From Cylindrodendrum hubeiense (Eukaryota > Ascomycota > Sordariomycetes > Hypocreales > Nectriaceae), in the NCBI GenBank assembly GCA_014621425.1, contig JAANBB010000020.1:186001-250000 (forward strand): DNA of 64,000 nt. Reading direction: 5' to 3'. The notes beneath the pieces were generated by a model that ran no database searches, was not told where the DNA came from, and saw only the letters and a list, made by a program, of their open reading frames with translations. The position numbers were made by a program, and so were the translations under genes. Position 1 is the stretch's first letter; the number at the start of each line of letters is the position of its first letter. Positions 1-64,000 of the stretch are shown here, piece after piece.

Positions 1-616
1 GATCTTCAGCACTCGTTCTCGACATCACTAGGGCCTATATGTCAAATTCGTAAATATGTAATCAACTTAAAAAGTTTGGTCAGTTGAAGATTTAGGGCCT
101 CCTACCTCTTGACAAACGAGCCCACCAAGACTGTGGGCTACGAAGATGATGGGACGATTGACCTGATAAGTTTTAGCACAACACACCGTAGTAACCGTTA
201 CAACTCCACTTGCACTCTTGTCGGTCCCTCTGTGAGAAGCGAGGGCCGAGAGCAAGCTCTTGGCGTGCTCCCCAATTCCATTGTTCGATACCGGTGAGTC
301 GGATTTAAGCACGTGCGCGTCGTATCCATATGCCATCATCCGAGCCTCAGGCAGTTTGGGAGCCAATAGAGCTTCTGGCCATAGCCCGTTGCCATCTTTG
401 AGCGACCATGTACGGTCGCGATGGCCCGACAAACCATGAAGAAATATGACGCTAGAGAATAGACGATGATCAGCGACGACTTGAGAATGTGGTCTTGGCA
501 TTAACCTACTCAACGATGGGACTGGCAGGCTCGGACCAAGTTACTAGACCATATTTATCAGAGTCGGCGACGATGCCGCCCGACGGCCTTGCGGTTTCAG
601 TCCGAAATAGCTTCAT
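1..616 (-). CDS. Alpha/beta-hydrolase (lipase-like) N-terminal part of a larger protein, partial at the left edge
   Basis: The gene is read on the minus strand and runs off the left edge. I see exons 616-510, 451-106 and 34 to the edge, with introns 509-452 (GTAGGT...CTAG) and 105-35 (GTAGGA...ATAG). After splicing the reading is continuous: VDVIFLHGLSGHR near residue 36, then a GHSLGG-type nucleophile elbow (VAHSLGGLVCQEALV) near residue 143, with Ser in the middle as the likely nucleophile. In fungi this fold is typically the N-terminal effector-like domain of NB-ARC/NACHT proteins ending in TPR or ankyrin repeats, or of stand-alone lipase-like proteins; the downstream part lies outside the window, so which one it is cannot be decided. 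The ATG at 616 (MKLFRTE) is preferred because it sits close to the domain; an in-frame ATG at 829 would add 71 low-complexity residues. The domain call is firm, the full architecture is not. Confidence 0.72.
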
Positions 617-2871
617 GTTATTGACCCTGAGTCGAGTTCCAAGGGGCAAAGAAAAAAGTGAAAAGATAGGGAGGATGGAAAGACTGTTGTCCGTAAAGAT
701 ATTCTGTGACGGCGTCGAGCTGGTTGTGCTTTGGGCAGATTTTAACCCCGCCTTGGGCGCCCGACTCACTCCCGAATGTCTCGCCACATAGTGTTTGTGA
801 TACGAGGCTGAGCCCGTGAGATCAGACAATGCCGCGGTGAAATCAAATGGAATTACGACAGCGACGGCGGGCAGAATCGAGCGTTTGAAATATAAAATAT
901 AAACCGGAGACGTTCATTTCAATTGAGGATGGAGATGGTAATAGCTATCTAGCCAATAACGGCACCGTTCAATTGCAACCCTGCCCCGTCATATCAGCTC
1001 CAGGGAATCAGCTGAAATCTTGACACCAACCAGTGACTTATAGGTTGTACTGGCTACACGCACACCGGACCCTTTGTTCTGAGTTAAACCGGGACGGTGA
1101 GGTTTTGAGGGATTGTCTGGCTGTATAAGATGAGCTTGACTCGGGCAAAGCACGGGGATGATATTAAATTACTTGCTCGAAGCTCGAGGGAATGGGTCCT
1201 TCTACGAGATTGTCAGCCATGGAGGGATCCCATCTGTAGTCGTTGGGATCTTAGCATACCGATTTTGATGACACCGCTGATAATGATATCCCTAGCTACG
1301 ACCGATTGAATAACCTTGCCCCCGATCTCCACGAGGCTTTGCTTCAAGTCTTGCATATCAGCCGAGGTCCCCACATTCTACCAGAAGACACGAGTTAGCA
1401 TATCGCTCCGCTCGGTCGCTTTGTTGAGGCTGCAGGGCATGTGCCTTTTTGACCGATTCTGAGGCTTGCTGGTTGCCTCCTCGGCCTAATTTTCTTCCCT
1501 GATCTTCTTTGCCTTGCACCGTCTGACTGGCGCTGCCAAAATTGTCACTGAGTGTTCGAATCGGAGCCATGGTAAAAAGGGAGGCCGGTTGAAGTTCTCA
1601 AAGAAGATAGCCGATTTTAGGCTCACGCGGAAGTCCCTAGCTTTTAAAACCGTCCATTCAAAAGAAATCGCCGGCGACTTAAGAGCACTGCCGGTGGGAG
1701 AGAGCAAATGCATCCATCTTAGTGCTTCGATGGCCGCCTGAAAATCTGTCAGCAGCAACAGTCCGGGAAGAGGAACGCCAAGCCCATGCAAGATGCGGGT
1801 ACACAACAGTCATCCCGCGCAATTGGATGTCAACTGACGAGTGCATGAGTAAGCGGGCTTATATTTGAGTCTGTAACCTGCATCTATCAACTGCCGTTGT
1901 GACCCGGGTTGAAGCTGCTTCACAGGGTTGCGACGAGGCGACGAGGCGACTAGGCAACAAGCCATAGACCCTACCTCTCGATATTCGCGGGGGCTGCATG
2001 GGATAGGTAGATGGGTTGAAACACGGAAATTACACAATCGGAGAATTGTAATTTTGGAAAATCCTTCTGCGCCTTACGACGCACCTTTGTGATTTCAGCC
2101 GCACTGCACTTTACGATTACCCCGCTGCATGCGAGGTAGGAAAGGCGAGGATTGAATTCAACACTCCGTAGCACCGAGCTGTAGCATATCCTCCCGCTGA
2201 TGCTCGCACCATCCTTTTTAACAGCTTTCCCGCTCGGCTGCCCACTTTTTGCTTTTCGGATTAATATTTCATTACAAGGTGTGCCAGCTGACGGTACGCT
2301 TCAAACTGATCATGGAGAACAAGCAATAGAGATGCTCGACATGCAGCAGCCATGCAGCCATCTCCTTCTGTAAATCCTCGAAGTAACAACCTGACACAAC
2401 CCTTCTATTGTATATCTACCATTGATTCGCTCTGCGAGTCGAAAGGGTGTGACCATCGTCTACAGCATATGCCACCTTATCGGCTAAAGTTTAGTCGTAG
2501 CCCAGCCCGCCTGGTATCATGTGAAGCTGCAAAAAGGGAAAAGGCTGGAGCCTAAAGGCTGACGCCCTCGGAAGATTCGGCTCGATGTTGAAATTGTTTC
2601 ACTGAGGAACACCCAACACTCCGAGCATTTGGTTCTTCAACACTTGGTCCAACAGCCTCCTATCGAGAACTAACACGCTCACTCTTCTATTGGTTATTTT
2701 GGTAAAGAGTCAATATAGCATTGTGATACACCGGCAAGGTATTCAATAATTGCCTACGCTGTGTCGTAATATCACGTTCCCACGCAAACTGGTGAGTATC
2801 GCGACGCTGTCACATAGCACCATTGAAACGTCCCCAAACAGTTATATATCTGTCGGAACATTCGATGGTAC
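617..2871. other. Gene-poor stretch with probable decayed coding sequence
   Basis: There is no intact gene here. On the minus strand, about 1806 down to 1199, several overlapping short open frames have coding-like composition (for example a stretch reading DMQDLKQSLVEIGGKVIQ near 1350-1300), but stops and frame changes separate them and no family can be named. They may be the remains of the N-terminal region of a STAND-type protein, a weak guess from composition only. The rest, including 1810-2870, shows small unrelated open frames on both strands and nothing I can support. Confidence 0.3.
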
Positions 2872-3412
2872 TGAAGCGGTGGGGATTGCCGCTTCGGGAA
2901 GGAAGGGCCGGGAAATGTGGGGCCGCTCGGAAGGGTGGATAAAAGGGAGGGTCTCTGACCGGAGACCTGCGGAAGGAAGAAGAAGCATCATTCATTCAAG
3001 CATCGACGAGAGAAACCTTTTGAAAGGATAGCTTGGTGGAGGAACGAGACCTTCCCTAGCCCTCCCAGCAGAGTCTTCTTAATTTTCTGTATTACTTGTA
3101 TTAATTTGCAATTTTCCCTCGATTTTCTTTGCTATTAGTCGCGCCCGAGTCTTTGAGGTCGGGATTTTCATCACATCAATCACGGTTTTCAACGCCTTGC
3201 CAACGCGAAGACCATCATTTCTTCAGCCAAGCATCTAATTAGATGCTTTCCTTCCTTAAGAACCCAGAATCAAGAGATAGCAGCCGATAGCTCCAGCTGT
3301 GGCCTACGCGCACACCCGACCCAGGGAGACTTGCTGTCGACGCTTGATTGAGGATTTCTGTGGGAGGGCATCTACTTTGGTGTTGGGCTAAGATCCCTTT
3401 CCCGCCGCTTCA
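2872..3412 (+). mobile_element. Solo LTR (copy A) of an LTR retrotransposon
   Basis: This is a 541-bp unit that recurs at 54647-55175 in the same orientation, with long nearly identical stretches (for example about 3180-3390 against 54940-55150). Both copies start TGAAGCGG and end CCGCTTCA, that is TG...CA ends inside a short inverted repeat of about 12 bp, as expected of an LTR. A TATA-like GGATAAAAGG lies about 65 bp inside. The flanks are GGTAC before and GGAAC after, a 4/5 match to a 5-bp target-site duplication. A perfect 20-bp palindrome lies at 3229-3248. No internal retroelement genes are present, so this is a solo LTR, presumably left by LTR-LTR recombination. A non-autonomous TIR element is the alternative reading. 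Confidence 0.75.
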
Positions 3413-3998
3413 GGAACCGTCAATGGCCGTGAAAGCGAGTCTACATCGTCGGACGACTAGGTAGCGTGAGCGGGATGCATTCCGGGAGCAGGGGTACAGG
3501 AATCACTGGCAGCACTGACGTCGACGTAAGTTTTGGTTATCGTCCCCCGATAAAGAGAGCCCAAGGGGCCAGATTGGGGGCTGCAGCAAGGGATTTGACA
3601 TTGGTGGGATGGCTGACAACGGTGGACGACGGCGGGACGTACTGGTACAGCAGGTTTAATTGCATGAGTGATGGAGGAAAGGAAGATACCAGGTCGTGCT
3701 GGAAATATGTCCGGCGGATAAATAGTTGACCGTAGTGAGAGCTACGTAATCTTATCAACCACAAGCTTATCTCCAAGTGCGCTTATCCGCCCGCTTCTTC
3801 CCCCGCTTCGTCCTCTCCCGCCTCGCCCTCTGTCTGCAATCGTCAGCGAGAGCCGACCTTTGAGTGCAGTGCAAGAGTCAATGAGCCGTTCTTCATCTCG
3901 ATGCAGGCACCTTTGTAGTCCAAAGGGTTTTTGGTCAAACAACACAATAGCTCCAAACACTTCAGTGCTCGCAAGAGCCACCGGCCATCTGCGCCAAC
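3413..3998. other. Intergenic, upstream region of the Zn2Cys6 gene
   Basis: No gene is seen. A strongly pyrimidine-rich stretch lies at about 3788-3835, 160-210 bp before the start codon of the next gene, a common feature of filamentous-fungal core promoters. Small open frames on both strands have no coding support. Confidence 0.4.
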
Positions 3999-6518
3999 AT
4001 GCAAAATTCCCCGGCGGCTTCTCGGGCCTGTGATCGTTGTTGGGAGCTCGTACGTCTTCCTTGATCAATCGGATGCAATTGAAATACTGAGTACCTAATG
4101 TTTCCCCAGAAGTCGCAATGCGACGGTGTTATACCCTGTCCAAGATGTACGAGACTGGGAATAGAATGCGCACACAATAGACCGACCAGGCGTAGGGGAA
4201 GACCAAAGAAGTCCAAGACCCGCAATCGCAATACCGTATCCCGTGCTCGCATCCCAAGTACGCCGGTGCCAGGCATTTCCCGTCTTCCGTTACAGTCTTC
4301 CGAACGCATAATAGGTTCTTCTGTGTCGGATGGTGCATGGCCTGACACCGGGGAGGAAAGGCTAGACGAGGTGGTTGTTGTCGACCATGGTGACACTGGC
4401 GACAATTTCCATTGTCAACACAACGAAGCCACAAGGGTGACTGAGGATGGCGAATCCCAAGAGTCATCGCTCACCGCGGTTCAGGATGCTGAGTCTGAAG
4501 CTGTTAGACAAGCTGCATCAATTCTTACAGAGCAGCTGGCCACCGATGAGTTCCAGGTTACACATGTGCCAAATTTGTCTGACGCGATCTTGGCCGAGTC
4601 TCTTACTCTACCTTCTCCAATTTCCCAGATTCAGGCCACCAATACTCAAGACCAGGTGCTTAATCTACCCGAAAGTCTTGACCAGTCAGGTCTGGACGAA
4701 GTGACAGCATCCCATTTGCTTCAGAAAAACTTCTCATCAACCACCAGAGGCATTTTTGAACTTGTCCAATGCTTCGCCCCACCCACTCATACACCATTCC
4801 CTACCAATGGTGGGCTGGATTTTACAAACTGCCCACAAGAACTCGTCTGTATTCTTCTAGCCGTTGCACTCGAGCTTGGTCCAGTAGACTTGTTACCACC
4901 TTTTCAACAGAACAGGGAACTTCTGATCGACAGCTTACGTATTGAAGCGATGAGGCTCGTGCCGATGCTGACATGGAAGTCTCGGGACCTCAACATTAGT
5001 CAGGCAGCCGCCCTTGTATTGGCTAGTTTCACATGGGCATTAAAGAGTCCTCTCGTCAGCATAGCAGCTAGGTGGAATATCCTGGCTCGGACTATCTGGG
5101 CAGAATTAGAGGGTGGCTGTAAGTCGTCTGGTTCAAGCTACGGGCCTATGATACTTCTGTGAGTACCTACAGGCGAGAATCCGATCTGAAAGTTCAACAA
5201 CTGACATTAAAAGTACTGGTGCAACCGTTCGGTTACAGGACACGTAAGTAGGCCATCATTTGCCCTGAAAGGCCATAAATACTGAAGAAAACATTGTACT
5301 TCTCTAGTGTCTTGGATCTCTTACATTACGACGACAAACCCTCTCATCTTGGATACAAGTCTCATCGCCAGCAGTTTTTCCAGGCCGGCAATCTCGATAT
5401 CCCTTCATCAGAGCGCTTAGAAAACTCGGATGCTGGTTCGTTTGACTCCCAGGACATAATGGGTAAAACTTTCTTCGCGCTTTACGAGCCTCTCAGAAAG
5501 TAAAACATCCGAACACTCTACGTGGCATTCAAGCTGACTTTTACTGTCTTGGAAAAGATATCTACATTCTGCGCTACAATTTCAGCTAAAGAGTCTCGGA
5601 ATGGGTCAAACGAGATCATCATTGGAGCAGTTCTTTTTGGACTTCCCATCTGAACTGCTAAAGTTGGACGACCTCGAACACGTGTACCAAGCCGAGGTGA
5701 TGATTTGGTTCCACGGAATATATGTCATAACTTGTTCGCCATTCCATCTTGAAAGAAATGTGAACCAGTCGCTGAAAATGTCTTAGTTGTTTCTCGGGAT
5801 ATGTTCGATTTGCTGCTCAACACTTCATGGGCGTCGAAACCAGAGTTCTATTCAGCGTATGAGCACACACTGCTGCTTGCAGAAGTAAGAATCGTCATCA
5901 TTTCGTAACCTGGCACACGTTGTGCTGAAATACAGACTGACACCATTTATTTAGGTTATCCCGACTATTTTACGACTCGAGCCGGCGGCGCAAACACTAT
6001 CCCCAGCTACTGTATTCTTTGTTTTACTGTCCTCGACTATAACGGCTGTTGCCTTGTGGCAATTTCATATACCGCTTGATGAAGAATTGTCGACATCGAT
6101 GGTAGGAGTGCCAGAAAGCTTACATACTTGTGCCAATCATCATCTTCAACTTCTGCGTGCCTTCTTGAGTGAGGGCACGAGATACGATATTGATTTGATA
6201 TGGGCTGTATTTACAATCCTTTCAACCTTGTCACAAAGTCTCAATCAACAATCAAGCAAAACATTACAGACAGGTTTGGTCATTCTGGCCCACTATAGAT
6301 GGTGTCCGGGGGGACTAGGCATTACTAAATTGACAAACTCTGCGGTGCAGAACAGCTGGTATCCCAATCAGCGACGTTGGCAGGCAGACGTTCAACTCGT
6401 TTCAAGTGCCACAGAGACGGACATCCATGAAAGGAAGACGGCGATTGAAAGTTTGGGACGGCCAGATGTTAGAGTCTGCCAACAAGGATACTTCGACTTG
6501 AATATTCGATTCATCTAA
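3999..6518 (+). CDS. Zn2Cys6 transcription factor with AT-hook-like motif
   Basis: There are seven exons: 3999-4049, 4110-5158, 5214-5243, 5308-5499, 5558-5733, 5787-5884, 5955-6518; they sum to 2160 nt (719 aa). The first intron falls inside the zinc cluster. The joined finger is C11-x2-C14-x6-C21-x5-C27-x2-C30-x6-C37, the Gal4-type binuclear cluster. It is followed at residues 46-51 by RGRPKK, a canonical AT-hook core, so the protein may contact the minor groove as well. The remainder resembles the helical regulatory region common in fungal secondary-metabolism regulators, but no specific family is recognised. The junction 5733/5787 uses a weak GTTCGC donor and is the least certain; the others have good donors and branch points. 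It sits directly upstream of the metabolic block at 7-21 kb and is the natural candidate for its pathway-specific regulator, which is inference from position only. Confidence 0.85.
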
Positions 6519-7021
6519 TGTATTGGATATGAGAGGCTCCATTTTCCTGAGGATCAGATGTGACACGAAATGTCAAACTTGAATAAGTAAAGCAGATTGC
6601 TGTCAGTGCGCATACAGACCGAAATTCTGAGACGTAGAAAATATTATAAACTGCCAATTTGCACATTGTATTTGACTTTGTTGTTGTCTCTCAAATATCA
6701 CAATTTTAAGTTGTCTACTTGTTATTGATGGATATGGAAGACGAGCAACAGCTCCCACTCAAGAAGTTCAGAGCCCAGGGCCAAATTCCTTTGGCTGTAC
6801 CACGACATATGACAGATCTGCCAACTTCATCGTGTGAGCTGATTGTGGCAACCAGAAACTCACTCATGTAGTTAGAGCGCAGGTCAGGCCGTTTTCCAAA
6901 TTAATGTCAACGGCTGGGCTGACGGACAGAAGAGTGAAAGCATCAGACGAGAAGCCCGCAAGATATATGCAGACTAGTGCTGCGAGGTCATTTTATCAGT
7001 CTGCAGCAGTAGACCACACGT
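6519..7021. other. Intergenic between convergent genes
   Basis: This is the AT-rich 3' flank of the regulator and of the convergent reductase. I see no gene, repeat or strong secondary structure. Confidence 0.4.
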
Positions 7022-8124
7022 CTAGTCAGCCCCGGCTGATCCCGACTGGTCTTCGCTGACTTCGATCAGAAGTTTGCCTTAAGTGAAATAAACCGTTAGC
7101 TTCATATAAAAACGTAAATGAGGAGGTTCTTCTTACCAGTATTAAGCCCTTCATATAAGCCGAGAAGAGCCTTCTCTGCCTGAGAGATGCCGCCCTTGAT
7201 GACGGTCTGTCTGCGCTTTATGAGCCCTTCGGCTAACCATTTCGAAAGTTGTTCTCGAGCTTCGGGGAATCGCTGGCTGTAATCGAAAATGATGAATCCT
7301 TGCATGGTGATTCTCATTCTCGTAATCATTAGGTAATTTTTGAGGCCATAGGTGTGCTCGTTATGTTGGCTGACGGCGCCACACATGACAAACCGCGCGT
7401 GCGGTTTCGCGCGCTCTAACGCCATGTCCAGTATTTCTCCTCCAACATTATCATAGAAGACATCGATCAAGCTATGCGTTGCAGCCTTCAGCTTCTCCTC
7501 AAAATCTTCCGCCTTGTAGTTCAGAGCGTCATCGAATCCCATATCCGTAATCAGCCACGAGCATTTCTCGTCTGAGCCTGCGATTCCAATGACTGTTGCA
7601 CCTTTAATCTTTGCAATCTGGCCTGCCAGCAATCCGGTAGCTCCAGCAGCTCCGGTAACAACGACCAAGTCTCCTTCGCGGACTTTTCCAATTTCAGTGA
7701 TACCAAAATACGCCGTCATACCAGTGAAACCCAGAGTGTCGAGCCAATCAGTTAAGTTGCTCGTGATCCTCCTATCGACTTTCTCAAGATCAGTCTCTGG
7801 AAGCTTCACAATACCCGTCCAACCCGTCTTAGCCAGGGCGTAGGATCCTTTAGGGAATAGAATTGACTTGGACACCTCAACCAAACCCAGTCCATAGCCG
7901 CGCATAATCTCTCCAAGCTGCACTGGAGGAAGGTATGAACGCTTGTCATCAATCCAGCCACGCATGGCAGGATCGATGCTAAGGTACATGACACGAAGTA
8001 TCACCTCGCCATCTTGAAGTTCCACGGCAGTTGGGCTAAGATGGGTTTGAGTCGAGAATGTCTCACCCAATACCACATGACCTGTCGGCCGCTTGGTTAG
8101 ATGAACAGATTGATGAGTCCGCAT
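7022..8124 (-). CDS. MDR-family NADP-dependent oxidoreductase (2-alkenal/prostaglandin reductase-like)
   Basis: There are two exons, 8124-7137 and 7077-7022, with a 59-nt intron (7136-7078) close to the 3' end. Splicing replaces a spurious tail with the family-typical NTGKLLIEV ending and gives 347 aa. The N-terminus has the conserved LRVMYLSIDPAMRGW segment. The Rossmann nucleotide-binding motif reads VTGAAGATGLLAGQIAK (about residues 160-175), matching zinc-free medium-chain reductases such as leukotriene B4 12-hydroxydehydrogenase/2-alkenal reductase that reduce alpha,beta-unsaturated carbonyls with NADPH. An in-frame ATG 48 nt upstream (8172) is possible, but family alignment favours 8124 (MRTHQ). 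It is probably cytosolic: no targeting signal is visible. It is transcribed divergently from the cupin-aminotransferase gene, sharing a promoter of about 500 bp, which fits co-regulation. Confidence 0.88.
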
Positions 8125-8631
8125 ACTGTTTTTGCACTCGTCTTCTGTGTAGTTCAGTACGGATAGTAACAAGTGTGCTAAGAACAGGCAGCTATATTGT
8201 AGTAATTGGCTTGTCGAAGTTATAAGGTTATCTACCCCAACTGCGTCACTAATGCATATGTAATTGTGTTAGGTGCGAAATTAAATTGACCTGCGGGAAT
8301 TATGTTGCCATTCTTGATGTTGCGGAGAAGTGGAGAAGTTGTTTGAGTTGTACAACATCGACAGGCCAGAAGAAATTGCCATAGGCCTATTTCGATCAGA
8401 CGTTACCTAATAGATTGACCTTGGTGCGAAAACCGCCTTTGCAGTTCAGGATTCAATTTCGGCATAGAACATGCGTGGCTATTTTGTATGCATATGTAAA
8501 ACCTTGATCTTACACCCATTTTAACTTAAAAGGCTTCAATTACTTTGAGCTTATAGTAAAGTAACATCATAGCTTTCTTCTCTTTTTAAGACCAGTCTTG
8601 AAATTGTAAATACGCATCGCAAGTCGCCTAC
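8125..8631. promoter_or_regulatory. Shared promoter region between divergent reductase and aminotransferase genes
   Basis: This is a 507-bp interval between two divergently transcribed genes. It is AT-rich with no open frame of note. I found no clear CGG...CCG Zn2Cys6 site here and no copy of the CCGGCCAATTT motif seen in two other promoters of the block. Confidence 0.4.
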
Positions 8632-10473
8632 ATGAAGCTCATGGATTCACACAAGAATGAGCCTCGTGCAGAGGTTGTCCAAGATGTCAAGAACTACCCA
8701 GCACTTGTGAGACATGGAGCTGGCGTATTTTCTGAGTTTATTGGATCAATGTAAGTTTTAAAGATCGTCATCTTATTTTATTTGTAATCTCTAACAATAT
8801 CTGCGATTATTAGTCCAGGCTCGGTGGCTCCCTTGATGTTGGGAATCTGGAATGCAGATGACTTGGATCACAACGATGTTATTTTCGAGCCCGAGACAGA
8901 CGAGGTCAAGTACATCATATCAGGTAATTCATGCTTTATAAAATATGGGAATCTATACTTATCATACAATAGGTGAATCAACCTGGAAGGTGGTTCAAAC
9001 TGGAGAAGAGTTCCAAGTCGGGGCTGGGAGTGTTCTCTGGCTGCCTAAAGGTTCTCGCACAATCCGTGTGAGCAGCAAGGGCCTGTCAGCATTTTATGTC
9101 GAACAAGCCGCTCGCATACCTACAACTCTCATGGACACGAACGTTTCTTGGCTACCTAAGCTGGACACGTTATACAACCGTGTTCTTAATGACTTCATTC
9201 AGAAAAACCCCAAGTCTCGAGATCGATTCAATGCAGCAACTGAGGTTATGCCTGGAGGGAATACTCGATCGGTGTTACATTACGATCCATTTCCGTTGTC
9301 TCTAGTCTCTGGACGGGATTGTTATGTGACATCTGCAGATGGAGCAGAGTACCTCGACTGCGTCTCCGAATATTCCGCAGCCATGTTTGGCCACTCCAAC
9401 CCGAAAATTCTCGCAGCAATTCAAGAAGCCATGAACCGCGGAATCAATCTTGGTGGTCCGGGGAATGACGAGGTGGCTCTTGCACATTCAATCAAGGACC
9501 GCTTCCGGAGTATCGCAAAAGTCCGATTCTGCAACTCTGGGTCGGAAGCCAACACGATGGCACTGGCGCTGGCCACCCATGTTACTAAGAAAAAGAAGGT
9601 GTGTGAATTCAAATTTGACTACATTGAACAAATCATATTAACATGGCATAATGTCAGATCTTGGCGTTTGAAAATGGTTATCATGGTGGATTTATCCAAT
9701 TTGATTCGAACCCTTCTCCTACAACTATCCCGCACGATTTTGTTCTTGGCCGATTCAACGACATAGAGTATACGCGCTCACTCCTCAGCGACGAGATAGC
9801 TGCCATCATTGTCGAGCCCATGCAAGGTGCAGGCGGTGTCTCAGTTGCCACCAAAGCATTCCTCCAATTCCTTCGTGATGCGGCAACGAAGCATAAGGCT
9901 TTATTGATATTCGACGAGGTCGTCACTTCGAGATTACACATTAATGGTCTTCAGGGATATTTCGAAGTCTATCCTGATCTTACAACTCTTGGAAAGTACA
10001 TTGGAGGTGGTCCGTCTTTTGGTGCATTTGGTGGTCTCGTTGAAGTTATGGAAGCACTCGATCCTAAGCACAGCTCGCCGATACATCACTCCGGAACTTA
10101 CAACAATAACGTCTTCACCATGGCCGCGGGTGTTGCTGCGGCGAAAATCTTGACGAAGGAGAAGATCAGTAAGGCAAATAGTCTGGGTGACAAAGTCAGA
10201 GACGGCATCAACTCCGCAATGAAAGACTACAATACCCAGCTGATTGAGGCCAGTGGGATGGGCAGCATGGTCGGAGTTCGCTTCAGTGGTCCAGCTCAGG
10301 CACGTCTGAGAGATTGCCTTTTTTTCTACATGCTTAGCCGAGGAGTATATATGGGCAAACGTGGTTTTGTGTCGTTGAACCTGACTCACGAGGAAAAGCA
10401 CATCGACCAGCTTCTCGACTCATTCTATGCATTCGCGCAGGAAGTCTTTGGGAATTGTAAATGGATGAAGTAA
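8632..10473 (+). CDS. Cupin domain fused to class III (glutamate-1-semialdehyde-type) PLP aminotransferase
   Basis: There are four exons, 8632-8750, 8814-8923, 8973-9598 and 9658-10473 (1671 nt, 556 aa). Residues about 1-125 form a small cupin (GIWNADDLDH, a YIISGE turn, then GSVLWLPKGS). From about residue 150 the protein is a fold-type I class III aminotransferase most like glutamate-1-semialdehyde aminomutases: EVMPGGNTRSVLHYDP, GSEANTMALALA, LIFDEVVTSR, and TTLGKYIGGG with the PLP-binding Lys near residue 398. Bacterial and plant GSAM enzymes make 5-aminolevulinate, but fungi use the Shemin route, so a catabolic or biosynthetic transaminase/aminomutase role is more likely. The N-terminal cupin resembles the separate cupin gene next door, implying domain duplication or a split/fusion event. 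The second in-frame ATG (8641) is an alternative start. Cytosolic location is inferred. Confidence 0.9.
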
Positions 10474-10891
10474 AAGAATCTGTACTTGTACGCAATGAGC
10501 AATATCCGGCTTATTCAGATACCAATCCCTCATTTAAAGATAAACTCAAAATCTCCAAGGCCTTAGTAATCGTCGCCGAACTAAGATTCAGCGTAGCTTC
10601 ATTGCTGCAGCAATTATTATTTGACTTGAGCAGTGGAAGCGATGGGAATTTTGGTGGGAAACTCCATGTTCTGTCTGTAAAGTGTCATTCAATATTGTGC
10701 AACTCTTGTCATTTGACTCATCGAGAAATACATTTCACATCAATGTTAGGAAGAGTAGGGATAGAATCTGAGACAGAGTCTTAAAATCATCTTCGCACAT
10801 CGCGTGATTTGCTAGCACAAGTCTGAATCAAGTACTGATTCCATTTCATTGCATTTGATAACTGCATATCAATCATATCATCCCGGGGCAT
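10474..10891. other. Intergenic between convergent genes
   Basis: This is the 3' flank of the aminotransferase and of the convergent cupin gene. It has no gene of its own; the open frame at 10461-10784 overlaps the end of the aminotransferase in another frame and has no coding support. Confidence 0.4.
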
Positions 10892-11322
10892 TTATTGCTC
10901 GTTTGTATCACACTTAGTTGCCTCTTTCATAGCAGTCCAATGGGCACTGAAGTCTTTTGTGCGAAGTACCTGCACATTGGATCCTCGAGGCAGCCATATT
11001 ATGGATCCCCGTTCTGCAACATACGTCGTTCCTGAATCACAGTCCTTGAACTCCATTACGCCAGTCAGCATATGCTTTGTCTCATCACAGGACACAGCTG
11101 TTTCTGGCAATGGTTCATCCATATCGTCCAAGACCCAGATACCAAAAACTAGCATGACATCAGTTGACAGTCTGCACACACCTGTCAGCGTGTCCAGCAA
11201 AAGATATCATTGAAGAGTTGGATCAAGGCTTACTTCGAACCAGCGATGTCAGTGTGATGAGAAGGTCCCTCAGCACACTTTTTAGGGTAAGCACCAATAT
11301 TTTTAAAGACTTTAATAGGCAT
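10892..11322 (-). CDS. Small stand-alone cupin protein (EutQ-like)
   Basis: There are two exons, 11322-11234 and 11171-10892 (369 nt, 122 aa), separated by a 62-nt intron. The acceptor must be the second AG (after GTGTGTGC), because the first would give an early stop. The protein starts MPIKVFKNIG and carries the same cupin core as the N-terminal domain of the neighbouring fusion protein: VFGIWVLDDMDEP, a HMLTG turn, RGSIIWLPRGSNVQV. The barrel is small and lacks an obvious full His-His-Glu-His metal set, as in EutQ/DUF861-like cupins, so it may be a sugar/amine-binding or accessory protein rather than a metal enzyme. It lies tail-to-tail with the fusion gene and head-to-head with the permease. 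The reaction is unknown. Confidence 0.85.
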
Positions 11323-11860
11323 TTTGGCGTTTGCTTGACTGAAAGTAATTGTATGGGATACACAGAAAGAATGTATCGCAATGAGTTAAGGTAGGTAAAC
11401 CGCAAGGCCGCTGAATTGGTGACAGATTATATTACTGAGATCAATTACTGGTAGAGCTTTTATAATCCATCCTTCGATGCGATGTCTACCAACTATACAT
11501 AAACTACCGAGTAGACGGGATAAGCGACACTCTGATTTTTCGGAGTTAAGGCAGTATAGCAGGTCCATGTTCTGGGCTTATCTACGAGTGGATTATCTCC
11601 ACACGCTAAGTTGGTGAGAAAAGCCCCGCCGGCCAATTTGGATAAAAATGTTGGGGGGGAGGCCTGGCGCCCGGAATCCTGGATGCGCGTAAAGGTGCGC
11701 CCGTCGAGTTAATCGCGAACCATGGCAATCTAATTGCTGATATCCAATCCCATCTCGATTGGGTCGAAAGGCATAAAGCAACCATCTCTGCATCTCACTG
11801 AACACAAATCGGTCGGTTTTCACCTTTTCACACTCTCCAACGATTTGCAATTCAAGCACC
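11323..11860. promoter_or_regulatory. Divergent promoter of the cupin and permease genes
   Basis: This is a 538-bp interval between divergent starts (11322 and 11861). It contains CCGGCCAATTT at 11629-11639, inside CGCCGGCCAATTTGG, a CCAAT box preceded by a CGG-rich half. The same 11-mer is found in the divergent promoter at 19226-19236. The region upstream of the permease start is otherwise unremarkable. Confidence 0.45.
11629..11639 (+). promoter_or_regulatory. CCGGCCAATTT motif, copy 1
   Basis: The exact 11-mer is shared with 19226-19236. It combines a CCAAT box (bound by the HAP/NF-Y complex in fungi) with an overlapping CGG/CCGG that could be a zinc-cluster half-site. It lies 222 bp upstream of the permease ATG and about 307 bp upstream of the cupin ATG. 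Function is inferred. Confidence 0.35.
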
Positions 11861-13658
11861 ATGGACTCCAACAAATCATCTCCCAAAAGCCTGGAGGAGA
11901 CCAGGCCAGCAACAGCTGGCAGCTTTGAAGACGGCATCATTGAAGATCTCGGATATAATCAGTCTTACCGACGAGTCTTTAAGGGTCTAGGCAACTTTGC
12001 CTTAGTGCTCGCAGTGGCCTCGTTAGTTTTCCGTTATCAACACCAGTGCGTTGCTGACTCTCAGACAGGCCGTTGAGCGGTATCCTGATTATTTCGACTT
12101 ATCAAATAACATATGGCGGTTATTGGGGTCTCACATGGTATAGAGTCTTAGCAATCCTTTCTATGATCGAAAACGCTGACTGTGAACTTAGGGGATGGTG
12201 CATTCCGGCCATCATCTTCCTCCCTCAACCTTTAGCCATTGCAGAACTTTGTTCATCCATGCCAATCAATGGTGCAAACTACTGGTGGACAGCCGCACTC
12301 GCTCCACCAGCGTTTTCACGACCTCTCTCGTTCATTTCAGGTTGGACAACTGTTATGCAAATTATTACAGGCTTGGCAAGCTTCGCTTTCGCTTGTGGAA
12401 CGACCCTAGCCTACATCATTCCCATTCTACAACCAGAATGGGTGCCAACCAATGCCGAAGTAATGGGCATCTCGATGGCTGTCCTACTCTTGTGGGCAAC
12501 TACCACTTTCTTTCATATGGAAAACATTGCCATGATTTATATAATAAATTGTGACTATACCTTGGATTTAGCAAAGCTTCTACATGAATACTGACACTAA
12601 AGCTAGCTGCCATCGTTATCCTATCAACTATCATCTTCTTAGTTGCCCTTCCGACCAGCCACTCTGTCCAGTCCCGACCCTTTGCGAGCGCTGCAGATGT
12701 TTTCGGCCGATACGACAACTTCTCCGACTGGGAAAACCCCGTTGCGGTGCCAATGTCATTTTTCGGCGCCGTTTGGGTCATCACAGGATGGAATTCTCCC
12801 ACCTATGTTGCCGAGGATACACACAACGCGCGGGAAGTTTGCCCTAGAGCTTGTCTTCAAACATACGCAACAATCTCTATCATGGGAATTCTCAGTTGTG
12901 TAGTCATTGCATTCTGTTTGACAGACATTGAAGCCGCCGCAATGGATCCTACGTACGTAAAGATTTCCTACCCAGAACTTGGCTTGATTGTATAGCTAAA
13001 AGACTAACGTAACATCTTCAGTGGATTGCCACTCTATACTCTCATTATAGACCACTGGGGCTCTCAAATTGGTTGCGTCTTTCTTCTCATCATTATCAGC
13101 AATGGTATTATTGGGGGCTCATCGTATCTCCTGACAGCGTCTTGTCAAGTTGCAGCCTTCGCGCGTGATGGAGGTCTCCCCTTCTCAAAGACGTTCGCAC
13201 ACGTTAATGAGACAACCAACGTACCCATCGCCGCTGAGCTAAGCCTTGTAGGTGGCGGTCTGCTGGTCCTCTTGTTTGGCCTGTCAAACACCGCTGCGTC
13301 CATCATTTTCTCGCTGGCCGTGATTGCTGGCCTTATGAACATGGCCTTGCCAATATGCTTACGGCTGTTCGCTGGTGATCGTTTTGTTCCTGGACCATTC
13401 AACTACGGAAAATTCAGCATGCCGATTCATTTATGGGCGCTCTTGTCCCTAATCTACATGACCATTATGGAGTCATTCCCTTTGTCCAAGAATTGGGATA
13501 TCGACACCTTCAACTATAATTGGGTTGTTGCTCTTGGAGCTATGGTTGCTTCCATCCTTGGCTGGTTTACACTGGGAAAGAACTATCCGGGTCTTGACTT
13601 GCGTGCAGTGGAAACTTGGCGAATGCAATCTCAAGGGGCTTCACTCAGTAGTAGTTAG
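11861..13658 (+). CDS. APC-family amino acid/GABA/choline-type permease
   Basis: There are five exons, 11861-12021, 12069-12137, 12192-12550, 12607-12952 and 13022-13658 (1572 nt, 523 aa). The N-terminus is hydrophilic, and the first membrane segment follows GNFALVLAVASPLSG; about 12 hydrophobic segments can be traced. Diagnostic stretches are QPLAIAELCSSMPINGANYWW, FISGWTTVMQIITG and NPVAVPMSFFGAVWVITGWN with AEDTHNA, all typical of fungal GABA/choline-type permeases. The fourth exon start was chosen at 12607 (after AAAGCTAG) because it keeps frame across the N-S-A-I-V junction. The protein likely imports an amino acid or amine at the plasma membrane. It sits head-to-head with the cupin gene, consistent with supplying substrate to the enzymes of this block (inference). 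Confidence 0.9.
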
Positions 13659-14600
13659 GAGACTTTTTGTGGGCTCCAACCGCAGAGCTTCTTGATTCAG
13701 GTGTGTTTATCAACAAATCGTTTTTAGAGTAGATTCTTGTTGCAAGTATCGAGGTCTGTAACATCCTAGATGTTAGCTGTCGGAATTTCAATACGATCGA
13801 ACACCAAGTTTCCCTACCAATCTGAGAAAACCCTTCTTTTTTTTTTCTTTTTTTTTTATTCAACCGTAGCTCAAAATCAATGTTATTTCTATCTATGGTT
13901 TATTGAGATCCGGGGAGATTCGCCTGTTGTAAAACACAGTAGAGAATCCCATGAGTATGTTGACTGACTGAACGTGACATCGAAGAACTCATGCATCCAA
14001 AACCTCAGGCAAAGTATGATGAAGAGCATGTCTGTAAGACTACATGTAAAAGTTTATGCCATGTCCCTGACTACGTTGATCGGTTTTCAACTACTCATTC
14101 TATCATCATGTCACCTTGAAATGTTTGAGTCAGATACACAACAAATCGGTCTGGATAAGGGTTTTCTATGCGAAAGTAAAAAAGAAATAAGTCACTTAGT
14201 TCTACCCAAGATAAATTTGATCAGGTTCGTTATTTTAGAAAATCTGGATATTCAAGCCCGTTGCCCGAAGGCCCGGTGAGCTAATCTAAAGACTAACTGC
14301 GCGCTCAAACAACCAGCCTATGATTTGAAAACTCTGTCGGTCCACTTGATACCGGGTTATTTTGACAGGCTTATCCTGTTGTATTGACGTATATCATAAA
14401 TCGCCGCTGATAAGGGACACACAAATTGTTCCGCCGGTGCATTCTCAGGTCGCCACCATGTGGGGCAACTGAATATGGCCGCGATTTCCGGACACATGCC
14501 TGAGTCTGCCCTCTTCTCACTACTAAAGGCCAAACTTTTTGCAGAGGGACGGTTTGGTTTGTTTCTGCGGCATCCAAGAGGCAGCCAACATTCAACGACA
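13659..14600. other. Intergenic, permease 3' flank and amidase promoter
   Basis: I see no supported gene. A long poly-T tract (about 13837-13859) follows the permease. The frame that opens at 14460 upstream of the amidase is continuous with it, but the extra 47 residues lack family similarity. CCGCCGG near 14431 is a weak relative of the GC half of the CCGGCCAATTT motif, without the CCAAT box. Confidence 0.4.
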
Positions 14601-16334
14601 ATGGTTATCGAACTATCACCAAAGCCCCAGGAAACGATGGCTTGGGAAGTGAAGGCCCGACTTAAACGAGAGGACCGCGACAACGCTGTGCAGGCGTGGG
14701 GGCTTAATACAGCGGGACTGGTGCAGGCAGGGAGAACAAATGTCAAGTATTTGCCTCTTGAGAGCGAATTGCTGACAGACGAGCAAATCAACATCACCGA
14801 AACGATTCCAAGCCTCATTCTGAGAAACATCGCCAAGCGGACCTGGACGGCAGAACAGGTGTTGAGGGCCTTCATAGCACGCACCGTCATTGCACATGAG
14901 CTTGTCAATCCTTTGGCTGAGGTCTTGTTCGAGAGTGGCTTGACACGGGCTCGTGAACTAGACGAAATACTCCGAGCTACTGGGCGAGTGGTTGGTCCAC
15001 TCCACGGGCTACCTATAAGCCTTAAGGATGTATTACATATGACTGGTGTGGAGTCCACTCTTGGGTATGTCGCATGGATTGGACAACTCCAGCCGAAGAA
15101 CGACAGCCTGGTCGACTTTCTCTCCGAGGCTGGTGCCGTGTTTTATTGCAAAACAAATGTTCCTCAGACCTTGATGTCGGGGGAATGTGTCAACTTCATA
15201 TTCGGCCGCACCTCAACTCCCTGGAACACATCTTTATCAGCCGGAGGTTCTAGTGGCGGTGAAGGAGCACTGGTATCTCTGGGTGGAAGCCCTCTGGGAG
15301 TTGGTACCGACATTGCTGGATCTATACGGACTCCTGCCAACTTTAATGGTATCTACGGTCTCTGTCCAACAACTGGCCGCCTGCCATTACACCGAGCAGA
15401 CAGAACCGCTGGCGATTCGTTGATCAAAGGGGTTGCCGGGCCCATGTCACGGACTCTAGATGGCTTGGAGCTTTACACCAAAACAATCCTGTCCATGGAG
15501 CCTTGGATGAAAGATCATCAAATTCTGAGAATCCCTTGGTCCGATTCGTTATACCATGAAGGGTTGGGTTCCAAGCACAAACTATGCTTCGGCTTCATGG
15601 CGCATGACAACGTTGTTCTTCCGAACCCTCCTATCCTTCGATGTATGCAGGACGTCCGGCATGCACTGGTCAAGGCCGGCCATCAGGTCATTGACATTCG
15701 TCCATTCGATGGGGTCGAGTTCTTGAAACTTGCTCTTCGTATCTTACACGCGACAGGCGGCAATGAAGTACGGGAAATCATTGCATCCTCTGGAGAGCCG
15801 CTAATTAAAGAATTTGCACTTCCCTCCTCGGACAAAGCACTTACCGTATCAGAGTACAAGGAGTGTTCCAAGGAGCTTGATATTATCCGCCAGAAATACT
15901 TAGACCTAGTCCTGGATACGGCGCGTTTGACCAAAAGCGGGAAACCCATTGATGCCATCATCTTGCCATCCGGGGGGACGGTAGCTCCTCCACATGGGAC
16001 CATGGAGTACTTAACATACGAAGCTATTTCAAATGTTCTCGACTGGACGTGTGCCACAATTCCCGTGGGATTTGTGAATCCACGTCTAGACAGGAAGCCT
16101 ACTCAGTTCACACCATTGTCGGATTATGATCTGAGGAATTTCGAAACATGTGAGAACTCTTACGCTTTGAGTGGACATATAAACGCTAATGATGGCTTAG
16201 ATTCTCCGGAAAGATACCAAGATGCGCCAGTTTGTCTTCAGCTCATGGGACTTCGCCACTCCGAAGAAAAAGTACTTGGTTTGTTGAGAACCATCGACAG
16301 GGCCCTTGGACGAACAGACGATTATAAGGCATGA
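14601..16334 (+). CDS. Amidase signature enzyme (acetamidase/FAAH-like)
   Basis: This is a single-exon gene of 577 aa from the ATG at 14601, which has a good context (ACGACAATGG). The amidase catalytic set is complete: Lys in PISLKDVLH, the cis-Ser in SAGGSSGG, and the nucleophile Ser in GTDIAGSIRTPA. With this start they fall at about K142, S217 and S241, the spacing found in the fatty-acid-amide-hydrolase branch. The C-terminus keeps VCLQLMGLRHSEEKVL, also typical. It hydrolyses a carboxamide to acid plus ammonia or amine; the physiological amide is unknown. An in-frame ATG at 14460 would add 47 residues and a later one at 14637 (MAWEVKAR) would still leave the domain whole. It is intronless in an intron-rich neighbourhood. 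It sits between the permease and the esterase of the metabolic block. Confidence 0.92.
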   Translation: MVIELSPKPQETMAWEVKARLKREDRDNAVQAWGLNTAGLVQAGRTNVKYLPLESELLTDEQINITETIPSLILRNIAKRTWTAEQVLRAFIARTVIAHELVNPLAEVLFESGLTRARELDEILRATGRVVGPLHGLPISLKDVLHMTGVESTLGYVAWIGQLQPKNDSLVDFLSEAGAVFYCKTNVPQTLMSGECVNFIFGRTSTPWNTSLSAGGSSGGEGALVSLGGSPLGVGTDIAGSIRTPANFNGIYGLCPTTGRLPLHRADRTAGDSLIKGVAGPMSRTLDGLELYTKTILSMEPWMKDHQILRIPWSDSLYHEGLGSKHKLCFGFMAHDNVVLPNPPILRCMQDVRHALVKAGHQVIDIRPFDGVEFLKLALRILHATGGNEVREIIASSGEPLIKEFALPSSDKALTVSEYKECSKELDIIRQKYLDLVLDTARLTKSGKPIDAIILPSGGTVAPPHGTMEYLTYEAISNVLDWTCATIPVGFVNPRLDRKPTQFTPLSDYDLRNFETCENSYALSGHINANDGLDSPERYQDAPVCLQLMGLRHSEEKVLGLLRTIDRALGRTDDYKA

Positions 16335-17239
16335 CATCTGTTCCATGTGCACACATACATGTGACTTTCTCTTGTTGTAATGTGTCTGCAGCTCCCATCT
16401 AGTTAATTAGATTTGGAATCATACAAAAGGCTCTTTACAACGGATATTAATAGGATTATTCCAAATTTCCTTCGCCCGTGACACTGATACTGAATACCTC
16501 ATTATTTTCAGCGCTGTAGCCGGGAATTAGCAGCCACGTTAAAAGATCATAAAGCACCACATACAATATGATTTAAATACTGAATATGCGAATCTCAAAA
16601 CGCTACACCGAATGGATAGTTCACACATTTAACCCTCGAGATCAGTTGATGGCCGCCGATACTTGACAAGTAATTTAGTGATGGTGTCCGTGAACCCCAA
16701 AATATATACCAGAAGGTCTGAAAGCCCCGGACTCGACCAAATCAGGTTCAAGAGATAATGCACACAATCTAGGAGATATAATTTATTCCATTACATTTCT
16801 CTGTTCCTTGGAGTTCCTGTTCACCTATTGTCAAACCATACCCACCATGGTGTTCAGGCGGCTCATCTTCTGCTACGGGGTAATCTGAATCGCGATTTTC
16901 AGTGTTAGCAAGGCATCGAAAATCCGCCAAGAAGCGTCTCTAATCAAGACCCAGAAGACAGAGTAGAAGTGGCGCTTCTTCAGTGTGATAAGAGATACGT
17001 CTTAGATATGAAAATAAGTTTGAGTAAAGATGTAGTTGATTAAAAACAATATTAAAGATGCATTCATCGGGGACAAACTCGGATTCGCGGAACACAATAC
17101 CAAGATATCCACCATCTAAACAGCCAATCTATCGTAAAGGCTGCTAGAAGTAGGCTCAATGATTAATATTAAAACACAGAAGAACACTTAAATCAACAAA
17201 ATCCCCGTGAATCTGAATTCTCTAACACACTACACTCGA
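16335..17239. other. AT-rich intergenic between convergent genes
   Basis: About 0.9 kb between the amidase and esterase stop codons. It is AT-rich with many short A/T runs. I see no gene, repeat or RNA structure that I can support. Confidence 0.4.
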
Positions 17240-18984
17240 CTATTCGTATGTACGATCAAACAACCTGTCTCGACTCATGACCAATTCCTCAACAACTTGA
17301 TAAACGGCTTCACTAATACCTTGTTCTTTCCACCTCTGCATCATAGAATAGTTCCTCCCAGAGGCCGCCTCGTCATCCTTTTCGGTTAAGAGTTGAACAG
17401 CTCCCGAAGGGCCCCATCGCCGCACTCGTCGAGTTTCGTCATAACGTTCCCAAGGCTCCCCCCCATTGGTGAATTGTATCAAAGCATCATACATCTGATC
17501 CGCCAAAATTTGTTCTTCAGATGACATAATCTCATACGTGGTGAGAAAATAGTAGATCAAGTCGAGCGCGTGATAACACTCTCCGTAGTATGCATTGCGG
17601 ACGAAGTTGTGCTGGTCAAAATGATACACATACGTCGGCGTATCACTAGTAGCTGCTGCCTGTGCACTCAACCAGACGGGGTATCGAAACATGACGTCTC
17701 CGACAAATTCTTCCAAGTTTTGGAGCAGCTGGGGTGGCGACACGGCGCAATTAATGTCGTAGTTCTTGCAGATATCATTAGTGTCTTCTTCTGAAAGATG
17801 GCGCCGCAAATATCCAACGATCTGCTGATTAGTTAAAACCTCTAGCTCGTCTCGGTATATCATTCCTTCGTTTCTGACCGCGCCGATCATCCACCCTTCA
17901 AGCCACTTAGGCGGAGGTGGTATATTTTCCATAGAGGGCTTTTGTGAAAAAAACCATCCATCATGGCAAACAGAAGGAGGACCCTCAAAAGTAAGCAGAA
18001 CTGCTTGAGAGGCGCCAGCTATCGTCGTGTCTGGTAACGCCTGGAGCTGTTGAAGACGATCTGGTGCTTCCAGTGAGATGCCAAGATGACGCAGGAGTTT
18101 TTCGTAAAGGATTTCATGCTCCTCAGCTGAGAAAGTCCGAAAGCTTAGAGAGTCGCCTGACATCTGGATGGCCCGACGGAATTTCGAGGGGAGTTTGACA
18201 TTAGGTGGTATCCGACGGACATGCCACCTGCAGACTCTCCAAAAACTGTCATGTTGTCGGCATCACCTCCAAATAAGTGGATATATTTATGAATCCAGTC
18301 GAACGCGAGTCGTTGATCTCGGAGGCCGAAGTTGCCATTGCCTTGGTGGCCATCTTTGGCAAGATCGTCTGCAATATCCTTTGAGGCCAAGAAACCAAAC
18401 AAACCAAGACGATAGTTCATGCTCGCAAACACAACTGGCTTGCCTTTTCTGATAGACTCAGAGACGATGCGGACACCATTATAGGTCGGTATTGTCGAAG
18501 CGCCGTAACGGAGACTTCCTCCATGTATCCACGTCAATGTGGGAAGTAACTCAACCGAAGTGGTTTCAGGAGGAATAACCAGGTTAATTGAAAGACAACG
18601 GCTGCCATCCGCCATATCTGGTTTATTCAGGTATGGATATCCCTTAGCAGGGGTGGTATCGTGTTCTGAAACCATCTCCCAGGGGTCGGCTGGTAACTCA
18701 TCCAAGCCGAATCCTTGCAGTGCGATAGGACTAGGTCTTATTAATAATATGCTGCATAGTTGAAAGGCTGTTTATTACCCAATCTTTGAACCATCATGAA
18801 ACCCATCGGGCCAGGAAGTTACCAAAGTCGCCGGGGACCAGTTTTTCTCAAATACACCAAAAGGTATAGAATAGAACTCTCTGACGCCATTGGGATAGAC
18901 CCAGCCTTTGAGATTCCCCAAACCGGGGACCACGAGAGTGGTAGGTTGGGGGTTCAGACGGGAGAGGAGGTGGGATCGATCCAT
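17240..18984 (-). CDS. Type B carboxylesterase, frameshifted by one base
   Basis: Exons are 18984-18779 and 18736-17240, with a short 42-nt intron. The N-terminus carries VVPGLGNLKGWVYPNGVREF, then WIHGGSLRYG (oxyanion-hole region), ASMNYRLGLFGF, GNFGLRDQR and the nucleophile elbow FGESAGGMSV, all type B carboxylesterase hallmarks. At about 18181 the frame breaks: YHLMSNSPR leads into a stop frame while FRRAIQMSGDS continues one base out of register, as if AAA had become AA. Adding one base makes the total divisible by three (567 aa). The second frame then runs intact to 17240, including a His in ECYHALDLIYYF. No intron can explain it. Either this copy is a young pseudogene or the base call is wrong. 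A start at 19026 is possible. It is divergent from the FAD oxidoreductase. Confidence 0.8.
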
Positions 18985-19533
18985 GATGCGTACTTGAAAA
19001 TTGTACTTTCTTTGAGAATAAAGCATAGCACGAGGGCGTTTTAATGTTGAGACTGGAGTCCGCTGTAGAATGGGAATTCTTGAAAGTTAATAAGACAATG
19101 GGGTAGACACCATCAATCTCTCGCGATAGCAACTTCCCCACATGAATCACAGATGCGATTTTTGTTTGGTCGCTCATTCTTTCCGCGCGTAGTTGGGAAG
19201 TCGGCATTGTACGGGAGTACTTCCACCGGCCAATTTTCTTGAGGGCCCATCCGCTAACCAGGAATGACAATCTGCATAGGTACGTACCTACCGATGCTCC
19301 ACTCCAGATAGGGGCTACGTGACGAGTAATCAACAAGCCGGCGGCCAATTCAATCCCAACTCTCCCGGCGGCCATCGTTTCGGCACTTTACAAGCTTGCG
19401 CTAAGTCATATATAGAGTATTGCATTCAATCATGCTCATTCACAACGCTACTTCATTTTAGTGATTCTATCTCAGGCCAGCAGGCAGCACATCATTCATA
19501 CAACTTAACCTTCCTTACACCCGCACGCTCACA
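18985..19533. promoter_or_regulatory. Divergent promoter of esterase and FAD oxidoreductase
   Basis: A 549-bp interval holding CCGGCCAATTT at 19226-19236 and a related GCCGGCGGCCAATT at 19337-19350. Two CGG-CCAAT composites in one promoter, plus the exact 11-mer in the cupin/permease promoter, hint at shared control of the block. Confidence 0.45.
19226..19236 (+). promoter_or_regulatory. CCGGCCAATTT motif, copy 2
   Basis: Identical to 11629-11639. It lies about 300 bp upstream of the FAD oxidoreductase ATG and about 240 bp upstream of the esterase ATG. A related element follows at 19337-19350. Binding by a HAP-type CCAAT complex with a zinc-cluster partner is inference. Confidence 0.35.
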
Positions 19534-21018
19534 ATGACTACCTGGATGGAAAACGAGAACTGGTCGGGCCCGAGTCAGCTGAGTATCGCGGAGGTCCAGA
19601 AAACAAAGGCCCCAAACCCAGCGGAGTTCCCGGAAACTTCTCAAAATTCGCTCAGTTATTGGATCAAAAACTTCCCTATCGAGTTTGAAAATGAGTGGAT
19701 CAATGTGCAGCCCCCACAGACTGTTGACGTCGCTATCATTGGGTCAGGTATTACTGGAGCATCCACTGCCTTCAATTTCTCCCAGCGCGCTCCGCATCTC
19801 AAGGTCGCTCTCTTTGATGCCCGCGGATTGTGTACGGGAGCCACTGGCCGCAATGGCGGATTGATCGGTCGACCTGAGGCATACGATGTCCGTGCCCTAA
19901 CGGCTAATTTAGGAGTTGAGGAAGCGGTTCGCATCCGCCAATTCACAAGAACGAACCGGGAGATGATGTTGGCCGCTATCGAAAAGCTAGGCTGTGCTGA
20001 GGCGATTGACTTGAGTTTATCAGGCACCATTGTCGTCTTTCATAGCCAGGAAGAGCGTGAGGCATTCATCGAAGATCTTCGTTTTAGTCGTGAACATGGT
20101 TTGAAGACAGAGGGCTACGTGATCGATGGCGACGAAGTGGCAATGGTCTGTACATTAGTTGTCCGAGCAACATATTTTCATGAATGAAGCTAACCTTTTC
20201 GTGCACAGAGAATTGACATGTCTCCGTCCATGGCCAAATTCGGAGGAGCCTGCTTGGACAATTGTGGAACAATCTACCCAAGGAAGTTCATCGCGGTCTT
20301 ACTGAAGCAGGCGCTTGACCGAATGAAGCATCTTACCCTCCACCCCTACACTCCAGTCTGGAAGGTGGACTATGACGAATCCAATGAGATCAGTTATACT
20401 ATAACTACCAGCAAGGGTCAAGTTCGTGCCCGAACTATTCTGCACGCCACCAACGGCTACGCCACCCACCTCGTTCCCGCCCTGCAAAATGCCGATGGCG
20501 TTTTTGGTTGCTCGGCACACATGCTGGGCGTGCAGCCAAACGTTGCAGAACCTACCCCAGTAATGTCATATGGATTGGGCTACCGCGAATGTTTCCACTG
20601 GATGTTACAGCGCCCCAATAATGGGCCTTTCCTTTATGGCCTGTGGAAGGCAGAGCGCATCGGCCATTACAACGACACATTGACACTGGACACCAACAAT
20701 GGTATCCGGGAAGAGATGTTTTCTTTCCTCGAGTCTGCATACCCCAACAAATTCAGAAATCTCACGTCTGAGAAAGATGTTTCGTATGACTGGCAAGGAG
20801 TTCAGGGGTTTACCAAATCTGGCGCAAGTATCGTCGGTCGGCCAGTACCTGAGCGCAGAGGGGAGTTTGTCGCCGTTGGATTTAATGGAGAGGGCATGGG
20901 CCGCTGTTTTGCTTGTGCTTCTGTTATTACGGATGCGATCTTAGCAGAATTGAAGGGTGATACAGACTGGCAGGCCCCGGAGTGGTTCCCAAGTTCATAT
21001 AAGAGGAACCTGCCATAG
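19534..21018 (+). CDS. DAO-family FAD-dependent oxidoreductase (amine-oxidising type)
   Basis: There are two exons, 19534-20145 and 20209-21018 (1422 nt, 473 aa). The FAD-binding Rossmann motif is DVAIIGSGITGASTAF (about residues 66-81), followed by the family's GATGRNGGLIGRPEAYD segment that contacts the flavin. The C-terminal GFTKSGASIVGRPVPE and VAVGFNGEGMG close the FAD domain. The overall plan matches DAO-type enzymes that oxidise C-N bonds of amines or amino acids (for example PuuB-like gamma-glutamylputrescine oxidase), giving aldehyde or keto acid, H2O2 and ammonia. In a block with an amidase, a permease and an aminotransferase this fits nitrogen-compound catabolism, but the substrate is not determined. 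Confidence 0.9.
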
Positions 21019-21875
21019 GTACCAAAATATGACTGTAGGTAAACTGAAATTCAACATTTCTATTGATTGGAAATAGCTTTAACTATCTATTCGTCTTTTT
21101 GAACTGAGTGATGCTATATCGGCTCAGCTACGCCTTAAATATCGACTAGCAAGAGTTAAGGACAAATGGAGGTAAGATGTACACAGCGCCACTTAATTTT
21201 GCACTTGAAGTGAAAGAATAGGCTTAAATACAATATATCGAAAACTTTAGATTACAAGTTCAAGAGGATAACGAACTACCACAGTTAATATCACTATCCT
21301 ATTCGTTTATACTGTTTCTAAATACAAGCTTTTGATCCTCCTCCATATTTGCATTTTGGAGGCTGTACTTGCAGGAGAGTATGAGCTACTGGATGACAAT
21401 AAATTTAACTCCAGGTCTGTCCGCAAAATTCTTTCAGGCATGAGGAGATGCCTTACCAACAAATAGATTGGGCTTACCTTAAATATCCCTAGTAACTCTT
21501 ACAGCTCAGGTGTCAATCTTTACTAATTTACGAAATCTACCTCACACAATACTAACATAGATACCACCGAATCAACAAAAGCAAATCACCAATAATAGTT
21601 TACCAATGGTCTTTGGGCTTTTAAGATGCAAGACGTTACTATATTCCTTGCTTTGGTCAGCACAGCCATCAACAACAGCCTGCCTTCAACAGGACATTCT
21701 ACCTTAACTATTAGCTCAACCTAGTTACTCAGTTATTGAGATCAATACAGAAGGTTTTGAGCACAGCAAGGTAGACAGATTGGTTGTCTCTGATGTCATA
21801 CCATCGGATTTAATTGATCAGCATAATGCGTTGAATAACGAAGTCCTCTGATGTAAGAACAATAACTGTGAAGCT
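21019..21875. other. AT-rich intergenic between convergent genes
   Basis: About 0.86 kb of AT-rich DNA with scattered TA-rich words. No gene or repeat is recognised. Confidence 0.4.
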
Positions 21876-23621
21876 CTACGGAATCGCTCCCAGGCGTCGC
21901 CGGGTCTCAAGTTGGGCGAGAGTGACTGGGTCAACAGCTAATCTGCCTAGCACAAGGTGTCGGAAAATAGTTATCTTGTTGACGAGAGTGGACTCTTGCC
22001 CGGCCCCCTGAAACTGGTCTGTCTCCACCAACAGCTGGACTCCACGCTCTGAAGCCACTTTAGTCCAGGCTTCAATAACAGCGACTGATAGAACCATGGC
22101 CCTGTGAGTGCTTCTCCATATGATCGTGGCTTGATGTGGAGACGAGGTATATCTAAAAAAGAACCCATACCCGGAACCGGCATTCCATAGTTCTAAAATG
22201 CGTAATCTGGGCATCGCTCTAGCCGCTCCGGCTGCTAGCACTAATATGTCTGTGAAATACTCCCGGCTAGCGGAAGGACGCAGCCTCCTAGACTTAAGGC
22301 AGAGTAGCTCTAGCTTGGGTCTCTCACCCAGCGTTGTCTTAGCTCGGCTGAGTTGAGCCAAGAACTTCCGAGTATTGACTTGCCGAGGAGGGCAGAGCTC
22401 AGTCAGTTGAAAACATGACGCCACCATGGCTTGCGTGACATATTCGCAAATATCTGTGTGATCAGGAATACTTTTATACTTCGACTTCCATCTTTTCCAC
22501 TGGTTGAAGTAAAATCGTTCGAGGCTGGGAGGGAATGCAGGGATCAGAAACTTTTGAAAACCTATACTCATATTGTTAGTAATGCTTGCACGCTAATTGA
22601 TAGGAACATGCAGGCTTCTCTTACCATCGAAGAAATCATACTCCAGGTCAATTGTAATCGCCGTCCACCTTTCAAAGCGAAAAGAGACAACGTTTATAAG
22701 ACTATCTTGGAAAAGTTTTGCGAGCGTATGAAGCGCAATGCCTCTAAAGAAATGTGGCCGTAGACAAAAGCTCTTCACGATAGGAGTTGCCTGAAGAGTT
22801 CGCCGTGGCATAAGTTCGAGAGGAGTACCCTGGAACCTTTCTGCGGCTCCATCATTGCGTTTCAGTGCGTGATCATTTGGTGTTGCTCTGATTTCGATAC
22901 GTCTTTGCGTCGTGTATTCCACAAAACTAGGAGATCGTTGCAAATCCTCCTCTAAATGGAAGTGATTTTGCCGCTCCAATTCCAACACATTTCGAAAACA
23001 GTGATTGGTATCGCTAGGTGAGTGAGCATTGATCTCTAATGCCAGCCCTCCACTTTGGTTTGACTCCCAAAGCGAGAGGACTTTGAGCAAGCGTGTCAAG
23101 GAAGAGGTGAAGATCCGGTTATTTCTGTTGTAGATTTAGTAAGGATTTAGGTTAAATATCAAGGAAAAGCAAAATTACCTAGTAATTGTTATTGGGCTCT
23201 CTGGCTTGCGGCAGCTTAGACAGGTATATCCAGACAACTTAATACGCAACCAGAAATGTCTGATATAATTCAACCTGATAATGTTCTTTCCTTTCATTAA
23301 TTTAGTGAAGGATGGTAGAGCCGAATCGTCGAGATCAAGTCGTCGGAAGGTATGTTTCTCAAAGAAGCATTGCCAATCTCGGCACACGCTGGCGAAAGAG
23401 GCGAGACTGGTGGGCTTTGCATTCTGGTCATCTCCCATTTTGCCATGGCATTCTGTGATGACATATTCTAAGATGAGCAAGCGAATCTCTGGATGGATTG
23501 AAGCCCATGGAAAGGACCTACATGGGGATTCAAGGCCACCTATGACAGCTGAATGGGGAGACTGAAAATCCATTGCGTCCTGATGACCAGGGCGATGTGG
23601 TAGACGATGATGTGGCATCAA
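21876..23621 (-). CDS. F-box-like protein of a fungal-specific family
   Basis: There are three exons, 23621-23179, 23124-22625 and 22561-21876 (1629 nt, 542 aa). The N-terminal half has an F-box-like segment starting FPWASIHPEIRLLILEYV (about residues 38-55), then SVCRDWQCFFEKHTFRRLDL, the usual F-box helix pattern. The rest is the long alpha/beta region of the fungal family that follows this box (LELLCLKSR, MPRLRILELWNAGSGYGFFF). F-box proteins recruit targets to SCF ubiquitin ligases; the target is unknown. ATG 23621 is the longest start; MDFQSPHSAV at residue 17 is an alternative. Such genes are numerous and fast-evolving in Sordariomycetes, so the role of this copy is unpredictable. Confidence 0.8.
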
Positions 23622-25010
23622 TGATCTGTTTTGTATCTGAAAGATTCCAAAATATTAACCTTTGCAAGATTCCCGTCGTTTGCTCATCTAAGTTTGCCCC
23701 CTCCTCTGACTCAACACAATAACTTTATTGCAATTTAACATCCTAAATATATTTAAACATCAATGATATAGCTAAATATGCACCTTGGAGGCTCGATGCA
23801 AATCAGTCCCTGGAACATCTCCATTCATATTGCCATATGTGATATTTGCGCATATGGCTGTCAGGTGGCTCGCCGTCGATGCAGAACTCGAAACGGGATA
23901 CAAGCGTTGGCCGCTGGGAAACAGGGGGGAGACCGGACAGAAGCAGGGAGGCACAGAACTTTCAGGAGTATCAGCAGTGCTAGCGTCTTCATTCTTTGAA
24001 GAGATGCACCCAAACACACAGCCGGAGCCCTCATAGCTGCGGTCACAATCGCAATGATATCCACTCTGGCAGCCGCCGCAATAGCGGCACGCCCAGCCGA
24101 GCCAGGCTCCAGGTTTAGGACTTTGGGGCAAACCACGATTTAATTCAATTCAATGATAGGCAGATGGGCGGTAGATAATCTCTTGGTTGTCAGCAGCGAC
24201 AACGATAATGTCCCTGAACCCAACGGCGGCGGCGGCAACGACCCAATGTAGCCAAGAAGAGAAGATCACCGGATCAATCCCAGCCATCAGGAGTTTAGTT
24301 TTACTCATTGGTTGATTTTATTATACCTTGACACCTCTGCATTTTCTCATCCGTGTCTCCTTGGCGCATGTCGTTCAATACATCGAATCAGGGAATCGTC
24401 AGGCTCTGCTCGTCGGCCAGAAGCAGCGTGCTCAGCAACATTACCTCCAAGATCGGCGCCGCAACAGGCGCAAGCATTAAACTACATATTCAGAGCCTGC
24501 TATTTGACTTCTTCAAAAGCTCCGTTAGGTCGAGGGCAGCTCCCAGGGCCCCATAAACTGTTTCAGTCCCAGCCGCTCTTTCGACCTCCAAGCTCCCGGG
24601 GCCCAAGACCCGTGCAGTATCTTCTATGATGGGTCTTTCAGTCGGAATTGAATTATTCGACACTATTGAAGTCTTATCCGTGCTTATTTGACTGAGGATT
24701 GGACAACTTATCGAATCCCGGTCCTTCTCCGAAGCTGGAGACCGAGTCATCGCCATGGCCCCACTCTCCTCCAAGGCTCGTCGATGAGGTGATCTCGAAT
24801 TTCGTCATTGTAAGGCGTCTTCCCCTGTAGGGGTTCATTTGATGTATATCAAAGTAATTCACGTATTAAAGATATAATATACAGCACACAGAGATGTGGA
24901 TACAAATGTATGAGCTTGATGAAGGCCGAGGGGACGTTCAGGGATTTCGCGTCTAGGGGCTGGTTGAGATACATATTCTGAAATAAAGCGGCAACTTTCA
25001 GCCACTAAAA
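23622..25010. other. Intergenic with overlapping unassigned open frames
   Basis: Two areas have open frames of uncertain status. Minus strand 24131-23772 encodes a 119-residue Cys-rich frame (CRYCGGCQSGYHCDCDR) with no recognised family. At 24350-24860 both strands stay open. On the minus strand (frame of 24774-24490) the reading continues past two TGA codons, each of which would be Arg if it were CGA, into a hydrophobic APILEVMLLSTLLLAD segment. C-to-T decay of a small gene is possible. Neither is supported well enough to call a gene. Confidence 0.25.
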
Positions 25011-25139
25011 AGCAATTTGGCGCAGTGGAAGCGCGGTATGTTGTCACCTTGGAACTACGATTCGAACCCGAGTAATGACTAACTTATCCTAGCCGGGCTC
25101 ATAACCCGGAGGTCGCACGATCGAAACGTGCAATTGCTA
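25011..25139 (+). tRNA. Initiator tRNA-Met (CAU) with an mRNA-type intron between positions 26 and 27, copy 1
   Basis: Exons 25011-25035 and 25093-25139 join to a 72-nt initiator tRNA. Acceptor AGCAATT pairs perfectly with AATTGCT plus A73; the D stem is GCGC/GCGC; the anticodon stem is CCGGG/CCCGG with loop CTCATAA (CAU); the variable loop is AGGTC; the T stem is GCACG/CGTGC with loop ATCGAAA. The A1-U72 pair, three G-C pairs closing the anticodon stem and an AUCG T loop are eukaryotic initiator hallmarks. The 57-nt insert 25036-25092 begins GTATGT, contains CTAAC 9 nt before its end and ends TAG, that is spliceosomal consensus, not the usual 37/38 tRNA intron. T-runs at 25161-25165 and 25170-25175 can end Pol III transcription. 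Internal A and B boxes are intact in the exons. Confidence 0.82.
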
Positions 25140-25160
25140 CACCCTCAATATGAGGATTTC

Positions 25161-25175
25161 TTTTTGCCATTTTTT
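25161..25175 (+). terminator. Pol III T-run terminator after tRNA copy 1
   Basis: T5 at 25161-25165 and T6 at 25170-25175, starting 22 nt after the tRNA 3' end, are the usual Pol III stop signal. Confidence 0.5.
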
Positions 25176-25230
25176 ACTAATTGATATCCTGTTTTCGCCC
25201 TCAAGCGAATTTAAACTCGAAGATCTATTA

Positions 25231-25268
25231 CTAACTTGTCATTTTGGCCAGGCTCATAACCCGGAGGG
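25231..25268 (+). pseudogene. Fragment of the intron-bearing initiator tRNA
   Basis: The fragment reads CTAACTTGTC...GGCCAG followed by GGCTCATAACCCGGAGG, matching the 3' end of the intron (branch site and AG) plus the anticodon arm and variable-loop start of the two full genes. The D arm and T arm are missing. It is a broken third copy. Confidence 0.55.
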
Positions 25269-25993
25269 TGAACCTTGCCATTCGGCTCAGAAAGTTTGAA
25301 TTGTTGAAAAAGATTCCAAAAACCGCACGGTCAAACTAGAATCTTCACATTATAAAGTCATCTCAAGACGTTGGAGCATTTCTTTGAGTTGCGGCAGGAG
25401 TCAGCGGGATTCAGGTCATCTAGTCCAGAACTCCGGCATCGGAGGGCCTTCAGAGGTCGTCCCTCTCATCATCAAGTATCAGACTGACCCTCAAACCATC
25501 GTTAGATATAGAAACTAAGAGCCTTAATCCCCATAACCCTTTACTTGATGAGATAAAAAGGATTTCAAGTGCCCGTATTAACTACTCTACCTCTACTTTA
25601 AAAGCCCACCTGCTGGCCTTTCCCGGCTATGGCTTTCGGTATTTTATCCATCTACGGATCTTTAGGTGGCACCCGTGTCGCGCAGGGCTAGCAGAGACGT
25701 CACCAAAATCAACAAGAACCCAAAATCAAATCAAGTACTTGTAGTATGACTATTATAGCGATCGCAAGCCTATTGAATTAAGCAATATCGTTAGAAATAA
25801 ACGTGATCTCCTGGTTACCGAGACACCAAAATCGGGTTGACCCCCAAAGAGGGTGCTTGGAGCAATACGACCGAGGCCTTAAATGGGCGACATGCTATTG
25901 TGTGACTCACAGCTTACTCATCAACTTGAGCTGGATGTGGCACCGATGCGGGCTGATATAGTGGATTATGGAAGTCAACTCCCAATCAGCTAA
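25269..25993. other. Intergenic between tRNA copies
   Basis: No gene. The sequence upstream of the second tRNA copy does not resemble that upstream of the first, so the pair is not simply a recent long tandem duplication. Confidence 0.4.
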
Positions 25994-26119
25994 AGCAATT
26001 TGGCGCAGTGGAAGCGCGGTATGTTATCACCTCAAACTCAATATGATTTGAGCCACGACTAACTTATCCCAGCCGGGCTCATAACCCGGAGGTCGCACGA
26101 TCGAAACGTGCAATTGCTA
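25994..26119 (+). tRNA. Initiator tRNA-Met (CAU) with an mRNA-type intron between positions 26 and 27, copy 2
   Basis: Exons 25994-26018 and 26073-26119 are identical to those of copy 1 and fold to the same 72-nt initiator. The 54-nt intron 26019-26072 keeps the splice-signal ends of copy 1 (GTATGTT.TCACC at the 5' end, ACTAACTTATCC.AG at the 3' end) while its middle has diverged. That pattern, conserved donor, branch point and acceptor around a drifting core, argues that the splice signals are under selection. A (TG)7 tract and a T6 terminator (26150-26155) follow. Confidence 0.82.
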
Positions 26120-26130
26120 CAACACCTCAC

Positions 26131-26145
26131 TGTGTGTGTGTGTGT
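26131..26145 (+). repeat. (TG)n microsatellite
   Basis: About seven TG units directly between the tRNA 3' end and the T6 terminator. Confidence 0.7.
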
Positions 26146-26149
26146 AATA

Positions 26150-26155
26150 TTTTTT
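26150..26155 (+). terminator. Pol III T-run terminator after tRNA copy 2
   Basis: T6, 31 nt after the tRNA 3' end; the (TG)n tract separates them. Confidence 0.5.
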
Positions 26156-26848
26156 GCCGTTTGTTGTTTTTTTCTCACGATGAGTCCGTTCGTTCACTGT
26201 CGTATTCTTGAGGTGGTCATAGCCGGAAGTCTACCTAATTCAGCACCTAAATTTCAGCGCACACGGCCCTAGCTTTTAGTGCTTTGGCACCAGAAATGGT
26301 AGTGCACTGGAGCGCCTCCCCAACAAATAACGACCATCTGGTTCAAGCGCGCCTAAATGATCGTAGTAGACTTCTTGTAGAACAACAAGTTAACGATTGA
26401 TAGAAAAGAAAAGCCAGCCCATTTTCCTTGGTCTACATGACTTATTAGTCAGATGCTTTCGCCAACTGATTTCTGTATGTCTGGCTCTCATGCGTGGCGC
26501 TTCCCTAGTTTCATCAGAACCAGCGATTACCCTATACTGTAGCGCAGAATCTTCTACGTAGTGTTGCACACTTTATTAGCTGCCTGGCCATTTGGACGGT
26601 CCTATTCCTGGTAAATCCGGCTATCCCTGATTCAGTAGAATGGGTCAATAGTTTATTGAAGACTGAAGATGAGGGTGTGATGACGTGCTCAGCAAACTCC
26701 ACATCTTGGCTGCCGTCATGAATATCAAGACATCCACCATCACCTCGACAAGAGAGCTGAACCTATTTCGCTCGCATTTCCCCCGTTCTCTACTCCAAAG
26801 TCGATTCGGGAAGCTTTTGGATTGCAGCTGCCAGCTCTTCATTTTACA
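26156..26848. other. Intergenic, promoter side of the flavin monooxygenase
   Basis: About 0.7 kb without a supported gene. Short open frames near 26645-26860 overlap the start of the next gene in other frames. Confidence 0.35.
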
Positions 26849-28501
26849 ATGGGCAATCACCCCAAATCACCACCATCCAAGAAATGGATCCTCAATGCTT
26901 TCTTTATGAGCAATCCTGCTTTTGTAGCACCAGGTAATCACTTATATCTTTAAATACTCTCTTGAACCTGATGTTTTGCTTTTTATTCTGTGCCATGGAA
27001 TTGTTGAACTCATACCGCTGTGTATAGGGTTATGGAGGCATCCTCGAAATCAAAACGCGCGCTACAACGATATTAGCTATTGGATTGAGTTGGCCAAACT
27101 TCTTGAGGGAAACTTCCATGCAATATTCCTGGCAGATGTTCTCGGTCCCTATGATGTGTACAAGGGGCCTAGGAACATCAAACCGATTTTGGCGGGCGCG
27201 GCACAGTTCCCGGTTTCGGACCCCTCGTGAGTGCCACCGGCCGTCGTGCTATTGACGCCAAATCTAGGGTGATCAGTTAACAAGTCATTCCAGGTTGCCC
27301 ATTGCCGCCATGGCTGCTGTGACGAAGTCTCTTTCTTTCGGCCTTACATCTTCTACTACCTATGAGTCGCCGTACCTGCTGGCGCGAAAATATGCCACCC
27401 TTGACCACCTTACAAATGGTCGCATCGCTTGGAACATTGTTACTAGCTACCTCGAGAGTGCAGCTAGGAGCATGGGCCTTAAGGAACAAATAGAACACGA
27501 TGAGCGATATGCTATAGCAGAGGAGTTTTTAGAGGTCGTTTACAAGCTCCTCGAAGGCTCATGGAGGGATGATGCCGTTGTTCGCGACGAGGTGAAGAAG
27601 CAGTACACCCATCCTGACCGGGTTCGAAATATTGATCATGAAGGGTATGCAAATAGAGAGCACCTTCAAACGAGGCTCTTGTCATTGCCGAAGCTAATTT
27701 CCACATAGAAAATATTTCCAGGTCGCCGGTCCGTCACTAGTCGAGCCGTCGAGGCAGCGAACCCCGTTTATCTTTCAAGCCGGTGCAAGTAAGGCAGGAA
27801 AGAAATTTGCCGCTAAACATGCCGAAGCTATTTTCCTCCCCGGAATGGAATTTGGAGCGGTGCGGCGAACGGTCGATGAGTTACGACGCCTAGCTGTCGA
27901 ACAAGGCCGTGATCCTCGAAGCCTCAAGCTCATCGCTGGAATCCATGTCGTACTCGCCGAGACAGACGATCTAGCACAAGAAAAGTATGAGGAATATCTT
28001 TCATATGCTGACTTGGAGGGGTCGCTCGCCCTGTTCGGAGGATGGAGTGGTACTGATCTGAGTGGTTTTGCCGATGACGACGACTTGAAGTTCATCGGAC
28101 CGCCAGCTATGCAAAGCATGGTAGAGAACTGGAGTGCGACAATCCCAGGAAGTGATAATATCAAGTGGACGAAGGCACGAGTTGCGCAAGAGCTTGCCTT
28201 AGGAGGCCCTCACGCACGAGCAGTGGGAACTGGCAAAACTGTCGCTGACGTCTTAGAGAGCTGGATACGGGAGACTGACATCGATGGTTTTAACATTTCA
28301 TATGCTATCACGCCTGGTGACTTCGAAGATCACGCCAAATACTTGGTACCTGAGCTCAAGAAACGCGGTGTGTTTTGGGATGCTACCGAGGCCGAGGGGA
28401 GGACGACGCGAGAGACCTACCTCGGCGCTGATTTTGCAAAGGATGGGAGACTCAGCAATGATCATCCTGGATCTCAATACAAGTGGCCAGCCGAAAAATA
28501 G
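26849..28501 (+). CDS. Bacterial-type luciferase-like (LLM) flavin monooxygenase, NtaA/SnaA/DszA family
   Basis: There are four exons, 26849-26933, 27028-27226, 27294-27644 and 27709-28501 (1428 nt, 475 aa). The start MGNHPKSPPSKKWILNAFFM leads directly into the family's N-terminal strand. LWRHPRNQNARYNDISYWIE, ANFHAIFLADVLG-like HAIFLADVLGPYD, SFGLTSSTTYESPYLLAR and NGRIAWNIVTS are classic FMNH2-dependent monooxygenase motifs, and the C-terminal DGFNISYAITPGDFEDHAKY is diagnostic. Relatives cleave nitrilotriacetate, pristinamycin IIB precursors or dibenzothiophene sulfone and need a separate flavin reductase, which is not visible nearby. The family is mainly bacterial, so ancient horizontal transfer is plausible, though the three introns show long residence in a fungal genome. 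A transporter and a Zn2Cys6 regulator follow on the same strand. Confidence 0.9.
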
Positions 28502-29509
28502 AGGGGGTTAATTGAACTACGGAGATGTATTTTGAGCATGTTTTTCGTGACTAGATAGCAATCTAGATGTTGGATTTCGGCTTTCACTGACGGCAAATCT
28601 TTAATCGGCCTTGAAGAAAAAAAGACAGGGTAAAGTAAAAAAGTATTTCACTGATGTGCAGAAATGCATTGGTGTTAGTTATTCTACAAGCACTCTTTGT
28701 TTACATCTCTACCTACAAAGCGACAAAAAAAGGTGTGACTAACAGGAGAAGTTATCTTACCCCCTCTTCTAATATTTTGCAGCTAGAGGAATTCCAGTCA
28801 TCATTTCCGAGAGACGACGTACGCATATGCGGTCGGAGGGATTGTTTGACTCGTGTTAGACACTGACGAACTCGGCACCTATCTTTCGAAAGCTGGAAAC
28901 CGATAGTTCGGATGGCGTGCTGGCGGGCTGTTGTCTCTTCATGGCATGGTGTCGACCGCCAAGGACGCACTTGCATCCGCAGGGTCCGAGGATTCGGGAC
29001 TGTCTAGCTAGAAATTAACAATATGGCCGAGGTGATCTACCCATGAGGTTGCGCTGATACACCGCTAGATATGATTACTGCGTGCCGCGTAAGAGCTGTT
29101 CGGGATTAGGATATCTCTTGGCGAGTCAGCTGGGTAGAGCACGCCTTTTGGGAACGAATCAAGTAATTACATGTGCGGGGTCTCTCATCTATGAGTCGTT
29201 GCATTGAGATGCCAAGCAGGCATTGTGGGTATGTTTGACTGCCGGGGTTCTATTGCGTGATTGCACCAAACGAAGATAACACTGCAGGTGCATTGCTGGG
29301 GTCGCAACGTTGATCGCCTGGTATAATTATGGGCGCGTCGCCTCTGAAGAATTATATTCATTCTGGGAGAGATTTGGTCGTTTTCCGTATCTTGACCAAT
29401 CTGAACGGAGCGCATTGTCTTCATTTAGGTTTTGGGCATCACTGATTCTGTCATCGAACACTCAATCAAGGCACTTCTGGCTTGCTTGCTTTGTAGATCA
29501 CCCAGGACC
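28502..29509. other. Intergenic, transporter promoter side
   Basis: About 1 kb without a supported gene. A stretch at about 29117-29145 resembles a tRNA D-arm (GTCAGCTGGGTAGAGC), but no matching acceptor or T arm follows. Confidence 0.4.
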
Positions 29510-30965
29510 ATGGCCGACGATAAAGATACCCCGCATGATGATGCAAGGGTCGTCGAAACCGAAAACCATCCCGGTACGTACTTGCACAGTATCTTCTTAT
29601 CATGGCCATTTGCTCACTGCAAGGATAGTGAAGTGGAATCGTTCGCCTACATACAATGCGACCATTCTCGGAATTTGTAGCTTTGCCGCACCTGGCCTAT
29701 GGGGAGCGATGAATTCGCTAGGCGCAGGAGGTGCCCAGAAGCCATATCTGGTTAACACCGGCAATGCACTCACATTCTGTCTCATGGTGATATCTTGTTG
29801 GGCGACCAGTAGCATCGTCAAGTACATCGGCATCAAGGGCGCCCTGATTGTGGGAACGATTGGATTTGCACCATACAGCGCTGGTTTATACTTGAACAAC
29901 CGGTACGGTGTTGAGTGGCTGGTCATTCTAGGCGCTGCCCTGTGTGGTGTTTCGGCTGGCATCTTCTGGGCGGCCGAAGCTGCCATCGGAATCACTTATC
30001 CTGAGCCAAAGAACAGAGGAAGAATGGTGGCGTACTGGCTGACCTTCACTCGACTTGGTCAAATCCTAGGTGGCGCCATCAACCTGGGTATGAATGTGGA
30101 TCGCGACGAGGCTGGAAAGGTTTCATACAACGTCTACCTGATTTTCATCGCGCTTCAATGCTGTGGCCCTTTCGTGGCGTTGCTGCTCAACAACCCGTCC
30201 CAGGTTCAACGATCAGATGGTAAAAAGGTGGAGCTCTCCATCTTCGACAACCCGTGGAAAGAATTCAAGGCAACTACAAAAACCTTCCTACGACCGGAAT
30301 TTCTCCTTCTCATCCTGTGGATTGGCCAGGCGGTGTATTCGGAAGCTGTCTTTTTCACCTACATCGCACTTTGGTTCAGCGTCCGAGCAAGAGCTCTCGG
30401 CTCATTCATCTCCGGAATCGTCGCAGTCATTGCTGGAAATCTTCTCGGCTTGTGGCTGGACCGAAGCCAAATCAGTTTGAAGAAGCGAGCTCGGTGGGCT
30501 TTTGCCGTTATCATGACCCTTCAGGGAGCATGGTGGATCTGGCTCACGGTCAATGTCACGGAATTCCACCGCACGCAGCCAGTGTATGATTGGAATGATC
30601 CTGGATTTGGCCGAGCCTTTGGAGTCTTTGTCTTCCTTGTTTCAGGATTCCAGCTCAACTACAACTTCGCCTTCTTCATCATCGGAGAACTATCTTCCAA
30701 CCCCCAAGAGACGATCCGCTTGTCCGCCCTGCTGAGAGGTACGGAATCAGCGTGGCAAGCACTCAGTTATGGATTGAACGCGATTCCCATCTTTGCTTCT
30801 GTCGGTAGCACTTATTTCAATTTTGGAATTTGGGGATTGTCTTTGTTCCCAGCTTGGTTGGTCATCCGGAAATTTGGAGCAAACGAGGCCGAAGACAGCG
30901 ACACTGAGAAGCAAGGAAACTCTGAGGCCCAGCGCAGCGACACTGATAAGCAAGAAATCTCTTAG
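29510..30965 (+). CDS. UNC93-like/DUF895 major facilitator transporter
   Basis: There are two exons, 29510-29573 and 29629-30965 (1401 nt, 466 aa). The start is a short hydrophilic N-terminus MADDKDTPHDDA, then NRSPTYNATILGICSFAAPG, the family entry, and the signature GLWGAMNSLGAGGAQKPYLVN. About 11-12 membrane segments follow, with the central AEAAIGITYPEPKNRGRMVAYW loop typical of fungal UNC93-like permeases. The hydrophilic tail has two EDSDTEKQ-like repeats. The substrate is unknown for nearly all fungal members. A longer frame upstream in the same phase as exon 2 is not used; the intron acceptor at 29628 fits. Lying between the flavin monooxygenase and a Zn2Cys6 gene on the same strand suggests export or import linked to that enzyme (inference). 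Confidence 0.88.
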
Positions 30966-32502
30966 ATCATTCACAATAATTATTTCAGTAGCGCTGATAC
31001 AAATCAATTTTGATCATCTCCATAACAACTCCTTTGAAGCAAGTTGGAATTGGTCATCCACTGTCTTGGATCCGTGTATCCTTTTGGTCTTTTTTTTTTA
31101 TAAAGTACAAAGCTTTCAAGAGCAATAAGCCATCTTCCAGAGTTGGAATCTTAGAGTATCTTACAATCTCCGTCAATTTTTGGCCGCCCAACTAAGCTCA
31201 TATTTAAACGATGTTCATAATATTGTAGATATTGCGCTGGGGTTCCTTGGTCATACGGTGCGGAAGCCTTTGCGGGCATTCCAGTAGATGTGTAAGCAAG
31301 GATGTAAGCCCATTCGACCCGGACTGCCTCTTATAGGCTGTTCCGACAGGCATTGGGGTCATTGGATAAGGTAAATTAGTCAGTTATTGAGAGCTGCAAG
31401 TAAGAGTTGAGGTATCGCGGTCGGATTCATTGGCGATTATGACCTTCGAATATTATCATGAGTATTCAGCAGTATGATTTTCTAGCAAGCTCAAGTCGCA
31501 TTCTTTTTGGCTAATCTTTGCTGTGTCGTATTGTGACCAGTTTGATCAGATCATGCTGATTGATAGCATCGGTCAGGCTAGTCTACGTCATTCTCTTTGA
31601 GTGTCTTTTATCCGCGCCATGGTCTACATTACGGACGCATCGCCATTGTGCTGGCATAACAACAGTCATAATACTTCTATGGGTGGGTTGTTGGGTGCCT
31701 GGCCGTCTCTTGTGCCCGTCCCACACACAATATTTTGTCGTATTCCAAGGCCATGTTCTCTCATAGCTACTGTGCGAATTCCGTATGATACATGAGCTCT
31801 CAACTATAATAACTCATGCCTTGTGTTGCTTCGGTGTACCCGAGGGGGCAGACGGAACGAGACCACGCTCTTAGGGCTGTATACGCTTTTATGTCCCGCT
31901 GTAGAGGGCCGCTCCTGCATAAATAGGGAATTGAAACTTGAAACAATTCCTCCGGCGCAAACCGTCGTCCGTTCTTTTGACGCCCCCGTATTTGAGTGGG
32001 GTGCACAATCGTCGAACCAGACCAGGTTCGCCAGTTGTGGCCGTGGCTGTGCAAGCCTGGAGACTCGATGAAACAAACTCAAGCACCACACGCTGATTAC
32101 GAGTCGATGCTACACTCCGTTTCGGTTTGCAAGGTCTCGTCGCTAATCAAGAAGTCCTTGCCTTGTGGTAACAACATGAGTCAAGCGGCAGAGGCAGCCT
32201 CTTGATGTGTCAAGCAGAGCTTCCGAGTCACAGCCCACGCCGGCGGGTTCGCAAAAGTGCCCGAGCGCTGGTGAGACACTACCCAGCGGCGAGACCAACT
32301 ACTTACATGCCATGACGGGTCCGGGGGGTCGCCGACGCGCATTGACTGCACAGCCTCTCCAGGTCTGGTTAAGCGGCAGTGTGACTTTATGCAACTAAGA
32401 GAGGATTCCGGTAAATCGACAAACCTCCCATTGATATAAGGCATCCATGTTATCTTCAAAACCCTCACAGGAGGCCACCAACTACCCAACTCGAGATTAA
32501 TC
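30966..32502. other. Intergenic, 1.5 kb
   Basis: Many short open frames on both strands, none with family similarity or supporting splice structure. No repeat is recognised. Confidence 0.4.
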
Positions 32503-34299
32503 ATGGCAAGTGCAAAAGACAAGCCCCCGAAATGGACCCGCGCGAAGGCCCCCAGAGTCAGAACTGGCTGTGTTACATGGTATGCAAAACCCGACCCGCC
32601 CGCGGGTTGGAATGACCGCCGACTAACATTATCTCTAGCAAGTTCGTTGACCATGGATAATACATTGGGGTGTTGTAGCTGATTGTTTTTTAGAATCCGA
32701 CATCTAAAATGCGATGAAGAAAAGCCGCACTGTCGCAGGTGTACAAAGGATGGCCATGTGTGCGACGGCTATGAAACCGTCCTGACTCGCAAACCGAAAT
32801 CCAAGTCCCCGAAATCCATGATCAACAACTCCCCGACCCACACTGCAGAGCTTGTGCTACGGCACAAACAAACCGCCGCACAGGCCTCACTACCTCCGAG
32901 ATTGATATTCGATGCGTGTCAACTACCAACGGAAATGGATCTCTTCCATCACGTTCGAACCTGTACCATCCAAGACCTGGCATCCGCTTTGACACCAACG
33001 GATTTCTGGCACATCCATGCTCTACCCCTCGGCCACGCCGTGGAGCCTATTAAATTTGCTATTTGCGCTCTTGGCGGTGCACATAAGCACTTCAAATCCC
33101 AACTCCTAGGGACCTCGACGGGGGGTCCATCTCTTCAAGCTTTGGAAGAACTCTCCATTCAGCAGTACAACCAAGCGATCCGCCACATCGAATCGTTTAC
33201 GCACTCGCCATCCAAGAGAAATATGGAGGTTATTCTCACTTGCTGTGTGATCTTTATCTGCATCGAGAATCTCTTGGGTCGTTATTCGGAGTCTCTTCGC
33301 CACCTGCAAGCTGGATGTGCACTTCTTACATCGATTCGACAGCTGTCCATTCCAGATTCCTTGGACGCGCGGAATGGTGCTTGGCAGGATGAGCTGAGAG
33401 AGAAGTCCAAATTCTACGACGACATTGCCACCATGCTATCTCGACTTGGCCAAGACGTGGCTATTTACATGGGCGAGGACATCATCCCCGAGCTGTATTT
33501 CTATCCGGCGCCTGTCATCGAATTCCAGAAAACCATTTCGCCATTCGATTCTGCTACTGAAGCAGCAAAATCACTTTTCGCTATTGAAACAGAGCATACT
33601 GCAAGAATGTTTATCGCTGAGCGGGCGTGGAAGAATTCTCCAGAATATGACGGCCGCGAAACTCCTCCCTACTGGGATGACGACTCCAAGCTTCCAGAAG
33701 ATGATAAGTTCCAAGTCCTAGCTCTAGAGCAGGCTTACCTTAATTGGAGTGCCCACTTTGATCTTTTCAAGAGCCGGGCTAATGAACAGGCTATGCCGAA
33801 ACTGGAACTACATCAAATGATGATGCTGTCAATTGGACAGGCAATGTGGTCTACCTTTTTAAAGATGAAGTCAACCGATGAGGAGTTGGATCGAGAAGCA
33901 TGTGTGAATGTATTGCAGACAGTTGAGTCTCTAATTCGTTCCGAGATTTTTGAACAGCATCCCGTCTTTTCTTTCGACGCACATGTGCTCCCAGCGATAA
34001 CGATGGTGTGCACATCATGCAACGACTTCGAAATGCAGTGGAGATGCGTAAATTTGTTGCGTTCGATCCGGAGAAGAGAAGGTATCTGGGACAGTCAGGA
34101 AATGGCCGATATCCTAGAATCGATGGTGATGGCGCGAGAGAGAGGGTTGGTGTCATTCAAGGGGCTCCCGTGGAAGGTGCCTCAGTTGGCAAGATTGGTC
34201 TCGTCACTCTGCCTGACCAAATCCAGAATTTCCACAGGGGCCTTGGCTTTGGCAGACCAGGCTATTGCGTCGTTCGGAATGAAAGAAGCTCTCACTTAG
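32503..34299 (+). CDS. Zn2Cys6 transcription factor with fungal-specific regulatory domain; 3-nt microexon
   Basis: Exons are 32503-32579, 32639-32641 (CAA only) and 32694-34299 (1686 nt, 561 aa). Introns 32580-32638 (GTATGC...GACTAAC...CTCTAG) and 32642-32693 (GTTCGT...CTGATT...TTTTTAG) flank the microexon. Spliced this way the finger is perfect: C23-x2-C26-x6-C33-x6-C40-x2-C43-x6-C50, reading RVRTGCVTCKIRHLKCDE across the junctions. The microexon supplies the last base of the C26 codon and two bases of K27; skipping it gives TGA. The body resembles the fungal_trans_2-like domain of ARCA-type regulators (LEELSIQQYNQAIRHI, VILTCCVIFICIENLLGRY). It is likely a nuclear regulator, perhaps of the monooxygenase and transporter upstream. 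The overall gene call is firm; the microexon needs transcript proof. Confidence 0.85.
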
Positions 34300-37200
34300 T
34301 AGAATCAATGAAAGAAATATCGCATGTATACGATTGCGATCAACAACGACTTTCCACTGTTCCGTAGTCGATTTAAAATGTGGTCGTCAGATTGAATGAG
34401 GGGTTCCCGAAGAAAAAAAAAAACAGAAAGCGTTGGCTCGTCCCCTCTCGAGTCAATTCGGCCGGGTATCCCAAACCATTGGCAGGCTGATCAGAACAAG
34501 TGTGGACATATGTTTGATTGGCAAGTTGAGAAATCTTGGTATAGCCATTACCAATTAACCGATTTGTTAAATACTAGTTCCTTTCAATATTGTAACTTGG
34601 TTTCCTTGCTTCTTCAGCCACTGACATCAATCAGGCTGCCTGAGCATAATATTGCAGTAGTTTGGTCTTGACTTGGTGCTAAACTCTATTCGGTCTATTA
34701 ATATTTGTCAGACTACGTCTTATTGCTCTTAATCTTCAAGATGTAGGCAGGGGAATATGAATTCAGCCATGAAGTCTTGTGAAGTAGACGTATATCGAGG
34801 TCCCGTCATCACTTACACCTCTGGTGTTGTAGAGCCCCACCTGTTACGTCGTTTCCAATAGAGATAGCAGATGTCATGTTTCAGAATATGCAGGAAATCA
34901 ATCGTCATGTACTACGTAAGCTATGTCTCTCTATTATTAGGACGATGTCACTATTTCCAACTGCTATGGTTTTCAGTCTGAGCCATTGGCAGTGGAGGCT
35001 GCGGAGGCCGCGGAACCCGACGTTTTTGGGTGATCCAGAGATATTGCATTTGAACTACGTAGGTGGAGTCTCCCGTTATTACGATGCACCCAATAACTGG
35101 TTTTAGACACATGGCCGTAGTCCCACTTCGGCAGTCGCCGCACAGCTGAACGACAGGGCAACATTCATGCATCAACGCTGATTGGTTCTGTCGTAACTAT
35201 TTATCAGCTATCCCCTTTCGGTGATATTTGTGAGAAAACATGGGGCGGGCTAAGGCAATTACCACAAGCTGGTTGGCTCTGTCGTAAAACATCGACAGCC
35301 GGGATCCGGGATTATTAGCTTAACCGCCTGGGCATGCCGCCATCACGCCTAGCCATGTGGTTCCTCTTAACGTCGCGTAGCCAAACGGGACACGAGAATA
35401 CGAAAATGAGATTCGGCTGCATGATATGACCACCACCTGAGTGGAGCGATTGGGCATGCACGAGCTAGCGATGCGCACCAAGTTGCGCTTTGAGCACGAC
35501 GGAACTGACCGCCGGTAGGCTTTCCGTGGTATGTGACAGCAAACCATGAGGGAGAGCCTTTCTTTGTTACCAGCCATGAACTTCTTGGCGCGTCAGCAGG
35601 AAAACAAGTGAATATCATTAACCACATCTCTGGTGTAAATACCTTGCTAGATAATTGTCACATCGTCAGACAGGTAGGTGTGATACGAGCATTCGGCGAG
35701 GCGTTTTGGTACGCTCACATAAGAGGTTAGACAAGTCAAGGCACAAGCCAAGGCGTTCGTATTTAAAATTAGAATCTAGTTGAATTTAATCCAATGAACG
35801 CAGAATAACTCTTGTGAATCTGCACAATTGTCGCTATGAGGTTCGAGCGTCTAGCCATCTAGAGAGGGGTAGGATCTTGGCTGCAACCATACCCAACAAA
35901 GGAATTTATTGAATTCAAAAACCTCGCAGTCTGCGTGCTCATAACTATTTACATGTAATTAGATCTTTCTTCATGTTACTAAGTCGCCGCGATATTGACT
36001 TGAGCTATTGGGACAGAGTCGTAAGGCTTATTCCATCGCGCCTGCGAACAACCTCGTTGCCTTGCTCGCTCGCTAATATTAGGCGGTATGCGGACAAAGA
36101 TGCCTTCCTTGTGTTTTAGCCAAAGCCCGTGTAGATACTTTCTGGGAGAGTTTCTGGCATGCACCAAGGTGTGAAGTACGTTGATGGCACATCCCGTTCA
36201 GTGCCCAAATGCTTGTGGGGCAACTCGAGACTTCCCCAAGTTTGACAGATACCAATAATTCTGTGAGAGCTCAGCACCAAATGAGGTATCTACTAACTGG
36301 GTTGCATACCGGCTTACATCCGATTTGACCCAGGTGGTCCCACAAGCCTTTGGGCACCAAATAGATAGTTTGACATTGTCTTGATCACCTATCTCTGTAC
36401 GCGCACTGGGAACTGCGCCTGGGAAATGGCTGGCTCTAGTATTGATGGCGTTTAAGTGTGCGTCTCGTCATGGAACTCCCAAAACGGGGTGGCTTCTGCA
36501 GGCGTCGGAACCAGCCTCGCCGCTGGTCGGTAAAGGACCTCCTGAAACGACAGTGGCTTGCTGGAACTTCTGGAAGGAGACTGCTGACCATGGGTAGCGA
36601 CTGAAACCTTGGAAGATCTTGCGCACGAATCAGATTCTTTCTCCTTGTCGTGCTCAGCATGCCAATTATCATCATTTGTCATCATCTCGATACCCATCCA
36701 CCTGAGACGTGGCAAAATTACCCAGATATCCCAGCCAATCGTCATGTTTGACCAGTTGACGATCCCCGACTTGACGGAATGTTTATTATTTCATTAATTC
36801 ATCTAGATAAAACAATTAGGCTTGTGCCAGGCGAAGGCGATAAGGAGAGGCAATGGGCCTTCCCCGGCTAGAAGCCTTGCAGTGATATCGTTTGCGATAG
36901 GATTTTACCAGTACGGGCGTCCGCTATCCTAAAGCCTTTTTCATCTTCAAGAAGTTCACAGACGCTTATAATATCAAACAGTACGTTTTTGGCAGTCGCT
37001 TATCGCCTTCCAATGAAATGATTTCTTAATCTTCGACGTGATGATATAGTGGTGTATTATAGAACACCAAGTAGGATGTACGCAGTTATCTCGAGAAACT
37101 GATGTTGAATTATAGGTGTCTGGGTAAGAAACTTCCCCTGTCAACCAACATGTTGTATTTGTCAATCGAAGACAAGGCCTGGCCCCAGATCAACCAAGCT

Positions 37201-37335
37201 GATGTCTGATCCAGTCAAAGGAAACCCCAATTTGACCAAAATGACTTCCATAGCATGACATTGACAAAGGAAAATGGACTTTGTATCCTTATCGTCCACT
37301 CTTTATTTACGTAGTCGACAAATCATTATTTTCAT
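34300..37335. other. Long intergenic region, 3 kb
   Basis: No intact gene. Around 35320-35730 both strands carry coding-like fragments (plus strand HEGEPFFVTSHELLGASAG; minus strand GYATLRGTTWLGVMAACPGG) broken by stops, so a relic is possible but its family and strand are unclear. A minus-strand frame at 36745-36452 has no recognised domain. The rest is featureless. Confidence 0.3.
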
Positions 37336-40131
37336 TCATGAAGAATCTGCTCTGGTGTCCACCCACTCAGATAAGACATCGCCGTGGAGAACATGTAAGT
37401 CACACTTAAACTGCCGGAGCCACTCATCATTATCTGCCGGAGTCTGGTTCCACGGATCATCGCTAGAAAGGGAGAAAAAGTAGATTAGTCATTCATATTC
37501 TCTGTGATATAATAATTGCTCATAAATTCTGGGAATGGAGGGCTCACTCTTGAAACATGATCCATCGTGCTTGATACTGAAGCTCCTCATTCGTAGGCAC
37601 ATGGCTATCTGGGTTGCGCCGAGATATTGTACTCACTACAAACCGAGATAGGTCTTTAACAAGTCCTCGGTAGCAGTTATCGTCATTGAGCAACAGTGGC
37701 ATCGCCTTGGCGAACGCCTTTGCTCCGTCGTGGCTTGAATCAATAGCGGGGACGGAGTCGTTGACTGTGTTGATGCACGGATTGACAGGATTCTTAGACA
37801 CAGAATCTGAGGGTAGCATTCCAAGGCAAATAGGTTGTGAGCTATGGTTGGAATCCGTGACCAGAACGTCTGACATCTCAGAGCTCTCATCTAACCGAGG
37901 CGTGGATGAGGGACTCATTGACCCAAGATTCGCACGATGGCGAAACGAGGTAAGCCAACCGCTCGACCCGTATATTAGTCCGGATAAGAAAGGTTGAACC
38001 CAAGCGCAAGGATGGGGCGAAGACGCCTCCATCCGAGCAACAATGTTGTGCGCCTCAAATTGAAGATCGCAGTCTTCGACTTGGTTCCCAAGAATCTTTG
38101 AGATCTCGACATAATTCTGGAGCTGATCCTCCATAGTACACTTTTCGAAAATGTTTCCTTTACCGTGGATCTTCAGTTGAGTGACCCAAGATCTGGAGGG
38201 ATCTCTCATAGGACGAAGACGTGCTCGCTTGGCTGTGGACTCGGAAGAGGTGAGCAAGTCGCGCAGCCAGGATGGTGCTGTCGTCTCGGCGCCATTCGAT
38301 AGTACGTCGGAGCTCACGACGATGCAGCAGCTTTCATACCGAAGACTCTCATCGGAAGGCATACTTTGGTTTTTGTTAAGGTGTTCCGTAATGAGGTATT
38401 CCAGCTCCAGTTTAATAAGCTCAAATGCGTTGCTCGGGGTCCCGGGATGTCCTTGCATTGTTGTAAAAGGGCAGGGTGAATTTCGTTCATAATCAATAAG
38501 ATCTGCGGTAGAATGATTAGATGGGCTACTTTGAATGGTGTAATGAAGTCAACAATGGAAGGATTCATAGAGTAATACTTACACGGAGGCATGGCATTTT
38601 CAACCATGTCAAGCATATGGTTCTCGAATCCCCAATCGCCCTGCCAATCTTTCATCGACTTTCCCTCCTTGAAGTGTGCAGCCAGGTGATCAACTCGATC
38701 AGTCCAATGACTCATAACAAAATCGCAGAAACCACAACGAGAACGTATAACCTCACTCTCGTCCTTCCAAAGGTCCATGGGCCAGCTGATGAACGTGGCG
38801 TTGTGTACCAACTTTAGATGCTGTTGAATATGATCCTTTCGGTAAAATGTTCGTTCCTCTGGCAGACGACCGAAGCAAGCAGTGCAGTTATGGCCCTGGA
38901 GATGCTCCTCATCCGGATCAAGCTGTGCACAGTAAACGCAAGCTAGCTTCGATGTCTTGGGGTCCTTGATCGTGGGGCCGCCTGGCGAACACGTCGATCG
39001 CTCAAGAGACAAGTGCAGTGATTTTTCATGCCGTTGCCAACTATGCTTGGTCTTGAACGTCTCCGTGCAAAAGGTGCATTGGAATGTGTGTGAAGTTTGC
39101 GCAAGGTTACTCAATCCGGCGGTTCGGATGGACCGACTTGCAGTAATTCGTCGTCTCCTGCGTTTGGAGCTCTTGTTAGGGTGTTCGAAGGATCTGCGAG
39201 AATTATGAGAGGCGTGGGAGTAGGCAGACGTAAGGGAACTTCTGCTCGAGAACGACGTGCCCGCGCTGCTGGCCGACAAATCATTGTGCCACGACGTTGT
39301 AGCATCGCGGTCCTCGTTGCGTGATCGTTGCAAGCTTTGTCCATCTGGCGAAAGCCCGTATATAGCCTGAGCGAGGGCAGAGGCATCTACGGCTTCATGT
39401 TCAGGTGGTGAATTCTGCCAGCGTTGCAGAGGGTCCATATGTTGAAAGGACATGGGTGATCCGTGCGGGTCAGTCATGTCGATATTAGCATAGGACTTCC
39501 TCAGCCCCACGAACGGCGACGGTGCGCGTGGGCGTTTGGACTTCGTACGTCGACGGGTATTGGCGAGCCAGTTCGCGATCTGCTGTCTACTGAGGCCAGT
39601 CTGCCTTTGGATGGTCTCCATTTCTCGTGGGGTAGGGTACGGGTGTTGAATGTGATCTGCGAACCAATCCTTCAGAGCCCTGACTACCCAGGCAGGAAAC
39701 CGTGGTCCAGATTTGGGAGGGTCTATCAGCTTGCGACCCTGGGATTTTGTTCCATCAGGCAGACTATAAGTCAGGAGACCCGGCCCCTCGATTGAACTAC
39801 TTGTCGGTTCGCGTGGGCTAGGTAGATTTGTGATTGGGTCTTCGAGGTCGGAAGCGTGTAGGTCAACTTCGCCCCTGGACACATAAGGCTGACCAAAAGG
39901 CTCAGCACCGAGTGCATCGGGGCTCGAGCTGAGCCTTTCGTGTGAAGAGACATGTCCCCCTGTCAGAAGGGCGGTGGCTTGTCGTTGTTCATCAAAGAGG
40001 AATACTCCGCCCAGGTCAGACTCGGACCCGCGGCTAGAAGCGGAGGTACCCATATCAGCGTCCCGATCATTGCGTGACTCGCCGGCCCTAGGCGATTCAA
40101 GGCAGGCGGATATACTCGTATCTTGTTCCAT
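37336..40131 (-). CDS. TALE/KN-type homeobox plus C2H2 zinc-finger transcription factor
   Basis: There are three exons, 40131-38583, 38502-37548 and 37462-37336 (2631 nt, 876 aa). The homeodomain spans about residues 140-200: SGPRFPAWVVRALKDWF, the TALE-type three-residue loop extension at HPYPT, and recognition helix IANWLANTRRR with W188, N191 and R193. A basic RRRRRR-like run follows (about 323-328), then a C2H2 finger C351-x2-C354-x12-H367-x4-H372 and further Cys/His-rich segments around 385-490 typical of this fungal homeobox-C2H2 family. The C-terminal third has no known domain and ends QFKCDLHVLHGDVLSEW. Related proteins act in conidiation or appressorium development in ascomycetes. 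It is divergent from the dehydrogenase gene with only 229 bp between starts. Confidence 0.9.
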
Positions 40132-40360
40132 TGGGTCAATGCTGTACTTGCAGATTATCTCGGAGAGAAGGTGGAGGTTCGCGGAGAGAAGTCTGGGGCT
40201 AGGTTAAGCCTCGAAGGGCGGAATCGACATGTTTGCCCCACTCGTGAACATGTCAAGTTTGCCTTTCGGTAGTCGCATTATTTTGCCCACGCCCTACGCC
40301 CTAGCACCCCAATCATCACTTCAGCTTCGGCTTTCGGTATTCAAATCCATCAATTGAACC

Positions 40361-41341
40361 ATGTTTAACAGACAGTCTCTACGCCCTTCCAGTCCTTTTG
40401 GTCCACACCAGGTCATCAATCAGCTGGAACTACCGTCGACGACATCTCACATAATGCACGCTGGTTTCATTGGTCTTGGCGTCATGGGCACGCCCATGGC
40501 ACTAAATCTCGCCCGCCAATTCCCCGTCACCGTTTGGAACCGCAGCGCATCAAAGTACCCGGCTTTAATCAAGGGAGGTGCAGTCATCGCCGAGACGCCA
40601 GCCAAGGCCCTGAGCGAGTCTGACACCATCTTTACCATGCTCTTCGACGAATCTGCCATTCGATCCATGCTGAGCCCCGAGTTTAAAAAGGCCCTCCCTG
40701 GCAAAACGATAGTCAACACCAGCTCTGTGTCAGTCGAGTTTAGCAAGTACTTTGCTGACCAGGTTCACCAAGCTGGCGGCCACTTTATCGAGATGCCAGT
40801 CAGCGGCAGCAAGGTTCCGGCAGAACAGGGCAAACTCGTTGCTATGATGGCGGGTGACTCTGCTGTCGCTGACCGCATCCGCCCTTTGGTAGCTGCAATG
40901 GCAAGCACCGCTGTCTATTGCGGACCTGTTGGCTATGGCCTCAAGACCAAGTACGCCATTAACCTCTATCTCATTGCCATCACAGCTGGTCTTGCCGAGG
41001 CCACGAACCTTGCTATGGCGCAGGGTCTCAACCTTGGCGCATTCGCTCAGGTTCTTGGAGCCGGACCTCTGGCCTCTGCCTATTCGGACCTCAAGATGGA
41101 CAAAATAATGCGTGAGGATTGGTCAGCCCAAGCTGCCATCAAAGACTGCTATAATAGCACGCAGCTTATCCAATCGGCGGCGAATGTAGTGGGTGCAAAG
41201 GTGCCCATTGCCAACCTGTGCGGGGCGTTGTACAGGCAAGCGAAGGAATCAGGTCTTGAAGAAGAGGACATGATCGCCGTGATCAAAGTACTGGGGGAGG
41301 GATCGAAATCTGCTGGGCCTCTGCACAAGTCTTCAGAGTAA
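40361..41341 (+). CDS. Beta-hydroxyacid dehydrogenase (3-hydroxyisobutyrate dehydrogenase/tartronate semialdehyde reductase family)
   Basis: Single exon, 326 aa. The NAD(P)-binding motif GFIGLGVMGTPMALNLAR begins at residue 35; VNTSSVSVEF, the substrate-binding PVSGSKVPAEQGKLVAM and the catalytic Lys region GYGLKTKYAINL follow in family order. Relatives oxidise 3-hydroxyisobutyrate (valine breakdown) or reduce small semialdehydes. The first 31 residues (MFNRQSLRPSSPFGPH) contain Arg and no acidic residue before the Glu near residue 23, so they could be a mitochondrial presequence. The internal ATG at 40454 (MHAGFIGLG) gives a 295-aa protein of normal family length, and translation from both starts could give two locations. 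It is separated by 264 bp from the acetyltransferase downstream. Confidence 0.9.
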   Translation: MFNRQSLRPSSPFGPHQVINQLELPSTTSHIMHAGFIGLGVMGTPMALNLARQFPVTVWNRSASKYPALIKGGAVIAETPAKALSESDTIFTMLFDESAIRSMLSPEFKKALPGKTIVNTSSVSVEFSKYFADQVHQAGGHFIEMPVSGSKVPAEQGKLVAMMAGDSAVADRIRPLVAAMASTAVYCGPVGYGLKTKYAINLYLIAITAGLAEATNLAMAQGLNLGAFAQVLGAGPLASAYSDLKMDKIMREDWSAQAAIKDCYNSTQLIQSAANVVGAKVPIANLCGALYRQAKESGLEEEDMIAVIKVLGEGSKSAGPLHKSSE

Positions 41342-41604
41342 TACATTATATTCACAATGCACCTTTTGTAGACCCATCAAATGTGCTGATATCACACATT
41401 GCCTTGTTTTTGATGACACACGGAAGAAGGATATGCAATTAATAACATAATGAAAGGGACCTCTTCTGTGGGCGTTCATTTAGATGCTACTTTCTTCTGC
41501 AGCCCTCCAACGCACCCCGCTTCGGCAATCTGCTTTAACATAGCTCTCTACGCTTTTATGCCATTCAACAATACGATACACGTCTTCTCAAAAGAACAGT
41601 CGCC

Positions 41605-42234
41605 ATGATTACCGACGGACTTTCAACAGCATTTCAGTCTGAACGCCTGGTCTACCGCGCATTAGAGAACAACGAAGAGGATAGGCAGTTCCTTCACACC
41701 CAGATCGACAACGACCCAATGAACACGGCCCTCTTTGACCCGAGAGTGATTCAGCCGAGAAGCCTTAATCACGTCGAGCTGTTGGCCAATGCGCTGACCA
41801 GGTCAACCCTGGCCGTCATGATCTGCTTGCCTGAGGGTGTCACCGCCGAACAGGGAATCGACAAGCCCACGGATGTAAAGCCGACGCCTATTGGCTTTGT
41901 CGTCTTTGGCTGGGGCGGCACGTTTCCAGACCAAGCTCACCACCGCTGTGCCAGCATGAGCATTTCGCTGGCGACATCTTATCAGGGCCAGGGCTACGGC
42001 GCGGAAGCTATCAACTGGGCTCTAGACTGGGCGTTCCGCTTCGGCGGCTACCACCGCGTCGCCCTCAACACGGTTAGCTTTAACGAGCGCGCACAGCATC
42101 TGTACAAACGACTGGGGTTTACGGAAGAGGGCCGTAGTCGTGAGTCGCACTGGCATGATCGGAAGTGGTATGACAGTGTTGATTTTGGGATGCTCGAGGG
42201 AGAGTGGGCGGCCCTGAGGGGTCTCTCTAAGTGA
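41605..42234 (+). CDS. GNAT-family N-acetyltransferase (RimJ/RimL-like)
   Basis: Single exon, 209 aa. The order is typical of the RimJ/RimL-type GNAT fold: SERLVYRALENNEEDRQF at the N-terminus, PIGFVVFGWGG (strand 4), the acetyl-CoA pyrophosphate-binding loop YQGQGYGAEAINWAL (about residues 131-145), VALNTVSFNERAQHLYKRLGF (the conserved N-x-x-A-x-x-x-Y-x-x-x-G-F block) and EEGRSRESHWHDRKWYD. Members acetylate protein N-termini, antibiotics or small amines; the acceptor here is unknown. The start has CGCCATGATT context close behind an AT-poor leader. A clean, complete small gene. Confidence 0.92.
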   Translation: MITDGLSTAFQSERLVYRALENNEEDRQFLHTQIDNDPMNTALFDPRVIQPRSLNHVELLANALTRSTLAVMICLPEGVTAEQGIDKPTDVKPTPIGFVVFGWGGTFPDQAHHRCASMSISLATSYQGQGYGAEAINWALDWAFRFGGYHRVALNTVSFNERAQHLYKRLGFTEEGRSRESHWHDRKWYDSVDFGMLEGEWAALRGLSK

Positions 42235-43190
42235 CGTCATATTGATCTTTGGGCTTTTATGACACTACTTCTCCAGCCGCAACTCATAAGGCAACGCAAA
42301 TATTTACTTCGTCAATGACACCCAACCCTCATTTCCTAGGCCGTGTTTCAATCTGTCTACGCGGGGTAGAACCTAACAGAAAAGGTAGTTAGGCCAGACG
42401 TGGTAGCATAATAATACAACAAGACAGTGGGTCAATTGATGTGACTTGTGTTGATCCTTGCTCTTGCTTTCTATTATCTCGTCCCATTTTCCCATTTTTC
42501 TTCGTCCCTTGTGATAGACGAGTTTTGCGTCGTGGCCAGACCTTGTGTTCAATACTGTCTCAGATGAACGGTGGCTATTAGAACGTGAGGCTGTTCCCTG
42601 TCCTCAGACGGCCAAGAGAATATTGGGTTATGTGTGCTGTAGTCTCAATACCGAAGCTATCCAACTGATGGGTATGCAAATGATATGCTTCGCCATATTG
42701 GAAAATGCCTGGAATCCTGTTGCGACAAGTGCGATGTGCAGAGCGCTCGATGCTTGATGCTGCTTTTACTTAAAGTTTAGCACCAAATAATGAAGCAACA
42801 TTGTCAACAAACTAAATAAAAAAGTCAATCAAAAGGAAGCATCCAGTGTCGCATCTTTTACCAGTGTCTATCAACCGGACTCTGGTTGCTGTATCTCGCG
42901 TCTACAATGCTTTCCTGTCTGAGAGATCGAAATTCCGCGATAGCCGGGTCATTGCATGGATCGCGCGGACTATGTGGTACTCGGGTGGAATTTCGGCCGA
43001 ATGGGGTCATCATCCGTACGGAGAACATGGGTAGACAATCCTGGCAAATGGGATCTTTATCCACTTGTGCTGATTATTTTCCGGGGCAAATCCTTCACAT
43101 TGTGGGACACCGTGCGTCGTAGCTAACGTGAGGTATTTTGCCACCACTCTGTATCGTGCTTCAGACTCCTTGGCTATAGGCGACACCGAT
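42235..43190. other. Intergenic, HET-gene promoter side
   Basis: About 0.95 kb. Small open frames near 42545 and 42846 have no coding support. The frame of the next gene opens at 43128, but the domain-proximal ATG is at 43191. Confidence 0.4.
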
Positions 43191-45389
43191 ATGCTACCGC
43201 TCTTTAGCCCGCCTAGGGCGCCGGCGTACCAGTATTCTCCTATTATTTCACGTCCCCGCGCATTCCGGCTCGTCCGGCTCCTTCCACCCCACCGCGCCGT
43301 GTTTGGCGACACGCTACGGATTGAACTCATCACTGTCGATGACGACAGCGCCTGTTCGTACGACACCCTCTCTTACACATGGGGTGATACAAGCAGAAGC
43401 CTACCAAATCGTCGGGTGCTAGTCGAGTCTCAAAACGGGCCTCATGAGTTGCGCATCTACCGATCCCTAGAGCTGGCCCTCCTCAATGTCAAGGCAAACC
43501 GGCCGATCTTTGTCGACCAGATCTGCATCAACCAAGAGGATGACGAGGAAAAGGCCAGCCAGGTCGCACTGATGCGTGACATCTACACAAACTGCAATCA
43601 TGTATTGGTCTGGCTGGGTCCTGAAACCAAAGAATCGAATTCATACTTTGATTACATTCACCAAGTGTGTGAGGAGGGCACTATAGGCCGTGCTATCGGC
43701 CCACATAAAGCCTATTTCCCCCAAGTATTCGAAGCAGTCATGAATCCGAATGTCCAAGTCACTGGACCAGCACTCGAGGATAGAGATGACTTCCTGATGC
43801 TCGTGTCGAAATATGGAGACTCGTTTCCACTAAGTGGCATAGAAGACGTGCTGCGTCGACCCTGGTTCAACCGCCTCTGGACCATCCAGGAGGTCTGTTT
43901 GGCGCCCAATGTTTTGTTTATTTGCGGTTCAAGAGACATGTGCATTGAATGCTTCCAACATGGTCTGCTTTACTACACCGTCTATAACACACATTGGGTA
44001 GGAAATGTAAAACATGCCGTGCCTCAGGCGGAGCTTGATAGGCGCCAAAACATCTTCACCCTCAACGACAGTCCTATTCGCATGATCCAAGAACGCAAGG
44101 CCATCCACTTGCGCGGAGAACGACGTTCGATGTACGAATTGGTCATTAAATACAATACGAATGGGAAAGAAGCAAAGATCGGTGCCACACTAGCGGAGGA
44201 TCGAGTGTTTGGCATCATGGGACTAGCAGAGGCTCGGAGTTTGGTTGGGATGAAGGTGCGTTACGGCGATGTATCGGGTGTTTTTACCGAGATTGCCGCG
44301 TTCTTGGCAGTCCACAATCTCGACATATTGCTCTTCTCGCAGTTTCCGAAGCGCATCCCGAATCTCCCATCGTGGGCACCCGATTGGACGATGGACCTAA
44401 AAGTACCATCTAGCTACAAGTCATTGACAGAGCCAGGCTTCAGCGCCGGGGGGGCTATCACTGCCCAGCCAACAGTGGATTTGAACTCGGGATGTTTGGT
44501 TGCTCGAGGTGTTGCAGTTGGGAAAGTAGCGAAAGTCGGTCAGCAAAGGATTCTGAGCGATCCAGTTCACCACATAGGCGACCACGTCGATTACCGCTCG
44601 GTGAAGAGATATTTCGATGAGATTGATATTTTCATTTCTGAATCCCGCGTTACAAAAGACGTCGACCTATCTGTCATTCGCCTGGCAGGTCTTGCTTATT
44701 CAGAGTCGCATTTCAGAGAGAAATATCCCGACAATGCCATAGAAAAGCTGAAGAGGTTAAAGGATCAGACCTACAAATGGGGTCAGCGACTCATTAAGAC
44801 GGACGAAACGGTCCGGTCATACCACCTGAGTCGCATTGTCGGCACCATTGGTATTCTTCCGTGGTACTGGGTTCCTGCGAGTGAAGTTGATGCTCTGCAA
44901 CTCTGGGCGACGAATCCGATAGCAGCCTTCACCAAGTGGGTCAAGGCAGCTGGCTTTTTTATGTCCGACGTTGTACAAATGTCTGTCGCCTCAGCAAGGG
45001 TGGTGCTGACGTCAAAATATCTTATATTCCGACGCAAATTTGCCCGCGTCACCTTGCACGATGCAGGTCGAGATGAGGTGTTGAGAAAGGTTGGTCTTGA
45101 CCCAGAGGTGGTCCGAGCAGGGGATCTTGGCACATATTTCAACGACCTAGACAAGAATATCGGACAGAGGTTGTTTCTAACCGAAAAAGGGTATGTAGGT
45201 ACAAGCATCAACGTACAGGAGGCCGATATAGTCGTCGTGCTATTTGGATCGACTGTTCCATACATACTTAGGAAGCAAGAGACTGTCGCTGGAGGAGAAA
45301 CTTGGTCGTACGTCGGCGAGGCATACTGCGTTGGGGTGATGGATGGAGAGATGTTGGAAGAGGAGGGGACTGATTTTCATATTGTTTGA
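43191..45389 (+). CDS. HET (heterokaryon incompatibility) domain protein
   Basis: Single exon, 732 aa from ATG 43191 (MLPLFSPPRAP), or 753 from 43128. The HET domain is at the N-terminus: RLVRLLPP, then YDTLSYTWGD (residues 57-66), PIFVDQICINQEDDEEKASQV and MRDIYTNCNHVLVWLGPE, followed by RPWFNRLWTIQEVCLAPNVLF, the usual three blocks. The central GATLAEDRVFGIMGLAE and IPNLPSWAPDWTM motifs are typical of long HET proteins. The C-terminal part has the end of the family (RLFLTEKGYVG, VVVLFGSTVPYILRK). HET domains have a TIR-like fold and trigger cell death after non-self recognition, but most copies, including this one, have no known allele-specificity role. Intact and intronless. Confidence 0.92.
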   Translation: MLPLFSPPRAPAYQYSPIISRPRAFRLVRLLPPHRAVFGDTLRIELITVDDDSACSYDTLSYTWGDTSRSLPNRRVLVESQNGPHELRIYRSLELALLNVKANRPIFVDQICINQEDDEEKASQVALMRDIYTNCNHVLVWLGPETKESNSYFDYIHQVCEEGTIGRAIGPHKAYFPQVFEAVMNPNVQVTGPALEDRDDFLMLVSKYGDSFPLSGIEDVLRRPWFNRLWTIQEVCLAPNVLFICGSRDMCIECFQHGLLYYTVYNTHWVGNVKHAVPQAELDRRQNIFTLNDSPIRMIQERKAIHLRGERRSMYELVIKYNTNGKEAKIGATLAEDRVFGIMGLAEARSLVGMKVRYGDVSGVFTEIAAFLAVHNLDILLFSQFPKRIPNLPSWAPDWTMDLKVPSSYKSLTEPGFSAGGAITAQPTVDLNSGCLVARGVAVGKVAKVGQQRILSDPVHHIGDHVDYRSVKRYFDEIDIFISESRVTKDVDLSVIRLAGLAYSESHFREKYPDNAIEKLKRLKDQTYKWGQRLIKTDETVRSYHLSRIVGTIGILPWYWVPASEVDALQLWATNPIAAFTKWVKAAGFFMSDVVQMSVASARVVLTSKYLIFRRKFARVTLHDAGRDEVLRKVGLDPEVVRAGDLGTYFNDLDKNIGQRLFLTEKGYVGTSINVQEADIVVVLFGSTVPYILRKQETVAGGETWSYVGEAYCVGVMDGEMLEEEGTDFHIV

Positions 45390-45727
45390 TGAGTGCGATG
45401 AGCAAATATGACATGGGATGACTTTTGTTACAATAGGGTGTTGGCTTGAATATTTAAGGGCATTGTCCCAAATTTTGCTTCTATTTGCAGTACCCAGAGT
45501 TGCATCGTGCCTGCGCAGCTAATAGCTTTGCCGTCTTCGTCTGTCCCTTGATGTTCAACCCAGTGGCGAATATCTGGATTTGAATAAATTTCTCAACCAT
45601 ATCTTATGAATAAATATCTGACTGAGTGGCGGGTAGGTACACATGCTGAGAGTTCAGTACATAACCTGGAATCCTCAAGTCATCAAGCTCATCAAAATCA
45701 AGCAAAACCAAAATCAGGGTCCCAAGC
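45390..45727. other. Short intergenic between convergent genes
   Basis: AT-rich 3' flanks of the HET and Old Yellow Enzyme genes; nothing else is seen. Confidence 0.4.
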
Positions 45728-46840
45728 TCAGTAAACGATTTCTTCCCCTTCTTCATAAATAGGGCTGAAGGGGTAGTCCAAGTATCCAGTCTCTGACATG
45801 GGAGTGTAGAACGTGCTTCGATCGTACTTGTTCAGAGGTAGCCCATTCTTGACACGGAGGGGCAGGTCGGGGTTAGCTATGAAGTGACGTCCAAATACGA
45901 CTGCCACATCCCCGTATTGTTGGTATTCCTCGTCAACCGCCTTTCTTGCAGAGTCGGGAGAAAATCCTCCAGCGACAAGTATGGGTGAGGTGCCTCTCCA
46001 AATGTCGAGGAGAAACTCTATCCCTTCAACCTTCTCTACGTCGATGTTGTTCATCACTCGGGACTCGATGATGTGCAGGTATGCCAATTTCATGTCCTTC
46101 AGCTTGGAGACCAGATACACGAATTGAGGCTCAGCATCTGCCATTTTCATTCCCTGGAAGGTACTCCAAGGGCTGATGCGAAACCCGACCCTGTCGGCAC
46201 CAATAGCGTCGACGACGGCTGCGGCCACTCGAAGCGCAAACTCGGCCCGGTTCTCAACGCTTCCACCCCAGTCATCCTTCCTGCGATTGCAGGTGTCTTG
46301 CAGAAACTGGTCAACTAGGTAGCCGTTGGCACCATGTATCTCAACGCCGTCAAAGCCTGCAGAGACAGCATTCTTCGCGGCCTGAGCAAAATCTGCTATG
46401 GCGCTCTCTATCTCTGCCGCAGCCATCTCTCTCGGAGTATCTGAGCCGTAAGTCATCGCGACTGGGCTGGAAGAGAAAAAGCTGTGGCCCGTTTTCTCCA
46501 GTTCTTGAGTATCGGCCGCTCGACCAGGTGCAAACAATTGGCAAAAAACACTGCATGACTTGGCATGGATGATATCGGTGATGCGCCTAAAGGAGGCGAT
46601 CTGGTCGTCGTTCCAGATGCCGGGCGCGTTGCCAAAACCAGCGTGCGCTGGCGAAATCTGCGTCGCCTCAGCGATGATGAGTGTGCCGGGTACAGAGGCG
46701 CGTTGTTTGTAGTACTCTACAGCCATGGGGAGTTGAACATTATTTGCATCAGCGCGCAGGCGTGTCAACGGGGCCATGACTATGCGATGTGCGAGCGTGA
46801 CCCTGCCCACCTGAAGAGGCTTAAATAAGGCAGACTCCAT
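45728..46840 (-). CDS. Old Yellow Enzyme family NADH:flavin oxidoreductase
   Basis: Single exon, 370 aa. N-terminal LFKPLQVGRVTLAHRIVMAPLTRLRAD is the FMN-barrel entry. The active-site pair is present as EIHGANGYLVDQFLQ: H169, N172 and Y174 correspond to the substrate-binding His/Asn and proton-donor Tyr of OYE. DDWGGSVENRAEFALR and the C-terminal GRHFIANPDLPLRVKNG phosphate-binding block are also intact. The usual QLWH segment reads QLFAPGRAAD, a substitution near the flavin that may change substrate choice. OYEs reduce activated alkenes with NADPH; fungal copies also occur in ergot-alkaloid and other secondary pathways. No such cluster is evident here. Length and ends match the family. Confidence 0.93.
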   Translation of the reverse strand: MESALFKPLQVGRVTLAHRIVMAPLTRLRADANNVQLPMAVEYYKQRASVPGTLIIAEATQISPAHAGFGNAPGIWNDDQIASFRRITDIIHAKSCSVFCQLFAPGRAADTQELEKTGHSFFSSSPVAMTYGSDTPREMAAAEIESAIADFAQAAKNAVSAGFDGVEIHGANGYLVDQFLQDTCNRRKDDWGGSVENRAEFALRVAAAVVDAIGADRVGFRISPWSTFQGMKMADAEPQFVYLVSKLKDMKLAYLHIIESRVMNNIDVEKVEGIEFLLDIWRGTSPILVAGGFSPDSARKAVDEEYQQYGDVAVVFGRHFIANPDLPLRVKNGLPLNKYDRSTFYTPMSETGYLDYPFSPIYEEGEEIVY

Positions 46841-47519
46841 GTTAAACTGTGAGAAGGAGAGAAAAGTTGCTTTGTGGGAGAAGGCTGTAAAACTTTGGCG
46901 ATTGGCAGTCTTGTTTCATTTGCCGAAGGCGTGGTTTCACTTGGGAGCACAATTTTGGCGACGTAGTGAACGAATGACTTCGTTCGTCGCACTTGTACAT
47001 CTGGGTGGTTTTAGAAACGATGGGATGGTCGGGATTCTTCCGTAAAGGGAAATTTTGGAGGTGGCGATTGTGGGAGTTGGAGTTGAAGTTGGAGTTGGAG
47101 TTGGAGTCGGGTGGACCCCTTCTTCAGCTGCATCGAGGAGGGTTGCTATCTGCAATCATACGCCGTATCACGGAAAAGGACTTCCATATCCCGAATGTTA
47201 GATAGCCAGGATGACATTGACCAATGGCACCGAGTCAAGGCAATAAACCTCATCTTCGCGGAGGGTCGCGTTCGTCCGGTAATATGAAGCGAAGATAGGG
47301 CGGAGAGTATGGCGGGGAGCGCTACCGTCACGGCCTCTTAGAGGGGGCAATTTATCGCTAAATTTACCGCCAGGTGCCATGCATGCCCTCCGTAATCTCA
47401 AGGCCCCAAGCCCCATAATATGCGAGCCCCAGACTCCAATTTCCAACCTCACACCTCCAACAACCGTCCAACGTACTCGAGAACAAGAAAGCTCACGTGC
47501 TCGTACACAATCCTCCGAC
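46841..47519. other. Divergent promoter region between OYE and C2H2 factor
   Basis: The interval contains the GTTGGA tandem repeat (47073-47108). Frames opening at 47379 lead into the next gene, but residues before 47520 have no domain support. Confidence 0.4.
47073..47108 (+). repeat. Short tandem repeat of about GGAGTT units
   Basis: Six hexamer units (GGAGTT with one GAAGTT variant) between divergent genes; a minisatellite-like expansion. Confidence 0.75.
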
Positions 47520-50226
47520 ATGTCCCCTGGTCTCCCTTACGCCAGTAACGTACCTCAATTAGCAGTCCAGGGTAGCCGGCGGCGACACGGCGCGCAGCAC
47601 ACCTGTACCTACTGTTCACGATCCTTCGCACGGGCCGAACATCTCCACCGGCATCGTCGCATACGTGCGTGTGACTATTCCTCGCGTTTTACGTGCGAGA
47701 CCAAAAATCAAAGCTGATTCCCTTCGTACTTTAGACACAAGGGAGAAGCCCTATACCTGCGACTGCGGCGTGGCCTTCACCCGCCGTGACCTTCTTACTC
47801 GGCACTGGAGGCTGGCACAGCATGGACCTAACGGGCGAGTGGAGTCGTCGCCTCCCCGCGACTTCAATGCATTAGACGTTGATGTTGTGCTCAATCGGGT
47901 CGATAGATGTCCACTCCCTGACGACGTCATTGTGCCGTCGCAGGCAATTTCTCAACAGCACCCACAGATCCTTCAGGATGGTTAGTGTTGATTCTAGTAG
48001 AGCACTGCAGATGTTGACCCAATTTACAGACACAGAGTTTGATCTTGTCACCGGACGTGATAACTTCCGAGATTTTGAGAATTTCATTGACGGCGTAGGT
48101 TTGCCTGTAGACTGGGCACCCTACTATGAGTTTGAATGGCAACACCATGGCGATCAGCACCATAGCGACGAGGCGATTCCGCAGCATGGCGACGAGTCGA
48201 TTCCGCCGCATGGCGAAGACCTTAATGCCATCTCATCCCCGGAAGAGCATGATACAGACTCACCTTTCAGTACATGGTTGCCTTCCGCAGTTGATGGAGA
48301 TCAGGCCCTTGAAAGGATCTCCGAGAATGGCAAGTGGCTGTACCCCGTCTCGATTCCCGCGTGTTCAGAGGTAGAGCGCTAACTGTCCAACACTTGTAGA
48401 TCCTCGCGCAGCTCGGGCTCTCAGCCGAAGCCGTGAAGTATCCGAGGATCAATGGCTAGTTCTTAACCAGGCACTACAATCGTTCAAGGACATTATTCGA
48501 GACTTCGAACTTCCTTCACGCCATGCCCTGACTCGATACATGACCTCGTTTTTCGAAGGTTTCCACTCCCACCTCTTATTCATCCATGAACCGACTTGGA
48601 AGCACACCTCTGCGCCATTAGAGCTCATATTATCGATGTGTGCAGCTGGTGCACAGTATTGTTTTGAGTATCGAAATGCAAACGGCCTGTTTCACGCTGC
48701 AAAGGCTACCCTGTTTGCGAGGTTGCTCCATGAACGCAAAAGTTTTGGAAAGAGTACTCAGAACATCATCAACTTAAACAATGCCATATCCCGCGATGAA
48801 GACGCCATACCGAGACGCTGGAGTGCATGGAGCCCTATTAATACAGTGCAGTCTTTAATTATGCTCGTCGGCTACGCTACATGGGAAGATACGGAGATGC
48901 TTCAGCAGGCATTTGCTCTTCAGAACTTGCTTGTCCACTGTCTAAGAGATGTAAAACTTTCAGAAGATGAACAGCCTACGGAGTCTTCTACTTGGAAATC
49001 CCCTTGGCTCATCTGGGCCAGTCAAGAATCTTCGAGACGGACAAAGCTGGTGGCCTATTGCTACCTTAATGTGCATAGCATTGCGTACAATATGTACCCT
49101 GCGATAAGGAGCAACGAGATAAATCTGCGGCTTCCTTCCTCTACAAGGGAATGGAAAGCTCAGAGTGCAGCTCAATGGGTTGCGACGAGACAAAATTCAC
49201 CAGAGAGCCAACCATTCTTCCAGGACGCTCTGCGAGGACTTCTCAAAGGCGTAAACAACACCGAAGCAACGCATTCAATATCAAGTCCACTTGCTAACTA
49301 TATCCTCCTTCATGGCTTGATTCAAAGGATACATATAGCCCGTGAGCTGTCGCTCCATGTCGCAGAACATTCCGCAGCTCTTCCGCCAGAAGAACTGCGT
49401 TCTATGCAGTAAGAGTCTATGCCTTCAAAATAAAGAACCCTCGCTCATATTTTCCACGTCGACTAAGACGAGCATTACGCACCTGGACTTCTATGTGGCA
49501 GGAAGCGCCCGAGTCAGGTCTCAACCCTAACAACGAGCATGGTCCAATCCCATTCACATCGAGCGCCCTACTCTGCATAGCCTACGTCAGATTATCACTA
49601 CATATCGGACCACATCGAAGTTTTGACACACGCGACCATGTTGCCATTGCCACGGCATTGATGTCGTCACCCCCTCCTGAGAAGAATTCTAGCTTCCTTT
49701 CTGCGCTAATTTACTCCACGCACGCTCTAAGCATTCCTGTCAGGCTGGGGGTTGACCGAATCGCGCGCAGTCAGGCATTCTTCTGGAGTGTTCAGTACGC
49801 TATTTCAAGTATAGAATGCGGTGTATTTTTAAGCAAATGGCTTGATTCACTCGACAAACCATTAAACCGTAGGTCACTTACAGGTTCGTGCTTAGCCCTT
49901 TGCGAACTACTGGCTTTGTATGACATGGTGATCGCTAACGTGCAACCCACGGGCTGCTTCTAGAAAACGAAAACCGCATTCTTTATTGGGTGAGATGCAT
50001 TGTCAAAGAGGCATATGCGGTCATAGACTTCGATGATATCCAATCCAAGACAGTGCCAGCTGACCCTCCTGAGCTGAGCATCGCTGTCCTCAAAATCTGG
50101 GCCCGCTTCTTCAAGAGGAATACACAGTGGCGATTCATTCATATCCTTGGCTTGAGCTTAGAAAAGTATATTGAAATGCAAGCAGAGAGCAGGCAGATTA
50201 CTACTGTGGTACATAATGCCGTCTGA
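47520..50226 (+). CDS. C2H2 zinc-finger transcription factor with fungal-specific regulatory domain
   Basis: There are six exons, 47520-47664, 47735-47980, 48030-48362, 48400-49408, 49468-49868 and 49964-50226 (2397 nt, 798 aa). Two adjacent fingers are completed by splicing: finger 1 is C29-x2-C32-x12-H45-x3-H49 with its last His formed across the first intron, then the linker TREKPYTC, and finger 2 has an unusual C-x1-C spacing (CDCGVAF). The middle has a histidine/acid repeat (QHGDESIPPHGED). From exon 4 the fungal_trans-like domain is clear (YMTSFFEGFHSHLLFIHEPTW; ALRTWTSMWQ; SALLCIAYVRL) and ends KIWARFFKRNTQWRFIHILG. The 48362/48400 junction uses a weak GTTCAG donor and a 37-nt intron and is uncertain. 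The ATG at 47379 is an alternative start. Confidence 0.82.
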
Positions 50227-50936
50227 TATCCAAATATAATTCGTCAAACTGACTCAGGCTCACTATGGCTTTTACTTCCGTCGCTTATCTTGTGTGATTT
50301 CACAGTTTAGCTCATGTGGGAGACGATTTCGAATACTTGTGAATTTCTCATCACCAGTGGATTCAAAACAAACCTTGCCTCAAAAAAGACGTCTAGAGAC
50401 GTACTCCAGATAAGCGCAAATCCCAGATGCGTACTGCAACGACAGTGATTTCTATTAGTAGCCGTCTTCACACACTCCACATTCGGCTACTAAAGATGAA
50501 GACGCCGACTCGGCTCAACATGACGCTAATGTGGCAGTTGGTGCTGTAGTCCGCCCATCCTCCGGGTTCAGCGGATGGCTAAATTGGGATGCTAACAACG
50601 TTAAAGTGGATAGTTGGAGGCAGTTGGAGGTCTTTTGGAGGTGATTTGGAGGTCCCTAATTCCACAGATAAGCCAACACCCCACGCAAGCGACCCACAGA
50701 TCATGCTCCAGAGCCTTTCCCCGCATTCAGCATGTCAAACCAATGCTCAATGCGGCCGTGGATTATTAGTGGTCCGTCCAGCCATGGACTGACTCTGAAG
50801 TGCATTATTAAAGGGCCAGAGTTGATCGTTTGAACAACGTGAACTTTCCCTCATCAAAAGATCGCAGTCTTGACTAGATTTCTCTAATTCTTGACTGCAC
50901 TCCTCGCTCATAATCCATCTCAATCAGTCACTCAAA
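50227..50936. other. Intergenic with TTGGAGG array
   Basis: 0.7 kb between the C2H2 factor and the deacetylase. It holds the phased TTGGAGG array at 50614-50652; otherwise no feature is seen. Confidence 0.4.
50614..50652 (+). repeat. Four phased TTGGAGG repeats
   Basis: TTGGAGG occurs at 50614, 50624, 50635 and 50646, spacings of 10, 11 and 11 bp, about one helical turn. It ends 284 bp upstream of the deacetylase start. Possibly a same-face protein-binding array or a repeat remnant. Confidence 0.5.
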
Positions 50937-52069
50937 ATGGGCAAGAAGCGTGTTCTCATCAGCTATGGCGTCGACTTGATGCTGTGGCCGGCTGGCTTGG
51001 GTCGTATGGTGGCGAAGACTCGCCCAATGACATCAGTAGAGGTTCGTTTGTGTGATTCCCAATCACAGGTAGAGCCATTGGCTGATACGCTGCGATACTA
51101 GGCATTTTTGCTGGTACTGTGGGCACGCAGCGACTCCTCAAGCTTTTTGACAAATACGATATCAAAACTACTTGGTTTATCCCTGGCCATAGCCTGGAGA
51201 CATTCCCAAAAGATATGGCTGCCGTGAGAGATGCCGGCCATGAGATTGGGCTGCATGGATACTCTCATGAGAATCCAACCGATATGAGCATTGAGCAGCA
51301 GCGCGATGTTTTGGATAAGACATATCGGTTGTTAACAGAGTTCTGCGGTGGGAAACCTCCACGTGGAAGTGTTGCTCCTTGGTGTGTTTAGATTCTTGAA
51401 ATGTGGCATTCTGATATATAGTTCACTCGCTAATACATCTTGTAGGTGGGAAACAAGTGGGGAGGGGGCCCAGCTGCTCCTTGACTACGGCATTGAATAC
51501 GATCATAGCATGGGGCACCATGACTGTCAAGCGTACTACCTTAGTACAGGAGAGTCATGGACGAAGATTGACTACACCAAGAAAGCTGAGGAGTGGATGA
51601 AGCCATTAACTAATGGTGCTAGTATCGGATTAGTCGAGATCCCATCCAATTGGTATCTTGACGACCTACCACCAATGATGTTCATTAAGGCGGCACCAAA
51701 TAGCCATGGTTTTGTGAATGCTCGCGATGTTGAAGACATCTGGCGCGATCATTTTGATTACTTCTACCGGGAATATGACGAGTTCATATTCCCCATCTCC
51801 ATCCACCCCGACGTCTCAGGACGGCCACATGCAATCCTAATGCATGAGAGGTAAGTTGTCTACATTCATGTCGCAATGCATCTCGTATGTGGAGTGGATT
51901 GATTTCTAACACTATATTCTTTCCTTTTAGGTTGATTGAACATTTTAAGAAGCACGAAGGCGTTGAGTTTGTTACGATGGGAGAGATGGCAGATGAGTTC
52001 AAAAGTAAGAACCCACCGAGCCCAAAAGCTTTGATGCCAGCACCAGCGGGCGCAATGCTTAATAAGTAA
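50937..52069 (+). CDS. NodB-type polysaccharide deacetylase/allantoinase-like protein, frameshifted by one base
   Basis: Exons are 50937-51041, 51102-51381, 51446-51850 and 51931-52069 (929 nt). The remainder of two shows one base is missing; one extra base gives 309 aa. The break is at about 50973-50980, in the N-terminal Asp-containing metal motif: after SYGVD the frame must shift by one to read [16 protein letters not shown], as if TTT had become TT. The rest is intact: [15 protein letters not shown], the H-x3-H metal motif in [10 protein letters not shown], and [17 protein letters not shown]. This PuuE-like branch of carbohydrate-esterase-4 proteins is common in fungi; members act on N-acetyl groups or ring amides. 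As written the gene would give a short out-of-frame peptide, so it is either a pseudogene or a base-call error. It is convergent with the monooxygenase. Confidence 0.82.
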
Positions 52070-52365
52070 GAGCTACGATTATATTAGGCTACACAGGCGC
52101 ATTTTACTTAGATGTCCCACTGAGATATCAAACCATTTCGCTTGTGCAAGTTTGGTGATCTTTCGTGCATCGCTATGTTACACATTGATACCAACGCATC
52201 ATGCTTAAAGCCGGCGTGGATTATTATTACCGGTGCTACACAGCAGTATCGCAGGCGCACATAGCATGCAGCTCCCCCAATCAGTCTTGGTAACGATGTT
52301 GTGATGCAGGGGTTGAATGACTTCAAAATCTCATCCCACTTGTTTCCTCATTTCCAACCACTACC

Positions 52366-53949
52366 CTAAAGTCTAGGCCGGGATCCCTCTTGCTTTTCCT
52401 GCGCAATTTCAATGTTCTCAATTGCGACCTGGAATGCACCATCAACATCGTGCTCGCTGATCCACCACGGGTCCATTCTTTTTGAGACTCGCTCTCTCAG
52501 CTGCTCGTCCGTCTCTGTCTTTCCCCTCTCCACTGTAGTTTTCTGTCCCGCAAGGGAGTTGTGTACCACGCCGAGAAGCCTGTTAACGTGAGGCTGTCGC
52601 GTAGCCTCGTAGATCCTAAATATCTCTCCAATCTGCTCTTTTGTAGGCTTATCTGTTTGCGCGGGCGAAGCCGGCCAGACGTGATTGAAAGCTAGATGAA
52701 GGGCGTACGCATCATCTATCGCAAGAGATCCTCCGGCAGCAAAAGCACCGCCATGTGTATGTGCGGCGTCACCGACTAGTGTAACGCGGTTATCAAATGA
52801 CCAGGTATCCAGAGCCTTGCCAGCGAAATTTGGAAAGAGTCTGATATATGGAGATGCTTCGATAAATGCCCGCACGGTAGGATTCCAGTCCTAAACTGTC
52901 AACTTCTGGATATAGGTGTGAGTAGATTGCAGCAGTACTCACCTTATACAATTCTTTAAAATCTTTTAAGCTTCCTAGATCATCCCATTTCGCATCTTGA
53001 CCGGGGGCGTTCGGATCCGAAGGATCTGCGTGGAAGCCGCCGACGGTAGTAAAGAGACCTTTTCCTAATGTATGGCATCAGCAACGACGGAATACTTGAT
53101 TTCAACCAGCCTTGGCGTACCTAGATGAGAATGAAAGAAGTTCCTGTCATGTCCAATCTGTGGATAATGTCAGATGATGTGTTTCGACCATATGCGCGAT
53201 TTGGAGCAGATAACTCGACTTACCCAATGCGCAGCATCCTCGGGAAATTCGAGATCCTTGAGCCTAGATGCCTCGAATGTCGCCCGAAGCGCCACCCAGC
53301 CAGTCCAGTGAAGTGTATGCGACGGCACAAAGGTCTTTCGGACATTCTAAGATACACGTTAGCTATTAATCTCTCGCATAAAATGGCTCGGATACCAGCA
53401 TACTGAGTGAATTCCGTCAGCGCCAATGCAAATATCTGCCTCTGCAGTTGTCCCGTCCTCAAAGTACAGCGTCGCGCCTTTGTCTGGGTCCGCTTTGACA
53501 TCAATGGTCTTCTTATTGAGATGAATGACATCACTGGGGATGTTCTCAAGCAGAGCTTGGTGCAGATGCGCACGGTGGAATCGAGCTGTGAAGTGTTTCT
53601 TCGTTTCAACGGTCTTATGCACGTCGTGGCCGATGACCTCTCCCGTTTTCCAGTGTCTGTAGATCATGGGCCAGGCTGAACTTTGACGCGCACTCACATC
53701 GTCGGAGAGGGCGTTCTCGACGCCGAGTTTCTCGAGAGACCGAAGTCCGTTAGGACCAAGGCCAATACTGGCACCGATCTCTTTGAACTCTTTAGCGCGT
53801 TCGTAGATCTGGACGCTGACTCCCGGATTCTTCAGCAAGGCGATCGCAGTGATGAGCCCGGCGATTCCTCCTCCCGCGATTGCCACCTTGAACTTAGGGC
53901 CCCCAGAAGCGCCATTTTCGAGGGGTTTACCAGCTGGGTTTTGCGCCAT
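52366..53949 (-). CDS. FAD-dependent aromatic monooxygenase (salicylate hydroxylase-like)
   Basis: There are five exons, 53949-53404, 53346-53224, 53157-53121, 53064-52943 and 52890-52366 (1353 nt, 450 aa); exon 3 is only 37 nt. The class A flavoprotein layout is complete: GxGxxG in VAIAGGGIAGLITAIALL (about residues 22-39), the ERA box at the end of strand 2, the central ADICIGADGIHS (DG motif), and GDAAHTHGGAFAAGGSLAIDDA, where GD contacts the FAD ribityl chain. Similar enzymes hydroxylate salicylate or other phenolics using NAD(P)H and O2, often with decarboxylation. The substrate is not determined. It is cytosolic by appearance. Start MAQNPAGKPLENG. It lies tail-to-tail with the deacetylase gene. 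Confidence 0.92.
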
Positions 53950-54646
53950 TGCGATAGCAGGTTATCGACTCAAAGGTTAAATGTCGGATGGTCTCGTAAA
54001 ACTTTTATATCGATAGAAATTACTCAGAGACAAGATCCTGCGGTTTAAATACCGTCAATCATATCGGACCATTGCAATCCCGGTGCCGGCGACATGAAAA
54101 CCGCATTCAGTAATACCAACCAGATGACCAATCTCTAATCACAGTCCCCGGTCGCATGTAACGGTCGGGATTTAATCCACAGATCACGCAATCGAGAAAA
54201 ACGATACTCCAGATAAAAGTCTTGGCAGAGCCCCAGTTTCTCTTCCAATTGCCTCAGTGAGGCCCACATGATGCCATTTCAGTTACGGATGGTGAACAAA
54301 TCCACGCCGTAATAGACCAATAAGAATCATCGCCGACCAATTATCGAGTGATGCAAACACCAATTACTTGTAACACAGCTTGCGAAATAACTCCCTATTC
54401 ATTTCTCTTGCATTCATTTTCAGATACTCTGCAGTGCACCAATACACGAATAAGCAACAGTAGGTCGCTTAGGGATCAGAGCCCTTTAACAGATAGTCTG
54501 CATTTGATTCTCAACCCAAAGCCAATCGCGCTTCGAAGATGATAAAATCTCACACTGATTAATAGAGATGCCCCAAGGTCCAGTGAGCTAACTTCGGGGC
54601 ACGGCCTTTATGACACAATATCGAAGGCATGGCCATGGCTGCCTGT
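53950..54646. other. Intergenic before LTR copy B
   Basis: Promoter side of the monooxygenase and the left flank of the LTR. No gene is seen. Confidence 0.4.
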
Positions 54647-55175
54647 TGAAGCGGCGGGGATTGCCGCATCGGACAGGAAGGGTCGAGAAATGTGGGGCCG
54701 CCCGGGAGGGCGGATAAAAGGGAAGGTCTCCGACCAGAGACCTTGGGCATCATCAAGCATCAACACATAAGAGTTACCTTTTGAAAGGATAGCTTGGTGG
54801 AGGAACGAGACCTTCCCTAGCCCTCCTAGCAGAGCCTGTTTTTAATTTCTGTATTATCTGTATTAATTTGCATTTCCCCCCCGATTTTTCTCTGCTATTA
54901 GTCGCGCCCGAGTCTTTGAGGTCGGGATTTCATCACATCAATCACGGTTTTCAACGCCTTGCCAACGCGAAGACCATCATTTCTTCAGCCAAGCATCTAA
55001 TTAGATGCTTTCCTTCCTTAAGAACCCAGAATCAAGAGATAGCAGCCGATAGCTCCAGCTGTGGCCTACGCGCACACCCGACCCAGGGAGACTTGCTGCC
55101 GACGCTTGATTGAGGATTTCTGTGGGAGGGCATCTACTTTGGTGTTGGGCTAAGATCCCTTTTCTCGCCGCTTCA
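54647..55175 (+). mobile_element. Solo LTR (copy B), inserted at the end of a TPR gene
   Basis: 529 bp, same orientation as copy A (2872-3412), starting TGAAGCGGCGGGG and ending CTCGCCGCTTCA. It contains the same TATA-like GGATAAAAGG and the 20-bp palindrome (54991-55010). The flanks (CCTGT before, TCAGC after) do not form a target duplication, and sequence to the left does not continue the TPR gene. So the insertion was followed by deletion or recombination that removed the rest of that gene. Confidence 0.75.
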
Positions 55176-56662
55176 TCAGCTCCAAGGGTGTTGAAATAAT
55201 TTGCTCGATCCGGGTGGTCTTTTGGCGTTGTCTTTATAGTTTCTTGACCAAGTCTAATAGCTTCCTCAAGATCTGCCATTGATCCAGTCCTTGAATACCT
55301 GTCCTTGAGTGCGATACCAAGTGTATTCACCCGATTTGCACGGTCTGGATCATCTTCTGATGTCGCGTTCACAGCTTCAAGTCCAAATTGAATTGCTTTA
55401 TCAAGATCAACTGAGGATTGAGTTCTCGAATACATGGTATTCAGTTGAACAGTGAGGTTATTCAAGAACCGTGCCCGGTGCGGATCATCATTTGACAATG
55501 CGTTCACGGCATTATATCCAAGCTGAATAGCTTGTTCAAGGTCAACCATTAATGCCGTTCTTGAATACCTGTTACCAAATCGAATTCCGAGGTTATGAAA
55601 ATAGCTTGCTCGGTCTGGGTCATCTTCCAGTGTTGCATTGATCGCTTCTTCTCCAATTTGAATCGCTTCTTCAAGGTCCGTCATCGATCCGGTTCTTAAG
55701 TATCTATCACCAAGTGCAATCCCAAGGCTATTGAGATAACTGGCCCGACAAGGATGGTTCTCTGATGTTGTGTCCACGGCGTCGCGTGCAACTTGAATGG
55801 CTTTATCAATGTCAACCAATAAACCGGTTGTCGAGTAGAGGGTACTAAGTACAGCCCCCAGGTTGTTCAAATATGCTGCACGGTCCCAATGGTCTTTCGG
55901 CATTGAATTTAAAGCTTCTTCATGCAAATTGTGTGCTTCCTTGAGATCTGTAATCGATCCGGTTATTAAGTACTTGTTGTAAAACTGACTTCCAAGGTTG
56001 TTCAAGTATATCGGTCTGTCTTGGTGGTCCTCCGGTATTGCATCAACAGCCTTGCGCGCAAATTGAATAGCATCTTCAAGATTCGTTATCGAACCTGTTG
56101 TTGCGTATCTATTGTATAGCCGAAACAGCATGGTATTGCAGCGTTTTGCTCGGTCTACATGATCATCTTCTGAGGTTGCGTCAATTGATTCTTGCCCCAG
56201 CTGAATCGCCTCGTCTAGCTCCATAACTGATCCAGTTTCAAGATAACTGGTATAGAGATGAGCCCCAAGACTATTCAAATATGTTGCCCGGCCCGGGTGA
56301 TTTGCGGGTGTTGCATCTAAGGCATTTCGTCCAAGACGAATGGCCTCTTCAAGATCGGATGTCAACCCGTTCCGTGAATACCTTTCGTCAAGTAAAAGAC
56401 CAAGGCTGTCGAGAAATATTGCTCGATCTGAGCGTGCTTCTTTTTCTACCAAATCAACAGCTTCTCGTCCAAGATGAATAGCTTCATCAAGGTCGGACAT
56501 TGACCCGGTCATTCTACATTTGCCGCGGAGATAAAAAGCAAGATTGTTCAAGCATGTCGCACGGTCCGGATGGTCTTTAGGCGTGCCATCTAAAGCTTCC
56601 CTTCCAATCCGTATCGCTTTTTCTAGGTCGTCCATTGTTTGAAGTTGACTACCTTGCATCAA
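55001..56662 (-). pseudogene. TPR-repeat protein truncated and fused to LTR sequence
   Basis: A 553-residue open frame. The first about 495 residues (56662 to about 55176) are some eleven tandem TPR units of about 42-45 residues with the pattern DDPDRA..LNNLG...RY..TGSM.DLEEAI..G, typical of the TPR arrays that precede CHAT or follow NB-ARC/NACHT domains in fungal proteins. At 55175 the frame enters the inverted LTR; the last about 58 residues (starting DEAARKG) are LTR-encoded and the frame stops at 55001. No CHAT, caspase-like or NTPase domain is present on either side. The likely start is the ATG of MDDLEKAIRIG (56635), or the array may have had upstream exons, since an intron-like TGTAG acceptor lies just before. 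A broken member of the recognition-protein family. Confidence 0.75.
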
Positions 56663-57539
56663 CTACAGTGTTGAAGATCGAAATTTTCTTATCAAATTGC
56701 CAAATATGCTGCGCGTCTACTCGACCATGTAATTAGCCATTTATAGCCATGTGAATGGCATATCTACTTGTTTCTTCTATAACCATTGATGGCCACTAAG
56801 CGGACTGACCTTAGTGTGTATTTGGACTCCTTTGAGTAGTATCTACAGGTGCGGAGAGGTGAGACCGAGCCTAGTCTGGAAGGCAAATGCTACAACTTGT
56901 CGCGTGATGGAGCCGGAGGTGGGACGGATTCTGCGCTTGACTGCGCTCAACTCGGTTCCCAAGAGTGCAACAGTGGATCGTTGAAGATGGACCCAGTTCG
57001 ATCTCATCTGCATGGGCGATACCATGAGCTGGAGAGACGTCTGAATGATTACTGCCTCGTTCGATACTGATGCGGGGCTGACAAGATATTGTGCTCGGAA
57101 AGTCGGCTGGCTTTGTCCGTCTTGCGTCGATAACGTAAACACCACCTTTTGGTTGTGGGACCCACTCGATAGACACGTGTCAGTACATGCGTGGCCAAAT
57201 AAAAGGCTCACATGCATGAGAGAATGAAGCGACATTAGAGACAGCCCAGTCTACATGTCTCTAAACTTCGGATTATTCTCTACATTACAGACTGGTGTGT
57301 ATTATAGCTTAGATGATTTCAATGCGAGTTCTTCGTTGGTCATCAGGTATGATAATAACACCATAGCATGGTGACTGGAGAGCTGTGTACCGCGCGGGAT
57401 GGGATGTGTCACCTATACACAAGTCCTGCAGCTCATCCGTTAGGCAGTCGTAAGCCGCATTATCCAGACAGCCTTAAAACCCCCCACACCTCGATTCCCC
57501 CACCCTTTTCGAGACACTGTGGGTTAGATGACAAATGAA
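56663..57539. other. Intergenic upstream of the TPR relic
   Basis: Open frames at 56843-57235 lie on both strands, but none resembles a NACHT, NB-ARC or hydrolase domain that would complete the TPR protein. No supported gene. Confidence 0.35.
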
Positions 57540-57765
57540 AATAATTTGTTGCCAGAACATAGGTTATATATAGAGGTAGATATTGTAGATTTGCTTAATA
57601 AAGGTAGTCATAAGGTAAATAACAGCCTCGTTTACTAGGACAATGAGGATCAGTGATTATAATACTATTAAAGATCTTGTAGTTATAATATAATATAATA
57701 TTCTAGGTATTATATATAATAATTTATTATAGAGATATAATCTTATAAGAATATATTGAAGCGTC
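57540..57765. other. AT-rich, TpA-rich island
   Basis: About 225 bp with very few G or C (runs such as TATAATATAATATAATATTC) and many TpA steps, sharply different from the neighbouring C-rich stretch at 57475-57515. It looks like sequence decayed by repeat-induced point mutation or an old transposon remnant. No repeat partner is seen in the window. Confidence 0.45.
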
Positions 57766-57775
57766 TAAACTGGCC

Positions 57776-58450
57776 ATGTCTCCGTTGGTAATCGTCATCA
57801 TGAACGTGTCCTGGCCGCCATCCGAACGAAAGCTTATTTTCGACCTGCTTTGGAGGCGGGAGGGAAATTTACTTGTCAACTAGACCAAGCTCAAATTCCC
57901 ATGGAGGAGAACCCCTTTTATGTTGCTGCGGTTTGTGGCGACATGGATTTGCTGAAACTGCTAGCCAAGCTTGTCCACTTAGATTCCGATTCGTCGCGTT
58001 TGTGGGGTCATGTAGTTTCTTGCGCAGCTAGTTCCGGTTCCTGGAGGTTTCACTAGAGAAGCCCTTTGTTCGAGACAACTTCTTGCATACTATTGTCAAT
58101 GAGTATATGGTCAATAGAACCGTGGAAATGTTCTGGAAGCCCCTTAGTCGGGAAACGTTCTTAACAGCAGCAGGCATGTGCTCTCTCATGGAGCGGATCC
58201 ACACAATGAGATCTTATTCACATATATAATATCGAAGCTTCTGGTTTCAAGGGAGGGTGGGGGCGGTATGCGCGCTTATTCAACCGATCCGACAAGACCT
58301 CACTTGTCAGGGAGAGAATCTCGGTTTTGCAGATTGTGGAAAGGGTCCAGACGGATGTATCCCGAGAGGCGGTGACGGAGCTTCTGCTGAGTTCAAAGTG
58401 TCGGAGGCAATAGATAATATACATTCAGCACGAAACCAAAAGAAACTTTA
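57776..58450 (+). pseudogene. Relic of an ankyrin-repeat-like gene
   Basis: Fragments in shifting frames read like parts of one protein: ENPFYVAAVCGDMDLLKLLAK (57906-57968, ankyrin-helix pattern), then EKPFVRDNFLHTIVNEYMV and KPLSRETFLTAAGMC (about 58052-58175), LSHGADPHNE (about 58180-58210, an ankyrin turn in another frame), and SLVRERISVLQIVERVQ with a stop at about 58430. Stops and frame changes separate the pieces and no intron set restores them all. The family is tentative. Confidence 0.4.
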
Positions 58451-59157
58451 AAAGAAAAATCGCACGTGAATAAAGGATCAATGACAGAATACAATTTCAT
58501 CGTTCAATCTTCATACTTTCGATTTGACTGGTAATTCATGTCTCTTCACTGATGTCGGCGTTATCTGCATTCAAGACCCTGTCGTTTCCTTGACAACTAC
58601 TATCCCCTCTACCTTTCTCAAACTTTTCTTATGCCTTCGTTTTAAGAAGGTCACGGGAATTGGGACTTCTATATCTTAGGAACTTTAGTTGCAATTATTG
58701 CTTACAAAATGCAGTTGAGCAATTAGTCCAACGATTGGCGCCAGGGAGCGTCGGCTATGGAATCGCCTCGTAGCAGAGGGTTCCACCCATGCATACTAGA
58801 TGCCTCGATGAGCTCAGTGTTGACGCAACTAGGTGGTTCACGGTGAGGTGTTGCGCAAGCTCTGCCTTGCTTGCGAGCGCATCTCGACCCTAAACCCCGC
58901 GGCTGAATATATGTGCATATGCGTGAGTGCTTTCCAGCTCCAGCAAAGGTGATAGCGTGGGGCTGGGTATGTCAGTACACGAGAAGATATAGTTTATGGA
59001 CAGTAACTGTTACTTCTATTTCAGTATATTCTAATCTATATCGCACATTGGCAGTAATCAAACCTCGCAATGTTTTAACCCAGTCAATTCAACGCTTCAA
59101 CACCCCGCCGCAAATAAGTATTAATACACACCAACTCAGATTCGACGTAAGCAGACT
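58451..59157. other. Intergenic
   Basis: 0.7 kb without a supported gene or repeat. Confidence 0.4.
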
Positions 59158-60140
59158 TCAGAGCTTCACAACAGTAATGTCGTCAAAGTAGTATTCCCAC
59201 TGGTATCCGTCCGACTGAACTCCAATCCAGATCGTAGCAGGTCCACTCAGTCCCTCGGGTACTTCGAACAACTGCGACCACTGCCCCCATCCGGTTTTGC
59301 CAATGGGAGATCCGATGCTAGGTGTGCTCTTAAAGACTTGGGTACCGTCAACTTCGATTGCGAACGTTACAGCCCCCCAGGGGTTGGACATTGGGCCCAT
59401 GAAAGACGTGGACTTGCTCGAAACGCCAATAATGTAAGACTCGCGCTCTTCTAAGTCGAATGAGTTGCTAAGATCGACTCTCCCATAACCTGAAACCTGA
59501 GTCTCGGAAATTCGGAGAGCAGCGGTTGGCACGCCAAGCTTGACAGGACTTTGAACATCAATGTTGATGACCCCTTCAGCGCCGGTAATCTCCCAGCCGC
59601 TAACATCTTGGTTTTCGAAATCGACAGTCGTGACGACGCTTTCACCTATGTTACTTGTCATTAGTCTCTGATACATATGTTGATGCAAGACCTAGGAAAG
59701 GACCTCTTACTATGTGAGCAGGAGAAGCAGGATGGTTCAAACCAGAAACCGTCTGCCGGTCCCTCCTGAAAGCCCATTTCGGACAAAGACTGGGTGAAGG
59801 CAGTACAAAATGTCTCGTGGTAGGAAAACATGTTGCAGTCGCTCCTATCGGCGCACCTAGAGGCGCAGTCTTCGAAACTTATCTCTCCAAAGCCCAGGAG
59901 AGGATCTGGGACGTTGGAGATTATTCCCTGTTTGTTACAGGTGTCTTTCATGCCCTGATAATCGGCAAAACAGCTCACGCCATCCGCTCTCGCCACGAGC
60001 GTTGCGGCAGTTGCGTCATTCGAGGTGGTCGTCTCAGAGGCAAGTCTAACGGATGTCGCGAGGGTTGTTTTGGGCAGAGTGGCCTCGACACCCCCGAGGG
60101 AAAAGACCGCTATGGTGGCGAGGGTTTTGAACGAGCCCAT
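59158..60140 (-). CDS. Secreted protein with PAN/apple-like Cys domain and C-terminal beta-sandwich
   Basis: There are two exons, 60140-59711 and 59645-59158 (918 nt, 305 aa). ATG 60140 gives a signal peptide (MGSFKTLATIAVFSLGGVEA). Next come a Ser/Thr-rich stretch, then a Cys-rich region from about residue 57 to 140 (SCFADYQGMKDTCNKQ; FEDCASRCADRSDCNMFSYH), the spacing expected of a PAN/apple-type fold. The C-terminal half (from VDFENQDVSGWEI to YYFDDITVVKL) has the beta-rich pattern of carbohydrate-binding jelly rolls like the CBM4/9 class, ending in the usual DDI strand. It probably acts outside the cell and could be a wall- or host-surface-binding protein. The long frame upstream to 60260 would start in the leader and weaken the signal peptide. 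Confidence 0.78.
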
Positions 60141-61808
60141 GGTGAATGAACGTGGCGCGAAGATGATGGAAAGGCAAAATAGAAAGAAAAAGGACAAGGA
60201 AACAAGAGACTTGTTGATGGAAAAGTGGCTGGTATTGTCGGTAGCGTGATGTCCCATCAAAGCTAGGACAATCGTGCTGTCTTATAGTCATTTACGACGA
60301 TTGCCGCTCATCAGCGGTATCTTGGGTGCAAGTCGGCGATGTGTAGTCCGAAATCGACGTGCAGCATAAGCGGTGACTATGCCGGCCTTCAAATCTCCCC
60401 ACAGTACCTCACGATGCGCCAGTCGGGATGCTTGCTGTCGCTCAGCCACCAAGCCATAAGCACGGTGCAGGGCTGGCGCGGGGAATTGCTGAGCCGTGAT
60501 ACGGCAGAAGACCCCGGCTGGCGCCCAAGCGAGATCCACGCCCCATTAACAGAGAATTAAGACGGCTCTGCCTTGTCGCGGAACAAGGCTAATCGGGGTT
60601 GCCGACGCCTAAGCAGCGAACAGGTCGCCGAAGGCTAAAATAATTCTTAAAGTAGAGTTGTTTCAGCTTTTTAATGCCCGTAGCCCTGAAAGCGGTGACT
60701 TGATCCCAGTGCCGATAGTCATGATAAATGAGGCCTCGCTGGCGGTTCATCCAACAGGCCCCTACTCCGTAGATCCACGCCAGGTCCCCTAATCCCTGCC
60801 TCTCGAATCTCTAAAATCCTCCTCTTCCCCGAACCAAAAATTGCCCAAGTCTTCTGCCAAATAGAACATCTACCATTACGTTGCATATGCTCCCGTGGAA
60901 ACCCCCTCCATCACCAGCCGTTTGTCATTCGACATGTTGATTTCGCGTATCAAGAAGCACCCTCCCGATACTACTCGGGATACAGACAACACAAAATAGC
61001 TAAATTCACCCATTACCCAATTCCATTCAATTGGCAAACTATTGGTGAGAGTCTCGTCGACAGAAGTGAGAACTCACTTTATTAACCATCTGCAATTACA
61101 AACCTGTCATTGTGATTAATACGTCCCACGCCCAGATCCCAGGCATTGTCTAGATCAGTGCCTTCGCTTTCTCCTCTGCCCCACCTGCTACCCTACGGAC
61201 AGGTGCGGTCCGCACTGAGTCCGCCCCCACTAATAAATTCTCTTATTTGCCTAGTAAGTTCAATTACGAGTAGGATTGGTGAACAGCTATCATGTAATAG
61301 AAACGATAGGCTCTGCTCCCATAGACGCAGCTATGACCCGACTTATATTTACTTCGTGTTTGGTCGCTGTCTCGTAACCCAGGTATCGATGTGCGTTCGC
61401 CAGTTGCTTAGTGAGTTGCTTGGGGTGTTCAAAAAACGCCCGAGTTGCGAAGACATGCTGGTCGCAACTGTGTGCAAGGACCTGGTGTTCCTGCTTCATC
61501 TTTCACCAATATAAATACGTACCAATATATTATAGACTCCATGTTGAAAGCACTCAAATCAACACAGGTAATTGGGAGCCTTTATTAATAGGCATCCCAA
61601 AATTAGTTGCTAGGGATCAAGTGTGGCGGCAGAGTACTACACTAGACAGTGATAGCCACAGCCACAGCCACAGCCACTGTGGGTAGCGCCCAGTTGAAAT
61701 GCTGCAGAAATGCCTCAGATTTCTGGGGAGGGGCGCATCTTCTTCATAGGTCTCGGCGATTCGCTATCACCCAAGTCCCTGCCCCCGAGTAGACGTTTCC
61801 AGCTGGAT
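60141..61808. other. Intergenic, 1.7 kb
   Basis: Promoters of two divergent genes. Short open frames (for example 61146-61514) lack support. A four-copy AGCCAC microsatellite lies at 61654-61677. Confidence 0.4.
61654..61677 (+). repeat. (AGCCAC)4 microsatellite
   Basis: Four perfect hexamers about 130 bp upstream of the HET-like start codon. Confidence 0.75.
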
Positions 61809-63827
61809 ATGAGCGGAAATGATGCAGATGGCTCAAAGATACCTAGCGCGAAGCCGGATGTCGCAGATCTCAAAAGGAAACGCCAGACCAGCGTCGGCAC
61901 CCCAGTCAACTCACGGGAGCCTGTCGTATCCTTCCACATCGGCAACGAATTGAGACAGACCCCTCAGCATTCATTCTTATCATTTGTCTGGGGCACCGGC
62001 CTCGACTCCGATTGTGTCTCGTGTGGAGAGCCTTTTCTTCCCGGTGGTGCCCCCGCGATACGGACCATTGGCCTCGGAGACAGCAGCTCGCAACCATCTG
62101 TGATTGATATCACTCAAGATCCAATAGCACCGTGGAATCTCCGCATATTTAATCGACATTTCTGCTGCATAGAAGCTAAGAGGATCAAGTATATTCCGAT
62201 CTCTCACGCTTGGCACGCCGACGTGGCCGCCGCGCAGGATCTTCGTCTGGATAGCATCAACGTGTCCCGGCTTGTTTACCAAACACCGGTTAGAACTCTC
62301 CTGGCGATTGTTGCGAAGTTCCCAGACTCCGAAATCTGGCATGATTACTTGAGCGTTCCACAATGGCGGGCTGAGATCCAGGAACGACTCCTCCTGGCCA
62401 TCCCGGAAATATACAACCACTCTGCAAAGACTGTGATCCATCTAGACGATGTTAAGGCAGCGCATCTCTTAGGTCAAGTCAAGAATTCGGCATACGATAA
62501 GTTCATCATCGACTTTGCGACTATCATTCGGTCGAGATGGTTTGACCGCATGTGGGTGACAGTGGAGTATCTTCAGAGTAACGATGTTGTTATTCTTATA
62601 GAGGACTACATAATATGTGATGTCAATGCAAGCGATTTATGTCATCGTTTGGACGCTGCGCACTCAAAATGGATTAAAAAGCGCAGCATTTCGGACGTCA
62701 CACAAGACATCTGGAAGCAAAACACGACCTTGAAAAGGATGACTTCGTGGATAGATATGGAGGCATGGAAAAACGAGCACGACATGCATCGGACTCTTGG
62801 GTGGGCAATTGGAATATTGGGCCATCGGCAGTGTCGGCACACGAGAGATTACTTCTTGGCTCTCGGGAAAATGGTTGACTTCCGGCCAGAACAAGATCCC
62901 CTCGTCCTCATCGAAAACCAGTTCCAGTACTTCTTCTCTCTGGCGACACATGCGCTACAGCAAAATGACTACACGCCCCTATTGTTTATACCGTCAGTGG
63001 ATGAACACACTGACGACCGAGCACCTTGGCTGCGTGGATACTCGACGAGAACGTGGAAACTTTGGGATATGGGCCGATGTCATAAGAAGGCGACTTATCA
63101 GCCCATCATCAGAGAAGGCAAGATTCAGCCTCAACTTGAGACGGTGGGTATCATCGAATGGTTTGAGTATTACGACTTTGGAGGAGATGCAGAATCAGTC
63201 ATGGACTATGTTGCATCGAAGGTAGTCCGGGCACGCGGGCGGGATCCACAAGCTCTGTGCCAAACTGTGGATCGTGTCTTCCCAATGGAGGCGAGGAAAG
63301 CAGTCAACATGGAGTGGAAAGGCGCAAAGCAGGAAAACGCTTCAGACTTTGTGCAGAGGTACGACTTGGAAAAGCTACAAGGCCTTCTAGAAGAATACGG
63401 ACCGCTGCTAGATATACAAGCAGGGGAAGTGGTAACTCGGCAGAGGCTAGAGATTGGGAAGAAACTCATCAAAGCCTTGAAACTGAGCAATAGAGGGAAA
63501 TATTCGACGGAGTCACGCCTGGAGTTGGCAGCTGGAGAAGCAGATTGGTACTTGCGAGAATACGGGAAAGCCATGGAAGGGATTGGTCGCGTCAGCTGCA
63601 AGATCTGTGGGTGGCGATCCATTTTCCGGTTGACCATGTGGGAAGAGCCTACACCAGACATTGCACAGGTCTATAGGATTTCTGGGCTCTTATATGACGA
63701 TTCTGTTCCCGACGGTGTCGGGATCGTGATGGAAGGCAAACGTATTATCGGAAAGATGATGTATGGAACACCAGCTTGTGAATGCAGCCAGTTGGAGCTG
63801 GTTGAAATGGGATCGGTGAAACTTTAG
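61809..63827 (+). CDS. Divergent HET-like protein
   Basis: Single exon, 672 aa from ATG 61809 (MSGNDADGSK) or 705 from 61710. The region IKYIPISHAWHADV, TPVRTLLAIVAKFPDSEIWHDYLSVPQW, and IIRSRWFDRMWVTVEYLQSN follows the block order of HET proteins (the Y-x-x-x-S-x-x-W, W-x-D-x-x-x-x-P/N-Q and R-x-W-x-x-R-x-W-x-x-x-E elements), but the usual SYTWGD and CINQ words are degenerate (SHAWHA, LSVPQW). A C-terminal CKICGWRSIFR element has two cysteines. It is probably a member of the divergent fungal HET family with unknown partner. Intact, intronless and near the right edge. The later start is preferred because the first 33 residues have no similarity to the domain. Confidence 0.8.
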   Translation: MSGNDADGSKIPSAKPDVADLKRKRQTSVGTPVNSREPVVSFHIGNELRQTPQHSFLSFVWGTGLDSDCVSCGEPFLPGGAPAIRTIGLGDSSSQPSVIDITQDPIAPWNLRIFNRHFCCIEAKRIKYIPISHAWHADVAAAQDLRLDSINVSRLVYQTPVRTLLAIVAKFPDSEIWHDYLSVPQWRAEIQERLLLAIPEIYNHSAKTVIHLDDVKAAHLLGQVKNSAYDKFIIDFATIIRSRWFDRMWVTVEYLQSNDVVILIEDYIICDVNASDLCHRLDAAHSKWIKKRSISDVTQDIWKQNTTLKRMTSWIDMEAWKNEHDMHRTLGWAIGILGHRQCRHTRDYFLALGKMVDFRPEQDPLVLIENQFQYFFSLATHALQQNDYTPLLFIPSVDEHTDDRAPWLRGYSTRTWKLWDMGRCHKKATYQPIIREGKIQPQLETVGIIEWFEYYDFGGDAESVMDYVASKVVRARGRDPQALCQTVDRVFPMEARKAVNMEWKGAKQENASDFVQRYDLEKLQGLLEEYGPLLDIQAGEVVTRQRLEIGKKLIKALKLSNRGKYSTESRLELAAGEADWYLREYGKAMEGIGRVSCKICGWRSIFRLTMWEEPTPDIAQVYRISGLLYDDSVPDGVGIVMEGKRIIGKMMYGTPACECSQLELVEMGSVKL

Positions 63828-64000
63828 TTGCATATGGAAATCTTTGTTGATAGTATACTCTAACTTTCTCACTAATGTCGGAGTTGGTCTGTTGTCCTAG
63901 AACTCCACGTCACCTCCCCTAGGCACACACGGATAAGAGAAAACCGGGTGCTATCTGAATCAGGTGCAAAGTGTAACCTTTTAGGGTTAACTTCCCGAGT
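63828..64000. other. Right edge, 3' flank
   Basis: Downstream of the HET-like gene; nothing is seen. Confidence 0.4.

What the first reader, a model, noticed from the sequence alone, without database searches (positions are those of the whole stretch)
25011..26119. Two initiator tRNA-Met genes interrupted by spliceosomal-type introns at position 26/27
Seen: both copies have identical exon halves that fold to a complete initiator tRNA only after removing a 57-nt or 54-nt insert between the D stem and the anticodon stem. Both inserts begin GTATGT, carry CTAAC shortly before the end and finish in AG. Their ends are conserved while their cores differ. Known: nuclear tRNA introns of fungi lie at 37/38 and are cut by the tRNA splicing endonuclease; mRNA-type introns are known in another Pol III gene, U6 snRNA. 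Inference: these tRNAs may need the spliceosome or a Pol II transcript, linking translation initiation to splicing, or they are a mobile or decaying tRNA-like family.
Basis: partly seen in the sequence, partly recalled or inferred. Interest (0 to 1): 0.88.

Follow-up and report, generated by a model that had tools for sequence, protein, structure and literature searches.

The report
Initiator tRNA genes with mRNA-type introns
In this filamentous fungus every copy found of the gene for the tRNA that starts protein synthesis is cut in two by an intron of the kind normally found in messenger RNA, so starting protein synthesis may depend on the mRNA-splicing machine.

Summary
Two genes (25011-25139, 25994-26119) encode the same 72-nt initiator tRNA-Met, interrupted at 26/27 by 57- and 54-nt inserts with GTATGTT, CTAAC and YAG. 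The 47.5-Mb assembly holds six such genes on four contigs: identical exons, inserts of 54-59 nt, nearly unrelated flanks; plus two relics. Four searches found no uninterrupted initiator gene. Across all six, the inserts share little beyond donor, branch-site and acceptor blocks, and their variants (CTAAT, TAG) fit the fungal consensus. The genome's other introns use these signals, and one of its two U6 matches over the cut-off carries an mRNA-type intron too. A T-run (likely Pol III terminator) follows all six genes. Probable elongator Met genes have ordinary anticodon-loop inserts. No strict bulge-helix-bulge formed. Best explanation: a Pol III precursor whose intron the spliceosome removes, making the initiator supply splicing-dependent. 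A B-box-like sequence in three of six introns is only suggestive. No RNA data and no related genome were available. The listings of ten literature searches showed no spliceosomal intron in a nuclear tRNA gene; U6 and U3 are the closest known cases.

The parts
25011..25035 (+). copy 1, exon 1 of initiator tRNA-Met (positions 1-26; A box 25018-25028)
25036..25092 (+). copy 1, 57-nt intron GTATGTT...CTAAC (25079-25083)...TAG
25059..25069 (+). B-box-like GATTCGAACCC inside the copy 1 intron (candidate only)
   Evidence: score 7.5 of 8.5, core-shuffle P about 0.009
25093..25139 (+). copy 1, exon 2 (positions 27-73, anticodon CAT)
25161..25165 (+). T5 run, likely Pol III terminator of copy 1 (T6 at 25170-25175)
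25230..25268 (+). decayed relic: branch-site-like ACTAACTTGTC, CAG and the anticodon arm of exon 2; no exon 1 recognised
25994..26018 (+). copy 2, exon 1
26019..26072 (+). copy 2, 54-nt intron GTATGTT...CTAAC (26059-26063)...CAG
26073..26119 (+). copy 2, exon 2
26150..26155 (+). T6 run, likely Pol III terminator of copy 2

Best explanation
These are functional initiator tRNA-Met genes, two of a six-gene family that is the only source of initiator tRNA found in this assembly. Each is transcribed by RNA polymerase III as a precursor whose tRNA arms can already fold, with the 54-59 nt intron standing out as an extra arm between the D and anticodon arms. The U2-type spliceosome removes the intron as it does from mRNA and from U6: GUAUGU donor, RCUAAY branch site, YAG acceptor. 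Shown: the anatomy, six copies, the conservation pattern, failure to find an uninterrupted gene, match to the genome's own splice signals, T-runs. Inferred: Pol III transcription, removal by the spliceosome, and essentiality.
For: Six genes, 72 of 72 exon bases identical, all with the insert. No uninterrupted gene found: GGCTCATAACCC gives 10 exact hits = 6 genes, the window relic and 3 unrelated sites; CTCATAA-N15-ATCGAAA with up to 1 mismatch gives 19 hits, 0 of 19 with an uninterrupted acceptor stem; the D-arm pattern gives the 6 genes plus 2 one-mismatch sites; BLAST with the joined 72-mer gives 12 pieces, two per gene, all breaking at the junction. Invariant insert columns: 7 of the first 7, 11 of the last 15, 3 of the 37 between. 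Variants obey the fungal consensus RCTRAY/YAG (PMC5832005 passages): one CTAAT, one TAG. Genome-wide GTATGT..CTAAC..AG: 1078 matches against 443 for the pattern read backwards. One of two U6 matches over the cut-off has a 58-nt GTGAGT..ACTAAC..CAG intron. A T-run of 5 or more starts 22-31 nt after all six genes; 3.2% of random 45-nt stretches of the window hold one.
Against: No RNA data of any kind. One genome only; no relatives are held, so conservation across species is untested. Copies 3-6 are 60-75% alike in the core, above shuffles, so they are not independent evidence. The intron ends can also pair with each other (GGUA.GUU/AAC.UAUC, 41 of 42 cells paired, no two-sided change), so part of their conservation could be structural. 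The exonic B box is weak (5.5 of 8.5; 20 other tRNA genes sampled here score 7.0-8.5) and lies 86-91 nt from the A box (counted), near the upper end (93 nt) of the yeast range (PMC5356446 passage). A draft assembly of 798 contigs may lack genes.
Confidence: 0.78

Rival explanations
1. A non-canonical tRNA intron removed by the tRNA splicing endonuclease and ligase, the conserved ends being a structural element that pairs.
For: Intron ends can pair in 41 of 42 cells. Introns at odd positions, including 25/26, exist in archaea, and odd positions occur in a red alga and in nucleomorphs (PMC4090602 passages). This genome has anticodon-loop inserts in other tRNA genes.
Against: No 4-bp central helix with 2-4 nt bulges forms at either register in any of six copies (best 3 of 4 pairs). 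In the pairing above, the donor junction lies inside a helix, not a bulge. ACT before the helix strand and AG after it are unpaired yet invariant in six of six. The variants follow the splice consensus.
Confidence: 0.1
2. The six are pseudogenes and the true uninterrupted initiator gene is missing from the assembly or too divergent for the searches.
For: Draft genome of 798 contigs. The A. niger table lists 72-nt CAT tRNA genes without introns, initiator or elongator not stated (PMC6108506 passages).
Against: Six copies with nearly unrelated flanks keep identical exons and splice signals, while two relics here have visibly decayed. The genes of a multi-copy family are unlikely all to fall in gaps.
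Confidence: 0.06
3. [quoted passage not shown]
For: mRNA splicing is normally coupled to Pol II (general knowledge); weak exonic B box.
Against: A box intact and T-run 22-31 nt downstream in six of six; a U6 gene, a Pol III gene by general knowledge, is interrupted in the same genome.
Confidence: 0.05
4. A tRNA-derived mobile element family (SINE-like).
For: Dispersed copies and two relics.
Against: No shared body outside the tRNA except one upstream pair (copies 4 and 5, 84% over 176 nt) and short stretches at the trailer; only six copies; identical exons.
Confidence: 0.01

Closest known systems
mRNA-type introns in fungal U6 snRNA genes (S. pombe and others)
   Same: GT, branch site and AG in a short Pol III gene; one U6 gene of this genome shows it. 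That the S. pombe U6 intron holds a B box is recalled, the paper was not held.
   Different: U6 is a spliceosome part, for which reverse splicing has been offered as an origin (recalled); a tRNA is not.
mRNA-type introns in fungal U3 snoRNA genes
   Same: Canonical spliceosomal signals in a small structured RNA; in the vast majority of the Pezizomycotina analysed (PMC5832005 passages).
   Different: Not a tRNA; that paper (2017) calls U3 and U6 the only small structured RNAs known to be often interrupted by an intron.
Canonical eukaryotic tRNA introns at 37/38
   Same: Intron inside a tRNA gene; present in this genome, e.g. probable elongator Met genes with 31-32-nt anticodon-loop inserts.
   Different: Other position, no GT start in the two examined, cut by an endonuclease rather than the spliceosome.
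Non-canonical tRNA introns of C. merolae, nucleomorphs and Crenarchaeota
   Same: Position outside the anticodon loop, some at 25/26 (PMC4090602 passages).
   Different: BHB-dependent, or of unknown removal; 'spliceosom' occurs 0 times in that review.
[quoted passage not shown]
   Same: Initiator tRNA interrupted (title in a reference list).
   Different: Self-splicing and bacterial; group I introns are 250-500 nt (start of the PMC10964413 abstract), these inserts 54-59 nt.

Membership tests
U2-type spliceosomal (mRNA-type) intron | GT donor of the host's consensus | tested here: met
   GTATGT in six of six; GTATGT is the commonest GT hexamer before CTRAC..YAG in 235,890 bases of this genome, 14 against 5 and 0 in two controls, the window genes included and some loci overlapping; 1078 against 443 genome-wide
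U2-type spliceosomal (mRNA-type) intron | RCTRAY branch site 6-36 nt before the acceptor | tested here: met
   ACTAAC in five, ACTAAT in one of six, branch A 10 nt before the last G; consensus and range from PMC5832005 passages
U2-type spliceosomal (mRNA-type) intron | YAG acceptor | tested here: met
   CAG five, TAG one of six
U2-type spliceosomal (mRNA-type) intron | Removed as a lariat by the spliceosome | not testable with these tools
   no RNA data
tRNA-endonuclease intron | Canonical position 37/38 | tested here: not met
   insert at 25/26 or 26/27
tRNA-endonuclease intron | Bulge-helix-bulge at the junctions | tested here: not met
   central 4-bp helix in 0 of 6 copies, both registers, bulges 2-4 nt; relaxed forms without the central helix not tested
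Eukaryotic cytosolic initiator tRNA-Met | CAT anticodon, A1-U72, GGG/CCC in the anticodon stem, A54-T55-C56 in the T loop | tested here: met
   A54U55C56 as initiator mark in a PMC3978253 passage; other marks, and the three yeast and mould sequences compared, are recalled
Pol III type 2 gene | A box, B box, T-run terminator | tested here: inconclusive
   A box TGGCGCAGTGG and T-run in six of six; exonic B box weak
U6-like intron-borne B box | B box inside the intron | tested here: inconclusive
   uncorrected core-shuffle P 0.009, 0.28, 0.33, 0.039, 0.11, 0.034 for copies 1-6 and 0.030 for the U6 intron; in copy 5 the best site is a different one

The most novel reading that the evidence does not exclude
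The whole initiator tRNA supply of this fungus depends on the spliceosome, so translation initiation is gated by mRNA splicing; and the intron is kept because it also carries the B box of the Pol III promoter, making it both the promoter and the part that must be removed.
Probability: 0.3. Interest if true: 0.94.

Novelty: new variant of a known kind. Interest (0 to 1): 0.84.

Why it matters
Nuclear tRNA introns are taught as spliceosome-independent; a 2026 review says so outright (PMC13149111, passages seen). If the spliceosome excises this one, the separation of the two splicing systems is not absolute, an essential tRNA becomes a spliceosome substrate, and splicing could limit translation initiation. 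Tools that do not expect it miss or misname the genes, so initiator tRNA genes may be absent or mislabelled in other fungal annotations.

Tried and rejected
Rejected: chance, mobile family, strict bulge-helix-bulge intron. Led nowhere: GTATGT alone as a genome pattern; scans of viral contigs (108 stretches, taken as chance matches to a 14-base pattern and not studied; 0); SRP RNA (one match of 286 nt, no insert) and RNase P RNA (422 nt; its printed sequence was only looked over and no intron recognised) as further interrupted Pol III genes. The RF00005 search scored 63 of 1339 candidates, 59 of them over the cut-off, so it is no full tRNA inventory, and other tRNA genes with such introns are not excluded. 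Species: two protein searches suggest Pezizomycotina, class unsettled (best named hits Xylogone sp. 69%; Ilyonectria robusta 89%). One search aligned copy 4 on the wrong strand and was replaced. The B-box idea is kept only as a possibility because three of six copies show no significant match.

Full report
Check of the observation. The two window genes are exactly as described. Extraction gives exons of 25 and 47 nt and inserts of 57 and 54 nt. The joined exons give an initiator tRNA-Met: CAT anticodon, A1-U72, GGG/CCC anticodon stem, ATCGAAA T loop. Rfam and ARAGORN report nothing in the window; with introns allowed ARAGORN finds the six genes but names them Asp, Val (four) and Leu, which shows how annotation would hide them.

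Whole genome. The window is C113:186001-250000 of a 47.5-Mb, 798-contig assembly. A DNA search finds six full copies: C113 two, C23 two in opposite orientation, C13 one, C135 one. Exons are identical in all six and every copy has an insert: 57, 54, 59, 56, 56 and 55 nt.

Is there an uninterrupted gene? Four searches found none. (a) GGCTCATAACCC: 10 exact hits, being the six genes, the relic at window 25251 and three unrelated sites. (b) CTCATAA-N15-ATCGAAA with up to one mismatch: 19 hits against 17 for the backwards control; 7 exact, being the six genes and a decayed copy at C23:69119(-). Testing stems around all 19, 0 of 19 have an uninterrupted acceptor stem (best 3 of 7 pairs). (c) GCGCAGTGGAAGCGC with up to one mismatch: the six genes and two one-mismatch sites, whose surroundings I did not read. 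(d) BLAST with the joined 72-mer: 12 pieces, two per gene, all breaking at the junction. Limits: the assembly is a draft, and these searches could miss a very divergent gene.

What is conserved. In alignment A2 21 of 59 insert columns are invariant: all 7 of GTATGTT, 11 of the last 15, and 3 of the 37 between. Core identity is 43-75% between pairs, against 46-51% for shuffled cores; the six pairs among copies 3-6 are at 60-75%, above shuffles, the other nine at 43-58%. Copies 3-6 also share TTCGAAAACTAA before the branch site, so part of their likeness is common descent. Upstream flanks are unrelated except copies 4 and 5 (84% over 176 nt); downstream, a few pairs share 20-56 nt at the trailer.

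Host splice signals. GTATGTN{25,55}CTAACN{3,15}AG occurs 1078 times against 443 for the pattern read backwards (overlapping matches are counted more than once in both). In 235,890 bases of this genome GTATGT is the commonest GT hexamer before CTRAC..YAG, 14 against 5 and 0 in two controls, the window genes included and some loci overlapping. The inserts thus look like the host's ordinary introns.

A parallel in the same genome. The U6 search scored 47 of 2596 candidates; two lie over the cut-off. C450:12981-13083 is uninterrupted and C41:36727-36888 carries a 58-nt insert, GTGAGT..ATACTAAC..CACAG, next to the ACAGAGA region. The one SRP RNA match shows no insert (286 nt). So mRNA-type introns in Pol III genes occur here, as known for U6 in fungi (titles in the reference list of PMC5832005; Canzler 2016 itself was not held).

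Transcription. All six genes have the A box TGGCGCAGTGG and a T-run of at least 5 that begins 22-31 nt after the last exon base, preceded by a small predicted hairpin (-4.8 to -8.6 kcal/mol). The exonic B box CGATCGAAACG scores 5.5 of 8.5, while 20 other tRNA genes sampled from this genome score 7.0-8.5; the recalled N. crassa initiator has the same 11 bases, so the weak box may be usual in this group. With the intron the A-to-B gap is 86-91 nt (counted); yeast genes span 31-93 nt (PMC5356446 passage). Inside the introns are B-like sites at a closer distance: GATTCGAACCC in copy 1 (P 0.009 by core shuffle, uncorrected), GGTTCGAAAAC in copies 4 and 6 (0.039, 0.034), none significant in copies 2, 3 and 5 (0.28, 0.33, 0.11), and CGTTCGAGCCG in the U6 intron (0.030). 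I recall that S. pombe U6 has its B box in the intron; the paper was not held. This is a lead, not a result; copies 3-6 are related and not independent.

Precursor fold. In 5 of 6 unspliced precursors the MFE keeps all 21 cloverleaf pairs with the insert as an extra arm or arms; in copy 4 it keeps 17, and enforcing all 21 costs 2.2 kcal/mol. The intron ends can pair (41 of 42 cells), without any two-sided change.

Endonuclease rival. A central helix of 4 pairs with 2-4 nt bulges forms in 0 of 6 copies at either register, best 3 of 4 pairs; relaxed forms were not tested. The conserved ACT and AG lie outside the end pairing and are still invariant. Two CAT tRNA genes at C134 and C422, probably elongator Met (my reading of the sequence), have 31-32-nt inserts in the anticodon loop with no GT start, so ordinary tRNA introns coexist in this genome.

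Literature. Ten searches of open-access PMC papers list at most 20 papers each; no listed title or abstract start reports a spliceosomal intron in a nuclear tRNA gene. Passages (not whole papers) were seen of PMC4090602, PMC11782384, PMC6108506, PMC3978253, PMC5832005, PMC5356446, PMC7279448, PMC13149111 and PMC8450103. Most subscription papers are outside this library, so the claim of novelty is limited to it. In A. niger two CAT tRNA genes are listed as 72 nt without intron, which suggests, without proof, that the intron is not general in Pezizomycotina.

Verdict. The genes are real, the inserts have the sequence marks of spliceosomal introns that can be tested without RNA, and no intron-free alternative was found. 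It works like the U6 case and is filed as a new variant of mRNA-type introns in Pol III RNA genes, in an RNA class, nuclear tRNA, for which I found no such report.

Noticed in passing
G000:C41:36727-36888(-), L210: U6 snRNA gene with a 58-nt mRNA-type intron; a second U6 gene (C450, L209) is uninterrupted and has a different 5' stem-loop.
   Followed up: partly
window 25230-25268: Relic of an initiator tRNA gene between the two intact copies: intron 3' end and anticodon arm only.
   Followed up: partly
G000:C23:69119-69147(-), L058/L083: Second relic, a decayed exon 2 next to the C23 pair of intact genes.
   Followed up: partly
G000:C23:67000-76000, L058: Two intact initiator genes in opposite orientation about 330 bp apart beside five tRNA-Ser(GCT) genes, three of them with 11-12-nt anticodon-loop inserts and two without.
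   Followed up: no
L065, L066 (C134, C422): CAT tRNA genes, probably elongator Met, with 31-32-nt anticodon-loop inserts; ARAGORN calls them Leu and Val.
   Followed up: partly
3' flanks of all six initiator genes: Small predicted hairpin between the tRNA 3' end and the T-run, of different sequence in most copies.
   Followed up: no
G000:C48:16868-17289, L213: RNase P RNA match of 422 nt against a 301-position model; the extra length was not explained.
   Followed up: no
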